Shown piece by piece: positions 1-64,000 of a DNA stretch of 64,000 nucleotides. The DNA is taken from assembly GCA_022072165.1 (NCBI GenBank), contig JAJVIF010000001.1, positions 337,353-401,352 on the forward strand, read 5' to 3'. The notes below the pieces were generated by a model, which ran no database searches, was not told the DNA's origin, and was given only the letters and a program-made list of their open reading frames with translations. The position numbers and the translations under genes were made by a program. Position 1 is the stretch's first letter; each line of letters opens with the position of its first letter. This DNA comes from a bacterium. Its GTDB lineage: Bacteria > JAJVIF01.

Positions 1-605
1 CAGAGCAGAGCGAGAACTTCGCGGTCTACAAGGTCCCCGGATACCTGGAGCCGACCTTTAAGAAGAAGTCGGTGCTGGACTGGTGGGATCGCAAGCTCTT
101 CGCCATGAAGCCCGAGAGCATCCAGCGCATCACGGTTACCAGACCCGGACAGCCCCGCCTCGTGGTGGAGAAGGCCGCCACCGGCTGGCGTCTCGCAGAG
201 CCCGCCGGCTGGACCGCCGACAGCGCGAAGCTCGCGGACTGGATGGATGCCGTGGCTGGCCTGGAAGTCGACAGCTGGCTCGAGCAGTACATGCAGTTCG
301 AGCTGCAGCAGAATCCTCCCAACTGGGATGCCGCGGAGTACACGATTTCGGTCCTGCCGGTGGGAGCGACTGATCCGATTCCGACGCTGCGAATCACGAC
401 CGCCGACATGGAGCGGATTGGAGCGAAGAATCTCGCCCGGGTCGGGGAGGGGATCATCTTCCACGTCAAGGAGTCCGACTTGCGCCGGCTCTCCGCGACT
501 GCCGCGGACTTCCAGGCCGAGTCGGCAGCGCCTCCTGCCACTGCGGATCCGGCGGAGGTTGCTCCCGACGAGACTACGACAGATGAATCCGCGACCCCGG
601 AGTAG
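1..605 (+). CDS. DUF4340-like protein, C-terminal part
   Basis: The gene enters from the left edge; its frame is open from base 3 and ends at a TAG at 603-605, leaving 200 residues. The visible part has alternating hydrophobic and charged strands, and its first residues (ENFAVYKVPGY) resemble repeat units of DUF4340 proteins, which are often found beside ABC-type gliding or transport genes. The last 35 residues are an Ala/Pro/Thr/Glu-rich, probably disordered tail. The start codon and any N-terminal membrane anchor lie outside the window, so localisation cannot be judged. A strong hairpin follows 30 bases after the stop. The family assignment rests on the overall pattern, not on a catalytic motif. 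Confidence 0.6.
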   Translation, partial: EQSENFAVYKVPGYLEPTFKKKSVLDWWDRKLFAMKPESIQRITVTRPGQPRLVVEKAATGWRLAEPAGWTADSAKLADWMDAVAGLEVDSWLEQYMQFELQQNPPNWDAAEYTISVLPVGATDPIPTLRITTADMERIGAKNLARVGEGIIFHVKESDLRRLSATAADFQAESAAPPATADPAEVAPDETTTDESATPE

Positions 606-635
606 GGGACACTGACCGGGCTACCGCGAACACAA

Positions 636-662
636 AACCCCCCGTGCACTGCACGGGGGGTT
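636..662. terminator. bidirectional hairpin terminator
   Basis: A perfect 12-bp inverted repeat, AACCCCCCGTGC / GCACGGGGGGTT, with a 3-base loop lies between the DUF4340-like gene on the plus strand and tRNA-Thr on the minus strand. The A/T ends on both sides suit termination from either direction. Confidence 0.8.
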
Positions 663-671
663 CGTGAATCC

Positions 672-747
672 TGGAGCCGATGAGCGGATTTGAACCGCTG
701 ACCTACGCATTACGAGTGCGTTGCTCTACCAGCTGAGCTACATCGGC
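672..747 (-). tRNA. tRNA-Thr (anticodon CGT)
   Basis: The reverse complement folds into a full cloverleaf: acceptor stem GCCGATG / CATCGGC, D-arm with AGCTCAGCTGGTAGAGC, anticodon loop CTCGTAA and T-arm with GGTTCAAATCC. The anticodon CGT reads ACG codons for threonine. The CCA end is encoded. The gene is 76 bases long and is followed by the shared terminator at 636-662. Confidence 0.95.
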
Positions 748-814
748 ACAAGGGGTGAGTGTACCGTTACCCGCCCGCCCTTCCAAGAGGCAATGACGGG
801 CTTTTGCCTGCACG

Positions 815-1330
815 CTACTGGTCGAGCGTGCACTCCCAGGTGCCGGTCCGGACGGTTTCCACCACGCTCCCGCTGCCATTGACGACCCGCAGGGTCGCGG
901 TCCCATTGGCGGCATCCGGATCGTCGGTGAAGGCTCCCTCGATGAGGATTTCCAGCCGGTTGCCAGCCGACAGTTGCTCAGCAGAGACTTCCGGGTAGCA
1001 GGCTGCCGAGTTCAACCGCTTCGCCGGGAATGGGACCGTCCCATCATCGGCGGGGGCCAGCAGCCCGTAATCCAGATCAATGACACAGCCTTCCGCCGTC
1101 TCCAGCCTGAGGGTCCAGCGCACTGCATCCGGACGTCCCGGAGAAGCCGGATTCTGGAAGACAGACCAGAACATGGTCTGGGTCCCGGCATCAGATGCCC
1201 AGACAAGATTGCCTCGCCAGGCTCCCTCGATCCCGACATTGCCACCACCGCCACATCCTGAAACCAGGAGCAGCACCAGGGGGAGCAGGCAGGTCAGTAC
1301 GGTGAGTCGGAACCGGTGCACGAGTGACAT
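815..1330 (-). CDS. small lipoprotein of unknown function
   Basis: This 171-residue protein begins with a lipoprotein signal peptide: charged MSLVHRFR, a Leu/Val-rich core and the lipobox VSGC at about residues 23-26, followed by a Gly run. The mature part is a predicted beta-rich domain with two more cysteines near the middle and one near the C-terminus (WECTLDQ). No family is recognised. A GAGG ribosome binding site precedes the ATG. It starts 25 bases after the end of meaB on the same strand, so it is probably the last gene of the cobO-meaB transcript, although nothing in it suggests a link to cobalamin. Confidence 0.75.
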   Translation of the reverse strand: MSLVHRFRLTVLTCLLPLVLLLVSGCGGGGNVGIEGAWRGNLVWASDAGTQTMFWSVFQNPASPGRPDAVRWTLRLETAEGCVIDLDYGLLAPADDGTVPFPAKRLNSAACYPEVSAEQLSAGNRLEILIEGAFTDDPDAANGTATLRVVNGSGSVVETVRTGTWECTLDQ

Positions 1331-1355
1331 AGCGTGGACCTCTCAGGAGGCGGGA

Positions 1356-2351
1356 TCAGTGACTGTCAGGCAGAACGGCGGCGAGCCATTCGGTCGCGAT
1401 TGTATAGGGATCGATCTGCCGCGTCGCCAGTGCGCTCCAACGGTCTGCTCCGGGGGCGGCACTATCGAGCCGTGCGCCGAACGAGACCCGTAGCTCGGCT
1501 TCCGCGAGTTGCCGTACTAATCGCTGGCGCTGGGTTGCACGGAGCTGCTCCAGGCTGCCGGTGGAAGCCGCGACGGCAAACCAGGACTCCAGGCTGGACC
1601 AGAGCGCTTCCAGCCCGGTCGACTCGCTGGCGGACGTGAGCAGGATGGGCGGGACCGGACGGCTCGCATCACGCCCCGCTGCTGTCGCGATTTCCAGGGC
1701 CCCCTCGAGGTGATCCCTGAGCGCCAGGGCACCCGGACGATCCGCTTTGTTGATGACATACAGATCAGCCATTTCCAGCAGCCCCGCCTTCAGCATCTGC
1801 ACCGCATCCCCTGACTCCGGATTCAGCACCACCACGAGGCAATCGACCGTATCCGCGATGTCCGTCCCAATCTGTCCCACCCCGACAGTTTCTACCAGCA
1901 CCCGATCAAAGCCGACGGCATCGAGGAGGCTCACACAATCGCGGGTTCCGGCGGCGAGTCCCCCGAGGCTCCCCCGGCTAGCCATGCTTCGGAGAAACAG
2001 ATTGTCCGCCGTCTGATGCACCGACCAGCGAATCCGGTCGCCGAGGATCGCACCACCGGTCAGCGGCGACGTGGGATCCACTGCCACCAGGGCAGTCCGT
2101 TGCTGTGTCGACGCGCGAAAGTGGGTGAGGGCGTGATGCAACAGGCTCGATTTGCCAGATCCCGGCGGACCCGTGAATCCGATGCGCTGACTCCGGCCAC
2201 CCGCAGGGTCCAGATGTTGCAGCAGCTGTCGGGCTGCCCCTCCACCAGCCTCCACCACCGAGCAGAGACGGCCCAGCGACCGGGGGTCCCCTTCGCGCGC
2301 CCCTTCCAGCAGCAGCAACAGCGATCCGGGCAGGGGGGCCGACTCGGGCAC
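1356..2351 (-). CDS. meaB: MeaB/ArgK-type G-protein chaperone of methylmalonyl-CoA mutase
   Basis: A 331-residue G3E-family GTPase. The Walker A motif GPPGSGKS is at residues 61-68, a VDPTSP segment at 91-96, the switch region ETVGVGQ at 154-160 and the guanine-specificity motif NKAD at 201-204. MeaB proteins gate adenosylcobalamin loading and protect methylmalonyl-CoA or isobutyryl-CoA mutase from inactivation in the cytoplasm. The start is a GTG whose G is shared with the TAG stop of the upstream corrinoid adenosyltransferase (TAGTG), so translation is probably coupled. A mutase gene is not in the window. Length and motifs are normal for the family. Confidence 0.93.
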   Translation of the reverse strand: MPESAPLPGSLLLLLEGAREGDPRSLGRLCSVVEAGGGAARQLLQHLDPAGGRSQRIGFTGPPGSGKSSLLHHALTHFRASTQQRTALVAVDPTSPLTGGAILGDRIRWSVHQTADNLFLRSMASRGSLGGLAAGTRDCVSLLDAVGFDRVLVETVGVGQIGTDIADTVDCLVVVLNPESGDAVQMLKAGLLEMADLYVINKADRPGALALRDHLEGALEIATAAGRDASRPVPPILLTSASESTGLEALWSSLESWFAVAASTGSLEQLRATQRQRLVRQLAEAELRVSFGARLDSAAPGADRWSALATRQIDPYTIATEWLAAVLPDSH

Positions 2352-2887
2352 TAGCGGTCAAATCCCTTACGGGGCTCCTGCGTCTGGAGGTGATGCCGCG
2401 GACAGTCGAAACGAATCAGCGTGTGGGCGAATGCCTGGATCTGCTCCGGGCAGGCAGTCCCGGTGAGCGTGACATGCATGTAATCAGGCCGCTCTATGAG
2501 CAGCTGCTCGAGGTCTTCCCAGGAGAGCATCCCCCGGTCGCAGCAGGTGAGGATCTCATCGAGGACGATCAGGTCGTACTCCCGCGACTGCCAGCTCTCC
2601 CGGGTCAGCTTCAGTCCACGCTCGACTTTGTGCTGGATTTCGTCTGCAGGAGGCTGGACACCGTAGTCCACCGCCGGGCGCATGGGAAAGAGATCGATAA
2701 ACTCCTCCAGGCCCGCCAGCCCGAACTCCTCGCCCTGGTAGTCCGGCGATTTCAGGAACCAGACCGCCAGGACCTTCATGCGTCGGCCGGCTAGCCGGAC
2801 ACACTGTCCAATCCCAGCGAATGAGGTCTCCGGCGGGGAGCCGTAATAGATCGAGACGATGCCGGGGAGATCGGACTCGCTGCGCAT
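2351..2887 (-). CDS. CobO/BtuR-type corrinoid adenosyltransferase homologue with altered P-loop
   Basis: This 178-residue protein matches the CobA/CobO/BtuR fold: an N-terminal beta strand, KVLAVWFLKS (residues 38-47), the Walker B-like YDLIVLDEI (104-112), a VTLTGTACPE segment (139-148) and a C-terminal RKGFDR equivalent to the usual RKGIEY. The family normally has a P-loop GDGKGKTT after the first strand; here residues 16-22 read GSPPETS, with no lysine. ATP binding must therefore differ, or the protein is inactive or regulatory. It sits directly upstream of meaB with a 1-base overlap, which fits a role in supplying or handing over adenosylcobalamin to a mutase. Confidence 0.75.
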   Translation of the reverse strand: MRSESDLPGIVSIYYGSPPETSFAGIGQCVRLAGRRMKVLAVWFLKSPDYQGEEFGLAGLEEFIDLFPMRPAVDYGVQPPADEIQHKVERGLKLTRESWQSREYDLIVLDEILTCCDRGMLSWEDLEQLLIERPDYMHVTLTGTACPEQIQAFAHTLIRFDCPRHHLQTQEPRKGFDR

Positions 2888-2893
2888 CGGTGC

Positions 2894-2899
2894 ATTCTA
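2894..2899 (-). promoter_or_regulatory. -10 element for leaderless cobO-meaB transcript
   Basis: On the minus strand TAGAAT lies 6 bases before the ATG of the cobO-like gene, so transcription would start at or next to the start codon. No good -35 box is visible. Confidence 0.5.
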
Positions 2900-2927
2900 A
2901 CCCGCTCATCTCGTCGTCCTCTGCCTA

Positions 2928-2957
2928 TTGTCCTGCGACAATGAAAACGAGTACGCT
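2928..2957 (+). promoter_or_regulatory. promoter for leaderless XRE/S24 gene
   Basis: TTGTCC (2928-2933), an 18-base spacer and TACGCT (2952-2957). The ATG of the regulator follows 8 bases later, predicting a leaderless mRNA. The promoter is back to back with that of cobO in a 78-base gap, so binding by the regulator could affect both genes. Confidence 0.55.
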
Positions 2958-2965
2958 TTCCCCCT

Positions 2966-3805
2966 ATGGGTCCCGCAGACCTCAGCCCCTTCGGTCTCAC
3001 CCTGCAGCTCCTCCGTCAACAGCAGGAGTTGTCGCTCAATGCCCTCGGACGCCTGGCCGGGGTGGATCCGGCCTACCTCTGGCGGCTTGAGCGGGGAGAG
3101 AAGCAGGACCCCTCTCTGAGCGTGGTCCGACGTATCGCCATTGGGCTGGGGATGTCGCCACAGGCGTTTCTCAGTCGGCTGTTCCAGGTAGAAGCCGCCA
3201 TCGAGGCGGGCAAACCGCTGTCACTCGATGCCACAGCTTTGATAACTCCTGAGGCGGACGCCGACACCCTGATTTTTGCCGAAGTGCTCAGCGAACGGGA
3301 ACAGAAGGCCGCGCTCCGACAGCAACTCGCCGACTCCTGGCCCCGGCTGCTCCCGCTGGCAGCCACGCAGGGCAAGGGACGTCGTACGGTGCCGATCCTG
3401 GGGCGCATTGCAGCAGGTCTGCCGCTGCGGGTAGAAGACGCTGAGGCGGTCGGGACTCTCACGATCCAGTCCGCTGGATTACCGGCAGACCCGGATCTCT
3501 TCGCACTGGAAGTCGATGGAGACTCCTTGCTGGGGGACAACATTCGCCCAGGCGACCTGGTCCTCTGCTCGCCCCGGCTGGTCCCGGACCTCACCTCGGG
3601 CCAGGTCGGAGTTTGCCGTCTCTATGGCGCGGATCTGACCCTCAAGCATGTGTATCGCACGCCGGCAGGGGTCCTGCTGCGGGCATCCAATCCAGCCTAT
3701 CCGGATCTGGAGGTGCCAGATCAGGACATCGACATCCTGGCGGTCGTCTTGCGCGCGCTGCCGCCACCTGAGGAGACGCCACAGGAGGAAGACGGGGTAG
3801 ACTAG
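2966..3805 (+). CDS. XRE-type repressor with S24 (LexA-like) self-cleavage domain
   Basis: A 279-residue protein with an N-terminal helix-turn-helix of the XRE type (about residues 8-68) and a C-terminal S24 peptidase domain (about 142-265). The self-cleavage elements are complete: an Ala-Gly scissile site in RIAAGLP (A150-G151), the nucleophile in VDGDSL (Ser187) and the general base in LTLKHV (Lys227). Such proteins are usually phage or stress repressors that cleave themselves on RecA-ssDNA filaments. Neighbouring genes are not phage genes, so a chromosomal stress regulator is more likely. It is divergent from cobO-meaB. A promoter predicts a leaderless mRNA. Targets are unknown. Confidence 0.85.
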   Translation: MGPADLSPFGLTLQLLRQQQELSLNALGRLAGVDPAYLWRLERGEKQDPSLSVVRRIAIGLGMSPQAFLSRLFQVEAAIEAGKPLSLDATALITPEADADTLIFAEVLSEREQKAALRQQLADSWPRLLPLAATQGKGRRTVPILGRIAAGLPLRVEDAEAVGTLTIQSAGLPADPDLFALEVDGDSLLGDNIRPGDLVLCSPRLVPDLTSGQVGVCRLYGADLTLKHVYRTPAGVLLRASNPAYPDLEVPDQDIDILAVVLRALPPPEETPQEEDGVD

Positions 3806-3858
3806 GGGAATTCGAGGCTCGACCCCCTCGCCATCCCGCAATTGCCCCACCCAGCGAC

Positions 3859-4305
3859 GTGCAAATCCTCGACATCATCCTCGGCAGCACAAAGTGGCTC
3901 TTCCTGATCGCGGTCCTCGCGTTCTACGCCATCGGCTGGGTCGCCTGGCGCGTGCAGAACGACTGCATCCAACGGGGGTATGGGCCGGTTGCGACCACCT
4001 TCTGGAGTGTCGGGACCCTCTTCTGTTTCTTTCCATGTTTTCCGCTGTATGTCCTGCTGCGATCCCGGATGGGAGTCAAGACCGGTGCTCTCATCGAGGA
4101 TGCCCAGACTGAGACCGCTCTGACGCTGCTCTGCATGAAGTGTGGGCAGGACACCCCCGCCGACCTGACGTCCTGCGTGCACTGTGGCCAGCCCGTAGCT
4201 TCCGGTGAGGAGAGTCCCAGGGTGGGGACGGTCGCATGTCTGGTCTGTGGTACGCAGAACCCGGTGGGAAGCCAGACTTGCGTTACGTGCGGTCAGTGGC
4301 TGTAG
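3859..4305 (+). CDS. membrane protein with two C-terminal zinc ribbons
   Basis: A 148-residue protein that starts at GTG. Residues 9-29 form one membrane helix and 47-67 a second, with a short Cys-containing turn (CFFPCFP). The cytoplasmic C-terminal half carries two rubredoxin-like knuckle pairs: CMKCGQ with CVHCGQ, and CLVCGT with CVTCGQ, which together make two four-cysteine zinc ribbons. Proteins of this layout occur widely, but their roles are mostly unknown. It follows the XRE/S24 gene by 53 bases without a visible terminator, so it may be co-transcribed. Confidence 0.75.
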   Translation: MQILDIILGSTKWLFLIAVLAFYAIGWVAWRVQNDCIQRGYGPVATTFWSVGTLFCFFPCFPLYVLLRSRMGVKTGALIEDAQTETALTLLCMKCGQDTPADLTSCVHCGQPVASGEESPRVGTVACLVCGTQNPVGSQTCVTCGQWL

Positions 4306-4405
4306 CTGAAAATTTCTGCGCTAACCCACCCTGACACTCCTGATATGTCACCTGGTCTCGTAAAATGGAGTGGTCCAGTTCCGCGCTTCTGCAGGACATT
4401 AAAGA

Positions 4406-4440
4406 CGTATGCAGTTCGGTTAACCCCGAACAGGCATACG
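4406..4440 (+). promoter_or_regulatory. hairpin in leader of HtpX-like gene
   Basis: CGTATGC (4406-4412) pairs with GCATACG (4434-4440) and, inside it, GTTCGG (4414-4419) pairs with CCGAAC (4426-4431) around a TTAACC loop. There is no T-run after it, so it is not an obvious terminator. It lies 38 bases before the ATG of the HtpX-like gene and could be an operator or an RNA element. Confidence 0.45.
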
Positions 4441-4477
4441 CTGGCTGCCGCAGACTCTACTCTCGAGGTCGTAATCC

Positions 4478-5368
4478 ATGCCTGCCCCCCTGCGCTGGAT
4501 CGTACTGCTCGCCCTGACCTTCGGCGCACCTTTTCTGCTGATCTCCCAGCTCGCCTGGTTGTTTGTGCGCGATGAAAGTCTGTCACGCATGATCGGTCTG
4601 GGAGTCGGTGGCGCTTACTTCCTCGCGACCTGGATCGTGGCGAGTCAGTTACCCCGGCTGTATGCGAAGTACTACGAGGCCAAGAAGATCTCCGGGAGTC
4701 AGTACCAGAACCATTTGCGCGCATATGCCCAGAGTTGTGAGAAGTTGAAGATCAGCGCACCAGAACTCCTGATCATCAACGATGGTGCGCCGATTGCGAT
4801 GGGTGTCGGGCTCTCCGCCGCTGGCGGGAAGATCATTGTCACCCGGGGACTCTTCGATGGGCTGGAGCCAGATCAGTTCCAGGCGTATCTCAATTTCATC
4901 CTCGTGCAGTTCGCGAAAGGGCACATGGCACCGATGACTTTCGGTTGCGCTGCTGCCTGGGTTGCCCTGTTGCCATTGAAAATCGCCGACATCACAGACA
5001 GTGAGCCACTGCGCGTGGTACTGACGATTATCTTCGGATGGCTGGGAGCCCTGTATCTGCAGGCGAGCGGGATGCGGTCGCAGGCGTACGAAATCGACCA
5101 GCTGGCTGGCGCGAGCCATGGCCATGGCGGTCATCTGGCGCTGGGATCGGCCCTGAACCAGGCGGATAAGGTCCTCTTCAAGTATGGACTGGAGCGGATC
5201 GACTATTCCTCTTCGCCTCTCTGGGTGGTCAATCCCCTGGGCTCAAAAGGTGTCGCTGCCATTTTCGCGACCCATTCCCCGACTCCGAAGCGGGTCAAGA
5301 AGTTGCAGCGTGCAGGCACGAAAGTTGTGGGGAAAGAAGCCGTGGCGAAGTCCAAGGGGCTTGTCTGA
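4478..5368 (+). CDS. HtpX/M48-like membrane protein lacking the HExxH zinc site
   Basis: A 296-residue protein with the HtpX layout: two N-terminal membrane helices (7-29 and 37-58), a soluble region with the MGVGL segment (108-112), two further hydrophobic segments (about 154-168 and 178-196), and a C-terminal ATHSPTPKRVKKL that matches the HPPTEKRI signature near the end of HtpX proteases. The catalytic motif HExxH should fall at residues 145-149, but the sequence is FAKGH. A glutamate is present in the position of the third zinc ligand (YEIDQLAG, 204-211). It is probably a catalytically dead member that binds membrane proteins or peptides. A GAGGT ribosome binding site precedes the ATG; a terminator follows. 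Confidence 0.7.
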   Translation: MPAPLRWIVLLALTFGAPFLLISQLAWLFVRDESLSRMIGLGVGGAYFLATWIVASQLPRLYAKYYEAKKISGSQYQNHLRAYAQSCEKLKISAPELLIINDGAPIAMGVGLSAAGGKIIVTRGLFDGLEPDQFQAYLNFILVQFAKGHMAPMTFGCAAAWVALLPLKIADITDSEPLRVVLTIIFGWLGALYLQASGMRSQAYEIDQLAGASHGHGGHLALGSALNQADKVLFKYGLERIDYSSSPLWVVNPLGSKGVAAIFATHSPTPKRVKKLQRAGTKVVGKEAVAKSKGLV

Positions 5369-5401
5369 TTCCTCATGCCGCCGTTGCAAAATCGCAGATC
5401 G

Positions 5402-5427
5402 CTCCCCTGTCACTACGGGGGAGTTTT
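5402..5427 (+). terminator. terminator after HtpX-like gene
   Basis: CTCCCC (5402-5407) pairs with GGGGAG (5418-5423) and is followed by TTTT. It ends the transcript of the HtpX-like gene. Confidence 0.65.
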
Positions 5428-5435
5428 GCTACGCT
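5427..5435 (+). promoter_or_regulatory. extended -10 promoter for HIT gene
   Basis: TGC-TACGCT, the same extended -10 seen at 25068-25076 and 40879-40887. Transcription would begin near 5443, leaving a short leader before the GTG at 5477. Confidence 0.45.
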
Positions 5436-5476
5436 CATGGCAGTTCCCCATACCCAAACACTCAGTGAGAGCGACC

Positions 5477-5830
5477 GTGGATCTATCGTGCCTGTTCTGT
5501 CGCATCGCCGCCGGGGAGATTCCGGCGGACATCCTCTATCAGGATGAGTCGGTCGTGGCTTTCCGCGACATCGCGCCGCAGGCCCCGACGCATCTGCTCC
5601 TGATTCCGCGGAGGCATGTCGCCTCTACCCTCGACCTCTCGGGGGATGATGCGCCACTGGTCGGACAGCTGGTGACAGTCGCGACCCAGCTTGCCCAGGA
5701 AGCGGGCTTCGGCTCCATAAGCGAGGGGTATCGGCTGGTCATCAACACCGGCGATGCGGCAGGGCAGTCGGTCCATCATCTGCATCTGCATCTGCTGGGC
5801 GGACGCCACCTCGCGTGGCCTCCGGGTTAG
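5477..5830 (+). CDS. HIT-family nucleotide hydrolase
   Basis: A 117-residue HIT protein. The CLFC pair near the N-terminus is the zinc knuckle common in HinT-like proteins, followed by GEIPADILYQDE. The catalytic histidine triad is intact in HHLHLHLLGG near the C-terminus. Family members hydrolyse purine nucleoside phosphoramidates and similar AMP conjugates in the cytoplasm. The start chosen is GTG 5477, which gives the usual family N-terminus and has a GAGAG upstream; an in-frame GTG at 5465 is possible. Confidence 0.9.
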   Translation: MDLSCLFCRIAAGEIPADILYQDESVVAFRDIAPQAPTHLLLIPRRHVASTLDLSGDDAPLVGQLVTVATQLAQEAGFGSISEGYRLVINTGDAAGQSVHHLHLHLLGGRHLAWPPG

Positions 5831-5848
5831 CCCCAGCTGCTGTCAAAT

Positions 5849-7306
5849 TCAGTTGGTACTCGCGGAGGGAGAGCCATCAGGCTTCTCTTCAGCCAGTCGC
5901 TCCCGACCATGATCGGTGAGTCCGTACTGGGCGAGCTTGCGCAGGACCGTATGCCGACTGATACCCAGCAGCTTCGCCGCCCGGGAGACATTCTGATTCG
6001 TCATCTCCAGTGCACGCATGATGTGTGCCTTCTCCACGGCATCGAGAGTCGGGAAGACCGTAATGCCGGCCGCCATTTCAAGGCGGCTGGCGGCTGAAGC
6101 GGTGGTCGCCCCGCCTGTAGCCAGTTTGCGGAGGGCATCAGGCAGATACTCTGGTTTGATGATCCGGCCATCTTCCAGGATCATCACGCGCTCGATGGTA
6201 TTCCGGAGTTCCCGCACATTCCCCGGCCAGGAGTGCGCCCGGAACGCCCGGACGACCTCCGGGGCCAGCCCCTGAAAGTCACGACCCAACTCGCCGTTGA
6301 AGAGCTTCATGAAGTGATGCGCCAGCGGAATGATGTCTTCCACCCGCTCCCGCAACGGCGGCATCTCGATGGGGATCAGATTAATGCGGTAGTAGAGGTC
6401 CTCCCGGAACCTGCCAGCCCGCACCTCCGATTCCAGGTGCTTGTTTGTGGCGGTGATCAGCCGGAATTCCACATGCTGCGACCGGGTGGCTCCCAGTGGG
6501 GTGAATTCCTTTTCCTCTATGACTTTCAGAATTTTCGACTGCAGCAGCGGCGGCATGTCGCCGATTTCATCCAAAAAGAGGGTCCCCTGATGCGCCAGAG
6601 GGATCAGCCCCAGCTTCTTCTGATGGGCGTCCGTAAAGGCTCCCTTTTCATGCCCCATCAGCTCGCTTTCCAACAGCTCGCCCGGAATGGCGGCACAGTT
6701 GATGGCGACAAACTTCTCGGGGGCATTGCCCGACGCCACATGGATGGCTTTCGCCAGCTGACCCTTGCCGGTTCCGGACTCCCCGGTAATGAGAATCCGG
6801 GCGCTGGAGGAACTCGCCACCTTGCGGGCGATGTCGAAGACCCGTTCCATGCGCGGGTCCTGCGCGACCAGATCGCCGAAAGTGAGCAGATGATCGATGG
6901 CCGCCTTCTGCTGGGCGACCTGGCTCCGCAGGCTGATGACCTCGACCGTGTTTCGGATCTTGGTCACTAACTCTTCGACTTCGAATGGCTTGAGCAGGTA
7001 TTCCCGGGCTCCGAGGCGGATCGCCTTGATCCCAGTTTCCGCCGAGTTGTAAGCCGTCAGCATTAACACTGGCGGCGGATCCGGTGTTTGCATGATCGAC
7101 GCTAGGACATCGAGACCGCTGATGTCCGGGAGGCCGATATCCAGCAGCACGAGATCCGGGGCATCCTCGTGATACGACGCCAGCGCCTCGGTCCCGGAAC
7201 TGGTAGCCGTCACGCGGTATCCCACTTCCGAGAGGGCCTCCTGGATGGTCCAGCGCAGGAGTTCCTCGTCGTCGCAGATCAGGATGTGGGGGACGCCAGT
7301 GTACAT
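5849..7306 (-). CDS. NtrC-family sigma-54-dependent response regulator
   Basis: A 485-residue protein with a receiver domain (residues 6-120: acidic D12/D13, phosphoacceptor D56, T84, K106), an AAA+ domain (about 145-380: Walker A GESGTGK at 175-181, Walker B TLFLDE at 242-247, arginine-rich sensor segments) and a Fis-type helix-turn-helix (about 423-462). The sigma-54 contact loop reads GAFTDA (222-227) instead of the usual GAFTGA. It lies 37 bases downstream of the histidine kinase and surely forms a two-component system with it. The sigma-54 promoters it would activate are not identified here. Confidence 0.93.
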   Translation of the reverse strand: MYTGVPHILICDDEELLRWTIQEALSEVGYRVTATSSGTEALASYHEDAPDLVLLDIGLPDISGLDVLASIMQTPDPPPVLMLTAYNSAETGIKAIRLGAREYLLKPFEVEELVTKIRNTVEVISLRSQVAQQKAAIDHLLTFGDLVAQDPRMERVFDIARKVASSSSARILITGESGTGKGQLAKAIHVASGNAPEKFVAINCAAIPGELLESELMGHEKGAFTDAHQKKLGLIPLAHQGTLFLDEIGDMPPLLQSKILKVIEEKEFTPLGATRSQHVEFRLITATNKHLESEVRAGRFREDLYYRINLIPIEMPPLRERVEDIIPLAHHFMKLFNGELGRDFQGLAPEVVRAFRAHSWPGNVRELRNTIERVMILEDGRIIKPEYLPDALRKLATGGATTASAASRLEMAAGITVFPTLDAVEKAHIMRALEMTNQNVSRAAKLLGISRHTVLRKLAQYGLTDHGRERLAEEKPDGSPSASTN

Positions 7307-7343
7307 ACGGCGAGTGAGTATACGGCTTGCGGTGACGTGCGAG

Positions 7344-9827
7344 TTAGCCCGGAGGCAGCACCATGAGCGGGGTGTCCGCGACGGCGTTCTCTGGCATCAG
7401 CGGTTCACTCGGACGTTTCACTTTCGGCAATAAAATCAGAAACTCCGTTCCCTCTGGAGTACTCACCACAGCCAGTGAAGCACCCAGACCACCCAGGATC
7501 ATCTCGCACAGGCTTAAGCCCAGCCCAGTCCCCTGGCCCGGCTTCTTTGTAGTGAAGAAGGGTTCGAAGATGCGGGGCAGGATGTCCGCCGGGATGCCCG
7601 GGCCGGTGTCCCGGACCGAGATCAGCACCCGCTGAGCCGTCTCAAAAGTCCCCAGCGTGATCGATCCGGTCCCGCCCATCGCTTGCAGGGCATTAATGAT
7701 CAGATTGGTCAGGACCTGGGCCAGACTCTCCCTGTCAGTTTGCGCGAGACTCAGCGCGGGGGCGAGGTCAGTGTGAAACGCTACGTCCTTTGCCTGCGGA
7801 TGAAACGCCTGCAGATCAATGATCTCGGTCACCAGCGCATTGATGTCCAGCGGCTGGAGGGTGGTCGGTCGCGGCCGGGCAAACTGCAGCAGACTCCGGA
7901 TCGTGTCCGATGCGCGCCGCAGGTCCTTGATGGCTGTCTGAATCGGACGCTGTTCAGCAGCCTCGGCTGGAAGACGCTTTGTCAGCATCTGGAGCAACCC
8001 GGACACCCCGGCGATGGGATTGTTCACTTCGTGGGCAATCCCCATCGCGAGCTGGCCCATCGCGGCGAATCGCTCCTGCTGCATGACTGTCCGCTGTAAC
8101 TCCCGGGTTTCGGTCCGGTCCTCGACCGTCACCAGCACACCAGTCAGTACATGATTGCGCAGTAGCGGCTGGAGTCGCAGCAGACACTCCCGCTTCCCCT
8201 GCGGACCGACCACTTCCGCAGCCAGCTCGACCCCTTCCTCCGAGGGCTTGGTGAGCATCTCCCGAATGATGCGCTGCAGTTGTTCCGGGCGCGTGGTCAG
8301 GGGGACTTCACCCAGATGGCTCCCGAGCCACGAAGCGGCTTTGGGTCCTGCCAGTTGCCGCACCAGCCGATTGATGGCGGTGATCCGCCCATCCGGACCG
8401 AGGAGCACGATGCCCAGAGGGAGGGGATCGAGGGCCGCTGTCCGGAACCGGATGTCCGTGACCAGTTCTTCGATCTGCATCAGATCACGCAGCGCCAGGC
8501 TGGCCTGCTGCCCCAGCGCTTCCATCACTTCAAAGCCAGGCTGTCGACCGCCAGGTAGCGACCGCAGATCCACGGCGATGGCACCGAGTGGTTCAAACGC
8601 CGGGCATCGCTGACAGGTCTTTAGGCGCTGAGGGAAATTACCGAGCCCCTGTTGGCAGACCCGGTCCGCCTGCCAGCAGGGATCGCTCTTCCAGGCGCTT
8701 CCCCGCTGGAGCGCCAGTTTGCTGGTATCTCCCCCAGGGGTATAACTCACCCGGGGGGCTACCAGTGGGATCAGTACCACCTGCTTCGAGAAGCCGGTGA
8801 GATTCAGGAAGTCCTGGTCCAGCCGAATCGCCGACTGCCCTGCGTGATACGGATGCCCGGCCAGCACAATTTCGGTGAGGAACTGACGGCGCTCAAGGGG
8901 AATCTCGTCGGTGACCAGCGCCTGTCCTGACACGGGACTCTGTCGCCAGAGCTCCCACATCCCGCTGCTGGGATTGAGCAAAAAGACGACGCCCTGTTTG
9001 AGCCCAAAGGAAATCGTGAGCAAGTCAATGAGCGCAGTCACACAAGCCCGGATGCTCCCTGCCCGCAGGAGTGTCCCGGCCGCCGCATGGAGCTGCCGCA
9101 TCCCCCTGGCCGAGACTTCCAGTTGCTCGGCAGTCTCTGACAACTCCCCTGCAATCGAGGTCAACTCGACCGTCACCAGCCGTACCGCCAGGGTCACTAA
9201 CGCTGCCGATACCAGGACTTCACCAACGAAGATAAACGGCACCCACACCTGCGCCAGCAAGTCGAAAAGTCCCCAGAAGCCAAAGCTCACGACTGCCAGA
9301 CGCATCAGATCCCGGAAGGGATGCTCGGTCTGCCAGAGCAGGCGTGTACCAACCGCCGCAAATCCCATCAGCAGCAGACTAAAGAGGATGCGCGCAGTCT
9401 GCGCTCCGGTGGGGATGCCGTAGATGTCCGGCATCTGATAGACGATACCAATGACCAGGCCCGCGCCCAGGGCGATCCAGAGGACCGCCCGCGCAAAGAT
9501 CGCCCCGTCGCCCGTATCTTCAGCTTCCAACAGCGAATGACAGTGCATAAAGAGCGTGAGGAATGCTAAGGACCGAAACACGCCGAGCAGCGCTGCGATG
9601 AAGGGACTGAACAGGACACCTTGCGTTTCCTGCGAGGCGCTGAGGGTCCCCTGGACGCCCAGCACCAGAATCAGCAGGGCAAGCGATGTGGCCAAAGGAC
9701 GCAGATGAAAGCGACGTCCGCGACGGTACTCCGCCCAGACCAGCAGTAGCGCGAGCCCCAGCAACAGCAACTCGGCGACCAGGGTCACCAGCCGGACCGT
9801 TAACAGCTGTGCAGTGAGTTCGGGCAC
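7344..9827 (-). CDS. membrane sensor histidine kinase with Cys-containing GAF domain
   Basis: An 827-residue protein: about seven membrane helices (residues 10-220), a GAF-like domain (about 245-445), a PAS domain (about 462-570), a dimerisation/phosphoacceptor domain with His599 in GIAHEVNNP, and a HATPase domain with DTGPGIP and GTGLGLSL. The GAF region contains four clustered cysteines, C384, C391, C405 and C408 (the last two as CQRC), a spacing suited to an Fe-S or zinc site, so redox or gas sensing is possible. It starts at GTG and is transcribed with the NtrC-type regulator downstream. The ligand is unknown. Confidence 0.9.
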   Translation of the reverse strand: MPELTAQLLTVRLVTLVAELLLLGLALLLVWAEYRRGRRFHLRPLATSLALLILVLGVQGTLSASQETQGVLFSPFIAALLGVFRSLAFLTLFMHCHSLLEAEDTGDGAIFARAVLWIALGAGLVIGIVYQMPDIYGIPTGAQTARILFSLLLMGFAAVGTRLLWQTEHPFRDLMRLAVVSFGFWGLFDLLAQVWVPFIFVGEVLVSAALVTLAVRLVTVELTSIAGELSETAEQLEVSARGMRQLHAAAGTLLRAGSIRACVTALIDLLTISFGLKQGVVFLLNPSSGMWELWRQSPVSGQALVTDEIPLERRQFLTEIVLAGHPYHAGQSAIRLDQDFLNLTGFSKQVVLIPLVAPRVSYTPGGDTSKLALQRGSAWKSDPCWQADRVCQQGLGNFPQRLKTCQRCPAFEPLGAIAVDLRSLPGGRQPGFEVMEALGQQASLALRDLMQIEELVTDIRFRTAALDPLPLGIVLLGPDGRITAINRLVRQLAGPKAASWLGSHLGEVPLTTRPEQLQRIIREMLTKPSEEGVELAAEVVGPQGKRECLLRLQPLLRNHVLTGVLVTVEDRTETRELQRTVMQQERFAAMGQLAMGIAHEVNNPIAGVSGLLQMLTKRLPAEAAEQRPIQTAIKDLRRASDTIRSLLQFARPRPTTLQPLDINALVTEIIDLQAFHPQAKDVAFHTDLAPALSLAQTDRESLAQVLTNLIINALQAMGGTGSITLGTFETAQRVLISVRDTGPGIPADILPRIFEPFFTTKKPGQGTGLGLSLCEMILGGLGASLAVVSTPEGTEFLILLPKVKRPSEPLMPENAVADTPLMVLPPG

Positions 9828-9875
9828 GGCTCAGGCGCCTTTGAAGAGGCGAAATCGGGGCGCGAGTAACTTAGC

Positions 9876-9881
9876 AGTATA
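9876..9881 (-). promoter_or_regulatory. -10 element of the kinase-regulator operon
   Basis: On the minus strand TATACT lies about 48 bases before the GTG start of the histidine kinase. The -35 box is weak. Confidence 0.4.
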
Positions 9882-9923
9882 GCCCGCGGTCGCTTCATCA
9901 CATGCGAGGCATCTGAAAGCGAA

Positions 9924-9953
9924 AGCGGGCCTTCCTGGTGGGAAAGGCCCGCT
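9924..9953 (-). terminator. terminator after pepA
   Basis: AGCGGGCCTT pairs with AAGGCCCGCT around a 10-base loop; on the minus strand it is followed by a T/C-rich stretch. It lies 28 bases after the pepA stop. Confidence 0.7.
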
Positions 9954-9981
9954 CGAGGCATTGAGTGGCCCGAGGACCGAG

Positions 9982-11517
9982 TTAGCTGGCGCTGGGCTTC
10001 TCGAAGTCCAGGACAAACTGTGCCAGGAGTCGGGCCCCGAAGCCGGTGGCTCCCTTATCCATGTACGCCTTGCCCTTCTCCTCCCAGGCCATGCCGGCGA
10101 TGTCCAGATGCGCCCAGTTCATCTCGCCGACAAACTGCTGCAGGAAGACACCAGCCGTGATGGAACCCGCTTCGCGCCCGCCGGTGTTCTTCATGTCTGC
10201 CACCGGAGTCTTGATCTGCTCGGCGTACTCTTTGTCGAGGGGGAGCTCCCACAGTCGCTCGTTAGTGACCCGTCCCGCGCGACTCAGCTGTCGCCCCAGA
10301 TGCGCGTTGTTCGTCATCAGGCCGGCGTTCACCGATCCCAGGGCGATCACAACTGCGCCCGTGAGCGTCGCCATGTCCACGCAGGCATCCGGCTTGTACT
10401 GCTGGGCGTACTCCAGGCCATCCGCCAGGATCAGCCGTCCCTCAGCGTCGGTGGAGATGATCTCGATGGACTTGCCCGACTGCGACCGGACGATGTCCGA
10501 CGGATGCAGGGCTTTGCCCGACGGCATGTTGTCTGTCGCGGGAACAATCCCGATGACATGCTTGTCGGGTCGCAGTTCCGAGACCGCTTTCATCGCTCCC
10601 AGGACCCCAGCACCGCCGGCCATGTCGTACTTCATCGACTCCATGCCCGCCGCTGGCTTCAGGCTGATGCCACCAGTGTCGAAGGTGATCGCCTTGCCCA
10701 CCAATGCGATCGTCGGCAGATCCCCCTTCTTCCCCTTCGGCTTGTACTCCAGGATGATGAACCGGGGCTCGGTGTCGGTCCCCTGAGCCACGGAGAGGAA
10801 TGACCCCATCCCGAGCTTGGCGCACTGGGCCCGATCGAGGACTTTGCAGGTCATGTGACCATCAGAAGCCTTCGCCAGCTCCTGCGCGCGTTCAGCGAGA
10901 AAGGTGGGGGTCTTCGTGTTCGGGGGATGAGTGACCAGGGTCCGGGCGAAGTTCGAGGCTCCGGCGAAAATGCTGCCGAGTTCGATCCCGGCTTCCAGCG
11001 CGGCCTTGCTCCCCTTTGCACAATGGAGCGTCAGTTCTTCCAGATGAAAGACCGGTTCTTTTTCCGTGCGATAGTCGGCGAATTCGTAGTCCCGCAGAAT
11101 GACACCTTCGACAAACGCCTGCGTGCTCTGGGTCAGATCATCCTGGTCGAGGACGCCAGTGAAATGAAAGTCTCCGGGCTGAATCGACGCCTTCGCAAAG
11201 CGATGACGAGTCGCGGCGAGCACGAGATTGCCGCCCGCGTTCCGGAGCGTGTTCAGCTTGGCATCGGCCTGCTTCCCCAGTCCGATGAGCAGCAGAAACT
11301 TGGCTTTGGACTCCTTGCCCAGCGGGAGAAGGAGAATCTCGCCTTCCTTCCCCAGGTACATCCCGTTGCGCAGCAGTTTCGCCGCGACCCCGCCCGCCGC
11401 TTTGTCGATCTCCTTGGTCGCCGGGGCGAGACCCGCGTCCTGCCAGACGAACCCGACCGCGACATCAGCGCGGGCTTCCGCCAGCGGCTTGTCCATACAC
11501 TTAAAGAGAGGTGACAT
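9982..11517 (-). CDS. pepA: M17 leucyl aminopeptidase
   Basis: A 511-residue cytosolic aminopeptidase. The C-terminal catalytic domain has LVGKAITFDTGGISLKP (metal-binding lysine and aspartate) and the family signature as STDAEGRLILADGL (usually NTDAEGRL). The enzyme removes N-terminal residues from peptides using two metal ions and is normally a hexamer; some relatives also bind DNA. The ATG at 11517 is preferred because AAGGAG stands 6 bases upstream; an upstream extension of 28 codons lacks family resemblance. A promoter lies at 11600-11629 and a terminator at 9924-9953, so the gene is probably monocistronic. Confidence 0.93.
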   Translation of the reverse strand: MSPLFKCMDKPLAEARADVAVGFVWQDAGLAPATKEIDKAAGGVAAKLLRNGMYLGKEGEILLLPLGKESKAKFLLLIGLGKQADAKLNTLRNAGGNLVLAATRHRFAKASIQPGDFHFTGVLDQDDLTQSTQAFVEGVILRDYEFADYRTEKEPVFHLEELTLHCAKGSKAALEAGIELGSIFAGASNFARTLVTHPPNTKTPTFLAERAQELAKASDGHMTCKVLDRAQCAKLGMGSFLSVAQGTDTEPRFIILEYKPKGKKGDLPTIALVGKAITFDTGGISLKPAAGMESMKYDMAGGAGVLGAMKAVSELRPDKHVIGIVPATDNMPSGKALHPSDIVRSQSGKSIEIISTDAEGRLILADGLEYAQQYKPDACVDMATLTGAVVIALGSVNAGLMTNNAHLGRQLSRAGRVTNERLWELPLDKEYAEQIKTPVADMKNTGGREAGSITAGVFLQQFVGEMNWAHLDIAGMAWEEKGKAYMDKGATGFGARLLAQFVLDFEKPSAS

Positions 11518-11599
11518 GAGCGCTCCTTCTTGCGCGAAGTGATGGGCGGCCAGCCCAGCCCGTCTGCCACAGCCGTGACAGTTCTGAGGCGCCCGGAGC

Positions 11600-11629
11600 A
11601 TTATGCGCCTCGCGCAAGAGCGACTTCAA
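11600..11629 (-). promoter_or_regulatory. promoter for pepA
   Basis: On the minus strand TTGAAG, an 18-base spacer and CATAAT, about 80 bases before the pepA start. Confidence 0.5.
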
Positions 11630-11648
11630 CCGGCCGTGTCGTTGATTG

Positions 11649-12641
11649 CTACCGGTGGAGGTATGGATGCGATGCCGATCCGGCCGCAGTCAGACGCAGG
11701 CTCACCACCAGTTCCTCCCCGGACGTTGCCGTGACTGACGACATCTCCGGGAACCAGGATCCTGCCCCGGCCCAGACCGAGTAGCTCACACCGGCAGGGA
11801 CCGCCGGGAAGGTCCAGCGTCCATCGCTACCTGTCACCCCGCCGATGCCGAAGCGATCGATCAGGGGTCGTTCAGGATCGCTCACCGCCAGGTGGACCGG
11901 GACGCCAGCCAGCAGCCGCCCATCCGTCGAGCGGACTTCCACGGTCACCGTGCCGGCTGTCGCGCCCGTGGGAAGGAGTGATCGCAGCTCCACATCGCCG
12001 ACTGTGAAGTCATCACCGATCTGCGGCAGCTCATCGAATGGGGATTCCACCACGAAGGGCCGGAACCCTTCCTGCCCCACGATGAGCCGGACCGGATTCG
12101 CCGGAAGCCCAGTCAGTCGGAAGAAACCGTCCTCTTCCGGCGACCCTGCCGGAGCGGTGACTGCCCGCGCCAGCGCTCCATCGGCGTAGATGAGTAGGAT
12201 TTCGCACTCATTCAGCCCGCGACCCTCGACATCTTTCACACGCCCTTCAAGCGCGTATGGCCCGCTTCCCAGGAGCGGCCAGGAGACCGTGACATCCGGC
12301 AGATTCGCTGCACCGATGCGTCCCAGGTCGATGTCCGGCTGCTCGTCCGGTTTCACTGTGATGGGCAGTGTCACCAGCGGCGTGTTCCATTTCGCTACCC
12401 GGATCGTGTAGGTCCCGGGGAGGATGCCAGGAATGGTGTAGCGTCCAGCTTTGTCGCTGACAGCAAACAAGTCTGAGGCGTTCAGGGAGACCCGGGCATA
12501 CGGCACCGCGTTGACGTCGCCACCAATCGGTTGCCCCACGATGGCTGCTCCCGCCCCTTCGCCTGGTTGACCAGTCGTACAGCCGAGGCACAACGCCAGC
12601 GTCAGCCAGCAGAGGAAGGTCCGGATGGGTAGATATGTCAT
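11649..12641 (-). CDS. lipoprotein with three carboxypeptidase-regulatory-like domains
   Basis: A 330-residue lipoprotein: signal peptide with the lipobox LCLGC ending at about residue 21, then three beta-sandwich units of the CarboxypepD_reg/transthyretin type (about 35-105, 120-215 and 225-310), each with the typical turn such as GRYTIPGILPGTY or GRWTFPAVPAG. These domains are structural or binding modules on the cell surface. Its ATG overlaps the TGA of the TPR-CHAT gene (ATGA), so the two are translated from one mRNA. The same kind of domain is fused to the XRE regulator upstream, which suggests a shared ligand or partner. No catalytic motif is seen. Confidence 0.8.
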   Translation of the reverse strand: MTYLPIRTFLCWLTLALCLGCTTGQPGEGAGAAIVGQPIGGDVNAVPYARVSLNASDLFAVSDKAGRYTIPGILPGTYTIRVAKWNTPLVTLPITVKPDEQPDIDLGRIGAANLPDVTVSWPLLGSGPYALEGRVKDVEGRGLNECEILLIYADGALARAVTAPAGSPEEDGFFRLTGLPANPVRLIVGQEGFRPFVVESPFDELPQIGDDFTVGDVELRSLLPTGATAGTVTVEVRSTDGRLLAGVPVHLAVSDPERPLIDRFGIGGVTGSDGRWTFPAVPAGVSYSVWAGAGSWFPEMSSVTATSGEELVVSLRLTAAGSASHPYLHR

Positions 12642-15118
12642 GACAAACCTCTGACTTCCGGCATCGGACCGGTTGGGTGTGGCGAGGAGTGCGACTGTAT
12701 GGTCAGCCGAAGTCTGGGAGTTCCCCAGGGCTGAAAGCCAGCCCAGAGATAGGGATGCCGAGCGAAGCCTGCGCTCCGCAGCTCAAGGCACCCTGCCCGG
12801 ACCCCTTCGGCCAGGGAACCCTCCAGCAGCAGGGTTTGATAGCACGATGCCATAAAGAGCGCGGTGGCATCGTCGCGGACTTTCCAGCCTCCAGCGAGCA
12901 TGGATCGCGTCCCGGTAGTCAGCAACGCCCGCAGGAAGCCCTCCACCAGCGATGCTGCTCCCTGTTGCAGACGAGCCGTTTCGCACGCCGCCAGGGTGAC
13001 GAGTTCCAGGTGGTCGCCCTGCAGCCGACCAGCCAGAAAGTCATTGACTGTGATCTGCTCAGTGCCTGTTTCAATGGTGCTGGCCAGTGGGTCAGTAGGG
13101 TCAAAAGTGCCGTGCCCTGCAAAATGCAGGATCCGGGCGGATGGGAGGACTTCCTGGAGCCACGCGTGCACCTCGACTCCCGCAGGCGGACCGCTCACGA
13201 CTCCCAGCGGCTGCAGAACATGGCTCAGAACTTCGAGTTCGCCCTGCAAATGGACCAGATCAGCAGCGTTTCCCGTCAGGAGGACCGCACGCGATGGAGC
13301 ATCTGGCTGGTCCCGTTCCAGCCGACGTGGCTCCAGATGTGCGAAGTAGGGGACCAGCTGGATGGCACGCTGTTCGATGACCGGGGCTTGATCCGGACCC
13401 AGCAGCGCCAGCCAGGGGACCTCCAGCAACGGTCCATGCGGAGAAATGATCCACGTACTCAGATCGCTCCAGTACGCCGGCAATCCTTCCAGCAGACCGT
13501 CGCTTAAAGGCACCAGCCAGTCGAGGACTGGCAGCGAAAGGGTCGACTGCTCCGCGACCGGTGTCTGCTCATACTGGTTGAGTTGATCGTTCCACTGACT
13601 CAGCAATGAAGTGAGCGCTGGGGGGGAGAGCCGCATCGTGTCGACCACCACGCCCCGACTGGGGTGATAGGCGAAGCGGAAGATGCGCTTCTCAGCGACG
13701 AAGTAGTCCAGGAGTCCTTCCTGGGTGCCCAGGATGTCGTTCTCCCACAGAACATTGAGCAGTTCGAGTCCCAGGTTGTGGGTGTAGGGGAGGCTCGGCA
13801 ACGGCTCAGTCGGGAAGTCGCCGGGGAGTCCCGCGATCCATCCTGCCTGCTTGGCTTCCTGGGCCAGACTCCAGGCAAGCGCTGTGTCCTGCCGACTCAG
13901 CGCATTCTCAATGAGTGCCCCGTAGAGCCCGCGCTGCTGGACAAGAAAGCTCCGGCGTTCCTTTTCGCCCGTTAGCGACCCCTGCTGAGTCAGAAAACTA
14001 TTGCGCGCCTGTTCCAGCAGTCGCCAGGCCCGGTCCATCGCTCCCCGCGCATGTTCAGTGAGAAAAATGCCGAGTCGCATCTGGGCTTTCCAAAGACGCT
14101 GGGGCAGCCGGTGCGACTCCGCCAGATCCAACGCTTGCTGATACTGTTCCAGGGCTTCCTGCCGCCATCGATCAGCTGCGATCTCGTCGCCAGCAGCCTG
14201 TGCCTTTTCGAGACGGGTTTCCGCCAGCGAGCCACGATTAGAGCAAAGGTATTGCTCTGCCACTGGATAGGGATGTCCCACCAGTAAGTCGCTGGCTGTC
14301 TGCAGGATCTTGTCAGCTTCATCGAAGCGGGACATTGCCTGGCAGATCGCGGCCATGTTGGAACAGGTCAACAGGCGGTTCAGGGAGGTCTCTCCCAGCT
14401 CGGCGTACCACTCCAGGGCCTTGTTGGTGAATTGCCAGGCCTCTTCGTAGCGTTTGAGCTCGAGGTAAATGAAACCGATGTTCTGCGCGACACTCGCCAG
14501 ATGACGGACCCGCCCTAAGCGTTTGAAGCGCTGGAGCGCCTGCTGAAAAGATTCCGCCGCCGCGACATCGAGCCCCAGTTCCAGTTCGGTCAGCCCCTGG
14601 TTGTTCCAGATCGTCGCGACCTCTTCGTCCGTGCCCCCATACTGCGCCAGCGCTGTCTGGGCCGCCTCGAAAGCGGCCATCGCTGCTGGATAGTCGCCCC
14701 GCAGCCGCGCAATGAGACCCAAATACCCTGCAATCGGGGCTGACTTCCCGGGAATCTCGAGTGACTGGGCTTCCAGCAAAAGATCTTCAGCTCCCGCCAG
14801 TGCTGTTGGATCAGCCTGCAGCGACATCAGCAACAGACGCGCCCCGGTGATGCAGCTTGCTGCCCGGAGCTCCGCATGATTTTCTGTGACCTGATGGAGG
14901 GTGGACCAGAGTCGCTGCGCGAGGTCGCCCTCGCCGAGAATCGCGAGTGCCAGGACCCCGTGACAGGCTCCCGCAATGTCGCCCGGGTCCCGCAGCAAGG
15001 TGGCTTCCTGGATCAATGTCGCCCGACCAGCCGCATCCAGCCCGGCAAGCCGGGGGAGCCACTCGTCATAGGAGCCGGCGTGCCAGGGAATGGAGACCAT
15101 GGTGGCTGGCGGATGCAT
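12638..15118 (-). CDS. TPR-CHAT caspase-like protease
   Basis: An 826-residue protein. About residues 60-430 consist of helical TPR repeats (for example the AGYLGLIARLRGDYPAAM unit), typical protein-binding superhelices. The C-terminal 300 residues are a CHAT domain, a member of the caspase/separase clan. Its dyad is present: His669 in HFAGHG and Cys712 in LAACETA. TPR-CHAT proteins act as proteases in signalling, including the Craspase of type III-E CRISPR, but no CRISPR genes are near. No signal peptide is seen, so it is cytoplasmic. It lies between an XRE-beta-sandwich regulator and an overlapping lipoprotein gene. The substrate is unknown. Confidence 0.88.
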   Translation of the reverse strand: MHPPATMVSIPWHAGSYDEWLPRLAGLDAAGRATLIQEATLLRDPGDIAGACHGVLALAILGEGDLAQRLWSTLHQVTENHAELRAASCITGARLLLMSLQADPTALAGAEDLLLEAQSLEIPGKSAPIAGYLGLIARLRGDYPAAMAAFEAAQTALAQYGGTDEEVATIWNNQGLTELELGLDVAAAESFQQALQRFKRLGRVRHLASVAQNIGFIYLELKRYEEAWQFTNKALEWYAELGETSLNRLLTCSNMAAICQAMSRFDEADKILQTASDLLVGHPYPVAEQYLCSNRGSLAETRLEKAQAAGDEIAADRWRQEALEQYQQALDLAESHRLPQRLWKAQMRLGIFLTEHARGAMDRAWRLLEQARNSFLTQQGSLTGEKERRSFLVQQRGLYGALIENALSRQDTALAWSLAQEAKQAGWIAGLPGDFPTEPLPSLPYTHNLGLELLNVLWENDILGTQEGLLDYFVAEKRIFRFAYHPSRGVVVDTMRLSPPALTSLLSQWNDQLNQYEQTPVAEQSTLSLPVLDWLVPLSDGLLEGLPAYWSDLSTWIISPHGPLLEVPWLALLGPDQAPVIEQRAIQLVPYFAHLEPRRLERDQPDAPSRAVLLTGNAADLVHLQGELEVLSHVLQPLGVVSGPPAGVEVHAWLQEVLPSARILHFAGHGTFDPTDPLASTIETGTEQITVNDFLAGRLQGDHLELVTLAACETARLQQGAASLVEGFLRALLTTGTRSMLAGGWKVRDDATALFMASCYQTLLLEGSLAEGVRAGCLELRSAGFARHPYLWAGFQPWGTPRLRLTIQSHSSPHPTGPMPEVRGLS

Positions 15119-15133
15119 GAGGAGCGCCCCTCC

Positions 15134-15151
15134 CGCGATCTGACGATCGCG
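15134..15151. promoter_or_regulatory. 18-bp palindrome upstream of TPR-CHAT gene
   Basis: CGCGATC-TGAC-GATCGCG, a perfect 7-bp inverted repeat with a 4-base centre, ending 16 bases before the CHAT start codon. Its size and place suit a dimeric helix-turn-helix operator, for which the adjacent XRE regulator is the obvious candidate. Confidence 0.5.
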
Positions 15152-15167
15152 TCATCCGGATAGACAA

Positions 15168-15204
15168 GCATAGCTGAGCGCATCGGCGCGCTCCCTGGCT
15201 ATGC
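15168..15204 (-). terminator. hairpin between XRE regulator and CHAT gene
   Basis: GCATAGC (15168-15174) pairs with GCTATGC (15198-15204), and GAGCGC (15176-15181) pairs with GCGCTC (15188-15193). On the minus strand it is followed by TTGTCT, a weak T-tract. It may terminate the regulator transcript, attenuate read-through into CHAT, or act as an operator. Confidence 0.45.
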
Positions 15205-15232
15205 GAACAGGACTGGTGCGGGGCAGCGAAAC

Positions 15233-15766
15233 CTAGAGGTCGAAAGCGAACTTGTCCCGACCTGGGCGGACATCGACCGGGACCACCCGCTCGCCGCCGA
15301 AAATGATGTATTCCCCGGCTTCGAGGTCCTTGAAGACAAACCGGCCTTCGCGACCAGAAACCGTCGAGTCGATCTTCTCCCCATCCCGGATCAGATGCAC
15401 CGGCGTGTAGGGTCGCCGACTCCCCCCCGGATCGGTCAGGAAGCCTTCGATACGGTTTTCCCGGACTTCCACGGTCCCGGCTTCGCCCCCGGACCGGACC
15501 CCGGCCACGGCCAGGTTGCCATTGGAGATCACAATTCCCAGGGCTGTGACTGCTGGCAGCGCGAACGCCGGGCTGGCGACCGTCTCCGGAAACACCTCGC
15601 CCAGCGGGAATCCCAGGGCATCGGCAATCTTCTGCTTCGACAGATCGCTGGGCTCGCAGTCGTTCCGTTCGATCTTGCTGATCGTCGGACGAGCCAATCC
15701 ACTGGCCTGTGCCAGCTCTTCCTGGCTCATGTGGGACTTCAGACGGCAATCCTTGACGCGGTTCAT
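15233..15766 (-). CDS. XRE regulator fused to a carboxypeptidase-regulatory-like beta-sandwich
   Basis: A 177-residue protein. Residues 1-62 are an XRE helix-turn-helix (SQEELAQASGLARPTISKIE). Residues 80-177 are predicted all-beta and contain EGRFVFKDLEAGEY, the hallmark turn of CarboxypepD_reg/Cna-B-like domains that are normally extracellular. There is no membrane helix, so the sandwich is probably a cytoplasmic sensing or dimerisation domain. The gene starts at ATG with GGGAGG 6 bases upstream and has a near-consensus promoter. It stands 114 bases upstream of the TPR-CHAT gene on the same strand, with a palindrome between them. I do not know this architecture from named families. Confidence 0.8.
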   Translation of the reverse strand: MNRVKDCRLKSHMSQEELAQASGLARPTISKIERNDCEPSDLSKQKIADALGFPLGEVFPETVASPAFALPAVTALGIVISNGNLAVAGVRSGGEAGTVEVRENRIEGFLTDPGGSRRPYTPVHLIRDGEKIDSTVSGREGRFVFKDLEAGEYIIFGGERVVPVDVRPGRDKFAFDL

Positions 15767-15814
15767 CGCGGCCTCCCTGCTGCCCAGTACTGGCGACCCT
15801 GAGCAGCTACCAGA

Positions 15815-15843
15815 AACTTACAGGACGTTACAGAAGCTGTCAA
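15815..15843 (-). promoter_or_regulatory. promoter of the XRE-beta-sandwich gene with internal repeats
   Basis: On the minus strand TTGACA, a 17-base spacer and TAAGTT. Two copies of CTGTAA, 10 bases apart (plus-strand TTACAG at 15818-15823 and 15828-15833), sit inside the promoter on one helical face and may be autoregulatory operator sites. Confidence 0.6.
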
Positions 15844-15958
15844 GACGTGTCATCTGGAAATTCTGGGATCGCCAAGCCTGACTACCTCTGAGACTCTCTT
15901 TGAAGTAGGCGGGTTCGGACGCCAAGCCAATCGGGTTGACGTCAGGACTAACAATGCA

Positions 15959-15982
15959 AACACCTCCCGTACAGGAGGTGTT
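15959..15982 (-). terminator. terminator after SH3-like membrane protein gene
   Basis: AACACCTCC pairs with GGAGGTGTT around CGTACA; on the minus strand it is followed by TGCATTG. It lies about 28 bases after the stop of the gene at 16011. Confidence 0.55.
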
Positions 15983-16010
15983 GCTGAGCGGAAAGACTGG
16001 AGACTGTCTC

Positions 16011-16607
16011 CTAAGAGCCTTCCCTTCGCTTGCGGGCTTCTTCCAGCAGTTTGCGCTGCCGCTCCGCTTCTTTCTTCTGTTCTTCTCGACGCTTCGCGAC
16101 ATCTTCCTTAGCCTGCCCCCACTCCTTGGACTCATCAGAGGCGGCGGGCTTGGAGGCTCTGAGGTAATGCCCAAGCAGCCATCCTCTATGACGGAACTGC
16201 GCCTGGGTTTCGACCCGATACCAAGTGCCCCCCCGACCCTTCTTGATGTCGAGAACTTTGACTTTTGTGCCGTGGGTGACAGTCCAGGTTTCGCTCTGCC
16301 GATCTGTCTCACCGCTTCCTTCCCAAGTGTAGTGGAGCTGGATTTCAGTCTCATCCCAGCCCAGAACATCCTGCTTCCCCGCGACATACACGACGCTGCC
16401 GACCTGGAAGGTGCCCGGCTCCGGTGCTTCCTCGACAATCGGCTTTAGCTCGATGTAATCACTCATGTCTGGTGGTGGGGGCGGCGGTGGATCAGGATTG
16501 ATATGGGTCTTATAGAGCGCGTAGAGCGTCGCCTGCTGCGACACTGCGCCGACCCCTATGCCCACCACGATGGCGAACAGCGCCAGCCACTTGAGTGGAG
16601 AATCCAT
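16011..16607 (-). CDS. membrane-anchored SH3-like protein with coiled-coil tail
   Basis: A 198-residue protein: one N-terminal membrane helix (about residues 5-27), a run of seven prolines (39-45), a beta-rich domain (about 65-145) with GTKVKVLDIKKG and a WYRV segment that looks SH3-like, and a highly charged Lys/Glu/Arg coiled coil (about 158-198). The domain faces the periplasm if the helix is a signal anchor. SH3-like domains often bind peptidoglycan or peptides, but no precise family is recognised. A GGAG ribosome binding site stands upstream of the ATG. Confidence 0.65.
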   Translation of the reverse strand: MDSPLKWLALFAIVVGIGVGAVSQQATLYALYKTHINPDPPPPPPPDMSDYIELKPIVEEAPEPGTFQVGSVVYVAGKQDVLGWDETEIQLHYTWEGSGETDRQSETWTVTHGTKVKVLDIKKGRGGTWYRVETQAQFRHRGWLLGHYLRASKPAASDESKEWGQAKEDVAKRREEQKKEAERQRKLLEEARKRREGS

Positions 16608-16659
16608 GCCAGGGCTCCTGGAATCAGGGTGATGTCGTGTCAGACAAGTCAGCTGAGCG

Positions 16660-16732
16660 TGGGCCCAGCTGGATTCGAACCAGCGACCAAGGGATTATGA
16701 GTCCCCGGCTCTAACCACTGAGCTATGGGCCC
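16660..16732 (-). tRNA. tRNA-Ile (anticodon CAT, lysidine type)
   Basis: The reverse complement folds as a cloverleaf: acceptor GGGCCCA / TGGGCCC, D-arm TAGCTCAGTGGTTAGAGC, anticodon loop CTCATAA and T-arm GGTTCGAATCC. The CAT anticodon could be Met, but the body, including GACTCATAATC and CTTGGTCGCTGG, closely follows the minor tRNA-Ile (ileX type) that TilS converts to lysidine to read ATA. CCA is not encoded. Confidence 0.9.
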
Positions 16733-16808
16733 ACCCGCATTGGGAGATTGTACCGAACAGCCATGGACGGTGAGCCCTCTGTGATGCCCTGAGAACCTAG
16801 ACGCCAAA

Positions 16809-16834
16809 ACGCGCCCCGGAGTTCCGGGGCGCGT
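16809..16834 (-). terminator. terminator after BNR/PKD lipoprotein gene
   Basis: A perfect inverted repeat, ACGCGCCCCGG and CCGGGGCGCGT with a 4-base loop, followed on the minus strand by GTTTTGG. Confidence 0.8.
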
Positions 16835-16861
16835 GGTGCTTTTGTCCTGCAGGACCGGGGA

Positions 16862-19675
16862 CTAGAAGACGCGGGACTCGATGTTCTGCATCCTGGAGTA
16901 GACGCTCATCATGTCGCAGCCGTTCGGCATCATGACCAGCTGCATCCCGGGCCATGAGGGATTCGGGTTGGTGTCGTATACCTGCTCATCTGGCAGGAAG
17001 GTCGTGCCGTTGTCACCCGAGTAAGCCACGAAGCCCCGGTTATCTGCCCCCCACAGGGCCTTGAAGTAGGTGACATACAGGCCACCCTGCGCGTCGTACA
17101 TCGCTCGCAGAATCGCGGGGTCACCGGGCAGGTACTCCGAGGTGGTTTCCACCGAGTTGTTGACATTGGTCCAGGATGCGCCGCCGTTGGTAGTGCGTGC
17201 CAGATTGATCCCCGGCGTACCAGCCCCACCTGCAGACACCCAGGCCCGGAACGCGTAGACCATCGTATTGCCAGTCGCATCGGAGGGGTCGATCGCGCCA
17301 CTACCGCCCATCCAGTTGTTGGCGGGGTCGAGGAGCAGAGAACCGGTCAGGGTGAAAGAAGCGCCGGCATCAGTAGAGGTCTGCGCGCGGATGGCATCAC
17401 CCGACGCATCGATGTAGGTCGACACCAGGTGCCCGTTGGGTTTTCGCAGCAGAGTCAGTCCATTTGGGCTGCCGCCGATAGGCGAGGTGAGGGTCCAGGG
17501 GCCAGCGGCTCCGTTGGTGGACCGCCATTGACGCACCCCGCTGTTCATCCGGTTCTGGAGGATTACCAGGTTGGGAGTCACCGGGTCCACAAAAAACGTC
17601 CTGGAGTTCGGCTGGGCGGCGACGCTCGTATCGGCCATCGCGAGGTTCCAGCTGCCGCTACCATTGCCTGTAATGCTGTAGATGCGTGTTTCCCAGTCAG
17701 AGCCGTAGCTCCCGCCATCCTGTACCGCGAAGGTCAGATACACCGTGCCATCCGTGCCAGCAGCGAGCGCCTGATCGGCCCAGATAGGACCGTAGGGATT
17801 CACCGCGCTCACCGTCGGCAGCGGAGTCCAGCCGGACCCATCCGCCGTCCGCCAGACCCGGACCTCCGAGCTCGCTCCGGCAGTTGCACCTGAGCCGTTG
17901 TGGCGCTCGACAGCCACGAACACATAGTCCTGATTGGCGGAAAGCGTCATAGCCGCCGAAGCCGTGTCGTGGTTGAAGTACTGCACCAGCGGATTCACCC
18001 ATGGGGCAACGCTCACGACCGGCCCCAACGTGATGGGGTCAAAGACCACCGGCAGGATCGCGATATCGCTGGCCCCATCGGGATCCGTCACGCGAACCCC
18101 CACGAAGCCCGGAGCCGGCTCAGTCGGGAACTGATGGCTGATGGTCGGGGTGGACTGCATCGGAGTGTCCGGGCTGAAGTTTGACGGATCCCCGCCAGGG
18201 ACATCGAAGTCGAACTCGAAGTCCAGGTCGCCCGGATCTTCCAGGTCTGTCGACGGTGTCGCATCGACCGTCGCCGTACAGTTCTTGCAGGTCAGCAGCA
18301 GTTCCGTACCGGCGAAGGCAGCGGTCGGTGGGGTGTTCGGAGTCTGATCAATGACTTCGACGGGGATCACGGTCCCGGTGTGGAAATCAGTGATGTTGAC
18401 AGGCTGGATGTTCCGGTCGAGCACCGCTCCACCAGGTGACCGACTGTCGACTGCCTTCACATACAGGTAGTACGTTCCCTCGCCCGCACTGGCGGTGTTT
18501 GTCACCAGCGTGTTAAAGACGAGGTCATCGAACACCCCGGTCCCGGCACCAGAACCCGGATCGATAGTCAGGGGCGTCGCCAGCAGGCCGGGGGCATAGA
18601 CCCGCAGCGAGGCCAGACTGGACGCCCCCTTGATCTGATCCCGGGGAGTGACATCAAACTCCCAGGCAGGATCAACGGTCGCGCCAAGTTGCCAGTCCCG
18701 GAGCCGGATTTCCAACTCGGCAGAGGATGACGGGGTGTTCGGGGCCAGGGTGTTGTTGGAAACAGACGCCGTGACAGTCCAGGGAGCCTTGTGATGGAAC
18801 TCTGGCAGGTAGTAGACCGGGTTCTGTCGCTGCCCGGGGAGGTTGCCACGTCCCTGGGCCGGCTGACCCCAGGAAAGACCGACCGCGAAGCCCAGGCGCA
18901 CCTGACCACTCGGCGGAACTTTCACGGTGTAGGTCACGGTATCGAAGTCCGCGCCCATCGACATCACGTTGTGACCCTGGGGATTCGCAGGATCCGCAAA
19001 GCCGTTGGCCGCGCTCCCATCGAAGTTGCCGGCGTTGGGGTCATTGAAGAAGACCCGATACGGATGCTCCGTGACATTGGGAGTCGGGAAGACAGCTGCG
19101 GTCGCTTCATCCAGCAGATCGGAATAGCCATCAGCGTTCATCAGGAACAGCGGAGCTGCGGTGTCGCCATCACCCAGCGCAATCGGTGTATCACTGTTGC
19201 TCAGCAGGTAGCCCATAACATCGAAGGCGTGGAGATCGAGGCGACTTGCCAGCGTATACGGCTGGGTCGGCAGGGGGAATGGGTGGCGCATGGAGAAATC
19301 GACTTCGACTTCGTCCGGGCTCCCGCCGCGTCGTAACGCCGTCACCTGCAGGCAGTCGGCGCAGGGGGAGACGCGCAGGAAGTTGGTCGCGTCCAACTCG
19401 TAGGCATCACCCTTGGCGGTTGCGGTCCGGACCGGCATCAGTTCCACAGCTGGTGTCTCGCCGAGGGTCAGATCCAGGGTGTACACCCCGCTGACCAGCT
19501 GGAACGAACCACCGTCACCTGGCTCAGACGTGGGGATCAGTGGCAGCACGACGTCAGCTGTCTGATGCGATCCCGCAGGAGCGGTGGGGCTGGAACTGCC
19601 CCCCTGACAACTCGCCAGGAACAACAGACTGACGGCTACGGGCAGGCTACAGGTAAGACGAATCGCGCGACGCAT
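16862..19675 (-). CDS. large lipoprotein with PKD and BNR-like repeats
   Basis: A 937-residue lipoprotein (lipobox LASC at about residues 20-23). The N-terminal 320 residues share a domain with the lipoprotein at 43424: a CADC / CGDC pair, then a RHPFPLP motif, DLHAFDVMGY, and an AGNFDGSAANGF segment. A PKD-type domain follows (about 450-550), with a CKNC pair. The C-terminal third contains Asp-box-like turns (STDAGASF, TTNGGASW, SGDNGTTF) typical of BNR/sialidase-fold propellers. The active-site residues of sialidases are not evident. It is exported and lipid-anchored, probably on the surface. GGAGG precedes the ATG and a promoter lies at 19747-19776. Confidence 0.8.
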   Translation of the reverse strand: MRRAIRLTCSLPVAVSLLFLASCQGGSSSPTAPAGSHQTADVVLPLIPTSEPGDGGSFQLVSGVYTLDLTLGETPAVELMPVRTATAKGDAYELDATNFLRVSPCADCLQVTALRRGGSPDEVEVDFSMRHPFPLPTQPYTLASRLDLHAFDVMGYLLSNSDTPIALGDGDTAAPLFLMNADGYSDLLDEATAAVFPTPNVTEHPYRVFFNDPNAGNFDGSAANGFADPANPQGHNVMSMGADFDTVTYTVKVPPSGQVRLGFAVGLSWGQPAQGRGNLPGQRQNPVYYLPEFHHKAPWTVTASVSNNTLAPNTPSSSAELEIRLRDWQLGATVDPAWEFDVTPRDQIKGASSLASLRVYAPGLLATPLTIDPGSGAGTGVFDDLVFNTLVTNTASAGEGTYYLYVKAVDSRSPGGAVLDRNIQPVNITDFHTGTVIPVEVIDQTPNTPPTAAFAGTELLLTCKNCTATVDATPSTDLEDPGDLDFEFDFDVPGGDPSNFSPDTPMQSTPTISHQFPTEPAPGFVGVRVTDPDGASDIAILPVVFDPITLGPVVSVAPWVNPLVQYFNHDTASAAMTLSANQDYVFVAVERHNGSGATAGASSEVRVWRTADGSGWTPLPTVSAVNPYGPIWADQALAAGTDGTVYLTFAVQDGGSYGSDWETRIYSITGNGSGSWNLAMADTSVAAQPNSRTFFVDPVTPNLVILQNRMNSGVRQWRSTNGAAGPWTLTSPIGGSPNGLTLLRKPNGHLVSTYIDASGDAIRAQTSTDAGASFTLTGSLLLDPANNWMGGSGAIDPSDATGNTMVYAFRAWVSAGGAGTPGINLARTTNGGASWTNVNNSVETTSEYLPGDPAILRAMYDAQGGLYVTYFKALWGADNRGFVAYSGDNGTTFLPDEQVYDTNPNPSWPGMQLVMMPNGCDMMSVYSRMQNIESRVF

Positions 19676-19746
19676 GGCGCCTCCTTCGTGAGGGCCCCCC
19701 GAATGGGCGGCAATCCAGTAAGGGCGGACGAGAGCTGGTGCTCCCT

Positions 19747-19776
19747 ATGATACAGAACCCGTGAGCTTTCCTACAA
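19747..19776 (-). promoter_or_regulatory. promoter of the BNR/PKD lipoprotein gene
   Basis: On the minus strand TTGTAG, an 18-base spacer and TATCAT, about 70 bases before the start codon. The 291-base gap between this gene and sepF holds this promoter and the opposite one at 19878-19907; nothing else is seen. Confidence 0.45.
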
Positions 19777-19877
19777 ATCTGACCGGATGAACTCACCATC
19801 TGCGTACTGCGGGAGGAGTGTGGACCCCAATGGCTCTGGAGTCCCAGACCTTTCTATGATTTTTCTTTAAGAGTGGA

Positions 19878-19907
19878 TTGACATCGGTTGACCATAGCTC
19901 CTACTAT
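19878..19907 (+). promoter_or_regulatory. promoter of sepF
   Basis: TTGACA (19878-19883), an 18-base spacer and TACTAT (19902-19907), giving a leader of about 53 bases before the sepF ATG. Confidence 0.6.
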
Positions 19908-19966
19908 GCCCCCTGCAGCTCAGGAATCAATAGCCGGGCGCTGGCAGATCCCTCTGGAGGCCAGCT

Positions 19967-20443
19967 ATGGCGGCGCATCCCTCAGAATCCATCAAACCGA
20001 CTCTCTTCTCCCAGATGATTCATGCCCTGGGCAAGATGTTCCTGGACGACCAGCCAGGAACGCCTTCGCAGGCATCGGCTCAGCCCCATGCCACGGCAGG
20101 GCGACAGCAGCCCCGCGAGATACGAGTCCTGCGGAACAACTCTCCCGAACCGGAGCCAATCCTGCATTCCATCTTCTACTTCCCCAAGACCTGGGAAGAC
20201 ATCCTGCTGGCGGCCGCCGACCTGAAAGCCGGTAATGAAGTCACGGTGAATGTCGCCAGGCTGAATGGCCCCATCCGCGACCATGCCCTCTGCTACCTGC
20301 GGGGCATCGTGGATGCTCTGGAAGGTCCCAGCCGTCAGACATCCGAGGATGTCTACGAGTACGGCGTTCCTGGCGTGATCTACACCGATGCCAGCGGCAC
20401 CGGCCGATCGACCCGCGAGCCCGACTACTTCCCTGGGATCTGA
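19967..20443 (+). CDS. sepF: SepF-like cell division protein
   Basis: A 158-residue protein. Residues 68-150 match the SepF fold: a strand and PKTWEDILLAAADLKAGNEVT region, VNVARLNGPIRDHALCYLRGIVDALEG (the usual helix that follows VNL..LD), and a final YEYGVPGVIY strand. SepF polymerises into rings, binds the C-terminal tail of FtsZ and tethers it to the membrane; the N-terminal segment (about 1-20) is amphipathic, as expected. A GGAGG ribosome binding site lies 7 bases before the ATG. Gram-positives, cyanobacteria and some other Terrabacteria use SepF, which is useful for placing the organism. Confidence 0.82.
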   Translation: MAAHPSESIKPTLFSQMIHALGKMFLDDQPGTPSQASAQPHATAGRQQPREIRVLRNNSPEPEPILHSIFYFPKTWEDILLAAADLKAGNEVTVNVARLNGPIRDHALCYLRGIVDALEGPSRQTSEDVYEYGVPGVIYTDASGTGRSTREPDYFPGI

Positions 20444-20553
20444 CATCCCTCGGAAAGCTTGAGTCGTCTCCAGCATGGGTCCATCTGCCCGGTGGTACGA
20501 CACGGCGTGGAGCCGGTAGACTCCGGGCAGCCTGACGCCCGGAGGCCGCGCTG

Positions 20554-20703
20554 ATGACCCCGCCCAACGATTCCACTCCAGAGGTCCGACGTCCCGTTCC
20601 GGCGGACATGCCGGGGCGGGACGTTCTTGCGTTCTGGCTGACGGTTCTCTGGTTCGGTATCGTGGCGTTTGCCTATCTGAAGGCTTTCCTCACACACCGC
20701 TAG
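20554..20703 (+). CDS. small single-pass membrane protein before glycosyltransferase
   Basis: A 49-residue ORF: a polar N-terminus rich in Pro and Thr, then one membrane helix (about residues 24-45) and a short basic end FLTHR. GGAGG lies upstream of the ATG. Its TAG stop overlaps the GTG start of the large glycosyltransferase (TAGTG), implying coupled translation. A similar 46-residue gene precedes the paralogous glycosyltransferase at 41114, which supports it being a real gene. The function is unknown; a stabilising subunit of the enzyme is a reasonable guess. Confidence 0.65.
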   Translation: MTPPNDSTPEVRRPVPADMPGRDVLAFWLTVLWFGIVAFAYLKAFLTHR

Positions 20704-22901
20704 TGCTCTGGACCGCCCCGTTCCTGGCCCTTGGACTCCTCCTGCTCCAGTGGGGTGTGGGGCGTATGGTCCTCCGCTGGCCGCTGGACGACGACTCCTG
20801 GCTGGAGCGCCATCTGTTACAGGGGGCGGTCGGCTTTGCGCTCACGACCGTGCTGCTCTTTTGTTGTGCACTGACAGGGTGGTATCGCCCAGGGCTGCTG
20901 GTTCCGCTCTTCTGGCTGCTGCTACTGCTGGTCCTCTGGCGCGAGGGCCGTAGCCTGGTCACCTGGATCGCTGGTGGACTGCTGCGACTCTCCGACGAAC
21001 ACTGGACGCCGCTCGAGCGGGCTGCCATGCCAGCCCTGCTCCTCTTTCTCGGACTGTGCGCCTTCTATGCCTTGGCCCCGACCACCACCTGGGATCCCCT
21101 CGACTACCACTACGAACTTCCCCGTCGCTGGCTCGCCAACGGTCACTTTTTCCAGCAGTCCGGGATCGTGTATCACCAGTTTCCATCATCGACCGAACTG
21201 CACTTTGGCTGGCTGATGGCGTTGCACAGCGACCTGGCGGCTAACCAGTACACCATCCTCACCATCCTGACATTCCTGCTATCTGCGGCAGCAATCGGGA
21301 TCCGGTACTGCTCCCGGCAAGCGGCGGTTGTCGGACTCCTGGGAGTCGCGGCGCTGCCTTTGGTCTACACCGAGCAGGCTCAGGGGGGGGTCATCGACTG
21401 CGCCCTCGGGACATTCATGCTGCTCGCCCTCTGGCTGGTCCTTCGGTGGCGGGACTCCCGGGAACTTCGTTACTTCCTGATGCTGGGACTTTGTGCGGGC
21501 ATGGCGGTCGGCATCAAGCATTCAGGCTGGATGATCGCGTTCTTCCTTTTTGGATTCCTGTTGGTGGATGCCCTGCAGCGACGCGAAACACTCGGTCGCG
21601 GCCTGGAACGCGCCATCGGACTCGGGCTCATGGTGTTCAGTTTCGGACTCCCCTGGTATCTGAAGAGCTACACGGAGATGGGGAATCCCGTCTGGCCCTT
21701 TGCGGATCATCTGTTCAACGGCACACCGAAGCACTTCGCCGACATCCTCTACTGGTCGAATCCGAATTTCACCAGGGAGCCCTGGGACCTGGTGACCTGG
21801 TGGTGGGATGTCACGACCCGGGTTGATCTGACACAGTATCGCTTCCGCCTGATCACGCCCTTCTTTTTAGGGCTGCTCCCGGCGGCCTGGTATCTCCTTC
21901 GAGCTCCTGGACCCCACCGGCCGTTACTGGCATTCTGCGCCTTCCAGATCGGTGCGCTACTTTTCCAGGCTCCGGGCGAGCCCCGGTACATGATGCCGGC
22001 CTGGGCGCTCCTGGGGATGCTGCTCCTGCATGGGGCTGAGATTGCAGGATGGACCCGACTCCGGTTTGGGCCTTTAGTGCTCGGCCTGATGGCCCTTGGT
22101 CCGATGGCCTGGACACTGGCGCATCTGCAGATGGAGTCGCGGGATCGCCTCCCGTTCATCCTGGGAGAGGAAACCCGCTGGGAGTCCTATGCCCGACGGG
22201 TAGAAACTGCGCCGGCGATTGCCTATGTCGAGGCTCATCTTCAGCCCGGAGAACGGGTCCTCCACGGCGACCCCCGGGTCTATCTCTATCAGGATCCTTC
22301 CGTGGTGGATATCGTGTATCCGATGGATCATCCAGGGGTCCCCAGCTTTAGTCGCGAGCCCCGGCGCATCCTGAAGCAGTGGCACGAGCGCAAAGTCCGG
22401 TTCGTCACGCTCTCAGCCGGCGCACATTACATGGGTCTGACCCGTGCGACCCTCCTGGAGGCCCAGAAGGCGAATCCGGCTGGACCATCAGGACGGCTGG
22501 GCATTCGCTCGGCCTTCGATGACCAACCGCCCATGTTGTTTCGCCAGGGGAGTGAAGGTACCTGGGAACCGGTCGGACCGCTGCCAGAGTCGCCCCTCGG
22601 ACCCCTCTCCCCCCGAGTGATGGAGCTGGGAGGCTTCACCACCTCGGAACTGGTACCGGTCAGTAATCCACGTGTGACGACACCCCCTGCAGAAGAACCG
22701 AACTATCTCCTTACGGTCAAACCGCTCCAGCAGCGCTGGTCCGACATCGATGTCCGCATCATCCTGACCTGGCAATCGCTGATCCGCGATGGTGCCCTCG
22801 TGAAAGTACTGGACAACCCGGCCTGCCCTGTGTGGGAAGTCCGGTACCCAGCGTCCTGGGGACCACCCGGCACCGATCTGCGGGAGCACCGGCCCGGCTA
22901 A
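20703..22901 (+). CDS. polytopic GT-C-like glycosyltransferase 1
   Basis: A 732-residue membrane protein with about 10-12 membrane helices in the first 480 residues and a soluble C-terminal domain. After a luminal-loop tryptophan it has WDPLDYHYELPRRW (about residues 130-143), the acidic loop motif of PMT/ArnT-like GT-C enzymes that use polyprenyl-phosphate sugars. It belongs with the genes at 22901 and 41114, which share the WD....HH/YH..P motif, an extracytoplasmic FPS/YPA segment and a conserved IDP/GDPRVYLY strand in the tail. The start is GTG, overlapping the small membrane protein. The acceptor is unknown. Confidence 0.75.
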   Translation: MLWTAPFLALGLLLLQWGVGRMVLRWPLDDDSWLERHLLQGAVGFALTTVLLFCCALTGWYRPGLLVPLFWLLLLLVLWREGRSLVTWIAGGLLRLSDEHWTPLERAAMPALLLFLGLCAFYALAPTTTWDPLDYHYELPRRWLANGHFFQQSGIVYHQFPSSTELHFGWLMALHSDLAANQYTILTILTFLLSAAAIGIRYCSRQAAVVGLLGVAALPLVYTEQAQGGVIDCALGTFMLLALWLVLRWRDSRELRYFLMLGLCAGMAVGIKHSGWMIAFFLFGFLLVDALQRRETLGRGLERAIGLGLMVFSFGLPWYLKSYTEMGNPVWPFADHLFNGTPKHFADILYWSNPNFTREPWDLVTWWWDVTTRVDLTQYRFRLITPFFLGLLPAAWYLLRAPGPHRPLLAFCAFQIGALLFQAPGEPRYMMPAWALLGMLLLHGAEIAGWTRLRFGPLVLGLMALGPMAWTLAHLQMESRDRLPFILGEETRWESYARRVETAPAIAYVEAHLQPGERVLHGDPRVYLYQDPSVVDIVYPMDHPGVPSFSREPRRILKQWHERKVRFVTLSAGAHYMGLTRATLLEAQKANPAGPSGRLGIRSAFDDQPPMLFRQGSEGTWEPVGPLPESPLGPLSPRVMELGGFTTSELVPVSNPRVTTPPAEEPNYLLTVKPLQQRWSDIDVRIILTWQSLIRDGALVKVLDNPACPVWEVRYPASWGPPGTDLREHRPG

Positions 22902-25054
22902 TGTTTCTCCTGGCATTCCCGGTCCTGGTGCTCGCCATGCTCGCTGCCGGACTCTGGCTCACCGAGCGGCTACGCCTTACCCCGTCCCATCCCCTCGAGC
23001 ATGGCTGGATCGCCTCCGTGCTGGGGCTTCTCGTGCTGGGGTTGCTCTCCACAGCCCTGGGATTCCTGCAACTGCTGAGCCCCCTCTGGCTCTGGCTGGG
23101 GAGTGGCAGCTTGCTTGTCCTCGGATGGCGGGACCTGCGCTGGTTCCTCCGCCGGGACCTGTGGCAACCGGTCTCCACCGAATGGAAAGCACTCCACTGG
23201 ATCTGGTGGGTGGTCAGCGCCATTACTGGGTTGCTTTGCCTGCTGCATGGGCTGCTCGCCCTGGCCCCCAACACCCAATGGGACACGATGGCGCACCATT
23301 TCCTCGTCCCCGAGATGTATCTCCGCTGGGGAGGCATCTACGATTTCCAGCAGGTCCAGCAGTCGTACTTTCCGTCGCATTTACAAATGCTCTATGCCCT
23401 GGGAATGAGCATCGGGGGGGAACAGACTGCCAGTTTGCTGGGATGGTGGTGGTCGGTGCTGGTGCTAATCGGAGTGCTGGTCATTGGTCGCACCTGCTGG
23501 CAACTGGAAGCGGGTATCGCCGGCGCGATCATCATGCTCACCCAGGAGCTCTACTCCAAGCAGCTCCAGGGGGGCTGGGCCGACTCCGGGGTCGCGCTCT
23601 TTGTCTTGCTCGCGAGCTGGGGGCTCATCCGCTGGATGCAGTCCCAGGATCGCGCCTGGCTTCTGACCGGCGCGCTCGCGATGGGGGGAGCCCTCGCCTC
23701 CAGCAAACACAATGCCCTCCTCCCCATGACCCTGATGCTCCTCGGCATGGGCCTCTGGCCGCTGTTGCGACCCCGATTGCTGGAATCCGCTCCTCCAGTG
23801 TCGTGGAAAGGAGTTGCGACCGCCGTTGCGCTCTTCATAGGAGTCGCGCTCCTGCCACCCCTCTGCTGGTACATCAGGTCCCTGCACTACACCGGATCGC
23901 CCGTCTATCCCCTGACGCTCTTCGGCCTCTTCCCCGGTCCGGAGCTGCCGGTCTACGCTGAGAGTTCCTGGATCGACCTCAGCTATCGCCGGAATCTGAT
24001 GGCGCTGCTGAGCTATCCCGTAATGCTGACTTTTAGTCCGTCGCTGCTGGAGGGATTCCAGGGACGTTTCCCACCGCAGTGGACCCTCCTGTTGCCGCTC
24101 CTGCTCTGGCGCAGCTGGCGGGTCCCGGTGGTGACCTGGTTCACGGGCCTGTGGGTCGGGACCCTCCTGCTGATGTTTGTCGTGGCTCCCAAAGAGACCC
24201 GCTACATGCTCTTCGCGGTCCCCTGGCTGGCGCTGCTCAGCGGTGGGGGAGTCCACCATCTGCTAGAGCTCCTCCGCCCTGCGCCACTCCGGCATCTCTT
24301 GCTGTTGCTCCTCCTGCTGGCACCGATCAGCTTGAGGCAGGGGGGGCTGCGTGAGGACATCATTCAGCGCTGGCGAGTGGTTGCGAAGCAGGAGAGTCGG
24401 GCGAAGTACATCGCCCGGGCGACCCCGGTCACGGCGTTCATCAACTGGATGAACAACAACCTCCCGGAGGATGCCTTCGTCTTTTGCCTGGAGGACCGGA
24501 CCTATCGCCTCGCTCCGGACTGGACCAACTACTACGCTGCCACCGAGGACTTCCCGCAAACCGCCGAAGAGAGCTACACCTTCTGCTTCCGCCAGGGTGT
24601 GACTCATCTCTACCTCGGGGATGGGACCATCATTCAGGCTCAGGTGCTGAAGAACATCGTCGATCTCCCGCCAGATGAGCAGGGAATCACGCATTTCCGA
24701 ATGGCGCAGGTGATGCGGAACCTCAAAGGGGAACTCATCCCGGCGAATCGCCACTGGGTCGCCTGGTCGACTGTACGTCGATTCTTGCAGCGGGCTGGCT
24801 TTACGGTGAGTACGGACGAATTCGGCATTGAAGTCTTCAGCATCCCCCACGACCGGCTCCTCTCTACTCCGGTCCAGCGGGCGCATTACAACGTCATGGG
24901 CGCGATGACGGAAATGTATGAGCGGGGGATGATGCGACTGCTCCGCTCTGATGGCCTCAATATGGTCTTTGAGTATGACTACGAGCCCATCGCGCTCTAT
25001 GAAGACCCGGCCAACTTCGGCATCGGTCGTCCTGACTGGACCCGACGCCAATAG
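22901..25054 (+). CDS. polytopic GT-C-like glycosyltransferase 2
   Basis: A 717-residue paralogue of the preceding gene: many membrane helices, the loop motif WDTMAHHFLVPEMYL, FPSHLQMLYALG and a soluble tail with VFCLEDRTYRLAP. The start ATG overlaps the TAA of the preceding gene (TAATG), so the small membrane protein and both enzymes form one translational unit. The family is expected to transfer sugars from a polyprenyl carrier on the outer face of the cytoplasmic membrane. Confidence 0.75.
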   Translation: MFLLAFPVLVLAMLAAGLWLTERLRLTPSHPLEHGWIASVLGLLVLGLLSTALGFLQLLSPLWLWLGSGSLLVLGWRDLRWFLRRDLWQPVSTEWKALHWIWWVVSAITGLLCLLHGLLALAPNTQWDTMAHHFLVPEMYLRWGGIYDFQQVQQSYFPSHLQMLYALGMSIGGEQTASLLGWWWSVLVLIGVLVIGRTCWQLEAGIAGAIIMLTQELYSKQLQGGWADSGVALFVLLASWGLIRWMQSQDRAWLLTGALAMGGALASSKHNALLPMTLMLLGMGLWPLLRPRLLESAPPVSWKGVATAVALFIGVALLPPLCWYIRSLHYTGSPVYPLTLFGLFPGPELPVYAESSWIDLSYRRNLMALLSYPVMLTFSPSLLEGFQGRFPPQWTLLLPLLLWRSWRVPVVTWFTGLWVGTLLLMFVVAPKETRYMLFAVPWLALLSGGGVHHLLELLRPAPLRHLLLLLLLLAPISLRQGGLREDIIQRWRVVAKQESRAKYIARATPVTAFINWMNNNLPEDAFVFCLEDRTYRLAPDWTNYYAATEDFPQTAEESYTFCFRQGVTHLYLGDGTIIQAQVLKNIVDLPPDEQGITHFRMAQVMRNLKGELIPANRHWVAWSTVRRFLQRAGFTVSTDEFGIEVFSIPHDRLLSTPVQRAHYNVMGAMTEMYERGMMRLLRSDGLNMVFEYDYEPIALYEDPANFGIGRPDWTRRQ

Positions 25055-25067
25055 CAGTGTGTCCTCG

Positions 25068-25076
25068 TGCTACGCT
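25068..25076 (+). promoter_or_regulatory. extended -10 for leaderless scpA
   Basis: TGC-TACGCT, then 7 bases, then the GTG at 25084. The arrangement predicts a leaderless scpA mRNA and decides the start codon. Confidence 0.5.
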
Positions 25077-25083
25077 CCCCGAC

Positions 25084-25929
25084 GTGACTGAAACCCTGCG
25101 AATGCCTGAGCCTGACGCCGACCCTGGGGCGGAGTCCGTTGTCGCCGCCGAGGATGCCGGCTTCGATGGCTTTACGGTCCGCCTGCCGGCATTCGAGGGG
25201 CCACTGGACCTGCTGCTGCACCTGATCCGGAAGCACGAAATCGACCTCTTCGACATCCCGATTCACTTCATCACCTCGGAGTACCTGCGGCATCTGCAGC
25301 TGCTCGAAGAACTGGATGTGACGGTCTCATCTGAGTTCCTGGTGATGGCCGCGACCCTGGTCCACATCAAGAGCCAGATGCTCCTCCCCAGTCAGTTCCT
25401 CCGGTCGCTGATGACTGATGCGGAATACCGTAAGTCGCTGGCCCCGGAAGACCCCCGCTTCGAGCTGGTCCAGGCGTTGCTTTCGCGTCAGGCAGTGGAC
25501 ACTGCCGCTGCGGAACTGGGACGGCGCGATGAGCAGGCCCGGTGTATCTACTTTCCCGACTTTGAGCGGTCCCTCGAAGGCTTCGATGGGGAGTTAGAAA
25601 TCGACCTCTCCGGACTCACCATTAATCGGCTGCTGACTGCCTTCGAGCGTGTCCTGACCCGGGAGCGGGATCCCGCCATGACAGTCATGGCAGCGCGCCT
25701 TTCCGTCGGAGATGTTATGCGTGAAATCCGGCATCTGCGGCAGCAGGGGCATCTGGCGTTTACCTTCCGGGACCTGATCCGGGAAGAGCCCCGGGGCTAC
25801 CGTATCGTGGCCGTGTTCCTGGCGCTGCTCGAACTGGCACGTCAGGGGCGGCTACGGCTGGAACAGGAAGAGCCCGATGGTGACATCGCCGCCGCCTGGG
25901 AGGATCAGCCCTCCGGAGTCGCCGCATGA
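25084..25929 (+). CDS. scpA: segregation and condensation protein A
   Basis: A 281-residue kleisin subunit of the SMC-ScpAB condensin. The N-terminal signature FEGPLDLLLHLIRKHEIDLFDIPI binds the SMC neck; the C-terminal winged helix (about residues 215-275) binds the SMC head. GTG 25084 is chosen because a -10 lies 7 bases before it; GTG 25057 and ATG 25102 are also in frame. scpB overlaps its stop by four bases. SMC itself is not in the window. Confidence 0.93.
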   Translation: MTETLRMPEPDADPGAESVVAAEDAGFDGFTVRLPAFEGPLDLLLHLIRKHEIDLFDIPIHFITSEYLRHLQLLEELDVTVSSEFLVMAATLVHIKSQMLLPSQFLRSLMTDAEYRKSLAPEDPRFELVQALLSRQAVDTAAAELGRRDEQARCIYFPDFERSLEGFDGELEIDLSGLTINRLLTAFERVLTRERDPAMTVMAARLSVGDVMREIRHLRQQGHLAFTFRDLIREEPRGYRIVAVFLALLELARQGRLRLEQEEPDGDIAAAWEDQPSGVAA

Positions 25930-26714
25930 AGCAGGAGGAGCAGGAGCACGATATGACCGTCGCTGAAGCGCGTCATGCAGAGGAACAGGATTGCGACGAG
26001 CAGCCCGTTCCGGAGGCCGTTGATCAGTCGGATGATTCTTCCGAAGAGCTGGCTGAAGCGCCGGAACTGACACCCATTCCCTTTGAGCAGCAACTCATTG
26101 AGCAGCCGGTACTCCTCCAGCGGACCCTCCAGGCTTTGCTTTTTCTTGAGCCGGATGCGGTGACTGCTTCCAGGCTGGCCTCTGGACTCGGCATCGAAGT
26201 GAGCTATGTGGAAACGGCACTACAGGAACTCCGGACCTCCCTCGCTGACCAAGGGATTGTCCTGCTGGAGGGGGGGGGAGTCTGGCGGCTCGGGACCCAT
26301 CCGGAACTCGCGACCGCGATTGAGCGGTACTACAAGCGCTCACGACGTCGCAAGCTGAGTCGTGCCATGCTCGAAACCCTCGCCATCATTGCCTGTCAGG
26401 GACCGGTCACCCGGGCGGAAATCGAGGATGTCCGCCAGGTCAACAGCGATGGGGTCGTGGCCCGCTGTCTGGAACTCGACTTCATCGAGGTGGTGGGCCA
26501 GAAGGAAACCCCGGGGCGTCCGTTGCTCTACGGCATCACTGAGGATTTCCTGCGGCATTTCGGCCTTGCCGACGCTGGCGACCTGCAAGCGTTGCTGCCC
26601 GTGGAGTGGGGGAGCCTGCCCCGTCAGACCCTCCTCCCATTGCAGGCATCGCCCGCGGAAGCCAGCCCCGAAGTGGAGCCGGTCGGGAGTCTCGACACAG
26701 CGGCAGATTCATAA
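25926..26714 (+). CDS. scpB: segregation and condensation protein B
   Basis: A 262-residue ScpB with an acidic, probably disordered N-terminus (about residues 1-58), two winged-helix domains (LLQRTLQALLFLEPDAVT and LSRAMLETLAIIACQGPVTRAEI) and the linker GRPLLYGITEDFLRHFGL, all typical. It dimerises and bridges the kleisin ScpA. The acidic N-terminal extension and the Pro/Ala/Glu tail make it longer than usual. The start overlaps the scpA stop as ATGA. Confidence 0.93.
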   Translation: MKQEEQEHDMTVAEARHAEEQDCDEQPVPEAVDQSDDSSEELAEAPELTPIPFEQQLIEQPVLLQRTLQALLFLEPDAVTASRLASGLGIEVSYVETALQELRTSLADQGIVLLEGGGVWRLGTHPELATAIERYYKRSRRRKLSRAMLETLAIIACQGPVTRAEIEDVRQVNSDGVVARCLELDFIEVVGQKETPGRPLLYGITEDFLRHFGLADAGDLQALLPVEWGSLPRQTLLPLQASPAEASPEVEPVGSLDTAADS

Positions 26715-26736
26715 CCTGACAGAGCGGTTTAGCCTC

Positions 26737-26764
26737 TTGGATTTCCCGGAGCCTTTGTTACAAT
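26737..26764 (+). promoter_or_regulatory. promoter for DD-carboxypeptidase gene
   Basis: TTGGAT (26737-26742), a 16-base spacer and TACAAT (26759-26764). Transcription would start near 26771, just before a strong hairpin. Confidence 0.55.
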
Positions 26765-26773
26765 CCTGGGCCA

Positions 26774-26801
26774 CCGGGAGTCTCACGGACGAGACTCTCG
26801 G
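26774..26801 (+). promoter_or_regulatory. hairpin at the 5' end of the DD-carboxypeptidase mRNA
   Basis: CCGGGAGTCTC (26774-26784) pairs with GAGACTCTCGG (26791-26801) with one G-T pair and a 6-base loop. It starts within about 4 bases of the predicted +1 and has no T-run, so it is more likely a stabilising or regulatory leader hairpin than a terminator. Confidence 0.5.
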
Positions 26802-26912
26802 GAGTGGACTTTGTTGCAGCCAGAGTCCACCGGAGCCCCCAGCTTCGCCTCGCACCAGTTCACGGCTCACCGGGCGGCCGACACCAGACTTCCGCGGAGG
26901 ATTCCACGGCTG

Positions 26913-27932
26913 ATGTCTGCACGACCACCTTCTGCACCGCTGCATTCCGGCTGGTTTGTCGCCGGACTTCTCTGGGCGCTTGTCGCCTATGGGCAGCCAC
27001 CTATCACGCCTGCTTTTGCTGAGTCGACCGCGACTCCCGTTGCAGCACGTCCTGCGGCCAGAGCAACTGTCCGCTATGCCATGCAGCCGCCACACATCGC
27101 GGCTGCCAGCGCGATCCTGATTGACCGGGTCACCGGCGAAGTGCTGTTTGAGCTCAAGCCCGATGAACAGCGCGTCCCGGCCTCCACCACCAAAATCATG
27201 ACTGCCCTTCTGGCGCTCGAGAACAGCGATCCGGCGACACCGGTCGTGGTGAGTCCCCTGGCCACCCAGACCGGTGGTTCCCGTCTGCATATCTCCGCCG
27301 GGGAAGAAATCCCGATGGCAGACATGATCGAGGCGATGATGATCCGTTCCGGCAACGATGCGGCGGCGGCGATCGCGGAGACCATCGGCGGCGATCAGGC
27401 GCACTTCATCGAGATGATGAACATCCGGGCTGCCGAACTTGGGATGACCAATACACGCTTTCAGAATCCCCATGGGATGCCCATGACTGGAGGCGGTAAT
27501 CTGTCGACCGCCCGGGATCTGGCGAAGCTGGCGCAAGCCGCCCTGGACTCGCCTCGTTTCTGCAGCATAGTCCAAAAGTCAAAGGTGGTCTATCCCACGT
27601 TCGGCATCCGCTCGGCGGTGGAGTTCACCAACACCAATCGCCTCCTCGAAGAGTTCCCCCTGACCACTGGTATCAAGACTGGTTACACTGACCTGGCGCG
27701 GCATTGCCTGGTCGCCAGTGCCCGCTTCCGGGACCGGGAAGTCATCGGCGTGATCCTCGGCGCTGAAAAAGCAACGATTCGGCCAGACATGGTCCGTCTC
27801 TTCGACTACGGCCTGAACGTGCTGGCGGACGACTACTGGATCTACCGGAAGTTCTCGCTGGAGCCGCAGGTCTATCCCTTTGAGGCACCGCCTGCACCGG
27901 TCATGGCCTCGGCATCGACGGTCATCCAGTAA
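26913..27932 (+). CDS. D-alanyl-D-alanine carboxypeptidase (S11)
   Basis: A 339-residue penicillin-binding protein of the DacA/DacF type. A signal peptide ends at about AFA-ES (residue 36). The three active-site motifs are intact: STTK (Ser91, Lys94), SGN (146-148) and KTG (255-257). It trims the terminal D-Ala of peptidoglycan stem peptides in the periplasm. The C-terminal region is short, without the usual beta-domain and membrane-anchoring amphipathic helix. ATG 26913 is chosen because it gives the signal peptide and has GGAGG upstream, although the spacing is long (about 12). Confidence 0.9.
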   Translation: MSARPPSAPLHSGWFVAGLLWALVAYGQPPITPAFAESTATPVAARPAARATVRYAMQPPHIAAASAILIDRVTGEVLFELKPDEQRVPASTTKIMTALLALENSDPATPVVVSPLATQTGGSRLHISAGEEIPMADMIEAMMIRSGNDAAAAIAETIGGDQAHFIEMMNIRAAELGMTNTRFQNPHGMPMTGGGNLSTARDLAKLAQAALDSPRFCSIVQKSKVVYPTFGIRSAVEFTNTNRLLEEFPLTTGIKTGYTDLARHCLVASARFRDREVIGVILGAEKATIRPDMVRLFDYGLNVLADDYWIYRKFSLEPQVYPFEAPPAPVMASASTVIQ

Positions 27933-27939
27933 CCCCCGC

Positions 27940-28503
27940 ATGGAACTGCAGCCCTTTAATCCCCGCTTCGCTCCGCTGGTTGCGTCCTGGCTGCCCGACT
28001 CTCAGGCACTTCGGCAGGTCGACCCCCTGGCCGACAGCGCCATCACCGCCGACCTCATCCTGCGCTGGATGGAGCGGGCGGATTACCCCTTCATGCTCCT
28101 CCCAAGTCCGCAAAGCGACCCGGTTGGCTACGGGGAATTGCTCTATCCACGCCACATGGCCGGGATGGTCGCCCAGCATGTCATGGTCGACCCCCGGGTC
28201 CGCGGGCAGGGCTACGGCTGGACCCTCATCGAGCGACTGGGGCATGTCGTCCACGCCCGCTTCGGGGAAGAGCGACTCGGCATCCAGGTGGAGCAGGCGC
28301 ATGTCACCGCCATTGCCCTGTTAAGAGCCATGGGCTTCGCCGAAGTGAGTCCGGTCACGCTGATGCCCCCGTCTGGCGGGCAGGGGGTCTCAGCGATGCT
28401 CCTGAGTGCTCGTCTGCCTCTCGCACCGTTTCAGCATCGTGAGAAAAGCATCCCGGACCCTGGCGAAGAGCCAGGCTACGGCCGGGGACTGCGCTGGACC
28501 TGA
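27940..28503 (+). CDS. GNAT-family acetyltransferase
   Basis: A 187-residue protein with the GNAT acetyl-CoA loop as VMVDPRVRGQGYGWTLIERL (motif A, R-G-x-G-x-G) and the following AIALLRAMGF segment. The substrate is not predictable; ribosomal proteins, small amines or antibiotics are possible. It starts 8 bases after the carboxypeptidase stop and is probably co-transcribed. Confidence 0.82.
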   Translation: MELQPFNPRFAPLVASWLPDSQALRQVDPLADSAITADLILRWMERADYPFMLLPSPQSDPVGYGELLYPRHMAGMVAQHVMVDPRVRGQGYGWTLIERLGHVVHARFGEERLGIQVEQAHVTAIALLRAMGFAEVSPVTLMPPSGGQGVSAMLLSARLPLAPFQHREKSIPDPGEEPGYGRGLRWT

Positions 28504-28562
28504 AGTCGGGTCATCGAAGCGGCCTGAACTCCTGATTCATCCTCAGTTGATGCTGCCGTGCT

Positions 28563-28568
28563 TACAAT
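28563..28568 (+). promoter_or_regulatory. -10 element of leaderless pseudouridine synthase gene
   Basis: TACAAT, then 7 bases, then ATG 28576. No clear -35 box. Confidence 0.5.
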
Positions 28569-28575
28569 CGGATCC

Positions 28576-29361
28576 ATGACTACGGGGACCCCGATCCGCC
28601 TCCAGAAGTACCTCGCCCGTGCGGGTGGGCTCTCTCGTCGCAAATGCGCCGACCTCATCGCCGCTGGAGGTATCCAGGTCAACGGGCAAGTGGTCCGGGA
28701 GCCCTACTTCCGCCTGCTCCTGGGAGTAGATGAAGTCCGGAGTGAAGGGGTGCTCCTCCGGCCAGCCCGCCCGGTCTACTACAAGTTCTACAAGCCGCCA
28801 CAGTTTCTCTCGGCCATGGGGGATGACGGTCCCACCATCAGCAGTCTGCTCCCACCCGACATGACCAGGGTCTTTCCGGTCGGCCGACTCGACTTTGATG
28901 CCGAGGGGCTCCTGCTTCTGATGAACGACGGCGACCTGTCAAATCTGCTCCTGCATCCCCGCTATCACGTCGAAAAGGAGTATCAGGTCCGCCTGAAGCC
29001 CTGTCCCAGCCGGGGGCAACTGCGACGTCTGGAAGCGGGAGTCGAACTGGATGGCCGGATGACCAAACCGTCTACCTGGGAACTGCTTGAACGGCTCGAT
29101 GGCGGACAACAGGGAAGCATCAGGGTCGTCCTCACCGAAGGGCGAAAGAATCAGATCAAGCGGATGGCGGAGCTGGTTCACAGCCATGTGCGGAGTCTGC
29201 TGCGGGAACGCTTCGGGCCGATCCGCCTCGGGCACATGAAGCCAGGACAGTTCAAAAAGCTGGCACCGGGAGAACTGGCAGCGCTGCAGCGTCTGGCGGA
29301 TCAGGCACGCCAGGACCTGGCGGGGGTCGAGGAAGATGACACTGAGGGCGATGACGACTAG
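28576..29361 (+). CDS. RsuA/RluB-family ribosomal RNA pseudouridine synthase
   Basis: A 261-residue protein with an N-terminal S4 RNA-binding domain (residues 7-60) and a pseudouridine synthase domain. The catalytic aspartate is Asp106 in GRLDFDAEGLLLL, and VVLTEGRKNQIKRM is the usual second motif. It modifies a uridine in 16S or 23S rRNA; RluB, RluE/F and RsuA cannot be told apart here. The C-terminus is acidic (EEDDTEGDDD). ATG 28576 is chosen over GTG 28558 because of the -10 element just upstream. Its stop shares the CTAG sequence with the convergent mgtE stop. Confidence 0.9.
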   Translation: MTTGTPIRLQKYLARAGGLSRRKCADLIAAGGIQVNGQVVREPYFRLLLGVDEVRSEGVLLRPARPVYYKFYKPPQFLSAMGDDGPTISSLLPPDMTRVFPVGRLDFDAEGLLLLMNDGDLSNLLLHPRYHVEKEYQVRLKPCPSRGQLRRLEAGVELDGRMTKPSTWELLERLDGGQQGSIRVVLTEGRKNQIKRMAELVHSHVRSLLRERFGPIRLGHMKPGQFKKLAPGELAALQRLADQARQDLAGVEEDDTEGDDD

Positions 29362-30695
29362 AGCAGGGTGCCCTGCAGCATAATCATGGCGACCGAGAAG
29401 AAGAGAATGATGCCGGTGACGTCGACAATGGTCGCGACAAAGGGCGCGGAAGCGCTGGCAGGATCCAGCCCCACCCTGCGCAGCAGCAGCGGCAGCATGG
29501 AGCCAGCGATCGTGCCCCAGATGACCACGCCGATCAGGCTGATGCCAATTGTCAGGCCGATCGCTGCCCAGTGCGGACCGTAGATGCCCCAGAGCTTCTC
29601 CCAGAGATAGACCCGTAAGAAACCAATCGCACCCAGGATGAGTCCGATCATGAAGCCGGTGAGGACTTCCCGGCGGAGCACCATGAGCCAGTTACGTCCG
29701 CGGACCTCCCCAAGCACCATGGCGCGAATGAGCAAGGTCGAGGCCTGTGACCCGCTGTTGCCGCCACTGGCGATGATCAGGGGAATGAACGTGCTCAGGA
29801 CAATTGCCCGGGAAAGGGCCTCCTCATAGTTCGCCAGCGCTGTGGCGGTCATCATTTCCCCCAAAAACAGGATGACCAGCCAGGGTGCCCGCTTACGGAT
29901 CATTTCCCCAAGGGAGATCTGCAGATACGGGGCTTCGATGTACTCCATACCGCCGAGCTTGTGAATGTCTTCCGTGACCTCTTCGGCCACCACATTCACC
30001 ACGTCGTCGACCGTGATGATCCCTTTCATCACCCCCGCACCATCGACCACCGGGATAGCTGCCAGCTCGTGCTCCTGAAAAAGCCGGCCCACCTCTTCCT
30101 GGTCGGTCTCTTCCCGCACGACCACCGGATCCCGGTGCATCAGTTCCTGCATCTGTTTTTGGGGCGGAGCGACCAGGAGTTCCCGAATCGAGAGGACACC
30201 GAGGAGGACCTGATGCTGATCCAGGACATACAGGTAGTACAGAGTTTCGATGGATTCAATCGCCTGCCGTCGCAGATAAGCGATGGCCTGGTCCGCTGTC
30301 ATCTCTGGCCGCAGTCGGGCGAACCGGGGATTCATGAGTCCACCGGCATCGTCCTCGGCGTACGCCATCAGGGCCGTAACCTCTTTGCGGTGCGCCTCAT
30401 CGAGGAGTTGCAGCAACTCCTCCCGCTCATCGGGACTCGATTCCTGCAGCAGGTCCGCGGCATCGTCGGGTGCGAGCATCCGCATCCAGAGACGCCGTCG
30501 AGTGGGGTCAAGTGTGTGGATCAGGTCCGCCTGGTCCCTGGCATCCAGGTCAAGAAAAAACTTCAGCGCATCAGTAGTCGAAAGTTCCTCAAACCCTTCC
30601 AGCCGCTCCGCAGAGCCCATGGCTGGCCAGAGTTCACGCAGCACCTCGGGGGAGGCGCTGGGGTCGATCAGCAGGTCGCGTGACTGCGGCACCAC
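29358..30695 (-). CDS. mgtE: MgtE-type magnesium transporter
   Basis: A 445-residue transporter: the N-terminal MgtE_N superhelix (about residues 20-125), tandem CBS domains (about 130-250) that sense cytoplasmic Mg2+, a linking helix, and five membrane helices (from about 280) with the pore motif PLIIASGGNSGSQA. All parts are present at normal length. Two GTG codons in a row stand at the start; AGGAGG is 4 bases before the first and 7 before the second, so translation may begin at 30692. Convergent with the pseudouridine synthase gene. Confidence 0.95.
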   Translation of the reverse strand: MVPQSRDLLIDPSASPEVLRELWPAMGSAERLEGFEELSTTDALKFFLDLDARDQADLIHTLDPTRRRLWMRMLAPDDAADLLQESSPDEREELLQLLDEAHRKEVTALMAYAEDDAGGLMNPRFARLRPEMTADQAIAYLRRQAIESIETLYYLYVLDQHQVLLGVLSIRELLVAPPQKQMQELMHRDPVVVREETDQEEVGRLFQEHELAAIPVVDGAGVMKGIITVDDVVNVVAEEVTEDIHKLGGMEYIEAPYLQISLGEMIRKRAPWLVILFLGEMMTATALANYEEALSRAIVLSTFIPLIIASGGNSGSQASTLLIRAMVLGEVRGRNWLMVLRREVLTGFMIGLILGAIGFLRVYLWEKLWGIYGPHWAAIGLTIGISLIGVVIWGTIAGSMLPLLLRRVGLDPASASAPFVATIVDVTGIILFFSVAMIMLQGTLL

Positions 30696-30799
30696 AGGCC
30701 TCCTTCAGGCGATGTCTATGGACAGGGTCGTTCACAGCGGAGGCATCGTACTTTCTTTCAGGACACTCTGCGAGTTGCAGAGGCGTCACAACCGCAGGA

Positions 30800-31456
30800 T
30801 TAATCGAGCTGGCGGTCGACCAGTGACTCCTGGGGAGGCGCTTCGTAATCCGCTGGTGGAGTCTTCCCGATGCCCTCTTTGATGACCAGTCGAGCCGCGA
30901 TCGTGCGGGCGGGCACATCGTTGGGCAGCCGCGGATCAGTCGAGGCTCCGTTGTACTCCACCCAGTTGCGGGCTTCGAAAAAGGTGTCCGTATCTTCTTC
31001 CGATGGCCCATCAGCGCCAGTGTCGCCGTAGCCGAGGAACACAAAGCCCGCCTGAGTCCCATCCGGCATCACAATGGCCGAATAAGAGTAGTCTCCCGGA
31101 TCGCTGCCGACGAAGCTCGGTTCCGGCTTCATGGGCGTCTGCGTGAACGGATTCGTCGGGACCTGCCCATTCATGATCTCGTTCTCGATAAACATGACAT
31201 GCGCCGGGAAGGGCTTGCCCGCCTGACCTGCTCCTTCGAGGAGGACCAGCATCTCCTCGAAATTCTGCCGACTCTGGGAGTTCAGGGCTGCAATGTCCGG
31301 CACATCGGCTGCAGGCTCATCCGATGCTGCTGCCTGCTGGGATGGGGCATTGCTCGATTTCGTTGATGGTTCCGCGCCTTTGCTTGCCGGGGGATTGCCA
31401 CCGCAACTCACCAGCAAGGCGATGACGGGTAGCAGGATCAGAACACTGAGGGGCAT
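30800..31456 (-). CDS. lipoprotein with pseudopilin-like C-terminal domain
   Basis: A 218-residue lipoprotein: signal peptide and lipobox LLVSC (about residue 18), a Ser/Ala/Pro-rich linker (to about 50), then a compact domain with NPFTQTPM and DYSYSAIVMPDGTQAGFVFLGYG. The pair NPFTG....G.Y.Y......Y.I.GYG is typical of the beta-domain of type II secretion pseudopilins and minor pilins, but the prepilin helix is replaced by a lipid anchor. No secretion genes are nearby. CGGAGG lies before the ATG. Confidence 0.7.
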   Translation of the reverse strand: MPLSVLILLPVIALLVSCGGNPPASKGAEPSTKSSNAPSQQAAASDEPAADVPDIAALNSQSRQNFEEMLVLLEGAGQAGKPFPAHVMFIENEIMNGQVPTNPFTQTPMKPEPSFVGSDPGDYSYSAIVMPDGTQAGFVFLGYGDTGADGPSEEDTDTFFEARNWVEYNGASTDPRLPNDVPARTIAARLVIKEGIGKTPPADYEAPPQESLVDRQLD

Positions 31457-31531
31457 GGGTCAGGCCTCCGGGACGACGATCATGTCTGAGGAAGTACCTT
31501 ACCCCAAACGCTGGACTCGGGGCGACCCCCC

Positions 31532-31537
31532 TACAAT
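31532..31537 (+). promoter_or_regulatory. -10 element of leaderless HAD phosphatase gene
   Basis: TACAAT, then 6 bases, then ATG 31544. No clear -35 box. Confidence 0.5.
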
Positions 31538-31543
31538 CAGGCT

Positions 31544-32389
31544 ATGCACGACGCCCTCCCGCCGTTTCTGCTGATCTTCGACCTCGATGGAGTCCTCTAT
31601 CGTCGGGATGAAGTCCTCCCCGATGCACCGGCGGTACTGCAACGGCTCCGGGAAGCGGGCTTTTTGATTGCCTTCTGCACCAACAACAGCTGGTTTCCAC
31701 CCAGCGAGGTCGCGGCGCGGCTGGAGCGGATGGGCATCGCGGCTGCCGCGAACGAAGTCTTCACCAGCGGACAAGCCGCAGCCCGGCTGGCAGCGACCCG
31801 GTATCCGGGGGGCACTGCACTGGTGGTGGGAGGTCCGGGATTGCGGCAGGCGGCTACGGAAGCCGGGTTGACTGTTACGACTCCCGCTGAGCCGGAAGCG
31901 CCTGTGGATGTCGTGATCGCTGGCATCGACTGGGACTTCACCTATGCCACGCTGGGACGCGCCCAGCATGCTCTGCTGGCTGGTGCGACTTTCATCGCAA
32001 CAAACCTCGATCCTCGGTACCCGGTGGAGGAGGGGCGCTTCCTGCCGGGAGCGGGCAGCCTCGTGGCAGCGATCCAGGCCGCCGCTGGGGTCGAGCCGCT
32101 CCTGGCGGGCAAACCCGCTACGCCCCTTATTGAAGCCTGCATGTCGCACTACGGCCGTGCGCCAAAGGAAAGTCTCGTCATCGGCGACCAGCTCGCCACG
32201 GATATCCTGGCGGGCAATCTCGCCGGATGCCGAACCGCCCTGCTGCTGACAGGCGTGTCCAGCCGTGAAGAGGCGGAAGTCCGTCGGGGGAATGGACGCC
32301 CCACGTTCATCTTCGACGCGCTGTCCGATCTGGCACAGGCGCTCACGTCGGATGAGCTGCTCGTTGTCCAACGCCCCCCCAATCGCTAG
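31544..32389 (+). CDS. NagD-type HAD phosphatase
   Basis: A 281-residue HAD hydrolase of class IIA. Motif I is DLDGVLY (nucleophile Asp13, Asp15), motif II is CTNNS, the lysine is in GKPATPLI, and motif III is IGDQLATDI. Family members dephosphorylate small phosphometabolites such as 2-phosphoglycolate, 4-nitrophenylphosphate or nucleotides. Its end contains the promoter of the next gene. Confidence 0.9.
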   Translation: MHDALPPFLLIFDLDGVLYRRDEVLPDAPAVLQRLREAGFLIAFCTNNSWFPPSEVAARLERMGIAAAANEVFTSGQAAARLAATRYPGGTALVVGGPGLRQAATEAGLTVTTPAEPEAPVDVVIAGIDWDFTYATLGRAQHALLAGATFIATNLDPRYPVEEGRFLPGAGSLVAAIQAAAGVEPLLAGKPATPLIEACMSHYGRAPKESLVIGDQLATDILAGNLAGCRTALLLTGVSSREEAEVRRGNGRPTFIFDALSDLAQALTSDELLVVQRPPNR

Positions 32390-32392
32390 AAT
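32364..32392 (+). promoter_or_regulatory. promoter of the DUF1579 gene
   Basis: TTGTCC (32364-32369), a 17-base spacer and TAGAAT (32387-32392), overlapping the stop of the HAD gene. The leader is about 35 bases. Confidence 0.55.
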
Positions 32393-32433
32393 ACCGGTAG
32401 CTCATACGTCCTTCCCGCCACGAGGTCCCTGAG

Positions 32434-32904
32434 ATGGAATTCCCGCAGCCAACCCCCCAGCACGAATGGCTCCGCCAGCTCATAGGTTCCTGGGAGTTCG
32501 AGGGGGGCGATGAGAACATGAAAACCGTAGGCTCGGAGACGGTCCGGAGCCTGGGCGACCTCTGGGTCATCATGGATGGGACGACGGAGATTGTCGGCGG
32601 CCCGAAAGGGCAGATGCAGATGACCCTCGGATTCGATCCCGCTATTGGCAGGTTTGTCGGGCATTGGATCGGCTCCATGATGACCAACCAGTGGGTTTAC
32701 GAAGGCGAACTGGATGCCACCGGTCAGATTCTGACGCTGAACACCACGGGTCCCACCTGGGAAGAAGGTCAGATCGGACAAGCGGCGTACCAGGACATCA
32801 TCGAACTTCATCCCGACGGTCGCCGGGTGCTCCGGAGCATGATGCAGAAAGCCGACGGCACCTGGATGGAGTTTTTGGTCGCGAACTATCGCCGTACCAG
32901 CTGA
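32434..32904 (+). CDS. DUF1579-family protein
   Basis: A 156-residue protein whose pattern (HEWLRQLIGSWEFEG, GFDPAIGRFVGHWI, then DGRRVLRSMM) matches DUF1579, a lipocalin-like beta-barrel family of unknown function. No signal peptide, so it is cytoplasmic. GAGG precedes the ATG. Neighbours do not suggest a role. Confidence 0.8.
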   Translation: MEFPQPTPQHEWLRQLIGSWEFEGGDENMKTVGSETVRSLGDLWVIMDGTTEIVGGPKGQMQMTLGFDPAIGRFVGHWIGSMMTNQWVYEGELDATGQILTLNTTGPTWEEGQIGQAAYQDIIELHPDGRRVLRSMMQKADGTWMEFLVANYRRTS

Positions 32905-33068
32905 CAGCCGCTTCGATGCTGGTCTGTTGGGGACCTCGCCGCTGTGTTAGGATTCCCCTACGTGACACCGGATCCTCCCTCGATGCGTCACGTACCCGCC
33001 AGCTTCGTGGCTCCTCCGGTCCTCACTCGCACTTTTGCTGACGCTTCCGACAGGGGGCCTGACAGGCC

Positions 33069-34730
33069 ATGAGCAGCACGCCGCAAAAATTTGTCTTCGT
33101 CACCGGGGGAAATGTCTCCAGTCTCGGCAAAGGGATTGCCAGCGCGAGTCTGGGACGCCTCCTCAAGGCGCGGGGCTATTCGGTCACCGCCATCAAGATT
33201 GACCCCTATCTCAATGTCGATGCCGGCACTATGTCTCCCTACCAGCATGGCGAAGTGTTTGTCACCAACGATGGGTCGGAAACCGACCTCGACCTGGGTC
33301 ACTACGAGCGATTCATGGATGTCGAACTCGCCGAAGACAACTCCATGACCACTGGCAAGGTCTACCAGAGTGTCATTGAAAAGGAACGCCGCGGTGACTA
33401 CCTCGGCGCCTGTGTGCAGATCATTCCGCACCTCACTGACGAGATCAAAGACCGGATTCACCGGGTCGCCCGGGCCACCCGCGCGGATGTGGTCCTCGTG
33501 GAAGTCGGCGGCACGGTCGGCGATATCGAGGGCCTGCCCTATCTGGAAGCGATTCGTCAGTTCCGCAACCAGGTCGGACGCAATAACTGCGTCAACATGC
33601 ACCTTACACTGGTCCCAGGAGTCGGTCCCGATGGCGAGCTCAAGACCAAGCTGACCCAGCACTCGGTCAAGGAACTTCGGGCCATCGGGATCCTCGCCGA
33701 TGTCATTGTCGCCCGAACCCGGCGTCCGCTGACCAGGGAAATGCGACGCAAAATCAGCCTCTTCTGTGATGTTGCGGAGCGGAATGTCATAGTCGGCCAG
33801 GACTCCGATCACCTCTACGCTGTGCCGCTGGACCTCGAGCGGGAGGGCATCGCCGACGCCATCCTGGAGCTGCTGGGACTGGAAAACACGACGCCGGATC
33901 TTGCCGAATGGGAAGCGATCAACCACACGCTGCGACATCCGAAGCGGACTGTCCGGATCGCCCTTGTGGGGAAGTACACCCAGCTCAAGGATGCCTACAT
34001 CAGCGTCCTGGAGTCGCTGACTCATGCTGGCATCGGCAATGAGGTGGAAGTCCTCACTGACCTCGTTCATTCGGAAACCATCGAGCCTGAAAACGCTGAC
34101 AAGTACCTGCGCCACGCCGATGGCATCCTGGTTCCCGGTGGCTTTGGCGACCGTGGGACCAGCGGCAAGATCGAGGCGATTCGCTACGCCCGTGAGCATG
34201 GGGTCCCCTTCCTGGGGCTCTGCCTCGGTCTGCAACTGGCGGTCATCGAGTTTGCGCGACATGTCGCTGGTATCGCTGATGCCGACTCCACGGAACTGAA
34301 TCCCATGACGCATGAGCCGCTCATTGACCTCATGCCCGACCAGAAACAAACGACCCTCAAGGGGGGCACCATGCGTCTGGGTGCCTACCCCTGCGTCCTG
34401 ACTCCCGGCACCCTGGCGGCCCGTTCCTACGGGCAAATCGAGGTCCAGGAGCGACACCGTCATCGCTATGAAGTCAACAACGCCTACCGTGAAACGCTGA
34501 GTCACCACGGCATGGTTTTCTCCGGACTCTCCCCGGATGGGCAGCTCGTGGAAATCGTGGAAGTTCCCGGACATCCCTTCTTCCTCGCAACACAGTTCCA
34601 CCCGGAGTTTCAGTCCCGGCCCAACCGGCCACATCCGCTTTTCCAGGCCTTCGTGAAAGCTGCGGTGGTCCGCGCACAGTCTCAGGGCTCCCGGACCTCG
34701 ACCACCACCCTCGAAACCAGCGCCGAGTAG
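33069..34730 (+). CDS. pyrG: CTP synthase
   Basis: A 553-residue enzyme that makes CTP from UTP, ATP and glutamine. The N-terminal synthetase has [13 protein letters not shown] (residues 10-22) and [22 protein letters not shown]; the C-terminal class I glutaminase has the nucleophile Cys385 in GLCLGLQ and the His-Glu pair in [10 protein letters not shown]. One difference is [11 protein letters not shown] where most enzymes have TGGVVSSLGKG. The ATG follows a weak ribosome binding site. Confidence 0.97.
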
Positions 34731-34773
34731 TCACTTCACACACGCACCGCTTTCTGTTCAGGGAGGAACCCCC

Positions 34774-36135
34774 ATGGCACTACGCCGTCATTGCTGGGGC
34801 TGGCTGCTGTTGTTGTCCATTTTTCTGATCGGTGGGTGCGCGGAGTCATCCCGCAAACCATTCATCGGGCAGCAGAATCTCCAGTTCAAGCAGGTCTTTA
34901 AGGCCTCTGCTGGACAGACCATCAATGCCGTCCACAGCGCGATCTCAATCGGCGCATCGACCTGCACGGTGTTCTCCTACACCGACAGCGGCACCCGGAA
35001 GCTCGCCTGGCTCATCGAGGCAGCCGCTGGGGCCGGTGCAGTAGGGAGCGGGTTCCTGGAGGGGCGTTTCGACTTCGACCAGCTGGAAGTGCAGATGGCG
35101 ACCATCGGCACGCGCTGGATTCTCATCGCTGTCCGCTCCGGGAACGTACTGCAGCTCCAGGTCGTGACCATCCTGCCAAGCACGCTTCCGCAGTTTCTTG
35201 TGAGTGACTGGGAAGTCCTGACGGACGGTGCGGGTGGTGCAGTCGGCCAGTTCCGACTGCTGGCCCATCAGGATGTCAACACCGCCTGGATCGGCTGGAC
35301 CGAGTTCCCCGGAGGGACCCCCGAGGTAGGGGAAGAGGTCCGCTTCCAGATCCGACGCATCAACAACGTCACCAGTGGACCACCGGTGATCGGGAACGAG
35401 TACACCAGCCCGTTAAGCACCGCCGCAGCTCCCCTGATGCTCGACAGTGTCAGTTCCTGGGATGGGCAGCTCACCGGCGCCTGGCTTGATGCCAGTACCA
35501 ACGCCCCCGCGTGGATCCTCGGACGCCTGGATGCCGGGAATGGTGAGCCCCTCGCGACCCCGGCCGCAGTCCAGTGGGATGGCACCGGACTCACCCCGCC
35601 ACTCGGTACCAGCAACCTGTTCGCTGCCCCCCGACCCGCCGAGTCACAGTTCATCGGACCACCGACCATCGAGCCCTGTCCTGATCGCGATTCGTTCGAG
35701 TATCGCGATCGCTGGGTCACATCCCGCCGGAACTCCGGCCGGGTGTCGCTGGTCACCATCACGGAGCACAAGTACAACTGCCCGGAAGACCCGGAAGCAT
35801 TGTTGTTCACCGGAACCAGCTGGGTGTTGGGAGCACTGGGCGGCTCCCCGCGTCGGTACAGCACGACCCCCCCCGTCACGCTTACAGAGGGAGGCAGCCG
35901 GCAGCGGGTTTTCGTGGCGCATCCCTCGGTGGTCGGTGTCGATGTCCTCCGGACCTCCAATCTCACCCGCCTGACCCGGATTGATTTCGACGAAAATCGG
36001 ACTCCGCCGGGACTGGTCATCGGCCAGTTGCATGCGGTCGGACGGGAAGAGTACGAGCGAATCCGGGTGCTGGGTCATACAGCAGATGCCATCTATGTCG
36101 CTGAGCGTGAAGTCGGCGATCTGGTCTCGCAATAA
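34774..36135 (+). CDS. lipoprotein of unknown function
   Basis: A 453-residue lipoprotein (lipobox LIGGC ending at about residue 23). The mature part is rich in beta strands, with repeated W-x-L/I-G-x-L and IGWTEFPGG-like turns that suggest a propeller, as in the other large lipoproteins here, but no repeat can be assigned. Four cysteines occur in the mature part, two of them near C-P-D and C-P-E sites that may form disulphides. GGGAGG precedes the ATG. Confidence 0.65.
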   Translation: MALRRHCWGWLLLLSIFLIGGCAESSRKPFIGQQNLQFKQVFKASAGQTINAVHSAISIGASTCTVFSYTDSGTRKLAWLIEAAAGAGAVGSGFLEGRFDFDQLEVQMATIGTRWILIAVRSGNVLQLQVVTILPSTLPQFLVSDWEVLTDGAGGAVGQFRLLAHQDVNTAWIGWTEFPGGTPEVGEEVRFQIRRINNVTSGPPVIGNEYTSPLSTAAAPLMLDSVSSWDGQLTGAWLDASTNAPAWILGRLDAGNGEPLATPAAVQWDGTGLTPPLGTSNLFAAPRPAESQFIGPPTIEPCPDRDSFEYRDRWVTSRRNSGRVSLVTITEHKYNCPEDPEALLFTGTSWVLGALGGSPRRYSTTPPVTLTEGGSRQRVFVAHPSVVGVDVLRTSNLTRLTRIDFDENRTPPGLVIGQLHAVGREEYERIRVLGHTADAIYVAEREVGDLVSQ

Positions 36136-36166
36136 TCCGGACAGTTCAGGACGAAAGGCGAACTTC

Positions 36167-36967
36167 ATGAAGCATCATCCCGCACTGCAGCCGGTCACTC
36201 ACAAGACACGTCTGGCAGCAATCAGTCCTGCTGAAACTTACGGTATGCAGCGGGAAGAAGCGGAAGCCCGCTATCTCGAGCTTCAGACACGGCTACGGGA
36301 GCTCCAGGAGCGCTTCTATGCTTCTTCAACGAATTCGCTGCTGCTGATTCTGCAGGGGATGGACACTTCCGGTAAAGACGGCACCATCAAAAAGGTAGTC
36401 GATGCGGTGGACCCGCAGGGAGTTCGGCTGGCGAACTTCAAAGCGCCCACATCCGAGGAACTCAGCCGGGATTTCCTCTGGCGGATCCACAAAGAAGTGC
36501 CCGCGAAAGGGCAGATTGGCATCTTTAACCGGTCGCACTATGAGGATGTCCTGATCGTCCGTGTGCGTGGCTTCGTGCCGCACGCGGTCTGGGAGAAGCG
36601 CTACGACCATATCAATGCCTTCGAGTCGCATCTGGTGGCATCGGGGACCATCATCATCAAAGTGATGCTCCACATAAGTAAGGGCGAACAAAAGGAGCGA
36701 CTGGCGGCACGGCTGGCCGATTCGCAAAAGCGCTGGAAGTTCAATCCCGGCGACCTGTCGGAACGGGAGCACTGGGACGACTACCAGGAAGCCTACGAGG
36801 CTGTCCTGCAACGTTGCAGCACCGAACACGCCCCCTGGTATGTCATCCCGGCAGACCGCAAGTGGTATCGCAACTGGGCTGTAACGCAACTGCTGGTGGA
36901 TCGGCTGGAAGAACTGAATCCCCAGTATCCACAGCCCGCCTTTGGACCCATCATCATCCCCGACTAA
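36167..36967 (+). CDS. polyphosphate kinase 2 family protein
   Basis: A 266-residue PPK2: Walker A as GMDTSGKDGT (about residues 64-73), followed by KAPTSEELSRDFLWRIHKEVP, the Walker B region IGIFNRSHYEDVLIVRV, and a lid RLADSQKRWKFNPGDL. Such enzymes transfer phosphate between polyphosphate and nucleotides. The class (nucleotide mono- or diphosphate) is not decided here. The ATG at 36167 agrees with the family N-terminus. A strong terminator follows. Confidence 0.93.
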   Translation: MKHHPALQPVTHKTRLAAISPAETYGMQREEAEARYLELQTRLRELQERFYASSTNSLLLILQGMDTSGKDGTIKKVVDAVDPQGVRLANFKAPTSEELSRDFLWRIHKEVPAKGQIGIFNRSHYEDVLIVRVRGFVPHAVWEKRYDHINAFESHLVASGTIIIKVMLHISKGEQKERLAARLADSQKRWKFNPGDLSEREHWDDYQEAYEAVLQRCSTEHAPWYVIPADRKWYRNWAVTQLLVDRLEELNPQYPQPAFGPIIIPD

Positions 36968-37016
36968 TCTTGACACGTGCAGTTCCGGAAACCTACGGAG
37001 CTCAACTTCAACAAGA

Positions 37017-37042
37017 ACGGCTCCCCCAACCGGGGGAGCCGT
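37017..37042. terminator. bidirectional terminator between ppk2 and FKBP genes
   Basis: ACGGCTCCCCC pairs with GGGGGAGCCGT around AACC; CAACA and TGTTG further out extend the stem. The two genes converge here. Confidence 0.8.
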
Positions 37043-37073
37043 CGTGTTGCTGAACCCAGGAGACCGGGATCCC

Positions 37074-37754
37074 TTACATGATCTCGAGGACTTCGACCTC
37101 GAAGATCAGATCGGAGTTGGCGGGAATCAGGGGGGAGGGGCTCTGCGGACCGTAAGCCAGGTTGGCCGGGATGTAGAGCTTCACTTTCTCCCCCTTCTTC
37201 ATGCCCACGAGGGCTTCCTTCCAGCCTTCGATGACACGCCACGGCGGAGCGACATCGAACGGCGCGGGCTGACGGCCCTGCGGGGTGACGCTGGAGTCGA
37301 ACATGGTGCCGTTCACCAGCCAACCGGTGTAATTCACACGTACGGTGTTGTCCACAGTCGCGCCGGTGCCTTCACCCTGGGTGATAACCACCTTCTTCAG
37401 ACCGCTCTCGGAAACCGTCGCGTTCTTCTCTTCGTCAGCGCTCCAAACTGGGCTTGCACTGGTGGTGCCATCGGTGGTGGTTCCGCCAGCCGCATCAGCA
37501 GTCGCGTCGCCAGCCGCCTCCGTGCCAGCTTCGGTGTCAGTCGCAGCTTCCTCACTGCCAGCCATGTCAGCCGACGCATCCGCGGCGGCGTCGGTCGCGG
37601 CGTCATGGCCGTGGCCATCATCCGCCGAATGCGTATCTGCTGTCTGGGCAGCGTCGCCGCCCTCCGTCGTGCCAGCATCCTTCGGCGCACCCGGGCCGCA
37701 ACCCAGGGCGAGCAGAGTTGCCAGCATCAGTGCAGTCACAAGCGTGGTTTTCAC
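37074..37754 (-). CDS. FKBP-type peptidyl-prolyl isomerase lipoprotein
   Basis: A 226-residue lipoprotein with lipobox LALGC (about residue 19), an Ala/Thr/Asp/Gly-rich acidic linker (about 25-100, including a DDGHGHDA patch), and one FKBP domain (about 112-226: VRVNYTGWLVNGTMFDSS, VIEGWKEALVGMKKGEK, NLAYG, LIFEVEVLEI). It should assist folding of exported proteins. Start GTG with GGAGG 7 bases upstream. Confidence 0.9.
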   Translation of the reverse strand: MKTTLVTALMLATLLALGCGPGAPKDAGTTEGGDAAQTADTHSADDGHGHDAATDAAADASADMAGSEEAATDTEAGTEAAGDATADAAGGTTTDGTTSASPVWSADEEKNATVSESGLKKVVITQGEGTGATVDNTVRVNYTGWLVNGTMFDSSVTPQGRQPAPFDVAPPWRVIEGWKEALVGMKKGEKVKLYIPANLAYGPQSPSPLIPANSDLIFEVEVLEIM

Positions 37755-37891
37755 GCGCAGTCCTCCAGGGACCGTCCTGACGGGCGCACCCGAATCGCCT
37801 GCAACAGGCGACTCACCATGCCGGTTGCCGTCAGCGAGTCGTTAGTCAATGTGCGCCGCTGTCCGCTAGCGCGTCCAGAAGTGCGGCTAAG

Positions 37892-37919
37892 AGCGTATCA
37901 GCTTCTGTGCCAGTCGCAA
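37892..37919 (-). promoter_or_regulatory. promoter of FKBP lipoprotein gene
   Basis: On the minus strand TTGCGA, a 16-base spacer and TACGCT in the gap after polA. Confidence 0.45.
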
Positions 37920-37946
37920 CCCTTTGATGGAGAGTTTGTCCCGATA

Positions 37947-40841
37947 TCAGCCACTCTGACCCGATGCGGCGGTCCCGACTGGCGACAGGTCGTACCAGCT
38001 GGGACCAGCTTTCATCTCGACCTCGATGGGGACGTCGAAGGGAAACGCGTTGGCCATAATCGGGCCGATGAGGCCCTGATACTCCAGCAAAGAGTCCACC
38101 GGGACCTCAAACACCAGTTCGTCGTGGACCTGGAGCAGCATATAGGCCGGCTGGTCCTCCAGGGCCCGGGCAACCTGCACCATCGCCAGTTTGATGAGGT
38201 CCGACGCTCCCCCCTGAAGGGGCATGTTCATGGCGGCCCGTTCGGCTATCGACCGCCGCATACTGTTGGCAGATTTCAGGTCCGGGAAGTAGCGCCGACG
38301 CCCAAGAAAAGTCTCGACATATCCCTGCTCGCGCCCGGAGGCTTTCACCTGATCGAAAAAGTTCCGCACTCGGGGAAAGCGGGCGAAGTAGCCATTGATA
38401 AACGTCTGGGCGTCTTTTTGAGAGATGCCGAGGGACTTCGCGAGTGAAAATGCGCCCATACCGTAAATGATGCCGAAGTTGATGGCCTTGGCCTGGCGAC
38501 GCTTCTCCGGGTCGGGCTGTGATGGATCCATACCCAACACCGAGACTGCCGTTTCCGTATGGATGTCGCCGCCGGTCCGGTAGACCTCCATCAGGGCTTC
38601 GTCTTTGCTGTAGTGCGCCAGCAGCCGCAGTTCGATCTGAGAGTAGTCCGCCGCGAGCAGGACATAGTCGGCGCTTCGGGGTACGAACGCTTTGCGGATG
38701 CGGCGGCCGAGTTCGGTCCGGATCGGAATGTTCTGCAGATTCGGATTCGTGCTGGAGAGCCGACCAGTCGCCGCGATCCCCTGGTTGTAGCTCGTGTGGA
38801 TCCGCCCATCATCCTGAACGAGCGGGAGCAGTCCCTGGATGTATGTTCCCCGAAGCTTGGTCAGTTCGCGGTACTCGATTACGATCTCAATGAGCGGATG
38901 CTGTCCCCGCAGCTCCTCCAGCACTTCGATGTCTGTCGAGCCCTTTTTCGGGTTGGGAAGTCGGAGGTCCCCGAAGAGGTACTCTGACAGTTGCTTCGGG
39001 CTGCTGAGATTGAGACCCCGTCCGCCAGTCGCCTCCGACGCTGCCATCTCCAGTTCGCCCAGGCGCTGCTCCAGTTGCAGACCCAGCGATTCCAGGACTC
39101 CTGGGTCTACCCGGATCCCTTCGGATTCCATGTTTGCCAGGACCGGTACCAGGGGCATCTCAACATCAGCGAAGAGGTGACCGAGTCCCTCGGCGAGCAC
39201 TTTCGGCGCGAAGACCTGATACAGCCGCCAGGTCGCGACCGCATCATGGACCGCATAGGTCGCGACCGGACCGATGGGGAGTTCCGACATGCTGATCTGC
39301 TTTTTGCCGCTGCCGATGAGGTCTTCGATCCGCCCCCAGGTCAGATGCAGATGCTGTTCAGCCAAATCTTTCAGCCCATGACGCTCATCCGGATTCAGGA
39401 GGTACGACGCGACGAACGTATCGAACTCCAGTCCCTGCAACCGGATGTCATAGCGGCGGCAAACTGCATGTTCATACTTGCCGTTCTGGACTACCTTCCT
39501 GATGGCGGGGTCTTCGAGGAGTGGCTTCAGCAGCGTCAGCACCTCAGCCAGCGGCAGATTCTGATGGGGATCGGTGGACTGTTCACTTAAAAGGGTGGTC
39601 GTCGGGAAATGCCCGACTGGGATGTAAAAGCCTCCGGTGCCGGTCCAGGCGAGGGCGATCCCCACCAGGTTCGCGGTCCTCGCGTTCAAGGAATCGGTTT
39701 CGAAATCGATGGCGAAACGTCCTGCGTTCTGCAACGGCTCCAGCAATGCCTGCAGCTCGTCCATGGACTGGACGATCTGAATCTCCGGAGGTGCACTGAG
39801 CTCTCCAGATACGGACGTGGGTACAGCAGTGCCGGACTCAGCCGCAGTTGCCTCAGTTATGGTAGCTGACGCCTGTGTTGGCCCCGCACCGGGTTCGACC
39901 CCGTAGCGACGGGCAATGGTCCGAAAGCCAAAGCGGTGAAACCATTCCCGAAAGTTGGTTGGTTCGAACTGATACTCCGGCTGACCCTTGAGGTCCCAGG
40001 CGAGAGGGACATCAATCCGAATCGCCGACAACTGCCGCGACAACCGCGCCATCTCTGCGCCATCGCGGAGTTTAGCCTGGACCCCTTTGGGCTCAATGGC
40101 ATCGATTTGCGCCAGCATGCTCTCGATGTCGGGGAAGTCCGCCAGCAGCTTGGCAGCGGTTTTTTCACCGATCCCGCGGACACCTGGAATGTTGTCGCTG
40201 GTATCGCCCAGGAGGGCTTTGTAGTCGACGAATTGCTCGACCGTCACGCCGAAACGCGCCTGGACAGCCGTTGGGTCGTAGGCCGCCATGTCGCTGGTAC
40301 CGATTTTGGTCAGATAGACCGTCACCCGCTCAGACACCAGCTGCAGGACATCGCGATCGCCGCTGATGATGGCGACATCGAATCCCGCCTCCGTTCCCTG
40401 ATGTGCCAGGGTCCCCAAAACATCATCGGCCTCAAAGCCGTCCGCTTCGAGCCAGGGGAGGCCGACCCCGGACAGATAGGGGCGGAGTACCTCCAATTGT
40501 TCTTTGAGATCCTCCGGGGCATCCTCCCGATTCCCCTTGTAGTCCCCGTAAATCTCATCCCGAAAGCTTGGTCCGTGGGCATCCAGGGCGATGACCAGCT
40601 GATTGGGATCGAACCGCTCCACGGCATTCAGGAGCATCGTTGTGAATGAGTAGAGCGCGGTGGTGGAGAGCCCATCCGGCGCTTTCATTTCCCGTCCCTG
40701 CGCGACGAGGACAAAGTACGACCTGAAGACCAGCGAATAGCCATCGACCAATAGCAACAGCGGACGTTGACGCGCCGCTCTTGGGGCGATCGGGAAGCCG
40801 GAGTCGGTGGATGGTGTCGCCGAGGGAGCAGGACGTGGCAT
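37947..40841 (-). CDS. polA: DNA polymerase I
   Basis: A 964-residue enzyme with all three domains: 5'-3' exonuclease (about residues 28-315, LLLVDGYSLVFRSYF and the GEKTAAKLL helix-hairpin), 3'-5' exonuclease (about 355-545) with the catalytic pair intact in FAIDFETDSL, and polymerase (about 560-950) with LLAADYSQIELR, RRQAKAINFGIIYGMGAFSLA and the final QVHDELVFEVP. It processes Okazaki fragments and repairs gaps. The N-terminal 25 residues are an unconserved Pro/Ser-rich extension. It is longer than most because of the linker near 320-350. Confidence 0.97.
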   Translation of the reverse strand: MPRPAPSATPSTDSGFPIAPRAARQRPLLLLVDGYSLVFRSYFVLVAQGREMKAPDGLSTTALYSFTTMLLNAVERFDPNQLVIALDAHGPSFRDEIYGDYKGNREDAPEDLKEQLEVLRPYLSGVGLPWLEADGFEADDVLGTLAHQGTEAGFDVAIISGDRDVLQLVSERVTVYLTKIGTSDMAAYDPTAVQARFGVTVEQFVDYKALLGDTSDNIPGVRGIGEKTAAKLLADFPDIESMLAQIDAIEPKGVQAKLRDGAEMARLSRQLSAIRIDVPLAWDLKGQPEYQFEPTNFREWFHRFGFRTIARRYGVEPGAGPTQASATITEATAAESGTAVPTSVSGELSAPPEIQIVQSMDELQALLEPLQNAGRFAIDFETDSLNARTANLVGIALAWTGTGGFYIPVGHFPTTTLLSEQSTDPHQNLPLAEVLTLLKPLLEDPAIRKVVQNGKYEHAVCRRYDIRLQGLEFDTFVASYLLNPDERHGLKDLAEQHLHLTWGRIEDLIGSGKKQISMSELPIGPVATYAVHDAVATWRLYQVFAPKVLAEGLGHLFADVEMPLVPVLANMESEGIRVDPGVLESLGLQLEQRLGELEMAASEATGGRGLNLSSPKQLSEYLFGDLRLPNPKKGSTDIEVLEELRGQHPLIEIVIEYRELTKLRGTYIQGLLPLVQDDGRIHTSYNQGIAATGRLSSTNPNLQNIPIRTELGRRIRKAFVPRSADYVLLAADYSQIELRLLAHYSKDEALMEVYRTGGDIHTETAVSVLGMDPSQPDPEKRRQAKAINFGIIYGMGAFSLAKSLGISQKDAQTFINGYFARFPRVRNFFDQVKASGREQGYVETFLGRRRYFPDLKSANSMRRSIAERAAMNMPLQGGASDLIKLAMVQVARALEDQPAYMLLQVHDELVFEVPVDSLLEYQGLIGPIMANAFPFDVPIEVEMKAGPSWYDLSPVGTAASGQSG

Positions 40842-40878
40842 AGGGGGGAGTCTGCCAAAAATTGCCCCGTGATGCGCG

Positions 40879-40887
40879 TGCTACGCT
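40879..40887 (+). promoter_or_regulatory. extended -10 promoter for small protein-glycosyltransferase pair
   Basis: TGC-TACGCT. The predicted start is near 40894, about 60 bases before ATG 40957. Confidence 0.4.
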
Positions 40888-40956
40888 TCTCCACAGGCGC
40901 TGAGCAACCTTGCCTGCACAGATTGCCCCTAGCTCCTGGGAGACCCTACCACTCGT

Positions 40957-41097
40957 ATGCGCGCGTTCTCGCCCACTGCTCGCCTCCTGCTCGCGCTGGT
41001 CTGGGTCGCCCTCGTCTACAGCAGCTATTACCTCCACCTGGTACGCCACATCGCCCTGCAACAGCCTGCATTGCAGGCACTGCTGGATCGGTTCTGA
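40957..41097 (+). CDS. small single-pass membrane protein before glycosyltransferase 3
   Basis: A 46-residue ORF: basic N-terminus MRAFSPTAR, a membrane helix (about residues 9-27), then LHLVRHIALQQPALQALLDRF, probably an amphipathic helix. It ends 16 bases before the GTG of the large glycosyltransferase. It mirrors the 49-residue gene before glycosyltransferase 1 in size, topology and position, although the sequences differ. Confidence 0.6.
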   Translation: MRAFSPTARLLLALVWVALVYSSYYLHLVRHIALQQPALQALLDRF

Positions 41098-41113
41098 CGC
41101 CGGAGAATTGACC

Positions 41114-43378
41114 GTGCCTGTTGTCGCGCTGCTGCTCCTGGCATTGGTCGCTCTCGCCTGGGGCGATGCGCTACTGCGACGTCTGGAGCCAGGACTCCAT
41201 GGACTGCAGCGCTTCGTCATCGCTCAGGCCCTGGGCTTCGCCTGTCTGAGCTTCCTCGTCCTGGCCATCGGCTGGATCATCTGGACTCCGCTCGTCGCCT
41301 GGCTGCTCTTGCTTGCCCTGGCAGCGCCCGGCCTCGCCCGCGGGAGACTGCTGCGATATCGGATGAAGGTGCCGGTCCTGCTGGAGCGCTGGAAGTACTG
41401 GACTGGGCAACTCACCCGGTTGGACCGTGCGCTGCTGGTCAGTCTGGGGGTGCTCTTTGGGCTCTTTTTCCTGATCGCCCTGAGCCCGGTCATCGGCTGG
41501 GATGCCACCACGCATCACTACGTCCTGCCACAGCGCTTCCTCACCGCCGGACGGGTCGTGCCTGTCCCCGAGATCATCTTCGGCAACTACCCAGCACTGG
41601 TCCATTACCTCTATGCGTGGACCTTCGCGCTCAGCGGGGTCGCCTGCACCGGTTTGTTGAACTGGTATGTCGCCCTGCTGGTCACCCTGTTGCTTTATTC
41701 CTATGGACGGACGCTCCATTCCCGGACCGCTGGGCTCATCACAGCGGTGACCTTTATGGCAGCGCCGACCATGCGCTGGATTACTACTGGCGGGTACGTC
41801 GATCTCTACCTCGTGCTGTATCTGCTGGCTGGGGTCGTCGCCTGGGAGCTGCATCGCAGGGAGGCTGAGTCGACAGAGGTTGCTGAGGGGCGACCGCGAT
41901 TCCCCTGGCTAGCAGGGGTGCTGCTGGGATGCGCACTGGGGACCAAGCATCTGGCGCTGGTGTACTGCGGCTGCATCGGGTTAGCCCGGCTCCTGGCCGA
42001 CCGGTCGCGTCGGACTTCCTGGCAGGAAGTCGGGGCAGTTGCTGGTGTTGCGTTTGCCCTGGGACTCCCCTGGTACCTGCGCTCCTGGATCAATTCCGGG
42101 AATCCCATCGATCCCTTCCTCCCGGCACTCTTTAACCCCAATTACGTTGTCACTAACCCCGTGTCGGTCGCGAACTGGTCGCAGCCGACTCTCCACCGAT
42201 CGGTAGGACTGCTCCTGACCTGGCCGTGGCGATTTGTCACTGACTTTAATCTCATCGGTGCCTGGTACTTCGCCCTGATGCCCCTCCCACTGGCGCTGCT
42301 GCCGCTCCCGGTGTGGCTGCGGGAGGCCAGAACTCGTCGGCCCCTGCTCTTCTTCTGGCTCATCGCAGGGCTCTATGCCGCTTGCGCTGTGGTGCTGGCG
42401 CCCGGCAACACCCGCTACGCCCTCCCTGCCTGGGGGATCCTGTGTTGGCTCACTGGGATAGTGGCCGGTGAACTGGTCTTGCGCCCGCTCTGGCGTCTGC
42501 GACTCGTGCCCCTGCTCATCGGAGCACCAGTGCTGCTATTGACACTTATACTGGTGAAGGATGTTGTCGAAATCCTCCCCACCTGGCGGGATGAGACGCG
42601 ACGCGAGACCGTCCTGAGCGCAAACTTCCCCGGATACGGCGCATTTGTTTTTGCCAATGCCGAACTTCCCACTGATGCGAAGGTGCTGTGCATAGATCCG
42701 CGCATCTACTTTCTGCATCGTGATGCGATCGTAGCGGACCCCGGGAATGAATCCCATCTTGCCCCTCCGTGGACCCTGAACAATACCCACCATGTGATGG
42801 AGCATCTCCGGGCCCTGGGCATCACCCACATCCTGCTGAATGAGACGCCCTTTTCGCGGCCGGAGGGACGTTACCTCTATCAGTTGCTCTGGCATGTCGA
42901 GCAGGATGGCCTGGTGGTCCAGACACCGCAACAGGCATCGGAATGGAGTGGAGTCTGGCTGGATGCCGATGGCACGGTACGCCCGTATATGTCAGAAGCG
43001 CAAACCCGGCGGTACATGGACATCAGCCGGGTCGACATCCTGCCCAACGCGGATGGACGAAACTCACCAGGAGCAGTGGTGCGACCGGACTGGATCCGCA
43101 TGATGAATCGGGGGAATCGACTCCCGTTGATGCAGGGACATCTCGCGGCCATGCAGCCCATCCTTCAGGAGCTCTATCGCGATGGGCGGGGTATGACGGT
43201 GTTCGCCATTGACTGGGAGGCCTACGACAAAGGGACGCCCCTGAATGAGGAGGCGACGTTGACCTGGCTCTTTCAGGGGCTGCCGATGCCCGAAGCAGTT
43301 GCACGCCGTTTGGCGGAGCAGGAAGCCAGGCTCCGGGGAAAAATCATTTCCTACGATGAGTTCCGAGCTTCCGAGTAA
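41114..43378 (+). CDS. polytopic GT-C-like glycosyltransferase 3
   Basis: A 754-residue paralogue of the two enzymes at 20.7-25 kb: about 11 membrane helices, the loop motif WDATTHHYVLPQRFL (about residues 135-149), NYPALVHYLYAW and a soluble tail with VLCIDPRIYFLHRD. GTG 41114, with GGAGA 9 bases upstream, is preferred because it starts at a membrane helix; upstream in-frame codons encode an implausible Cys/Ser-rich stretch and overlap the small membrane protein gene. Confidence 0.75.
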   Translation: MPVVALLLLALVALAWGDALLRRLEPGLHGLQRFVIAQALGFACLSFLVLAIGWIIWTPLVAWLLLLALAAPGLARGRLLRYRMKVPVLLERWKYWTGQLTRLDRALLVSLGVLFGLFFLIALSPVIGWDATTHHYVLPQRFLTAGRVVPVPEIIFGNYPALVHYLYAWTFALSGVACTGLLNWYVALLVTLLLYSYGRTLHSRTAGLITAVTFMAAPTMRWITTGGYVDLYLVLYLLAGVVAWELHRREAESTEVAEGRPRFPWLAGVLLGCALGTKHLALVYCGCIGLARLLADRSRRTSWQEVGAVAGVAFALGLPWYLRSWINSGNPIDPFLPALFNPNYVVTNPVSVANWSQPTLHRSVGLLLTWPWRFVTDFNLIGAWYFALMPLPLALLPLPVWLREARTRRPLLFFWLIAGLYAACAVVLAPGNTRYALPAWGILCWLTGIVAGELVLRPLWRLRLVPLLIGAPVLLLTLILVKDVVEILPTWRDETRRETVLSANFPGYGAFVFANAELPTDAKVLCIDPRIYFLHRDAIVADPGNESHLAPPWTLNNTHHVMEHLRALGITHILLNETPFSRPEGRYLYQLLWHVEQDGLVVQTPQQASEWSGVWLDADGTVRPYMSEAQTRRYMDISRVDILPNADGRNSPGAVVRPDWIRMMNRGNRLPLMQGHLAAMQPILQELYRDGRGMTVFAIDWEAYDKGTPLNEEATLTWLFQGLPMPEAVARRLAEQEARLRGKIISYDEFRASE

Positions 43379-43404
43379 GACGCTGCCAGGCGCTTCCCGG
43401 CGGG

Positions 43405-43410
43405 TATACT
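43405..43410 (+). promoter_or_regulatory. -10 element for lipoprotein gene at 43424
   Basis: TATACT preceded by GGG, 13 bases before the ATG, so the leader is only about 6 bases. Confidence 0.5.
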
Positions 43411-43423
43411 CATCTCTACGCCT

Positions 43424-46096
43424 ATGCCGCTGTCGCTCTCCCGCCTCCTCTTCGCGTGTTGTGTACTCGGCCTTTGGGCTGGGCTTGTCGCCTGTAGCCG
43501 GATGACAGAGCTTTCCGCTCCATCTCCTGATGCAGAAGTGATTCCCCAGCCAGCTGCGGTCCTTCCTTATGACCCGACTACCGGAGTCGGGATGATGTTC
43601 TTGTATGAGGGGGCACTCGACTCGGATGGTCAGCTGCAGTTTCAGCAAGCCAGGGTACGTCATGCAGGGGCGATCGGCGACTCCTACACCGTAGACCTGA
43701 CCAGCATCCTCAGTGAGGGGCAGCCCTGTGGCGATTGCGTTCGGCTCACGAACTTCGGCATCGACGGCACGCGGCTGGAAGTCACCATTGCCCTGCGCCA
43801 TCCCTTTCCGCTCGGGCCACTACCGGGGCAGGGGACTCCCAAAGCCCGCAATGACCTCCATGTCTTTGATGTCCGGGGCTACATGGTGCCGCAGAGCAAT
43901 GGACCCGAACCGATCGACTTTGCTGGCATCAGCCTGGACACTACGGGCGATGGGACGCCGAACGAAATCGCCAGTGCGGTCGCGGGGCATCTCCTGAATC
44001 CGCATGGCTATGGAGTCGAGTTTGAATTGTTCGCAGAGCCATTTCTGGGGGAAGTTCCTGGGACAGTCCATCCGTTCCGGGACTATTTCTGGAACCCCGT
44101 GGCCGGAAACTTCAGTGGGACCTCCAGCACCGGCTTTACCGACGTCCGTCAACCCACCGGCCACAATGTCTTTCCACAGGGCGCAACGTATACCGACACC
44201 GGGGCGAGCCAGACCTTCCGTCTCCAGACGATCAACGGTAAGGTCAACTTCTACTTCATGGTGACGGCTGCGTATGGGGCGTCGGCGACTTTCGGGCTAT
44301 CGGTCCAAAACCCGAATCAGGTGGGGAGTCGCTCGAAGCCAAAGTACTTCCTGCCGGCGTTTCACCGCGCAGAGCCAGTGCGGGTCAGTGCGACTCTCGC
44401 CGGAGCCCTCGGAGCTCAGGACCCCGGGAGCTCGATCCCCCTCGATGTGACGGTCATTGACTGGCAGGGAAGTTTGCCGGCGAAGGGCCAGCCACTGGAA
44501 CTCACGGACCCCGCAGGAACCATCCCCTGGCCGAGCGATGTCAGCCGGGTCGATCTGGTGGTTCCGGGAGTCATGAACGGCGTGAAAAGCCAGATCGCGC
44601 CGGCGACCGGCACCGGGGACGCAGCCAGTCCGTACATCTATCAGTTCACTCTCACCAATGAACTTTCCGCTGCCACCGGACTCTATCCGGGGTTGATTGC
44701 GGTCCGGGACGAACTCTCCGACCGGGTGCCTGCGACACCCCAGGGAGTCCTGCGCGACCTCTCGCCGTTGATGCGCCGGGATTACACGACCTTTCAGGGG
44801 ATTCTGGTCCAGGTCGGACCCGCCACCGCAGGGAGTTACAGCCCCGACCCTGACCGTACGAATGTGAACCTGATCGACCCGCGCTTTACGGCCCGGACCG
44901 GGGCGGATGTGGTCTTGGATCTGGCTGTGGTGCGACAGGGTGATCCAACCGCCGATGGCGTCTATCTCCCCGCGACCGGCAACAATGGCCTGGTGCGCTA
45001 CGCGCTCGACTTCAGCAATAGCGCGTCGGTGGCACCAGCAATCACACCGCTCTATACACCGAACATCGTGCCCGATCCGGGCAATCCACCGCCGGGTTTT
45101 GATCCCACCCGACGGATGCCCATCACTCGGCTGGACCTGGGGTGGGACGCCACCGGTTTCGCTGTCGGTACTGACGACTTCCCCTCGATGCGGTTCAGTC
45201 ACACCGAGTCGCCGCCCGGAACGCAGTCCGGCGAGCGGACACTCTCCAGCTCGATGATCCTCTACAACTACTACCGCTCGACCAAACCCCCGTCCGGAGT
45301 CGGTCCCGTCCTTTGGTTCGAAGACCTCACCAGTTCCAATACCGGCCAGCCCTTTGCATTTCTGCCGGGAGTCTATAACGACAACACCGCCACTCCCGAA
45401 AACGAGTTTTTGCTCTCCCTTGCCGATGCACCGATCCCGGTCGATGTCTTTGAAGCCGGCAATGCCGGTGACGGAGACAGCTACTACGGTGGAGTCTGGG
45501 TGAACTCCCAGAACGCCGGCAACGGTAATCGCCCGTTCCAGATTCTGCGCTGCCGGGGCGTCGTGCCGGGAAGTACCCGGGGGCTGAACGCGACCGGTTT
45601 CATTAATCAGCTCAACTTTACGCTCCCCGAGTTCAGCGCGATTCACCTGCGTGCTGCCGATATGCTGGCACTGGGCAACGGCACACTGGAGGTTTGGCTC
45701 GCTTTCGCCACCAATCATCTGGTGGCGATTCGATTTCCCGGGAGTGGGGGACTCCCTGGCAGCAGCCCTGAAGGAAGTCCCCGGGCGAATATCGCCCTGG
45801 CTAATGGACTCCCGGTCGATATCGAGATTCTGCCGCAGGTCCCAGGCCAGCCTCGGACCATCAACGGCCAGACCCAGGCGACTCCCGTGCTGATTGTCCT
45901 CACCGATGGCGGCACCATCGAGGTGCTGAACAACATCTACGCCACTGAGCCGACCCTGATGCAGAGCATCCCGCTCGCGCCTGCAGGAGTCCAGGGTATT
46001 CCGCAGTTTCTGGATGTGGACTGGGAAACCTGGGACATCTTCATCACCAGCCTGGATGGCGGCACCCCTCGCCTGACAGTTTTGACATTGCAGTAG
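43424..46096 (+). CDS. large lipoprotein, paralogue of the one at 16862
   Basis: An 890-residue lipoprotein (lipobox LVAC at about residue 24). The N-terminal 330 residues share with the 16.9-19.7 kb lipoprotein a CGDC pair, RHPFPLG, DLHVFDVRGY, AGNFSGTSSTGF and a PTGHN segment. The rest is a beta-rich region, probably a propeller, without Asp-box repeats; it differs from its paralogue there. It is expected on the cell surface. The conserved module is not a family I can name. Confidence 0.75.
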   Translation: MPLSLSRLLFACCVLGLWAGLVACSRMTELSAPSPDAEVIPQPAAVLPYDPTTGVGMMFLYEGALDSDGQLQFQQARVRHAGAIGDSYTVDLTSILSEGQPCGDCVRLTNFGIDGTRLEVTIALRHPFPLGPLPGQGTPKARNDLHVFDVRGYMVPQSNGPEPIDFAGISLDTTGDGTPNEIASAVAGHLLNPHGYGVEFELFAEPFLGEVPGTVHPFRDYFWNPVAGNFSGTSSTGFTDVRQPTGHNVFPQGATYTDTGASQTFRLQTINGKVNFYFMVTAAYGASATFGLSVQNPNQVGSRSKPKYFLPAFHRAEPVRVSATLAGALGAQDPGSSIPLDVTVIDWQGSLPAKGQPLELTDPAGTIPWPSDVSRVDLVVPGVMNGVKSQIAPATGTGDAASPYIYQFTLTNELSAATGLYPGLIAVRDELSDRVPATPQGVLRDLSPLMRRDYTTFQGILVQVGPATAGSYSPDPDRTNVNLIDPRFTARTGADVVLDLAVVRQGDPTADGVYLPATGNNGLVRYALDFSNSASVAPAITPLYTPNIVPDPGNPPPGFDPTRRMPITRLDLGWDATGFAVGTDDFPSMRFSHTESPPGTQSGERTLSSSMILYNYYRSTKPPSGVGPVLWFEDLTSSNTGQPFAFLPGVYNDNTATPENEFLLSLADAPIPVDVFEAGNAGDGDSYYGGVWVNSQNAGNGNRPFQILRCRGVVPGSTRGLNATGFINQLNFTLPEFSAIHLRAADMLALGNGTLEVWLAFATNHLVAIRFPGSGGLPGSSPEGSPRANIALANGLPVDIEILPQVPGQPRTINGQTQATPVLIVLTDGGTIEVLNNIYATEPTLMQSIPLAPAGVQGIPQFLDVDWETWDIFITSLDGGTPRLTVLTLQ

Positions 46097-46139
46097 CCGA
46101 GTTCTGCTACCCCTCGGGAGCAGGCGCTCTGACGTCAGG

Positions 46140-46145
46140 TATACT
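46140..46145 (+). promoter_or_regulatory. -10 element upstream of ribosomal protein S1 gene
   Basis: TATACT, preceded by the palindrome CTGACGTCAG (46129-46138). The leader would be about 100 bases. The -35 box is weak. Confidence 0.4.
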
Positions 46146-46252
46146 GACACGTCCTGTCGCCAAGGGGTGGCAATGTGCCCCCCTGCTAACACTGCTGACC
46201 ACAAAGCCTGGCAGATGCCCTGGTGCGTCTGGCGGGATGGAGGACCCTGACC

Positions 46253-47653
46253 TTGAACGAGAACGTCGAATTCGTCACCCCCCCTGCGGACATCGCGCCC
46301 CCGGAACAGAACGAAATGGCCGCGCTGCTTGATGCGGCGCAGGACTACTCCACCGGCGATGTCATCGAGGCCCGCGTTGTGGCCGTCGAGGACGACCGCA
46401 TTCTGCTCGACACCGGTACCAAAGCCGAAGGGATTTTGCCCCGGGAGGAACTCTCGTTCGCGAAAAGCCCTTCCACCCGCGAGTTTGCGGCCGGCGACAT
46501 CCTCCAGGTGATGTGCATCAAGAAGACCGAGGACACCTACGTCTTCTCCAAGCGGCGGGTCGATGAGAAGAAGGTCTGGGAACGGGCGAAAGATGCCCAT
46601 GAAAAGGGCAAGCGCCTGACGGCCAAGGTCATCCATCCCGTGAAGGGGGGGCTGATCGTCGACATCAACGGACCGGCGTTCCTGCCCCAGTCCCACGCCG
46701 ATATCCGTCGCCTGACCGATGAGCAGATGGCGGAGCTGGTGGGTCAGGAAGTCCTGGTCAAGGTGCTCGAGATCGATCCCCAGAAAAATCGACTCGTCGT
46801 TACCCGCCGCAAAGTGATGGAAGAGGATCTCAACAGCACCAAGGTCGAGGCGTTCAACGCCGTCGAGCGGGGTGCGGTCCTGAAGGGCCGGATCGAGAAA
46901 GTGGTCGACTTCGGCGCGTTCATCAATTTGGGTACGGTCAGCGGGCTGATGCCCCTCTCGGAAATCGCCCACGAGAGGGTGGAGGATCCGGCGCAGTACC
47001 TGAAGGTTGGCGAGGAGATCGAGGTCCAGGTCATCCGGATTGATCCGGATCGCCGCCGCATCACCGTTTCGCGCCGGGCTCTCCTGTCGGACCCCTGGGA
47101 TGCGGTGAAGAACACCTACAAGGAAGGCGATGTCGTTACCGGGACCATCATTCGCCTCAAGGAGTTCGGCATCTTTGTGAAACTCCCCGATGGCTACTTC
47201 GAGGGGATGGCGCACATTTCAGAGCTGGTGGATCAGCGGATCAACCATCCGAAGGACGTCTTCAAAGAAGGCGACCAGGTGGATGTCGTGATCATGGGGG
47301 TCGACCCCAAGAAGAAGCGGATCAAGCTCTCCGTGCGTCGCGCCGCTGAGAAGAAGTACAAGGACGAGATCCGCGAGCTCGAGAAAGAATGGAAGAGCGA
47401 CAAGCCTCTCTCCACCAAACTCGACTTTTCTTCCCTGCTGCTGGAAGGTGCGGCTGCCGCTGAAGCGCCTGCCGCTCCCCCGGAGCCTGTGGCTGCTGCG
47501 CCAGCTCCGGAACCCGTGGCTGCTGCGCCGGAACCTGCTCCTGCCCCGGAGCCGGTTGCCGAAGCTCCGGCAGCTGATATGTCCAGCCCCAGCATCGCCC
47601 AGGAGATCGCGGCGATGGAGCCCGAAGCTCCCGCAGAGGAAGCCGCCAGCTAA
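46253..47653 (+). CDS. rpsA: 30S ribosomal protein S1
   Basis: A 466-residue protein with four S1 (OB-fold) domains (about residues 32-100, 115-180, 200-270 and 285-355: for example GRIEKVVDFGAFINLG and GTIIRLKEFGIFVKLPDG) and an Ala/Pro/Glu-rich, disordered tail (about 375-466). It binds mRNA leaders at the ribosome. Four domains instead of the six of proteobacteria is usual in several other phyla. TTG 46253, with GGAGG upstream, is preferred; an in-frame GTG at 46223 would place the ribosome binding site inside the gene. Confidence 0.9.
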   Translation: MNENVEFVTPPADIAPPEQNEMAALLDAAQDYSTGDVIEARVVAVEDDRILLDTGTKAEGILPREELSFAKSPSTREFAAGDILQVMCIKKTEDTYVFSKRRVDEKKVWERAKDAHEKGKRLTAKVIHPVKGGLIVDINGPAFLPQSHADIRRLTDEQMAELVGQEVLVKVLEIDPQKNRLVVTRRKVMEEDLNSTKVEAFNAVERGAVLKGRIEKVVDFGAFINLGTVSGLMPLSEIAHERVEDPAQYLKVGEEIEVQVIRIDPDRRRITVSRRALLSDPWDAVKNTYKEGDVVTGTIIRLKEFGIFVKLPDGYFEGMAHISELVDQRINHPKDVFKEGDQVDVVIMGVDPKKKRIKLSVRRAAEKKYKDEIRELEKEWKSDKPLSTKLDFSSLLLEGAAAAEAPAAPPEPVAAAPAPEPVAAAPEPAPAPEPVAEAPAADMSSPSIAQEIAAMEPEAPAEEAAS

Positions 47654-47664
47654 GGCGACTCCTT

Positions 47665-47688
47665 CTCGGCCCACTGAGCTACACCGAC
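47665..47688 (-). other. tRNA 5'-half-like fragment between direct repeats
   Basis: The reverse complement begins GTCGGTGTAGCTCAGTGG, which looks like an acceptor strand and D-arm of a tRNA gene, but no anticodon or T-arm follows. The 11-base repeat GCGACTCCTTC stands on both sides (47655-47665 and 47689-47699). It may be a tRNA relic. Confidence 0.35.
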
Positions 47689-47714
47689 GCGACTCCTTCG
47701 GGGGTCGCGTTTCG
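47688..47714 (+). terminator. terminator after rpsA
   Basis: CGCGACTCC pairs with GGGGTCGCG (one T-G pair) around TTCG and is followed by TTTCG. Confidence 0.75.
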
Positions 47715-47732
47715 TTCAGGACCGGTTCGCGG

Positions 47733-47738
47733 TACCCT
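47733..47738 (+). promoter_or_regulatory. -10 element of leaderless coaE
   Basis: TACCCT, then 8 bases, then GTG 47747. Confidence 0.45.
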
Positions 47739-47746
47739 CCCGCGCT

Positions 47747-48394
47747 GTGGTGCACTATCGCCTCGGTCTGACGGGTGGCATCGGGTCCGGCAAAAGCACG
47801 GTCGGCGCGCTGCTTGAGCAACGCGGAGCGCAGCTGATCGATGCGGACCAGCTGGCCCGGGCAGTCGTCGCTCCAGGTGAACCGGCCCTCGCGGAAATCG
47901 TGGAGCGCTGGGGAGCAGGAATGCTCCTGGCCGATGGCTCACTGAATCGGGCCGCCCTGGCAGCCGTCGTCTTTGCGGACCCATCCGAGCGAGCCGCCCT
48001 CGAAGCGATGACGCATCCCCGTATCGTGGCGCGCTCTGAATCGCTCCTGGCGAACTCTGATGCAATCGTCGGTGTTCACATGGCGGCCCTGCTGCTGGAA
48101 GCGGGGGCCGCTGACCGCTGCGATGGACTTTGGCTGGTGACCGCACCAGAAGAGGTCCGCATAAAGCGCGTCATAGGGCGGGATGGGGTCGAGCCCACAG
48201 CTGTTCAGGCCCGGATGCAGTCGCAGTGGCCCGACAGCAAGAAACAAGCGCTGGTGGATGTCGTCATCGATAGCGACTGTTCATTAGATGAACTGGAGGA
48301 ACGGGTGGATGAGGCCTGGACCTTCCTGCTGGCCGCGATCGCCGAAGGGCGTCCTGCATATCCCCCCCGGTCCTCGGATGCTGCTTCCGCATGA
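47747..48394 (+). CDS. coaE: dephospho-CoA kinase
   Basis: A 215-residue kinase that performs the last step of coenzyme A synthesis. The P-loop GGIGSGKST is at residues 10-18; DADQLAR is the substrate-binding segment, and the lid has RIKRVIGRDG. The usual conserved histidine-proline (THPRI) is present. Two GTG codons stand in a row at the start. The last four bases overlap folC as ATGA, so the genes form an operon. Confidence 0.93.
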   Translation: MVHYRLGLTGGIGSGKSTVGALLEQRGAQLIDADQLARAVVAPGEPALAEIVERWGAGMLLADGSLNRAALAAVVFADPSERAALEAMTHPRIVARSESLLANSDAIVGVHMAALLLEAGAADRCDGLWLVTAPEEVRIKRVIGRDGVEPTAVQARMQSQWPDSKKQALVDVVIDSDCSLDELEERVDEAWTFLLAAIAEGRPAYPPRSSDAASA

Positions 48395-49815
48395 GTGACC
48401 AGCCGTCGGTGTTAGAGCGGCCGATCCTGACTGGCGATGATGTTCGCCGCTTTTTCCGGGAAGTCGCCCCCTGGCAGCAGATGCGGTGGGGGACCGAGCG
48501 TGTTGAACTGCTGCTGCAGCGGCTGGACCGCCCAACCCCACAGCAACGATTCGTCACGATCGGCGGCACCAATGCCAAAGGGTCCACCACCCTTTACCTT
48601 GCTGCGCTCCTCCGGGCGATAGGGCATCGTGTCGGAGCTACCCTGAGTCCGCACATCTCCGATCTGACTGAGCGCATTCATCTGGATGGGGAGTTTATCC
48701 CGGTGCCCGTGCTGATTCGGGCGTGTGAGCGTCTGCGGCAGGCGCGTCGCGAATGGCCGGCCGGCGAGTCGCCAGGGACGCCGACCTATCATGAACTCTG
48801 GACCGCCGCCGCCATCGAAGCCTTCGCCGCTGAAGGCTGCGAGTGGGGGATTCTTGAAGTCGGTATGGGAGGGCGCTATGACGCTGCCCGGGCGGTGACG
48901 CCGGTCGCAGCACTCCTGACACCGGTCGGGTTCGACCACATGCAGTTTTTGGGCAATACCCTGGAAGCAATCGCGACCGAAAAGGTGCAGATCTTTCCCC
49001 CGCAGGGCCTGGTCGTGACCGCCCATCAGACCCCTGGTGTGCGGGAAGTAATCGCCTCACAAGTGGCCGCCCTGGGAGCAACCTGGCTTGCCATCGAAGA
49101 AGAGGTCGCGCTGACCCTGTCCGATGGTCCCTCGCCGGTCCAGCCCCGGTTCGACTATCGATCGCGGGACTGGGAGCTTCAGAATCTTTCCACCGGTCTC
49201 AAAGGGCGCTACCAGACAGAAAATGCCGCTCTGGCGCTCCTGACGATCCAGGGACTGGTGGCTCAAGGGGCACTCCCGACTTTGCCAGACGAGGCCGTGG
49301 TGCGTGACGCGCTCCGGCGGGTAACACCGGCCCTGCATCCTGCCAGATTCGAGCTACTGTCCGAGTCGCCGCCGCTGTGGTGTGAGGGAGGCCACAATCC
49401 CCCCGCATTGGAAGCCTTTGTCGAGGAGTTCCTTCTGCTTGGACTCACCGGCCCCCTGGAGCTGCTGATCGGCTTCAAGTGGGACAAAGATGTGCCCGCC
49501 GCATTGCAGACACTGGCCCGGCTCCGACCATCGGCAATCACCGTCACCGAGTCCCACCAGGTGCAGCCTCGACCAGCAGCCGAAGTCGCTCAGATCGTTC
49601 GTGAGCAGCTGCCCGGAGTCGCGATTCATGTGGAGCCAGATTCCCGGGAGGCAGCCCGATACTGGGCGGAGCGTGTCTGGCAGCAAACAGGCGCTGCTGG
49701 CCTGGTCATCGGTTCCCTCTATCTGTGCGGGGACATTCGGCGTTACATTGTGGAAGGCGCGCTGGGAGTTGGACCCTGGCTGGTCCCACCGTTCCAACTT
49801 CCCGAGGAGACCTGA
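48391..49815 (+). CDS. folC: bifunctional folylpolyglutamate/dihydrofolate synthase
   Basis: A 474-residue Mur-ligase-type enzyme. The ATP site is GGTNAKGST (residues 58-66), followed by SPHISDLTERIHLDGE and GMGGRYDAAR. The C-terminal domain has the CEGGHNPPALE motif in place of the more common DGAHNP. It adds glutamate to folates and may also make dihydrofolate. Confidence 0.93.
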   Translation: MSDQPSVLERPILTGDDVRRFFREVAPWQQMRWGTERVELLLQRLDRPTPQQRFVTIGGTNAKGSTTLYLAALLRAIGHRVGATLSPHISDLTERIHLDGEFIPVPVLIRACERLRQARREWPAGESPGTPTYHELWTAAAIEAFAAEGCEWGILEVGMGGRYDAARAVTPVAALLTPVGFDHMQFLGNTLEAIATEKVQIFPPQGLVVTAHQTPGVREVIASQVAALGATWLAIEEEVALTLSDGPSPVQPRFDYRSRDWELQNLSTGLKGRYQTENAALALLTIQGLVAQGALPTLPDEAVVRDALRRVTPALHPARFELLSESPPLWCEGGHNPPALEAFVEEFLLLGLTGPLELLIGFKWDKDVPAALQTLARLRPSAITVTESHQVQPRPAAEVAQIVREQLPGVAIHVEPDSREAARYWAERVWQQTGAAGLVIGSLYLCGDIRRYIVEGALGVGPWLVPPFQLPEET

Positions 49816-49892
49816 AGTCTTACGCGTCAGAAGCACCGAGTCCGGCGCTTCCTTACCGACATCTGGCCTGCCCTGTGCTGCCCTCAACCCTG

Positions 49893-50672
49893 ATGACGAC
49901 CACCTCTCCTGACCCCATCGCTGCCCCCGTCAAGCGCTCCACTTTCAGGCGCGAAAAGTGGGTGGTGGGCGGGCTGCTGGCAGCACTGACGTTGACATTG
50001 TCTGCGTTGTTAGGAGTTTGGCTGGGAGGGCGACTAGCCGAAGGCCCTGCGCCACGATTGGCAGGGAGTGACCAGGAGCAACGGACCCTCGCCTGGTTTC
50101 AACAAGGTCCAGCAGTCAAGTTTTTTGGCCCGGGAGTCGAGTTTGTCCCGTCGAATTTCCCTGCTGATCGCTTCGCATACACTCCCCCCCCACCTTCAGA
50201 TGAAGCAGCAGCCGGGGATGGAGAGCGCGATGGCGATGTGATTCAGGAAACGCCGGCCTCCGAACCGGTGAAACTGCTGGGGGGAGACAGCAGCACATTA
50301 ACGGCAGACAGCAGTTCAGGGGATCCGGAAGAGGTCTTTTTCGGACAAGAGCCGCCTGCTCCCTCCTCCCCTCCGGTTGACCTGTTCGATCTGGGCGCTT
50401 CGAGCAATCCTTCTCCGAAGCCGCAGGAGTCTGAAGCGTCGGAGCGATACACCCTCAGCCTCGGGACATTTGACAGCCGGGCCAACGCGGATCTGCTGGC
50501 GCGAAATCTCAAAGATGCCGGATTCGCTGCCAGCGTAACGGAACGAACAAGAGACGATGGTACCGTCCAGTTTCGGGTCTACAGCGGGCGGTACAACAGC
50601 AAGCAGGAAGCAGAAGCAGCGCAGCAGGCGATGGCGGTCAGGAGCTTTGAAGCCTGGCTGGTGAAGGGGTAA
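49893..50672 (+). CDS. SPOR-domain membrane protein 1
   Basis: A 259-residue protein: one membrane helix (about residues 24-47), a long Pro/Ser/Glu-rich linker, and a C-terminal SPOR domain (about 186-257, RYTLSLGTFDSRANADLLARN). SPOR domains bind glycan strands stripped of stem peptides at the division septum. ATG 49893 is chosen because the upstream codons overlap folC. The next gene starts 3 bases after its stop and encodes a second SPOR protein. Confidence 0.88.
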   Translation: MTTTSPDPIAAPVKRSTFRREKWVVGGLLAALTLTLSALLGVWLGGRLAEGPAPRLAGSDQEQRTLAWFQQGPAVKFFGPGVEFVPSNFPADRFAYTPPPPSDEAAAGDGERDGDVIQETPASEPVKLLGGDSSTLTADSSSGDPEEVFFGQEPPAPSSPPVDLFDLGASSNPSPKPQESEASERYTLSLGTFDSRANADLLARNLKDAGFAASVTERTRDDGTVQFRVYSGRYNSKQEAEAAQQAMAVRSFEAWLVKG

Positions 50673-50675
50673 CGG

Positions 50676-51389
50676 ATGGCCACGCAACAGCCAACCCTGT
50701 CAGCAGGAGTCCGATGGCGGCTGGGAATCACGATCTGCTTCCTGATCCTGAGCATTCCGGCGGCTGCCCTTTGGGGTAACCAGCTCGGCAGCGAATTGAT
50801 GCAGGGCCTCAAAGACCAGCTGGTTCCGACCACCGGTGATGCCCCAGCGGACGCTGCCAGTGCGCCGTTCTCACCCTACGGCATTGCACATTCCGGGCAG
50901 TCCGCACCTGGTAAATCCGCCTGGGGGGACATGGATGCTGATGACGTCCCCTCAGAACCACAGCCCGATACTGATCCATCGGCGGTCAGTAATCCCAAAA
51001 TCCTGGAAGAGGCCCCCCTCATCTCGGTAGAGCCGATCATTTCACAGGCTCCTCCGCCTGTTGAGCCAACGGCGAGTGAGCCGACCGCCTCGGCGAATCG
51101 CGACCCCAACTCGATCTTCAGTGTCGAGGACCCCCAGCCGAAAAAGAAAAAGGCATATCGCATTGTATTAGGAACTTTTGCCAGCGAAGAGAACGCGCAA
51201 GCACTCGTGCAGGACCTCCTGCTGCACGGGTATGAGCCTTTTGTCGAGACCAAAGAAGCGGTGGATGGTGCCACCTCGCCGCAGTACCGGGTGCTGATCG
51301 GGAGCTTTTCCGATGCGGCAGATGCCGGAGCAGTCGCTGAGGAATTGCGACGCCTCGGGTACAACGCCTGGCTCAATGAGAAAACCTGA
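50676..51389 (+). CDS. SPOR-domain membrane protein 2
   Basis: A 237-residue protein of the same design as its upstream neighbour: membrane helix (about residues 15-37), Pro/Glu-rich linker, then a basic KKKK and the SPOR domain (about 158-236, YRIVLGTFASEENAQALV). The SPOR domains resemble each other, so the pair probably arose by duplication. Together with SepF they suggest a divisome role. Confidence 0.88.
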   Translation: MATQQPTLSAGVRWRLGITICFLILSIPAAALWGNQLGSELMQGLKDQLVPTTGDAPADAASAPFSPYGIAHSGQSAPGKSAWGDMDADDVPSEPQPDTDPSAVSNPKILEEAPLISVEPIISQAPPPVEPTASEPTASANRDPNSIFSVEDPQPKKKKAYRIVLGTFASEENAQALVQDLLLHGYEPFVETKEAVDGATSPQYRVLIGSFSDAADAGAVAEELRRLGYNAWLNEKT

Positions 51390-51413
51390 CGGGGCTCTTC
51401 CCGAGAACCGCTA

Positions 51414-51442
51414 TTAACAAGAAGGGCTGTCAGGGGTATACT
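51414..51442 (+). promoter_or_regulatory. promoter of the HtrA-like cluster
   Basis: TTAACA (51414-51419), a 17-base spacer and TATACT (51437-51442), the best -35/-10 pair in this part of the window. Leader of about 70 bases. Confidence 0.65.
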
Positions 51443-51517
51443 CCGGCACTAAGCCCGTTCCCGGGCCCCTTCCGCATTCCTGTTCTCCGTGATGACGGAG
51501 GACTAACAGGTGATGGC

Positions 51518-52702
51518 ATGCGTCGTCTCTGGCTAAGCAGCCTGCTGAGCGCCCTCATGTGCGTGGTACTGCCCGGAATAACTCCAGTGCAGGCACGGAC
51601 CCTGACGAGCCAGGACTATATGTCCTTCCGTCAGCTGACCTCCGACGTCGCCCCCATGGTGGTCTCCGTCCAGGCCCGCTGGGCCCGAACCAACCGGACC
51701 CTTAGCGGCTCCCTGTACGAAACCTACACCGAAGGTGGGGTCGGCTCAGGGTTCGTCTACGACTCCAACGGCTACATCGTCACGGCGTACAGCAACATCG
51801 CCCGGTCAGTCTCCAGCTTCATCAGCCCGAGCGACCCCCGGTCCGGTGCTCCGGATCACATTGCGGATTACATCAAAGTCGTCTTCTCAGACCGGGCAGC
51901 ATATCAGGCTGAAGTGGCGGGCTACGACAAGGAACTCGACATCGCGGTGCTGCGACTGAAAGATGTCCGCGAGCGGGTCCTGCAAGCGCTGCCGCTTCAC
52001 GACGAATCAGAATTCCGTCTCGGCCAGCCCCTGCTGACACTGGCATACAACTTCCAAAGCCGCGACCGCATCAACGTCTCGTTTGGGGTCGTCTCCGCCC
52101 TGCGGAGCCAGTTCCCCTCGCTGGAAGAGTCTGCCAACGACTTCATTCAGGTGGCCTTCCCCAAGAACGCCGGTTATGACGGCGGGGCGATTGTGGACCT
52201 CCAGGGCAACGTGATCGCCATGATCACCTCGATTGCCCCCTACAACGAAGTCGATGAGGTGCACTTCGGCGTGCCGGCGTATCTCCTGCGCTCCCGGGTC
52301 GACCAGATCATCAATCTGGGCTATGTTCCCCGGAAGTGGTTCGGCTTCAACCTGATTTCGCTCAACAGCAGCATTCGCTTATCGTACGACGTGCCCGACG
52401 AAATTGAGGGCATGTTTGTCGTATACGTGGAGGATGGCAGCCCGGCAGCCGCCGCTGGCCTGCGTTCCGGGGATGTCCTGGTGGAGTTCAACGGCGTGCT
52501 GGTGGACTCGCTGGATGTCCTGCGCAACGAGCTGGAGAAGCTGAAGATCGGGGAAACCACCTCGATGGTCTATCTGCGTCGGGACTTCAACGTCTATGAC
52601 CGCTTCAGCGTGGATTTCACGCTCCGCGAGAAGCCGCGGGTTCAGACCGTAACGAGAAAAGCGATCCCGCGCAATCTGCCGGGCGCAAATCCGAATTACT
52701 AG
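51518..52702 (+). CDS. HtrA-like pseudoprotease 1
   Basis: A 394-residue exported protein: signal peptide (cleavage near residue 26), a trypsin-like DegP/HtrA domain (about 40-265) and a PDZ domain (about 295-375, with SPAAAAGLRSGDVLVEFNG). The fold signature GSGFVYDSNGYIVTA is clear, and Asp141 is in place (KELDIAVL). However, the histidine of TNxHV is replaced by Ser92 (TAYSN), and the nucleophile of GNSGG is Asp221 (GYDGG). It can hardly be a protease and is more likely a chaperone, inhibitor or scaffold. The first of four HtrA-like genes in the same direction. Confidence 0.88.
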   Translation: MRRLWLSSLLSALMCVVLPGITPVQARTLTSQDYMSFRQLTSDVAPMVVSVQARWARTNRTLSGSLYETYTEGGVGSGFVYDSNGYIVTAYSNIARSVSSFISPSDPRSGAPDHIADYIKVVFSDRAAYQAEVAGYDKELDIAVLRLKDVRERVLQALPLHDESEFRLGQPLLTLAYNFQSRDRINVSFGVVSALRSQFPSLEESANDFIQVAFPKNAGYDGGAIVDLQGNVIAMITSIAPYNEVDEVHFGVPAYLLRSRVDQIINLGYVPRKWFGFNLISLNSSIRLSYDVPDEIEGMFVVYVEDGSPAAAAGLRSGDVLVEFNGVLVDSLDVLRNELEKLKIGETTSMVYLRRDFNVYDRFSVDFTLREKPRVQTVTRKAIPRNLPGANPNY

Positions 52703-52828
52703 CCCGGGATCCTGCCTTGCAGTTGGGTCGGGTCGTGAGAGAACTTTTCACGGCTTGCAGGCATCGGGGTAGCGTCAGTTCGGCCAGGTCGGTCAGTCAC
52801 ATACTCGAAACCGGAGGCCTCCGTCAGG

Positions 52829-54091
52829 ATGCTGAACGTCTTCTTTCATACCCCCTTCAAAGCCGCCTGTCTGGGTGTTCTGGGATGTGGGGCCCTGCTG
52901 TTGGCAGGATCTGCCGGTTCTCCGGCCAGTGCTCAGGGAAGCGCAACTCCCGAACTCAAAGCTGACCTGCGGGTGGGTGGCGAGGAACTCTTCAAGACGA
53001 TCATTCCGAGCATCATCCAGGTCACCAACGGTGGCGCGGGTTCGGGCTACATGATCGACAAGGGTGGCTATGCCATCACCAACACCCACGTCACCAACCC
53101 GAACCAGGTGTTCGAGATTGCCATGTATGGCATGGAGAACTCTGGCAAGCGTTTCCGGGGTGTTCTCATTGGCGAGGATCCGGCCCTCGACTTCGCTCTG
53201 GTGAAAGTGGAAGCTCCGGCCGACTGGATTCATCCCATGAAGCTGGCCGACACCGACAAGATGAAAGTCGGGGATACCGTCGCCACCTGTGGATCCCCTG
53301 GGGGTTCCGCCGGTGCCACGAACCTCTCGGACTTCCGCGAGGGCTGGCTGGACTTCTTCAACTTCAACATGGGGACCCTCACCGAGATTCTGCCGTTTGA
53401 GCACTCCATGATCTACTTCCAGTGGCAGGCAGCCTACGGCTACGAAGCCTATGCCGCTGACTACGGCACCGCGGTGCAGTACCTCTTCCATGTGGACTCC
53501 GCCATCAACCACGGGAACTCTGGTGGTCCGGCGATGAATGCCCGGGGCGAGGCCATCGGCACTAACACCTGGGGTCAGGGCGCGAATCCCGGCGTGACGG
53601 AAAACATCGGGTATTCCGTACCCGTCAACCTCCTGACCCGTTCCGCCCGTGAAATCCTGCAGTACGGCCGGGTGCGACGCCCCTGGCTTGGCATGGCGCT
53701 TCATCAGCCGAACCCACCGCAGGGGTACTTCATGAAGGCGGATCGTGGGCTGTCAGACTTCGCCTCCGATTCCTGGATTAACCCCACGCCGGACCAGATG
53801 ACAGTGCACCTCGTGAACTCCTACAGCCCTGCCGCGCAGTACCTGCGCAAGGGCGATGTCATCCGCGCCATCGATGGGCAGCGCTACTCCAATATCTTCG
53901 ATGTGTACAAGCACATCCTGAATAAGCAGGTCGGTGACAAGGTCACGATTCAGATTGAGCGCAATGGAGTCGGGCTGCCGCCCGTTACCATCGAACTCGC
54001 TGAAAAGAAGAACCGCTATGACGCCATCAAGCTGACCCCCTACAACATGGGACGGGTCGGTGGATCGCGGATCTACCAGGTCACCTACTAG
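52829..54091 (+). CDS. HtrA-like serine protease 2
   Basis: A 420-residue exported protease. Signal peptide ends near residue 35 (ASAQG). The triad is intact: His87 (TNTHV), Asp121 (ALDFAL) and Ser231 (GNSGGPA). Between strands it has an aromatic-rich insertion (about residues 162-212) not found in DegP-type proteins. A C-terminal PDZ domain (about 335-405) follows. It and the next gene are near-identical tandem paralogues. The CGGAGGCCTCCG palindrome at 52812-52823 stands upstream of the start. Confidence 0.92.
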   Translation: MLNVFFHTPFKAACLGVLGCGALLLAGSAGSPASAQGSATPELKADLRVGGEELFKTIIPSIIQVTNGGAGSGYMIDKGGYAITNTHVTNPNQVFEIAMYGMENSGKRFRGVLIGEDPALDFALVKVEAPADWIHPMKLADTDKMKVGDTVATCGSPGGSAGATNLSDFREGWLDFFNFNMGTLTEILPFEHSMIYFQWQAAYGYEAYAADYGTAVQYLFHVDSAINHGNSGGPAMNARGEAIGTNTWGQGANPGVTENIGYSVPVNLLTRSAREILQYGRVRRPWLGMALHQPNPPQGYFMKADRGLSDFASDSWINPTPDQMTVHLVNSYSPAAQYLRKGDVIRAIDGQRYSNIFDVYKHILNKQVGDKVTIQIERNGVGLPPVTIELAEKKNRYDAIKLTPYNMGRVGGSRIYQVTY

Positions 54092-54116
54092 CCCTTCGTC
54101 TGAAAAGACAGCAGTC

Positions 54117-54142
54117 ACCGCCCGGACTTCCGGGCGGTTTTG
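54117..54142 (+). terminator. terminator between the two active HtrA genes
   Basis: ACCGCCCGG pairs with CCGGGCGGT around ACTT, followed by TTT; outer GACAGCA/TGCTGTC extends the stem. The third HtrA gene is therefore transcribed on its own, perhaps from the TGCTATGAAT sequence at about 54175-54184. Confidence 0.85.
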
Positions 54143-54373
54143 CTGTCTCTGGTCCGCCCTGTTGCTCCAATTTGTGCTATGAATACTGTCGGCTGTTCAC
54201 TATCAGGACGCCAACTGTCGGCAGCGGAAAGCGCTGACAGGTTGTGCGACCAGCTTGTGCTCCTGCGGATTCGCCTGCTGTCGTGGCCCGGTGCCCACGA
54301 TGCGCTTCGCAGGAAGCACGACAGCCATGACCAGGCTGCTGACATCACTCGACACGCTGGAGGTTGGCAACGC

Positions 54374-55630
54374 ATGCTGCATCCGTTCTTCCAGGCCCCA
54401 TTCAAGGCCGCTTGTATGTCCATTCTGGGAGTGGGCGCGCTGGTCTGCCTCGGTACAGCCAGTACCCCCGCGACAGCTGATACCACTCCCGGACTGAAAG
54501 CTGACCTGCGCGTGGGCGGCGAGGAGCTTTTCAAGACCATCATCCCCAGCGTCATTCAGATCACCAACGGTGGCGCGGGCTCGGGCTACATCATTGACAA
54601 GGGGGGGTATGCCATCAGCAACACCCACGTCACCAGCCCCAATCAGGTCTTCGAGATCGCCATGTACGGCATGGAAAAGACGGGCAAGCGGTATCGGGGT
54701 GTCCTGATCGGTGAGGATCCCGCACTCGACTTCGCTCTTCTCAAAGTGGAAGCGCCCCCGGAGGCGATCCACCCCATGAAGCTGGGGGACACCGACAAGA
54801 TGAAGGTCGGCGACACGGTCGCCACCTGTGGCTCCCCGGGCGGATCGGCTGGCGCGACCAACCTGTCGGACTTCCGCGAAGGCTGGCTCGACTTCTTCAA
54901 CTTCAACCTGGGGACCCTGACCGAGATTCTGCCGTTCGAGCACTCGATGATCTACTTCCAGTGGCAGGCGGCTTATGGGTATGAGCCTTTCGCGGCGGAC
55001 TACGGCACTGCAGTGCAGTACCTCTTCCACGTGGACTCCGCCATCAACAAGGGGAACTCGGGTGGACCGGCCATGAACGCCCGCGGTGAAGCCATCGGCA
55101 CCAACACCTGGGGCTTCGGCGCCAGCACCGGCCAGACTGAAAACATCGGCTTCTCCGTGCCTGTGAACCTGCTGACCCGCTCTGCCCGTGAGATTCTCCA
55201 GTACGGTCGTGTGCGGCGCCCCTGGCTTGGTGTCGCGCTGCACCTGCCCAACCCCCCGGCGGGCTACTTCATGAAGGCGAATGCCGGACTGTCGGACTAC
55301 TCGTCCGACTCCTGGATCGATCCGACTCCCGACCAGATGACCATCCATCTGGTGAACTCCTACAGCCCCGCAGCGCAGTACCTGAAAAAAGGCGACATCA
55401 TTCGCTCCATCGATGGCCAGCGCTACTCCAACATCTTTGACGTCTACAAGCACATCCTGAACAAGCAGGTTGGCGACAGCGTCAGCATCCAGGTGGAGCG
55501 GAATGGTGTCGGCCTCCCGCCGGTGACCATTGAGCTGACCGAGAAAAAGAATCGCTACGACGCAATCAAGCTCACTTCCAGCACGCTGAATCGCACCGGT
55601 GGATCGCGCATTTACCAGGTGACCTACTAG
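54374..55630 (+). CDS. HtrA-like serine protease 3
   Basis: A 418-residue tandem paralogue of the preceding protease, very similar over nearly its whole length, including the aromatic-rich insertion and the C-terminal GGSRIYQVTY. The triad is intact: His85, Asp119 and Ser229 (GNSGGPA). Signal peptide ends near residue 36 (ATAD). ATG 54374, with GGAGG upstream, is the start that gives this signal peptide. Differences between the two paralogues cluster in the signal peptide and around residues 125-140, where substrate specificity might be set. Confidence 0.92.
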   Translation: MLHPFFQAPFKAACMSILGVGALVCLGTASTPATADTTPGLKADLRVGGEELFKTIIPSVIQITNGGAGSGYIIDKGGYAISNTHVTSPNQVFEIAMYGMEKTGKRYRGVLIGEDPALDFALLKVEAPPEAIHPMKLGDTDKMKVGDTVATCGSPGGSAGATNLSDFREGWLDFFNFNLGTLTEILPFEHSMIYFQWQAAYGYEPFAADYGTAVQYLFHVDSAINKGNSGGPAMNARGEAIGTNTWGFGASTGQTENIGFSVPVNLLTRSAREILQYGRVRRPWLGVALHLPNPPAGYFMKANAGLSDYSSDSWIDPTPDQMTIHLVNSYSPAAQYLKKGDIIRSIDGQRYSNIFDVYKHILNKQVGDSVSIQVERNGVGLPPVTIELTEKKNRYDAIKLTSSTLNRTGGSRIYQVTY

Positions 55631-55658
55631 CCGCTGGACTTCCGGGAACAGAGCCTAC

Positions 55659-55690
55659 GCCGCCTGGCGTTTCGCCGGGCGGCCTTGTTT
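55659..55690 (+). terminator. terminator after HtrA 3
   Basis: GCCGCC-T-GGCG pairs with CGCC-G-GGCGGC around TTT, then CTTGTTTG. Confidence 0.7.
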
Positions 55691-55757
55691 GTTGCGGCCA
55701 TGCCCTGAAAACCTTCTCGTCCCTGGCCCCGTCAGACTGGGCAGATGTCAGGGTCTG

Positions 55758-55766
55758 TGCTACCCT
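55758..55766 (+). promoter_or_regulatory. extended -10 promoter of HtrA-like 4
   Basis: TGC-TACCCT; predicted start near 55773, which supports ATG 55832 over codons further upstream. Confidence 0.45.
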
Positions 55767-55831
55767 TCATCCCTCGTACAGGGCCTCTGGCAGGGTTGCC
55801 GGAGCCCTTAACGTTGGACAGCGAGGTCCCC

Positions 55832-57031
55832 ATGTCCCGGACGATGTCCTGCCGTCTGCTGAGCCTTACTCTCCTGATGACCCTGGCCGCACTCGCGCCA
55901 GTTCAGGCCGCTCCCGCCCCGAAAGCGCCCACCCGTGCGTCGAACATCGACATGACCGGTGGCGGGCTTTTCCCGACGGAAGTGGTGGGTCCGATTGCCC
56001 GACCGAGCCTGGTGACTGTCGAGGCCATTGGTCTGCCGTTCTCCGGGGCATCGACCGCCAGTCCCTTCCAGCGGACTGTCCGCAAGATTGGTGGATCGGG
56101 ATTTATCGTCTCGGCCGATGGGCACATCATCACGAGCCCGTACACTGTGCGTGACGCCAAGATCGTGAATGTGACGATCGAAGGGGAGACCTACGAGGCC
56201 AAGATCGTGGCCGAGGACGAGTTCTACGAACTCTCGCTGCTCAAAGTCGATGATCCCAAGGCGCGTGGCAAGAAATTCGTCCCCGTCCAGTGGGGGGACT
56301 CTGAAGCCATGGTGGTGGGCCGGCCGGTCATCGTGATGGGGTCGCCGGCGACGCTGGACAAAACGATGACTTACGGCTTCGTGACCAACCGTCGCGATGT
56401 TCGTCTGCGCGGCGCAGGTGGTCTCTCCACCGGCGTCCTGGTGCCAGACGGGATTGAAGTCGATGCCGCGATCGTCCCCTCCAACTACGGTGGTCCCGTC
56501 TTCAACGACCGGGCGCAGGTCGTTGGTGTGGTAAACCGCTGGACAGGCCGCGAGTCCGGGCAGCAGAACCTCAACTACACCGTCCCCAGTAATATCGTCC
56601 GCCCCATCGTGGAGCAGATGATCAGCCGGGGTCGGGCGTTCCACCCCTGGTTCGGGATCGAGCCGTTCGCCACCTACAACTCGTCCAAAAATCTGGCCGT
56701 GTACATCGGTGTACCTACTCGGATGACCAATCCCGAAACAAACGAGCCCTATGGCATCGTTGGGGTGCTCATCAATTCGGTCTCTGTGGCGAGCCCAGCC
56801 TCCCAGTCCGGCCTGTTGCGCGGCGATCTCATCCTGAAGTGGAACGGCCTGCTGATTAAAGACACCAAAGCCCTTGAGAAGCGAGTCCTGGAACTCCGCC
56901 AGAATGAGTCCTTCACGCTGACTATCATTCGCAACGGGAAGGTCCTCAGCAAGCGCATCACCATCGCTGACCGCCCGACCATCAAGGAAATGCAGGAAGA
57001 GGGCATCCGGCCGCAGTTCTACGGCATCTAG
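55832..57031 (+). CDS. HtrA-like pseudoprotease 4
   Basis: A 399-residue exported HtrA-fold protein with a signal peptide (cleavage near residue 26) and a C-terminal PDZ domain (about 300-385, with SPASQSGLLRGDLILKWNG). All three catalytic positions are changed: Tyr104 for His (TSPYTV), Glu133 for Asp (YELSLL) and Tyr219 for Ser (SNYGGPV). The strands around them are well preserved, so the fold is kept while catalysis is lost. It has its own promoter and terminator. Confidence 0.87.
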   Translation: MSRTMSCRLLSLTLLMTLAALAPVQAAPAPKAPTRASNIDMTGGGLFPTEVVGPIARPSLVTVEAIGLPFSGASTASPFQRTVRKIGGSGFIVSADGHIITSPYTVRDAKIVNVTIEGETYEAKIVAEDEFYELSLLKVDDPKARGKKFVPVQWGDSEAMVVGRPVIVMGSPATLDKTMTYGFVTNRRDVRLRGAGGLSTGVLVPDGIEVDAAIVPSNYGGPVFNDRAQVVGVVNRWTGRESGQQNLNYTVPSNIVRPIVEQMISRGRAFHPWFGIEPFATYNSSKNLAVYIGVPTRMTNPETNEPYGIVGVLINSVSVASPASQSGLLRGDLILKWNGLLIKDTKALEKRVLELRQNESFTLTIIRNGKVLSKRITIADRPTIKEMQEEGIRPQFYGI

Positions 57032-57068
57032 CCCCTGGCTTACCTGCCTGGCTGACATTGAAACGTTC

Positions 57069-57100
57069 AGCGCCCTGCGAAAGCGGGGCGCTTTGCTTTA
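57069..57100 (+). terminator. terminator after HtrA-like 4
   Basis: AGCGCCCTGC pairs with GCGGGGCGCT (one T-G pair) around GAAA, followed by TTGCTTT. Confidence 0.85.
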
Positions 57101-57119
57101 GCCAGCGCACACACCCCTT

Positions 57120-57125
57120 TAGAAT
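57120..57125 (+). promoter_or_regulatory. -10 element of leaderless gpmI
   Basis: TAGAAT, then 7 bases, then ATG 57133. Confidence 0.5.
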
Positions 57126-57132
57126 GGACCCC

Positions 57133-58704
57133 ATGACACCTCCGCTGAAGCGACGCGTCTGCCTGGTCATCCTCGATGGCGTCGGGTACCGGACAGAGAC
57201 TTCCCACAACGCAGTCGCCGCCGCCCAGACTCCATTTCTGGACCGCGCCTATAACGAGTTCCCTTGGGTCCTGCTGGAACCCGGTGGAGAGGCAGTCGGG
57301 CTTCCGGCAGGACAGATGGGGAACAGCGAAGTGGGGCATCTGAACCTGGGAGCAGGCCGGGTGATTTACCAGGAACTCACCCGCATCGACAAAGCGATTG
57401 CTATTGGCGAACTGGCCTCCAACCCTGGCCTGGGTGACTTCCTGGCTTCCATCGCGGCTGACGGCGGAGCCCTGCATCTCATCGGACTCTGCTCCGATGG
57501 GGGAGTCCACGCTTCTTTAGAGCATCTACTGGCACTCCTCACACTCTTGCCGAAACTGTTCCGGGGAGCGGTCTATCTGCATGTCCTGACGGATGGCCGG
57601 GACACCAACCCAACGAGCGGGGCAGGATTTGTGACCCGTCTGGAAGCGGCACTGGCGGGCCAGGACCGTGTCCGCATCGCCGATGTTGGGGGCCGGTATT
57701 ACGCCATGGATCGGGACAAGCGCTGGGACCGGGTAGAAAAAGCGTACCGGGTGCTGGTCGATGGCGAGGCGGGGCGCGTCGCCTCCAGCGCCAGTGCCGC
57801 CGTGCAGATGGCGTACAGCGAAGGGACCACCGACGAGTTCATCCCGCCCACGCGCCTCGAGTGGGCAGGGCGGGGTCCCCTGGAGGGTTGCATCCAGCCG
57901 GGGGATGGGGTCCTCTGCTTTAACTTTCGGGCGGACCGGATGCGACAACTGGTCCGGACACTCATCGATCCCGCCTTCACCGAGTTTGCACGCCCCCACT
58001 TCGGCTCGCTGCATGTCGCGACCATGACCCAGTACGACGCAACGTTTCCAGTGACAGTCCTCTTTCCGCCCCAGGACGCGTCCGGGGGGCTGGTGTCTTA
58101 TCTGAGTGACCTGGGGTTCGGGATTTTCAAGATCGCGGAAACCGAGAAGTACGCCCACGTGACCTATTTTTTCAATGGCGGAGTCGAGGAACCCTATCCG
58201 GGCGAGGAGCGAGTTCTGATCCCTTCGCCCAAAGTCGCGACCTATGATCTTCAGCCAGCGATGAGCGCTCCAGAGGTCACCGATCTCCTGGCGCGTCGCA
58301 TTTTGGAGCACACCGATGCCCTGCTGGTCTGCAATTACGCGAATGGCGACATGGTGGGACATACTGGCAATTTCGAGGCTGCCGTCGCAGCGATGACCGT
58401 GATCGATCAGTCGTTACTCACGCTATACCAAGCATGTCAGGAGCGGGATGTCCTGCTTTGCATCACGGCAGATCACGGGAATTGTGAAGAAATGCAGCTT
58501 GAGGGTGACATCTCGACACAGCATTCCCTCCGACCGGTCCCGTTCATCGTCTGCGACCCGGCGATTCATTTACAACAGAACGTCGCTCCAGGAGCACTGG
58601 CGCAGGTCTCTCCTACTGTGCTGGACTTCATGGGACTCCCGATTCCGCCGCAAATGACAGCGCCATCGCTGGCCGTACAGCCAGCATCCGTCGCTGCCGG
58701 CTAG
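57133..58704 (+). CDS. gpmI: 2,3-bisphosphoglycerate-independent phosphoglycerate mutase
   Basis: A 523-residue enzyme of the alkaline phosphatase clan that interconverts 3- and 2-phosphoglycerate. The metal site begins LVILDGVG (Asp15); the phosphorylated serine is Ser65 in GNSEVGHLNLGAGR; further metal ligands are in NGDMVGHTG and TADHGN. ATG 57133 is preferred over ATG 57124 because 57124 lies inside the -10 element. The TAG stop is shared with the convergent HicB-like gene as CTAG. Confidence 0.95.
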   Translation: MTPPLKRRVCLVILDGVGYRTETSHNAVAAAQTPFLDRAYNEFPWVLLEPGGEAVGLPAGQMGNSEVGHLNLGAGRVIYQELTRIDKAIAIGELASNPGLGDFLASIAADGGALHLIGLCSDGGVHASLEHLLALLTLLPKLFRGAVYLHVLTDGRDTNPTSGAGFVTRLEAALAGQDRVRIADVGGRYYAMDRDKRWDRVEKAYRVLVDGEAGRVASSASAAVQMAYSEGTTDEFIPPTRLEWAGRGPLEGCIQPGDGVLCFNFRADRMRQLVRTLIDPAFTEFARPHFGSLHVATMTQYDATFPVTVLFPPQDASGGLVSYLSDLGFGIFKIAETEKYAHVTYFFNGGVEEPYPGEERVLIPSPKVATYDLQPAMSAPEVTDLLARRILEHTDALLVCNYANGDMVGHTGNFEAAVAAMTVIDQSLLTLYQACQERDVLLCITADHGNCEEMQLEGDISTQHSLRPVPFIVCDPAIHLQQNVAPGALAQVSPTVLDFMGLPIPPQMTAPSLAVQPASVAAG

Positions 58705-59012
58705 TACGCTGCCTCGGTCGCTGATCCGAGCTCCGGCTCGATGTCGTCTCCAGGCAAGGCGTCCCCGAATCGCAGCGGTCCTTCCGCGGCAATGAGCTGA
58801 ATGTCGAGCTCGGCAGCAAAGGCGGCCGGAATCTCAGCACCCCGCTCTCGTGCGGCATCGAGGTACTCGCTCAGGGCTTCGCGGATGTCGCTCTGGAGCG
58901 CATCGACACTGTCGGCGGCGTAGCTAAATCCGGGCAACACAGTGGACTCTGCGACATACTGGTTCCTTCCCGGATCCCAGTGATACTGCAGATGCGGCAA
59001 GTGTGTGGTCAT
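58701..59012 (-). CDS. orphan HicB-like protein
   Basis: A 103-residue protein with the HicB/UPF0150 pattern: YVAESTVLPGFSYAADSVDALQSDIREALSEYL followed by a GAEIP segment. There is no C-terminal DNA-binding domain. HicB proteins are antitoxins to HicA, but no HicA-sized gene adjoins. The ribosome binding site AAAGGAGGTG is near perfect, and a TACACT element lies just upstream of it, so it is well expressed. Its stop overlaps that of gpmI. Confidence 0.7.
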   Translation of the reverse strand: MTTHLPHLQYHWDPGRNQYVAESTVLPGFSYAADSVDALQSDIREALSEYLDAARERGAEIPAAFAAELDIQLIAAEGPLRFGDALPGDDIEPELGSATEAAY

Positions 59013-59102
59013 TGCTGCACCTCCTTTTGTTCCGAGTGTACACTCCCTTCAGTCAGCCAGATGTGACCTCGATTACTGGCTGCGCAAGGGAGGCCGACGA
59101 CT

Positions 59103-60287
59103 GTGGAATTTGCCCTGACAGCCGACCAGGGAGCCATGCTTGACATGGTGCGGTCGTGGGTGCGGGAGGAACTCGCCCCCCGCATGATCGCCATTGATGA
59201 GGGGGGCAAGCATCCCTGGGATCAGCAGCGAGCGCTGGGGCAGATGGGCGTTTTTGGGGCCTTGTTCGGCGAAGAGTGGGGTGGGGGCGGACTTGATTTC
59301 CTGACCTATATCCTGCTGCTGGAGGAAGTCTCTTACGGTTGTTTCAACACCGGGCTGGCAATGTCGGTCCATACGATGGCCGGTACCGCCGTCCAGAAGT
59401 TCGGGACACCAGAGCAACATGCGACCTGGCTTCCGGGACTCGCGAGCGGGGAACAGCTCATCGCGTTCTGCCTGTCGGAGCCCGATGCCGGCTCGGATGT
59501 CGCGGGCATGAAATGCCGGGCGGACCGCGATGGCGATCACTATGTCCTCAATGGCACCAAAGCCTGGATTACTTTCGGTGGCGATGCCCATGTTTATCTG
59601 GTCTATGCAGTCACCGATGCTGCCGCTCCCCGGGGAAAGGGCATTACAGCCTTCCTGCTTCCTGCAGACACACCAGGCATGGAGTGGGGGGAAGACGAAA
59701 AAAAGATGGGTGGCTGCGGACTCGCGAACCGGCAGCTCCACCTGACAGACTGCCGGATTCCGGCGTCCGCGGTCGTGGGAGCTCCCGGCGCTGGTTTCCA
59801 GATCGCCATGGCCGGACTCAACGGAGGTCGGATCGGGATCGCCGCCACCTGCACTGGGGTCGCCCGACGCGCCATCGATGAGGCCCTGAAGTACGCTCAT
59901 GAACGCATCGCATTCGGCCAGCCCATCGCTGAGTTTCAGGGCATCCAGTGGAAGTTCGCCGACCTCGCTACCGAGCTGGAAGCCGCGCGGCTGCTGACCT
60001 ATAAGGCAGCCTGGGAGCGGTCCCGCGGCGAACGGGGCATCCGCCTCGCTTCCATGGCGAAGCGCTATGCCACCGATGCGGCTTTTCACATCACGGCAGA
60101 GGCGGTCCAGTTGTTCGGTGGCTACGGTTACACCCGGGAGTACCCCGTCGAGCGGCTGCTGCGCTATGTCAAAGGTGCACAAATCTTCGAGGGCTCCAAC
60201 GAGATCCAGCGAACAGTTATCGCCCGGGAACTGTACCGGACAGTCGGGGAGCCGGAGCCGATCCTCGTGACAGCGGAGGTGGCGTGA
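59103..60287 (+). CDS. acyl-CoA dehydrogenase
   Basis: A 394-residue flavoenzyme with the three acyl-CoA dehydrogenase domains. The FAD/substrate signatures CLSEPDAGSDV and GGYGYTREYPVERLLRYVK are present, and the catalytic base is Glu363 in IFEGSNEIQR, as in short- and medium-chain or glutaryl enzymes. The substrate cannot be fixed. GTG start with GGGAGG upstream; overlaps the next gene as GTGA. With MeaB/CobO it hints at branched-chain or propionate metabolism, but no partner genes are near. Confidence 0.93.
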   Translation: MEFALTADQGAMLDMVRSWVREELAPRMIAIDEGGKHPWDQQRALGQMGVFGALFGEEWGGGGLDFLTYILLLEEVSYGCFNTGLAMSVHTMAGTAVQKFGTPEQHATWLPGLASGEQLIAFCLSEPDAGSDVAGMKCRADRDGDHYVLNGTKAWITFGGDAHVYLVYAVTDAAAPRGKGITAFLLPADTPGMEWGEDEKKMGGCGLANRQLHLTDCRIPASAVVGAPGAGFQIAMAGLNGGRIGIAATCTGVARRAIDEALKYAHERIAFGQPIAEFQGIQWKFADLATELEAARLLTYKAAWERSRGERGIRLASMAKRYATDAAFHITAEAVQLFGGYGYTREYPVERLLRYVKGAQIFEGSNEIQRTVIARELYRTVGEPEPILVTAEVA

Positions 60288-62983
60288 GCGTCGGAGTCGA
60301 AGGCGTCACCGGGGCACCGCGACGGGTCGGGCTTTCATGGCTCTGGATGGTGCTCATTTCAGCCGGGCTCGCAGCGCTCATCATCGCGCTGCTCTCCAGC
60401 AATGTCAGCGGGTTGCTGACAAAAGCGCTGACGAAGATTGCGCCCCCGGATCCCTACCAGCTGCAGCAGCACCAGCAGCGGGAACAGGAACTGCTGGGCG
60501 CCATGCAGGAGAATCCGAAGGACCCGGCCGTTTGGCTCGAAGCTGTCCAATTCGAGCTGGCGGCGAATTCGCCCTTCGGGGCAGGCTGGTGTCTGCGTGA
60601 AGCGAAAGCCCTGGGAGCTTCAGGGGCGGAAGTCGATGAGCTGACAAAGCAGGTGCGGGTTGCCGAGACTCGCTGGCGACAGCTATACGACGCCCTCCTC
60701 AGGAATCGACGCTTTGCTGATGGAAAGAACACTTACGAGGATATCTATCCCGTTATCCAGCAGTTGCGTGGCGATGCCGCCCCTCAACAGGTGACCGGTA
60801 AGGTCCGGGCCGACCTCGACCTGCTGGAAGCGCATCTCCTGCTGCGGGAAGGGCGACGGACGGAAGCTCGTCCGTTGCTGGCAGCCCTTCGCGAGCAGCC
60901 TGGACCCCTGCAGGGGCTGGCGGCCTATCTCTATGCGAAAACGTGGTTGCGGGAAGCTGACAGCGCTCCGGCACGACGTGCCTTTCAGGAGTACTTGCAA
61001 CGACATCCGGGCGAGCGGCTCAATGCCTATGCCGCCTATGAACTGGGCAACCTGGCCCTGCAGGCGGGCGACCGGGCGAATGCTGAGGAGTGGTTCACGC
61101 AGGTCATTACCCGGTATCCCGACTCCCCGCAGGCTCGGGTAGCCCTCCTCGCGACTCTGGATATCACCTTTGGGGTGGTACCGCCTGCAGCACCATCGAC
61201 CAGTGAAGCCCCGACGGCGGAACATCTGTTCGACCTTGGGGACGCGCCATCCGAACAGGGAGATGCCTCCGAACCCAAGAGCGGGACCGTTTCCGCTGAG
61301 ATGCCCGCCCCTGTTCAGGAGGCGACCCAACCTGTCTCTGCTGCAACATCCCGCCTGGATCCCCGGCTCATTCCAGATGATCAGGCTGGATGGGACCTGT
61401 ACGGGGATCTCTTCCGGACGGCTTACGCCTCTCTGGATGTCCAGCGTCGGGCGCTGGAGCTCTACCGCATCCTCCTGCTGCCTGACCAACCGCCGCTTGA
61501 CATCTGGCGACTTTTGACACCCTCTTCCGCGCTGGGTTGGGCAGAAGCCCTGGCCGCAGCAGGTGTCGAAAAGGGGGCGATTCGCCTCGCAGACTGGGGC
61601 GTGACTGCTGCCGGCGATGCAGAGCACCGGGTCGCGCTGGCCCGGCTCCGCGGGCGACTGCTCATCGGGCAACGCAAGTTTGAAGAAGCCCGCAAAGGGC
61701 TGGAGCAGGCGCGCGGACTCCTGGTGGGCCAGACCGATGTCGCACTCCTGGACTATGAAATCGCCCGGAGCTGGCGACTTGCTGCCAATGCCGGACAGGC
61801 ACGACCGTGGTATCTCCGGGCTGCCGAGACCAGTGTCGCCGACCTGGCGTCGGATGCTCTGGCCCAGGCTGCCTGGGCCGCAGCACAGCGGAGCGACTGG
61901 GATGCCGCCCTCTCGAACTACCGCACGATCCTCCAGCGCTACCCGTCATCGGTCTACGCCGATGTTGCGCGGGAGCATCTCCTCTCAGATGCGATGCGTC
62001 ATGGACAAATGCAGACTGCGCTGGAACTCGCGAAGCAGCTGGAGGCGGAGGCTGTCAGGCCCGGGCGGCATGTCCGGGGTGCCTACTACGTTCGATATCT
62101 CCAGGGGGCTTCCGACCAGGAGTGGAGCACCTTTTTTGATCGGTACGCCCTGACCTACTACGGGCATGTCACGGCGAACAGACTCCAGCGCTCCTATCGC
62201 GACTGGGCTCCCAGCGCGGCGGACCTCACGTTCGCCCGTCTTCGGGAGCAGGAAAACTCGGTCCTCGGCGCAACCATGATGGCCGGTCTTTGGGACATCG
62301 GCACGGCGGAGTGGGAAGAGATGGCACCCACCACGGGACACATGGAGGCGTGCCGGCTCCTGACCCGCAGTCTGTTGACCGCCACGATCGGTGTCCCCAG
62401 GGACACGATCCTGGATACACAGGCGTTTCTCGACCGGGGCGGCCCGTCGGGGGTCGCGCCGGGCTGGACTGCTCTGATGCTGGACGCGACCTACCCGCTC
62501 TCCTATCTGGACCAGGTGGAAGTCGAAGCCGAGCGGTACAGCTTCCCGTCGGCCCTGCTCATGGGCATCATTCGACAGGAGAGCTTTTTTGAGCCCAAAG
62601 CTAAAAGCACCGCTGGAGCCCGGGGGCTCATGCAGCTTATGCCGGCCACCGGTACCTGGGCCGCGAAACAGGTCGGGATGGGCACGATCCAGCTCACCGC
62701 GCTTGAGGATCCGGCGACAAATCTGCGGTTGGCGACCTGGCATCTGGACTTCCTGCGCCGGAACGGGGCGACTTCTTTTGGTCCCCTGCTTGCTGCACAT
62801 AATGGGGGACCTGGCAATCTGGCAAAGTGGCGGGAACGCTACGGCGGCCCCGAGGTCCCGGAATGGCTCTTTTTGGAGCTCATTCCCAACCAGGAGAGCC
62901 GGGAGTTTGTCAGGCAAGTGTTAGCGAACAGCGCGGTCTACGACTACCTGTTGGCACGTCCTGCCGACCCGGTCGTGTTCTGA
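60284..62983 (+). CDS. TPR-containing lytic transglycosylase
   Basis: An 899-residue protein: an N-terminal membrane helix (about residues 17-39), long helical TPR-like region (about 60-700) and a C-terminal SLT domain (about 735-870) with the catalytic glutamate in GIIRQESFFEPKA and the signature GARGLMQLMP. It resembles soluble lytic transglycosylase Slt70 but is membrane anchored and much larger. It cleaves glycan strands to 1,6-anhydro-muropeptides. A Pro/Thr/Glu-rich linker sits near 305-365. Start GTG overlaps the acyl-CoA dehydrogenase stop. Confidence 0.9.
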   Translation: MSVGVEGVTGAPRRVGLSWLWMVLISAGLAALIIALLSSNVSGLLTKALTKIAPPDPYQLQQHQQREQELLGAMQENPKDPAVWLEAVQFELAANSPFGAGWCLREAKALGASGAEVDELTKQVRVAETRWRQLYDALLRNRRFADGKNTYEDIYPVIQQLRGDAAPQQVTGKVRADLDLLEAHLLLREGRRTEARPLLAALREQPGPLQGLAAYLYAKTWLREADSAPARRAFQEYLQRHPGERLNAYAAYELGNLALQAGDRANAEEWFTQVITRYPDSPQARVALLATLDITFGVVPPAAPSTSEAPTAEHLFDLGDAPSEQGDASEPKSGTVSAEMPAPVQEATQPVSAATSRLDPRLIPDDQAGWDLYGDLFRTAYASLDVQRRALELYRILLLPDQPPLDIWRLLTPSSALGWAEALAAAGVEKGAIRLADWGVTAAGDAEHRVALARLRGRLLIGQRKFEEARKGLEQARGLLVGQTDVALLDYEIARSWRLAANAGQARPWYLRAAETSVADLASDALAQAAWAAAQRSDWDAALSNYRTILQRYPSSVYADVAREHLLSDAMRHGQMQTALELAKQLEAEAVRPGRHVRGAYYVRYLQGASDQEWSTFFDRYALTYYGHVTANRLQRSYRDWAPSAADLTFARLREQENSVLGATMMAGLWDIGTAEWEEMAPTTGHMEACRLLTRSLLTATIGVPRDTILDTQAFLDRGGPSGVAPGWTALMLDATYPLSYLDQVEVEAERYSFPSALLMGIIRQESFFEPKAKSTAGARGLMQLMPATGTWAAKQVGMGTIQLTALEDPATNLRLATWHLDFLRRNGATSFGPLLAAHNGGPGNLAKWRERYGGPEVPEWLFLELIPNQESREFVRQVLANSAVYDYLLARPADPVVF

Positions 62984-63023
62984 CGCCAACCGGGTCATTC
63001 TCAGGAGCACCAAGGAGCAGCGA

Positions 63024-64000
63024 ATGTGCGGCATCATCGGTTACGTCGGCAGCGAAGTGGCAGTCCCGATTCTCATCGAAGCGCTCAAATGTATGGAGTA
63101 CCGCGGCTATGACAGCGCCGGTGTCGCGATCATGGAAGATGGCGCGCTCCAGACCATCCGGCACGCTGGACGGGTCCGGGAACTGGAAACCAAGCTCGAT
63201 GGGATGAAATTTGCCGGCGGCATCGGACTGGGGCATACCCGCTGGGCGACTCACGGACGCCCCAGCGAAGTGAATGCCCACCCCCAGCGCTCAGCATCCG
63301 GCGAAATCGTGGTAGTGCACAACGGCATCATCGAAAATTACCTGCCGCTGCGACGTGAACTCGAAGCCCAGGGTGTCGCGTTCTCCAGCCAGACTGACAC
63401 CGAGGTCATCGCCAATCTGATCGCCGCCAACTACAGCGGTGACCTCCTGGCCGCGATTCAGGCCGCCGCGTGCCGCCTCGAAGGCTCCTATGCCATTGGA
63501 GTCATGAGTGAGCGAGAGCCAGATCAGCTTATCGCCGTCCGTAAAGGGAGTCCGCTGGTGATTTCCGGGAACGACCTCGGCGTGTTCCTCGCGTCCGATC
63601 TCACCGCGCTGTTGCCGCACTCCCGAGACATGTTCTTCCTGGATGATGGCGAAATCGCGATTCTCCGACCTGGCGACATCCAGTTTCGCACCCTCTCCGG
63701 GCAGGTCGTCACCAAAGCTCCGCAGCACATCGCCTGGGATGTCATGCAGGCGCAAAAGCTGGGCTACAAGCACTTCATGATCAAAGAGATCAACGAGCAG
63801 CCCATCGCGATTCGCGACACCCTCATGGGACGCCTGGATGACGCCGCTGGTGGCGTCTCCCTCGAGGAACTCGGCACACTCACCGACGACATCCTCCGCG
63901 ACCTGGAGCAGATTGTCATCGTCGCCTGTGGCACCGCCTGGCACGCCGGGCTGGTCGGGAAGTATCTGCTGGAGTCCCTTGCGGGCATCCGGGTTGAGGT
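63024..64000 (+). CDS. glmS: glutamine-fructose-6-phosphate aminotransferase, N-terminal part
   Basis: The gene runs off the right edge; 325 codons are visible. The glutaminase nucleophile is Cys2 (MCGIIGYVG), followed by YRGYDSAGV and GHTRWATHG; the isomerase half begins with KEINEQP and ACGTAWHAG. GlmS supplies glucosamine-6-phosphate for peptidoglycan and lipid A precursors. AAGGAG lies 7 bases before the ATG. Confidence 0.96.
   Translation, partial: MCGIIGYVGSEVAVPILIEALKCMEYRGYDSAGVAIMEDGALQTIRHAGRVRELETKLDGMKFAGGIGLGHTRWATHGRPSEVNAHPQRSASGEIVVVHNGIIENYLPLRRELEAQGVAFSSQTDTEVIANLIAANYSGDLLAAIQAAACRLEGSYAIGVMSEREPDQLIAVRKGSPLVISGNDLGVFLASDLTALLPHSRDMFFLDDGEIAILRPGDIQFRTLSGQVVTKAPQHIAWDVMQAQKLGYKHFMIKEINEQPIAIRDTLMGRLDDAAGGVSLEELGTLTDDILRDLEQIVIVACGTAWHAGLVGKYLLESLAGIRVE

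Follow-up and report, generated by a model that had tools for sequence, protein, structure and literature searches.

An XRE-sandwich regulator conserved beside a TPR-CHAT protease and a CarboxypepD_reg lipoprotein

An XRE regulator that ends in a beta sandwich is paired with a caspase-like protease in a locus that is real and conserved, and of which we found no earlier description in the literature searched. We analysed a stretch of 64,000 nucleotides (the window) of contig JAJVIF010000001.1 from assembly GCA_022072165.1, a genome of 3.26 Mb on four contigs. Three adjacent genes of the window, all on the minus strand and placed as in a preliminary description of this DNA, encode an XRE-CarboxypepD_reg regulator of 177 amino acids (15233..15766), a predicted TPR-CHAT protease of 826 amino acids (12638..15118) and a lipoprotein of 330 amino acids with three CarboxypepD_reg domains (11649..12641). 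We take this triad for a likely variant of protease-controlled transcription and not a defence island. What is known of CHAT-type caspase relatives in bacteria comes mostly from CRISPR defence and from cyanobacterial development, and to our knowledge most of these proteins have no known substrate. The locus, together with parallel sigma/anti-sigma operons of other phyla, gives one entire class of TPR-CHAT proteases a neighbouring candidate substrate, with defined sites for experiment, and adds, for an uncultured phylum, a predicted regulon whose regulator and targets have one domain type in common.

Tentatively, and with somewhat less than even confidence, we read the triad as a protease-switched envelope regulatory circuit, in which TPR-CHAT would inactivate the XRE regulator and so derepress CarboxypepD_reg lipoproteins. 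The XRE protein would bind a TGTAWC-N4-TGTWA operator in its own promoter and in those of a few CarboxypepD_reg lipoproteins, acting most likely as a repressor (repression rather than activation is our assumption). The TPR part of the CHAT protein would sense a signal; the cytoplasmic TPR-CHAT would inactivate the regulator by cutting it or in some other way, the probable place being the flexible loop that joins HTH and sandwich, and the lipoprotein genes would be released, including that of the CHAT's own operon. Our observations cover gene conservation, the domains, the catalytic dyad, the footprint and its recurrence and the parallel operons; the DNA binding, repression, cleavage, cleavage site and signal of this scheme are inferred.

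The start codon of the lipoprotein gene and the stop of CHAT share 4 bp (ATGA), and Pfam recognises CarboxypepD_reg in the lipoprotein over three stretches (E=9e-22). The window lipobox, LCLGC, is imperfect (Cys at -3); those of the relatives read IAGC, VIGC and FAGC. Between regulator and CHAT lies an intergenic stem-loop, GCATAGC...GCTATGC (15168..15204, minus strand), with counterparts in two related genomes, G001 and G003 (intergenic regions 15119-15232 in the window, 15025-15139 in L057 and 3873-3975 in L058). In G001 and G003 a T-run follows it on the 3' side, making it terminator-like there, and it could possibly hold protease levels below those of the regulator. Because the stem-loop lies between the two genes, the role of the regulator may be limited to setting CHAT levels. 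The XRE protein would then merely control expression of CHAT and the lipoproteins, and CHAT, as a stress or cell-death effector, would hit cytoplasmic targets other than the regulator. We consider this explanation, to which we return below, possible and somewhat on the unlikely side.

Four genomes of the phylum were available: that of the window (G000), G001, G002 and G003. G001, a metagenome-assembled genome from Lake Pavin sediment, has the order regulator, CHAT, lipoprotein as in the window. The same order is found in G003 up to a contig end inside the lipoprotein gene, a fragment matching the remainder being on another contig, and the G002 contig begins within CHAT, with a thioesterase-like gene next and then the lipoprotein. 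CHAT and lipoprotein are thus present in 4/4 genomes, with one lipoprotein orthologue in each, either near CHAT or cut at a contig end. The regulator orthologues in G001 and G003 are 51-55% identical to that of the window; between families, identity is 51-54% for the regulator, only 24-25% for CHAT and 26% for the lipoprotein, and the order is preserved across families that have little else in common around the locus. The triad is a conserved unit, supported by the co-occurrence of the three genes in relatives that the preliminary description had proposed to look for. We also observed that CHAT (12638-15118 in the window versus 15140-17428 in L057) and the lipoprotein diverge far faster between families than the regulator (54%) and its paralogue (55%, own genome against G002). 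When the contigs of 85,000 species genomes were scanned, the full regulator did not turn up outside the phylum.

In the TPR-CHAT protein, Pfam identifies TPR_12 (E=1e-16) and CHAT (E=7e-35; 121.3 bits, cut-off 24), the CHAT domain spanning residues 555-799 (12722..13456, minus strand). It includes His669 and Cys712, the dyad named in the preliminary description, whose numbering was correct and which is invariant in all four CHATs of the phylum. By domain score and catalytic His/Cys the window protein belongs to the CHAT peptidase family and is a predicted protease. No recognisable signal peptide was present at the CHAT N-terminus in the window, G001 or G003, and the protein is therefore taken as cytoplasmic, like the regulator, the lipoprotein being exported; an action of CHAT on the mature lipoprotein, proposed earlier, is accordingly unsupported. 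By sequence, the nearest solved CHAT is the TPR-CHAT of Craspase (E=3e-10 for the G001 CHAT), and the spacing between His and Cys is 43 residues in both the window CHAT and Csx29. The NCBIfam model of Csx29 (NF041237, cut-off 300) was not reached, with 24.8 bits for the window and 63.2 for G001. In a tree of 82 CHAT domains the branches were long and unresolved, and the four CHATs of the phylum did not group.

The regulator begins with an XRE/HTH_3 DNA-binding domain (residues 4-57; 15596..15757, minus strand; HTH_3 E=2e-11, AlphaFold2 pLDDT about 90), the fold of which matches CylR2, C.BclI, DdrO and CapH in Foldseek. The AlphaFold2 model places the HTH at 4-58 and a beta domain at 99-166. 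Residues 106-153 match CarboxypepD_reg at E=2e-4, under the Pfam cut-off in the window protein, and the match recurs in all 5 regulator homologues, the best at 4e-7; Pfam, homologues and AlphaFold2 together delimit a C-terminal CarboxypepD_reg-like sandwich at residues 106-166 (15269..15451, minus strand). Between the two domains is a flexible loop, residues 85-96 (LAVAGVRSGGEA, with Arg91; 15479..15514, minus strand; pLDDT<50), which is a candidate cleavage or docking loop. GVR is present in this loop in 3 CHAT-linked regulators and missing from 5 unlinked ones. The domain assignments of the preliminary description, an XRE HTH followed by a CarboxypepD_reg-type sandwich in the regulator and three sandwich domains in a lipoprotein whose start overlaps the CHAT stop, were thus confirmed, and the regulator C-terminus is CarboxypepD_reg/Ig-like, not unrelated to CarboxypepD_reg/Cna-B domains.

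The regulator sandwich is of a generic type and not specifically that of the lipoprotein. A special kinship between the two was dropped: only the G002 lipoprotein matched (3e-11, three stretches), and no better than a lone G002 XRE protein or a secreted G312 protein. This result bears on another explanation, in which TPR-CHAT reads the sandwich fold as a decoy or quality-control device, so that unexported lipoprotein precursors compete with the regulator's sandwich for CHAT and couple regulation to export or folding. The CarboxypepD_reg type common to regulator, adjacent lipoprotein and predicted targets favours it, as does the cytoplasmic location of CHAT, but the regulator sandwich is no closer to that of the lipoprotein than to those of unrelated secreted proteins, and we find this explanation improbable. 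Equally speculative, and in our view also unlikely, is its extension, that TPR-CHATs are general cytoplasmic switches recognising sandwiches, with the regulator mimicking the fold of its target lipoproteins, CHAT weighing unexported lipoprotein against the regulator, and lipoprotein expression tuned to export. If true, sandwich recognition would be feedback by molecular mimicry, and the locus the first in which an XRE regulator is coupled to a caspase-like protease.

Paralogous XRE-sandwich regulators without CHAT nearby are encoded in all four phylum genomes (L063, 9952-11444, and L060, L061 and L062). In L063 and L060 (own genome and G002; paralogue identity 55%) they adjoin a gene for a DUF92-type membrane protein, and in G001 and G003 they sit on other contigs. 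One XRE-sandwich protein, G002:C87, was considered as the missing regulator of G002 and rejected because it is without the GVR loop and not near CHAT.

When the sequences that precede the regulator gene were aligned for three genomes, a footprint emerged, TGWCANYTNNTGTAWCNTNNTGTWA, with the core TGTAWC-N4-TGTWA. In the window this candidate operator/promoter occurs once (0.00 expected in shuffles), upstream of the regulator (TGACAGCTTCTGTAACGTCCTGTAA; 15818..15842, minus strand), and it is kept in G001 and G003. Since it sits in the regulator's own promoter, the XRE protein is predicted to bind it. No palindromic operator is conserved upstream of the regulator; tandem TGTxA repeats are found there. 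With up to 2 mismatches the four genomes contained ten sites and the backward control none, three of the ten being the regulator promoters used to build the pattern and 7 being further sites. All three further sites of the own genome, in two promoters (C1:946197 and C2:94903/95023), precede CarboxypepD_reg lipoproteins (1.5e-27 and 2e-11), the second of which is followed by a PLD-like lipoprotein; in front of that pair (L345/L341, G000:C2 about 94.9-95.05 kb) the footprint is present in two copies 120 bp apart. In G002, 2 of the 4 sites precede CarboxypepD_reg lipoproteins, one (L344) at an operon of a CarboxypepD_reg and then a PLD-like lipoprotein similar to the own-genome pair, the second before a multi-CarboxypepD_reg lipoprotein; of the other two, the first is intragenic and the second sits at a contig end. 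At the thresholds used G001 had no site besides that of the regulator itself, and the exact core was found neither elsewhere in 244 kb of phylum loci nor in the promoters of the paralogous regulators.

Because the footprint recurs before other CarboxypepD_reg lipoproteins, the domain type shared by regulator and lipoprotein is probably meaningful. The preliminary description had treated the triad as a unit with a meaningful shared domain type; the unit stands as conserved, and the meaning of the sharing as probable. With a regulator and predicted targets of one domain type, the role that CHAT proteases play outside defence can be tested directly in a laboratory strain. The footprint also overlaps promoter-like hexamers (TTGACA-N17-TAAGTT at the window regulator), so part of its conservation may be promoter, and several sites read by eye as TTGACA-N17-TAxxxT promoters. 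It could then be a mere promoter type and the three genes neighbours without a functional link, as the identity of only 24-26% of CHAT and lipoprotein between families might also suggest. That the order is kept in families sharing little else around the locus, and that the sites concentrate before CarboxypepD_reg lipoproteins, both argue against this, and we consider it very unlikely.

At three mismatches chance matches appear (17 real versus 4 control). Among these weak sites, L351 (G000:C1:997523) immediately precedes a secreted subtilase and L347 (G003:C370:10756) a serpin lipoprotein, that is, a protease and a protease inhibitor; in G002, another lies before a POTRA protein.

We searched 385 genomes with a profile built from the phylum's four CHATs and then read the neighbourhoods. 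An ECF sigma and/or a zf-HC2 anti-sigma lies near both top-scoring CHATs outside the phylum, and near about one third of the forty best. Of 319 ORFs from 41 loci, an HMM of the regulator C-terminus matched 3. Two are the anti-sigmas that immediately precede these two top-scoring CHATs, and the third is a secreted protein that had been included in the set because it already matched. At least 24 of the 34 members of this anti-sigma family directly precede a CHAT (contig ends or overlapping frames account for several of the others), and the gene 3' of CHAT encodes a secreted S8 subtilase in 10/10 cases tested. An ECF sigma - anti-sigma - TPR-CHAT - S8 subtilase operon is widespread in other phyla, and we found no paper under those words. 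Loci with this arrangement and a sandwich anti-sigma are L165, L166, L180, L187, L294-L304, L306 and L310. As in the window, a regulator ending in a sandwich is followed by a cytoplasmic TPR-CHAT and then an exported protein, the genes overlapping or close; unlike it, these operons have an ECF sigma and a zf-HC2 anti-sigma in place of the XRE regulator, and a subtilase in place of the lipoprotein. The window XRE regulator occupies the anti-sigma slot of these operons, and in the proposed circuit a one-component regulator would replace their sigma/anti-sigma pair. No members of the CHAT-linked anti-sigma family were found in G000, G001 or G003.

In an alignment of 19 anti-sigmas (A5 numbering) the sole invariant residues are Asp96 and Arg107. 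The AlphaFold2 model of one anti-sigma has helices at 8-75 and a confident sandwich at 87-203, with a disordered loop, 104-107, that holds Arg107; in the window regulator the disordered loop (85-96, Arg91) is similarly placed, before its sandwich. Profile alignment of regulator and anti-sigma C-termini gave local similarity of the sandwich only (P about 2e-4). A shared cleavage motif (AGVR91-S versus the anti-sigma linker) was tried and rejected, the regulators scoring no better than shuffles in a two-block PSSM. The anti-sigma linker motif, [AG]xLVxDS...xR[GST], does not occur in the regulators, which have GVR alone in a similar loop. The negative PSSM test makes the idea of a shared cleavage site weak, and the GVR loop is a lead and not evidence of a common site. 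Like the stem-loop, this failed test fits a regulator that merely sets expression; against such a role, the similar sandwich and invariant-Arg loop of the anti-sigmas in other phyla suggest contact with CHAT, and the closest TPR-CHAT of known function targets a transcription-control protein.

Csx30, the sigma inhibitor of the type III-E CRISPR system Craspase, is a substrate of the TPR-CHAT Csx29 and is cut by it (PMC10028731). In the pairs DdrO/PprI and CapH/CapP, a partner protease inactivates the XRE repressor (PMC10904395). These precedents, joined with the anatomy of the locus, make inactivation of the regulator by CHAT the most likely reading; by analogy with them, and both proteins being cytoplasmic, it is plausible that CHAT acts on the regulator. 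Craspase (CASP: Csx29, Csx30 and CASP-sigma; PMC10028731) resembles the triad in that a TPR-CHAT is encoded with a cytoplasmic transcription-control protein. It differs in that the window CHAT scores well short of the Csx29 cut-off and its partner is an XRE protein, versus the sigma inhibitor of Craspase. No gRAMP/Cas7-11, Csx30 or CRISPR array component was recognised among the flanking proteins scanned (PADLOC/Pfam). DdrO/PprI (IrrE) and CapH/CapP of CBASS (PMC10904395) likewise combine an XRE regulator with a protease and have a cuttable linker to a C-terminal domain, and the window regulator's fold matches DdrO and CapH. Their protease, however, is a COG2856-type zinc metallopeptidase, which is absent from the triad, whereas that of the window is a cysteine CHAT; moreover, the C-terminal domain of the window regulator is a CarboxypepD_reg sandwich, and no link to DNA damage was seen. 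For the cyanobacterial CHAT HetF we know of no XRE partner or lipoprotein operon. HetF, which acts in heterocyst development and division, is similar in having a developmental or regulatory role and not one in defence (PMC8406250).

In an anti-phage or programmed-death module CHAT would be the executioner and the XRE protein an antitoxin-like repressor. Known CHAT proteases act in CRISPR defence (PMC10028731) and PADLOC gave weak matches to capH and BovA, but CHAT and lipoprotein are in 4/4 phylum genomes, the predicted targets are lipoproteins, and the genes around the triad encode an M17 peptidase, a two-component system and ScpA/ScpB. The patchy occurrence and placement in defence islands that mark defence systems were therefore not seen, the genes being in all four genomes and the window copy having housekeeping flanks. 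On these grounds an anti-phage role, including the defence role suggested earlier, is unsupported, and we give it very little credence. Elsewhere in the window, just past an SH3-domain gene (16011-16607, minus strand), a 12-nt near-perfect inverted repeat, AACACCTCCCGT/ACAGGAGGTGTT (15959-15982), is possibly the transcription end of that gene.
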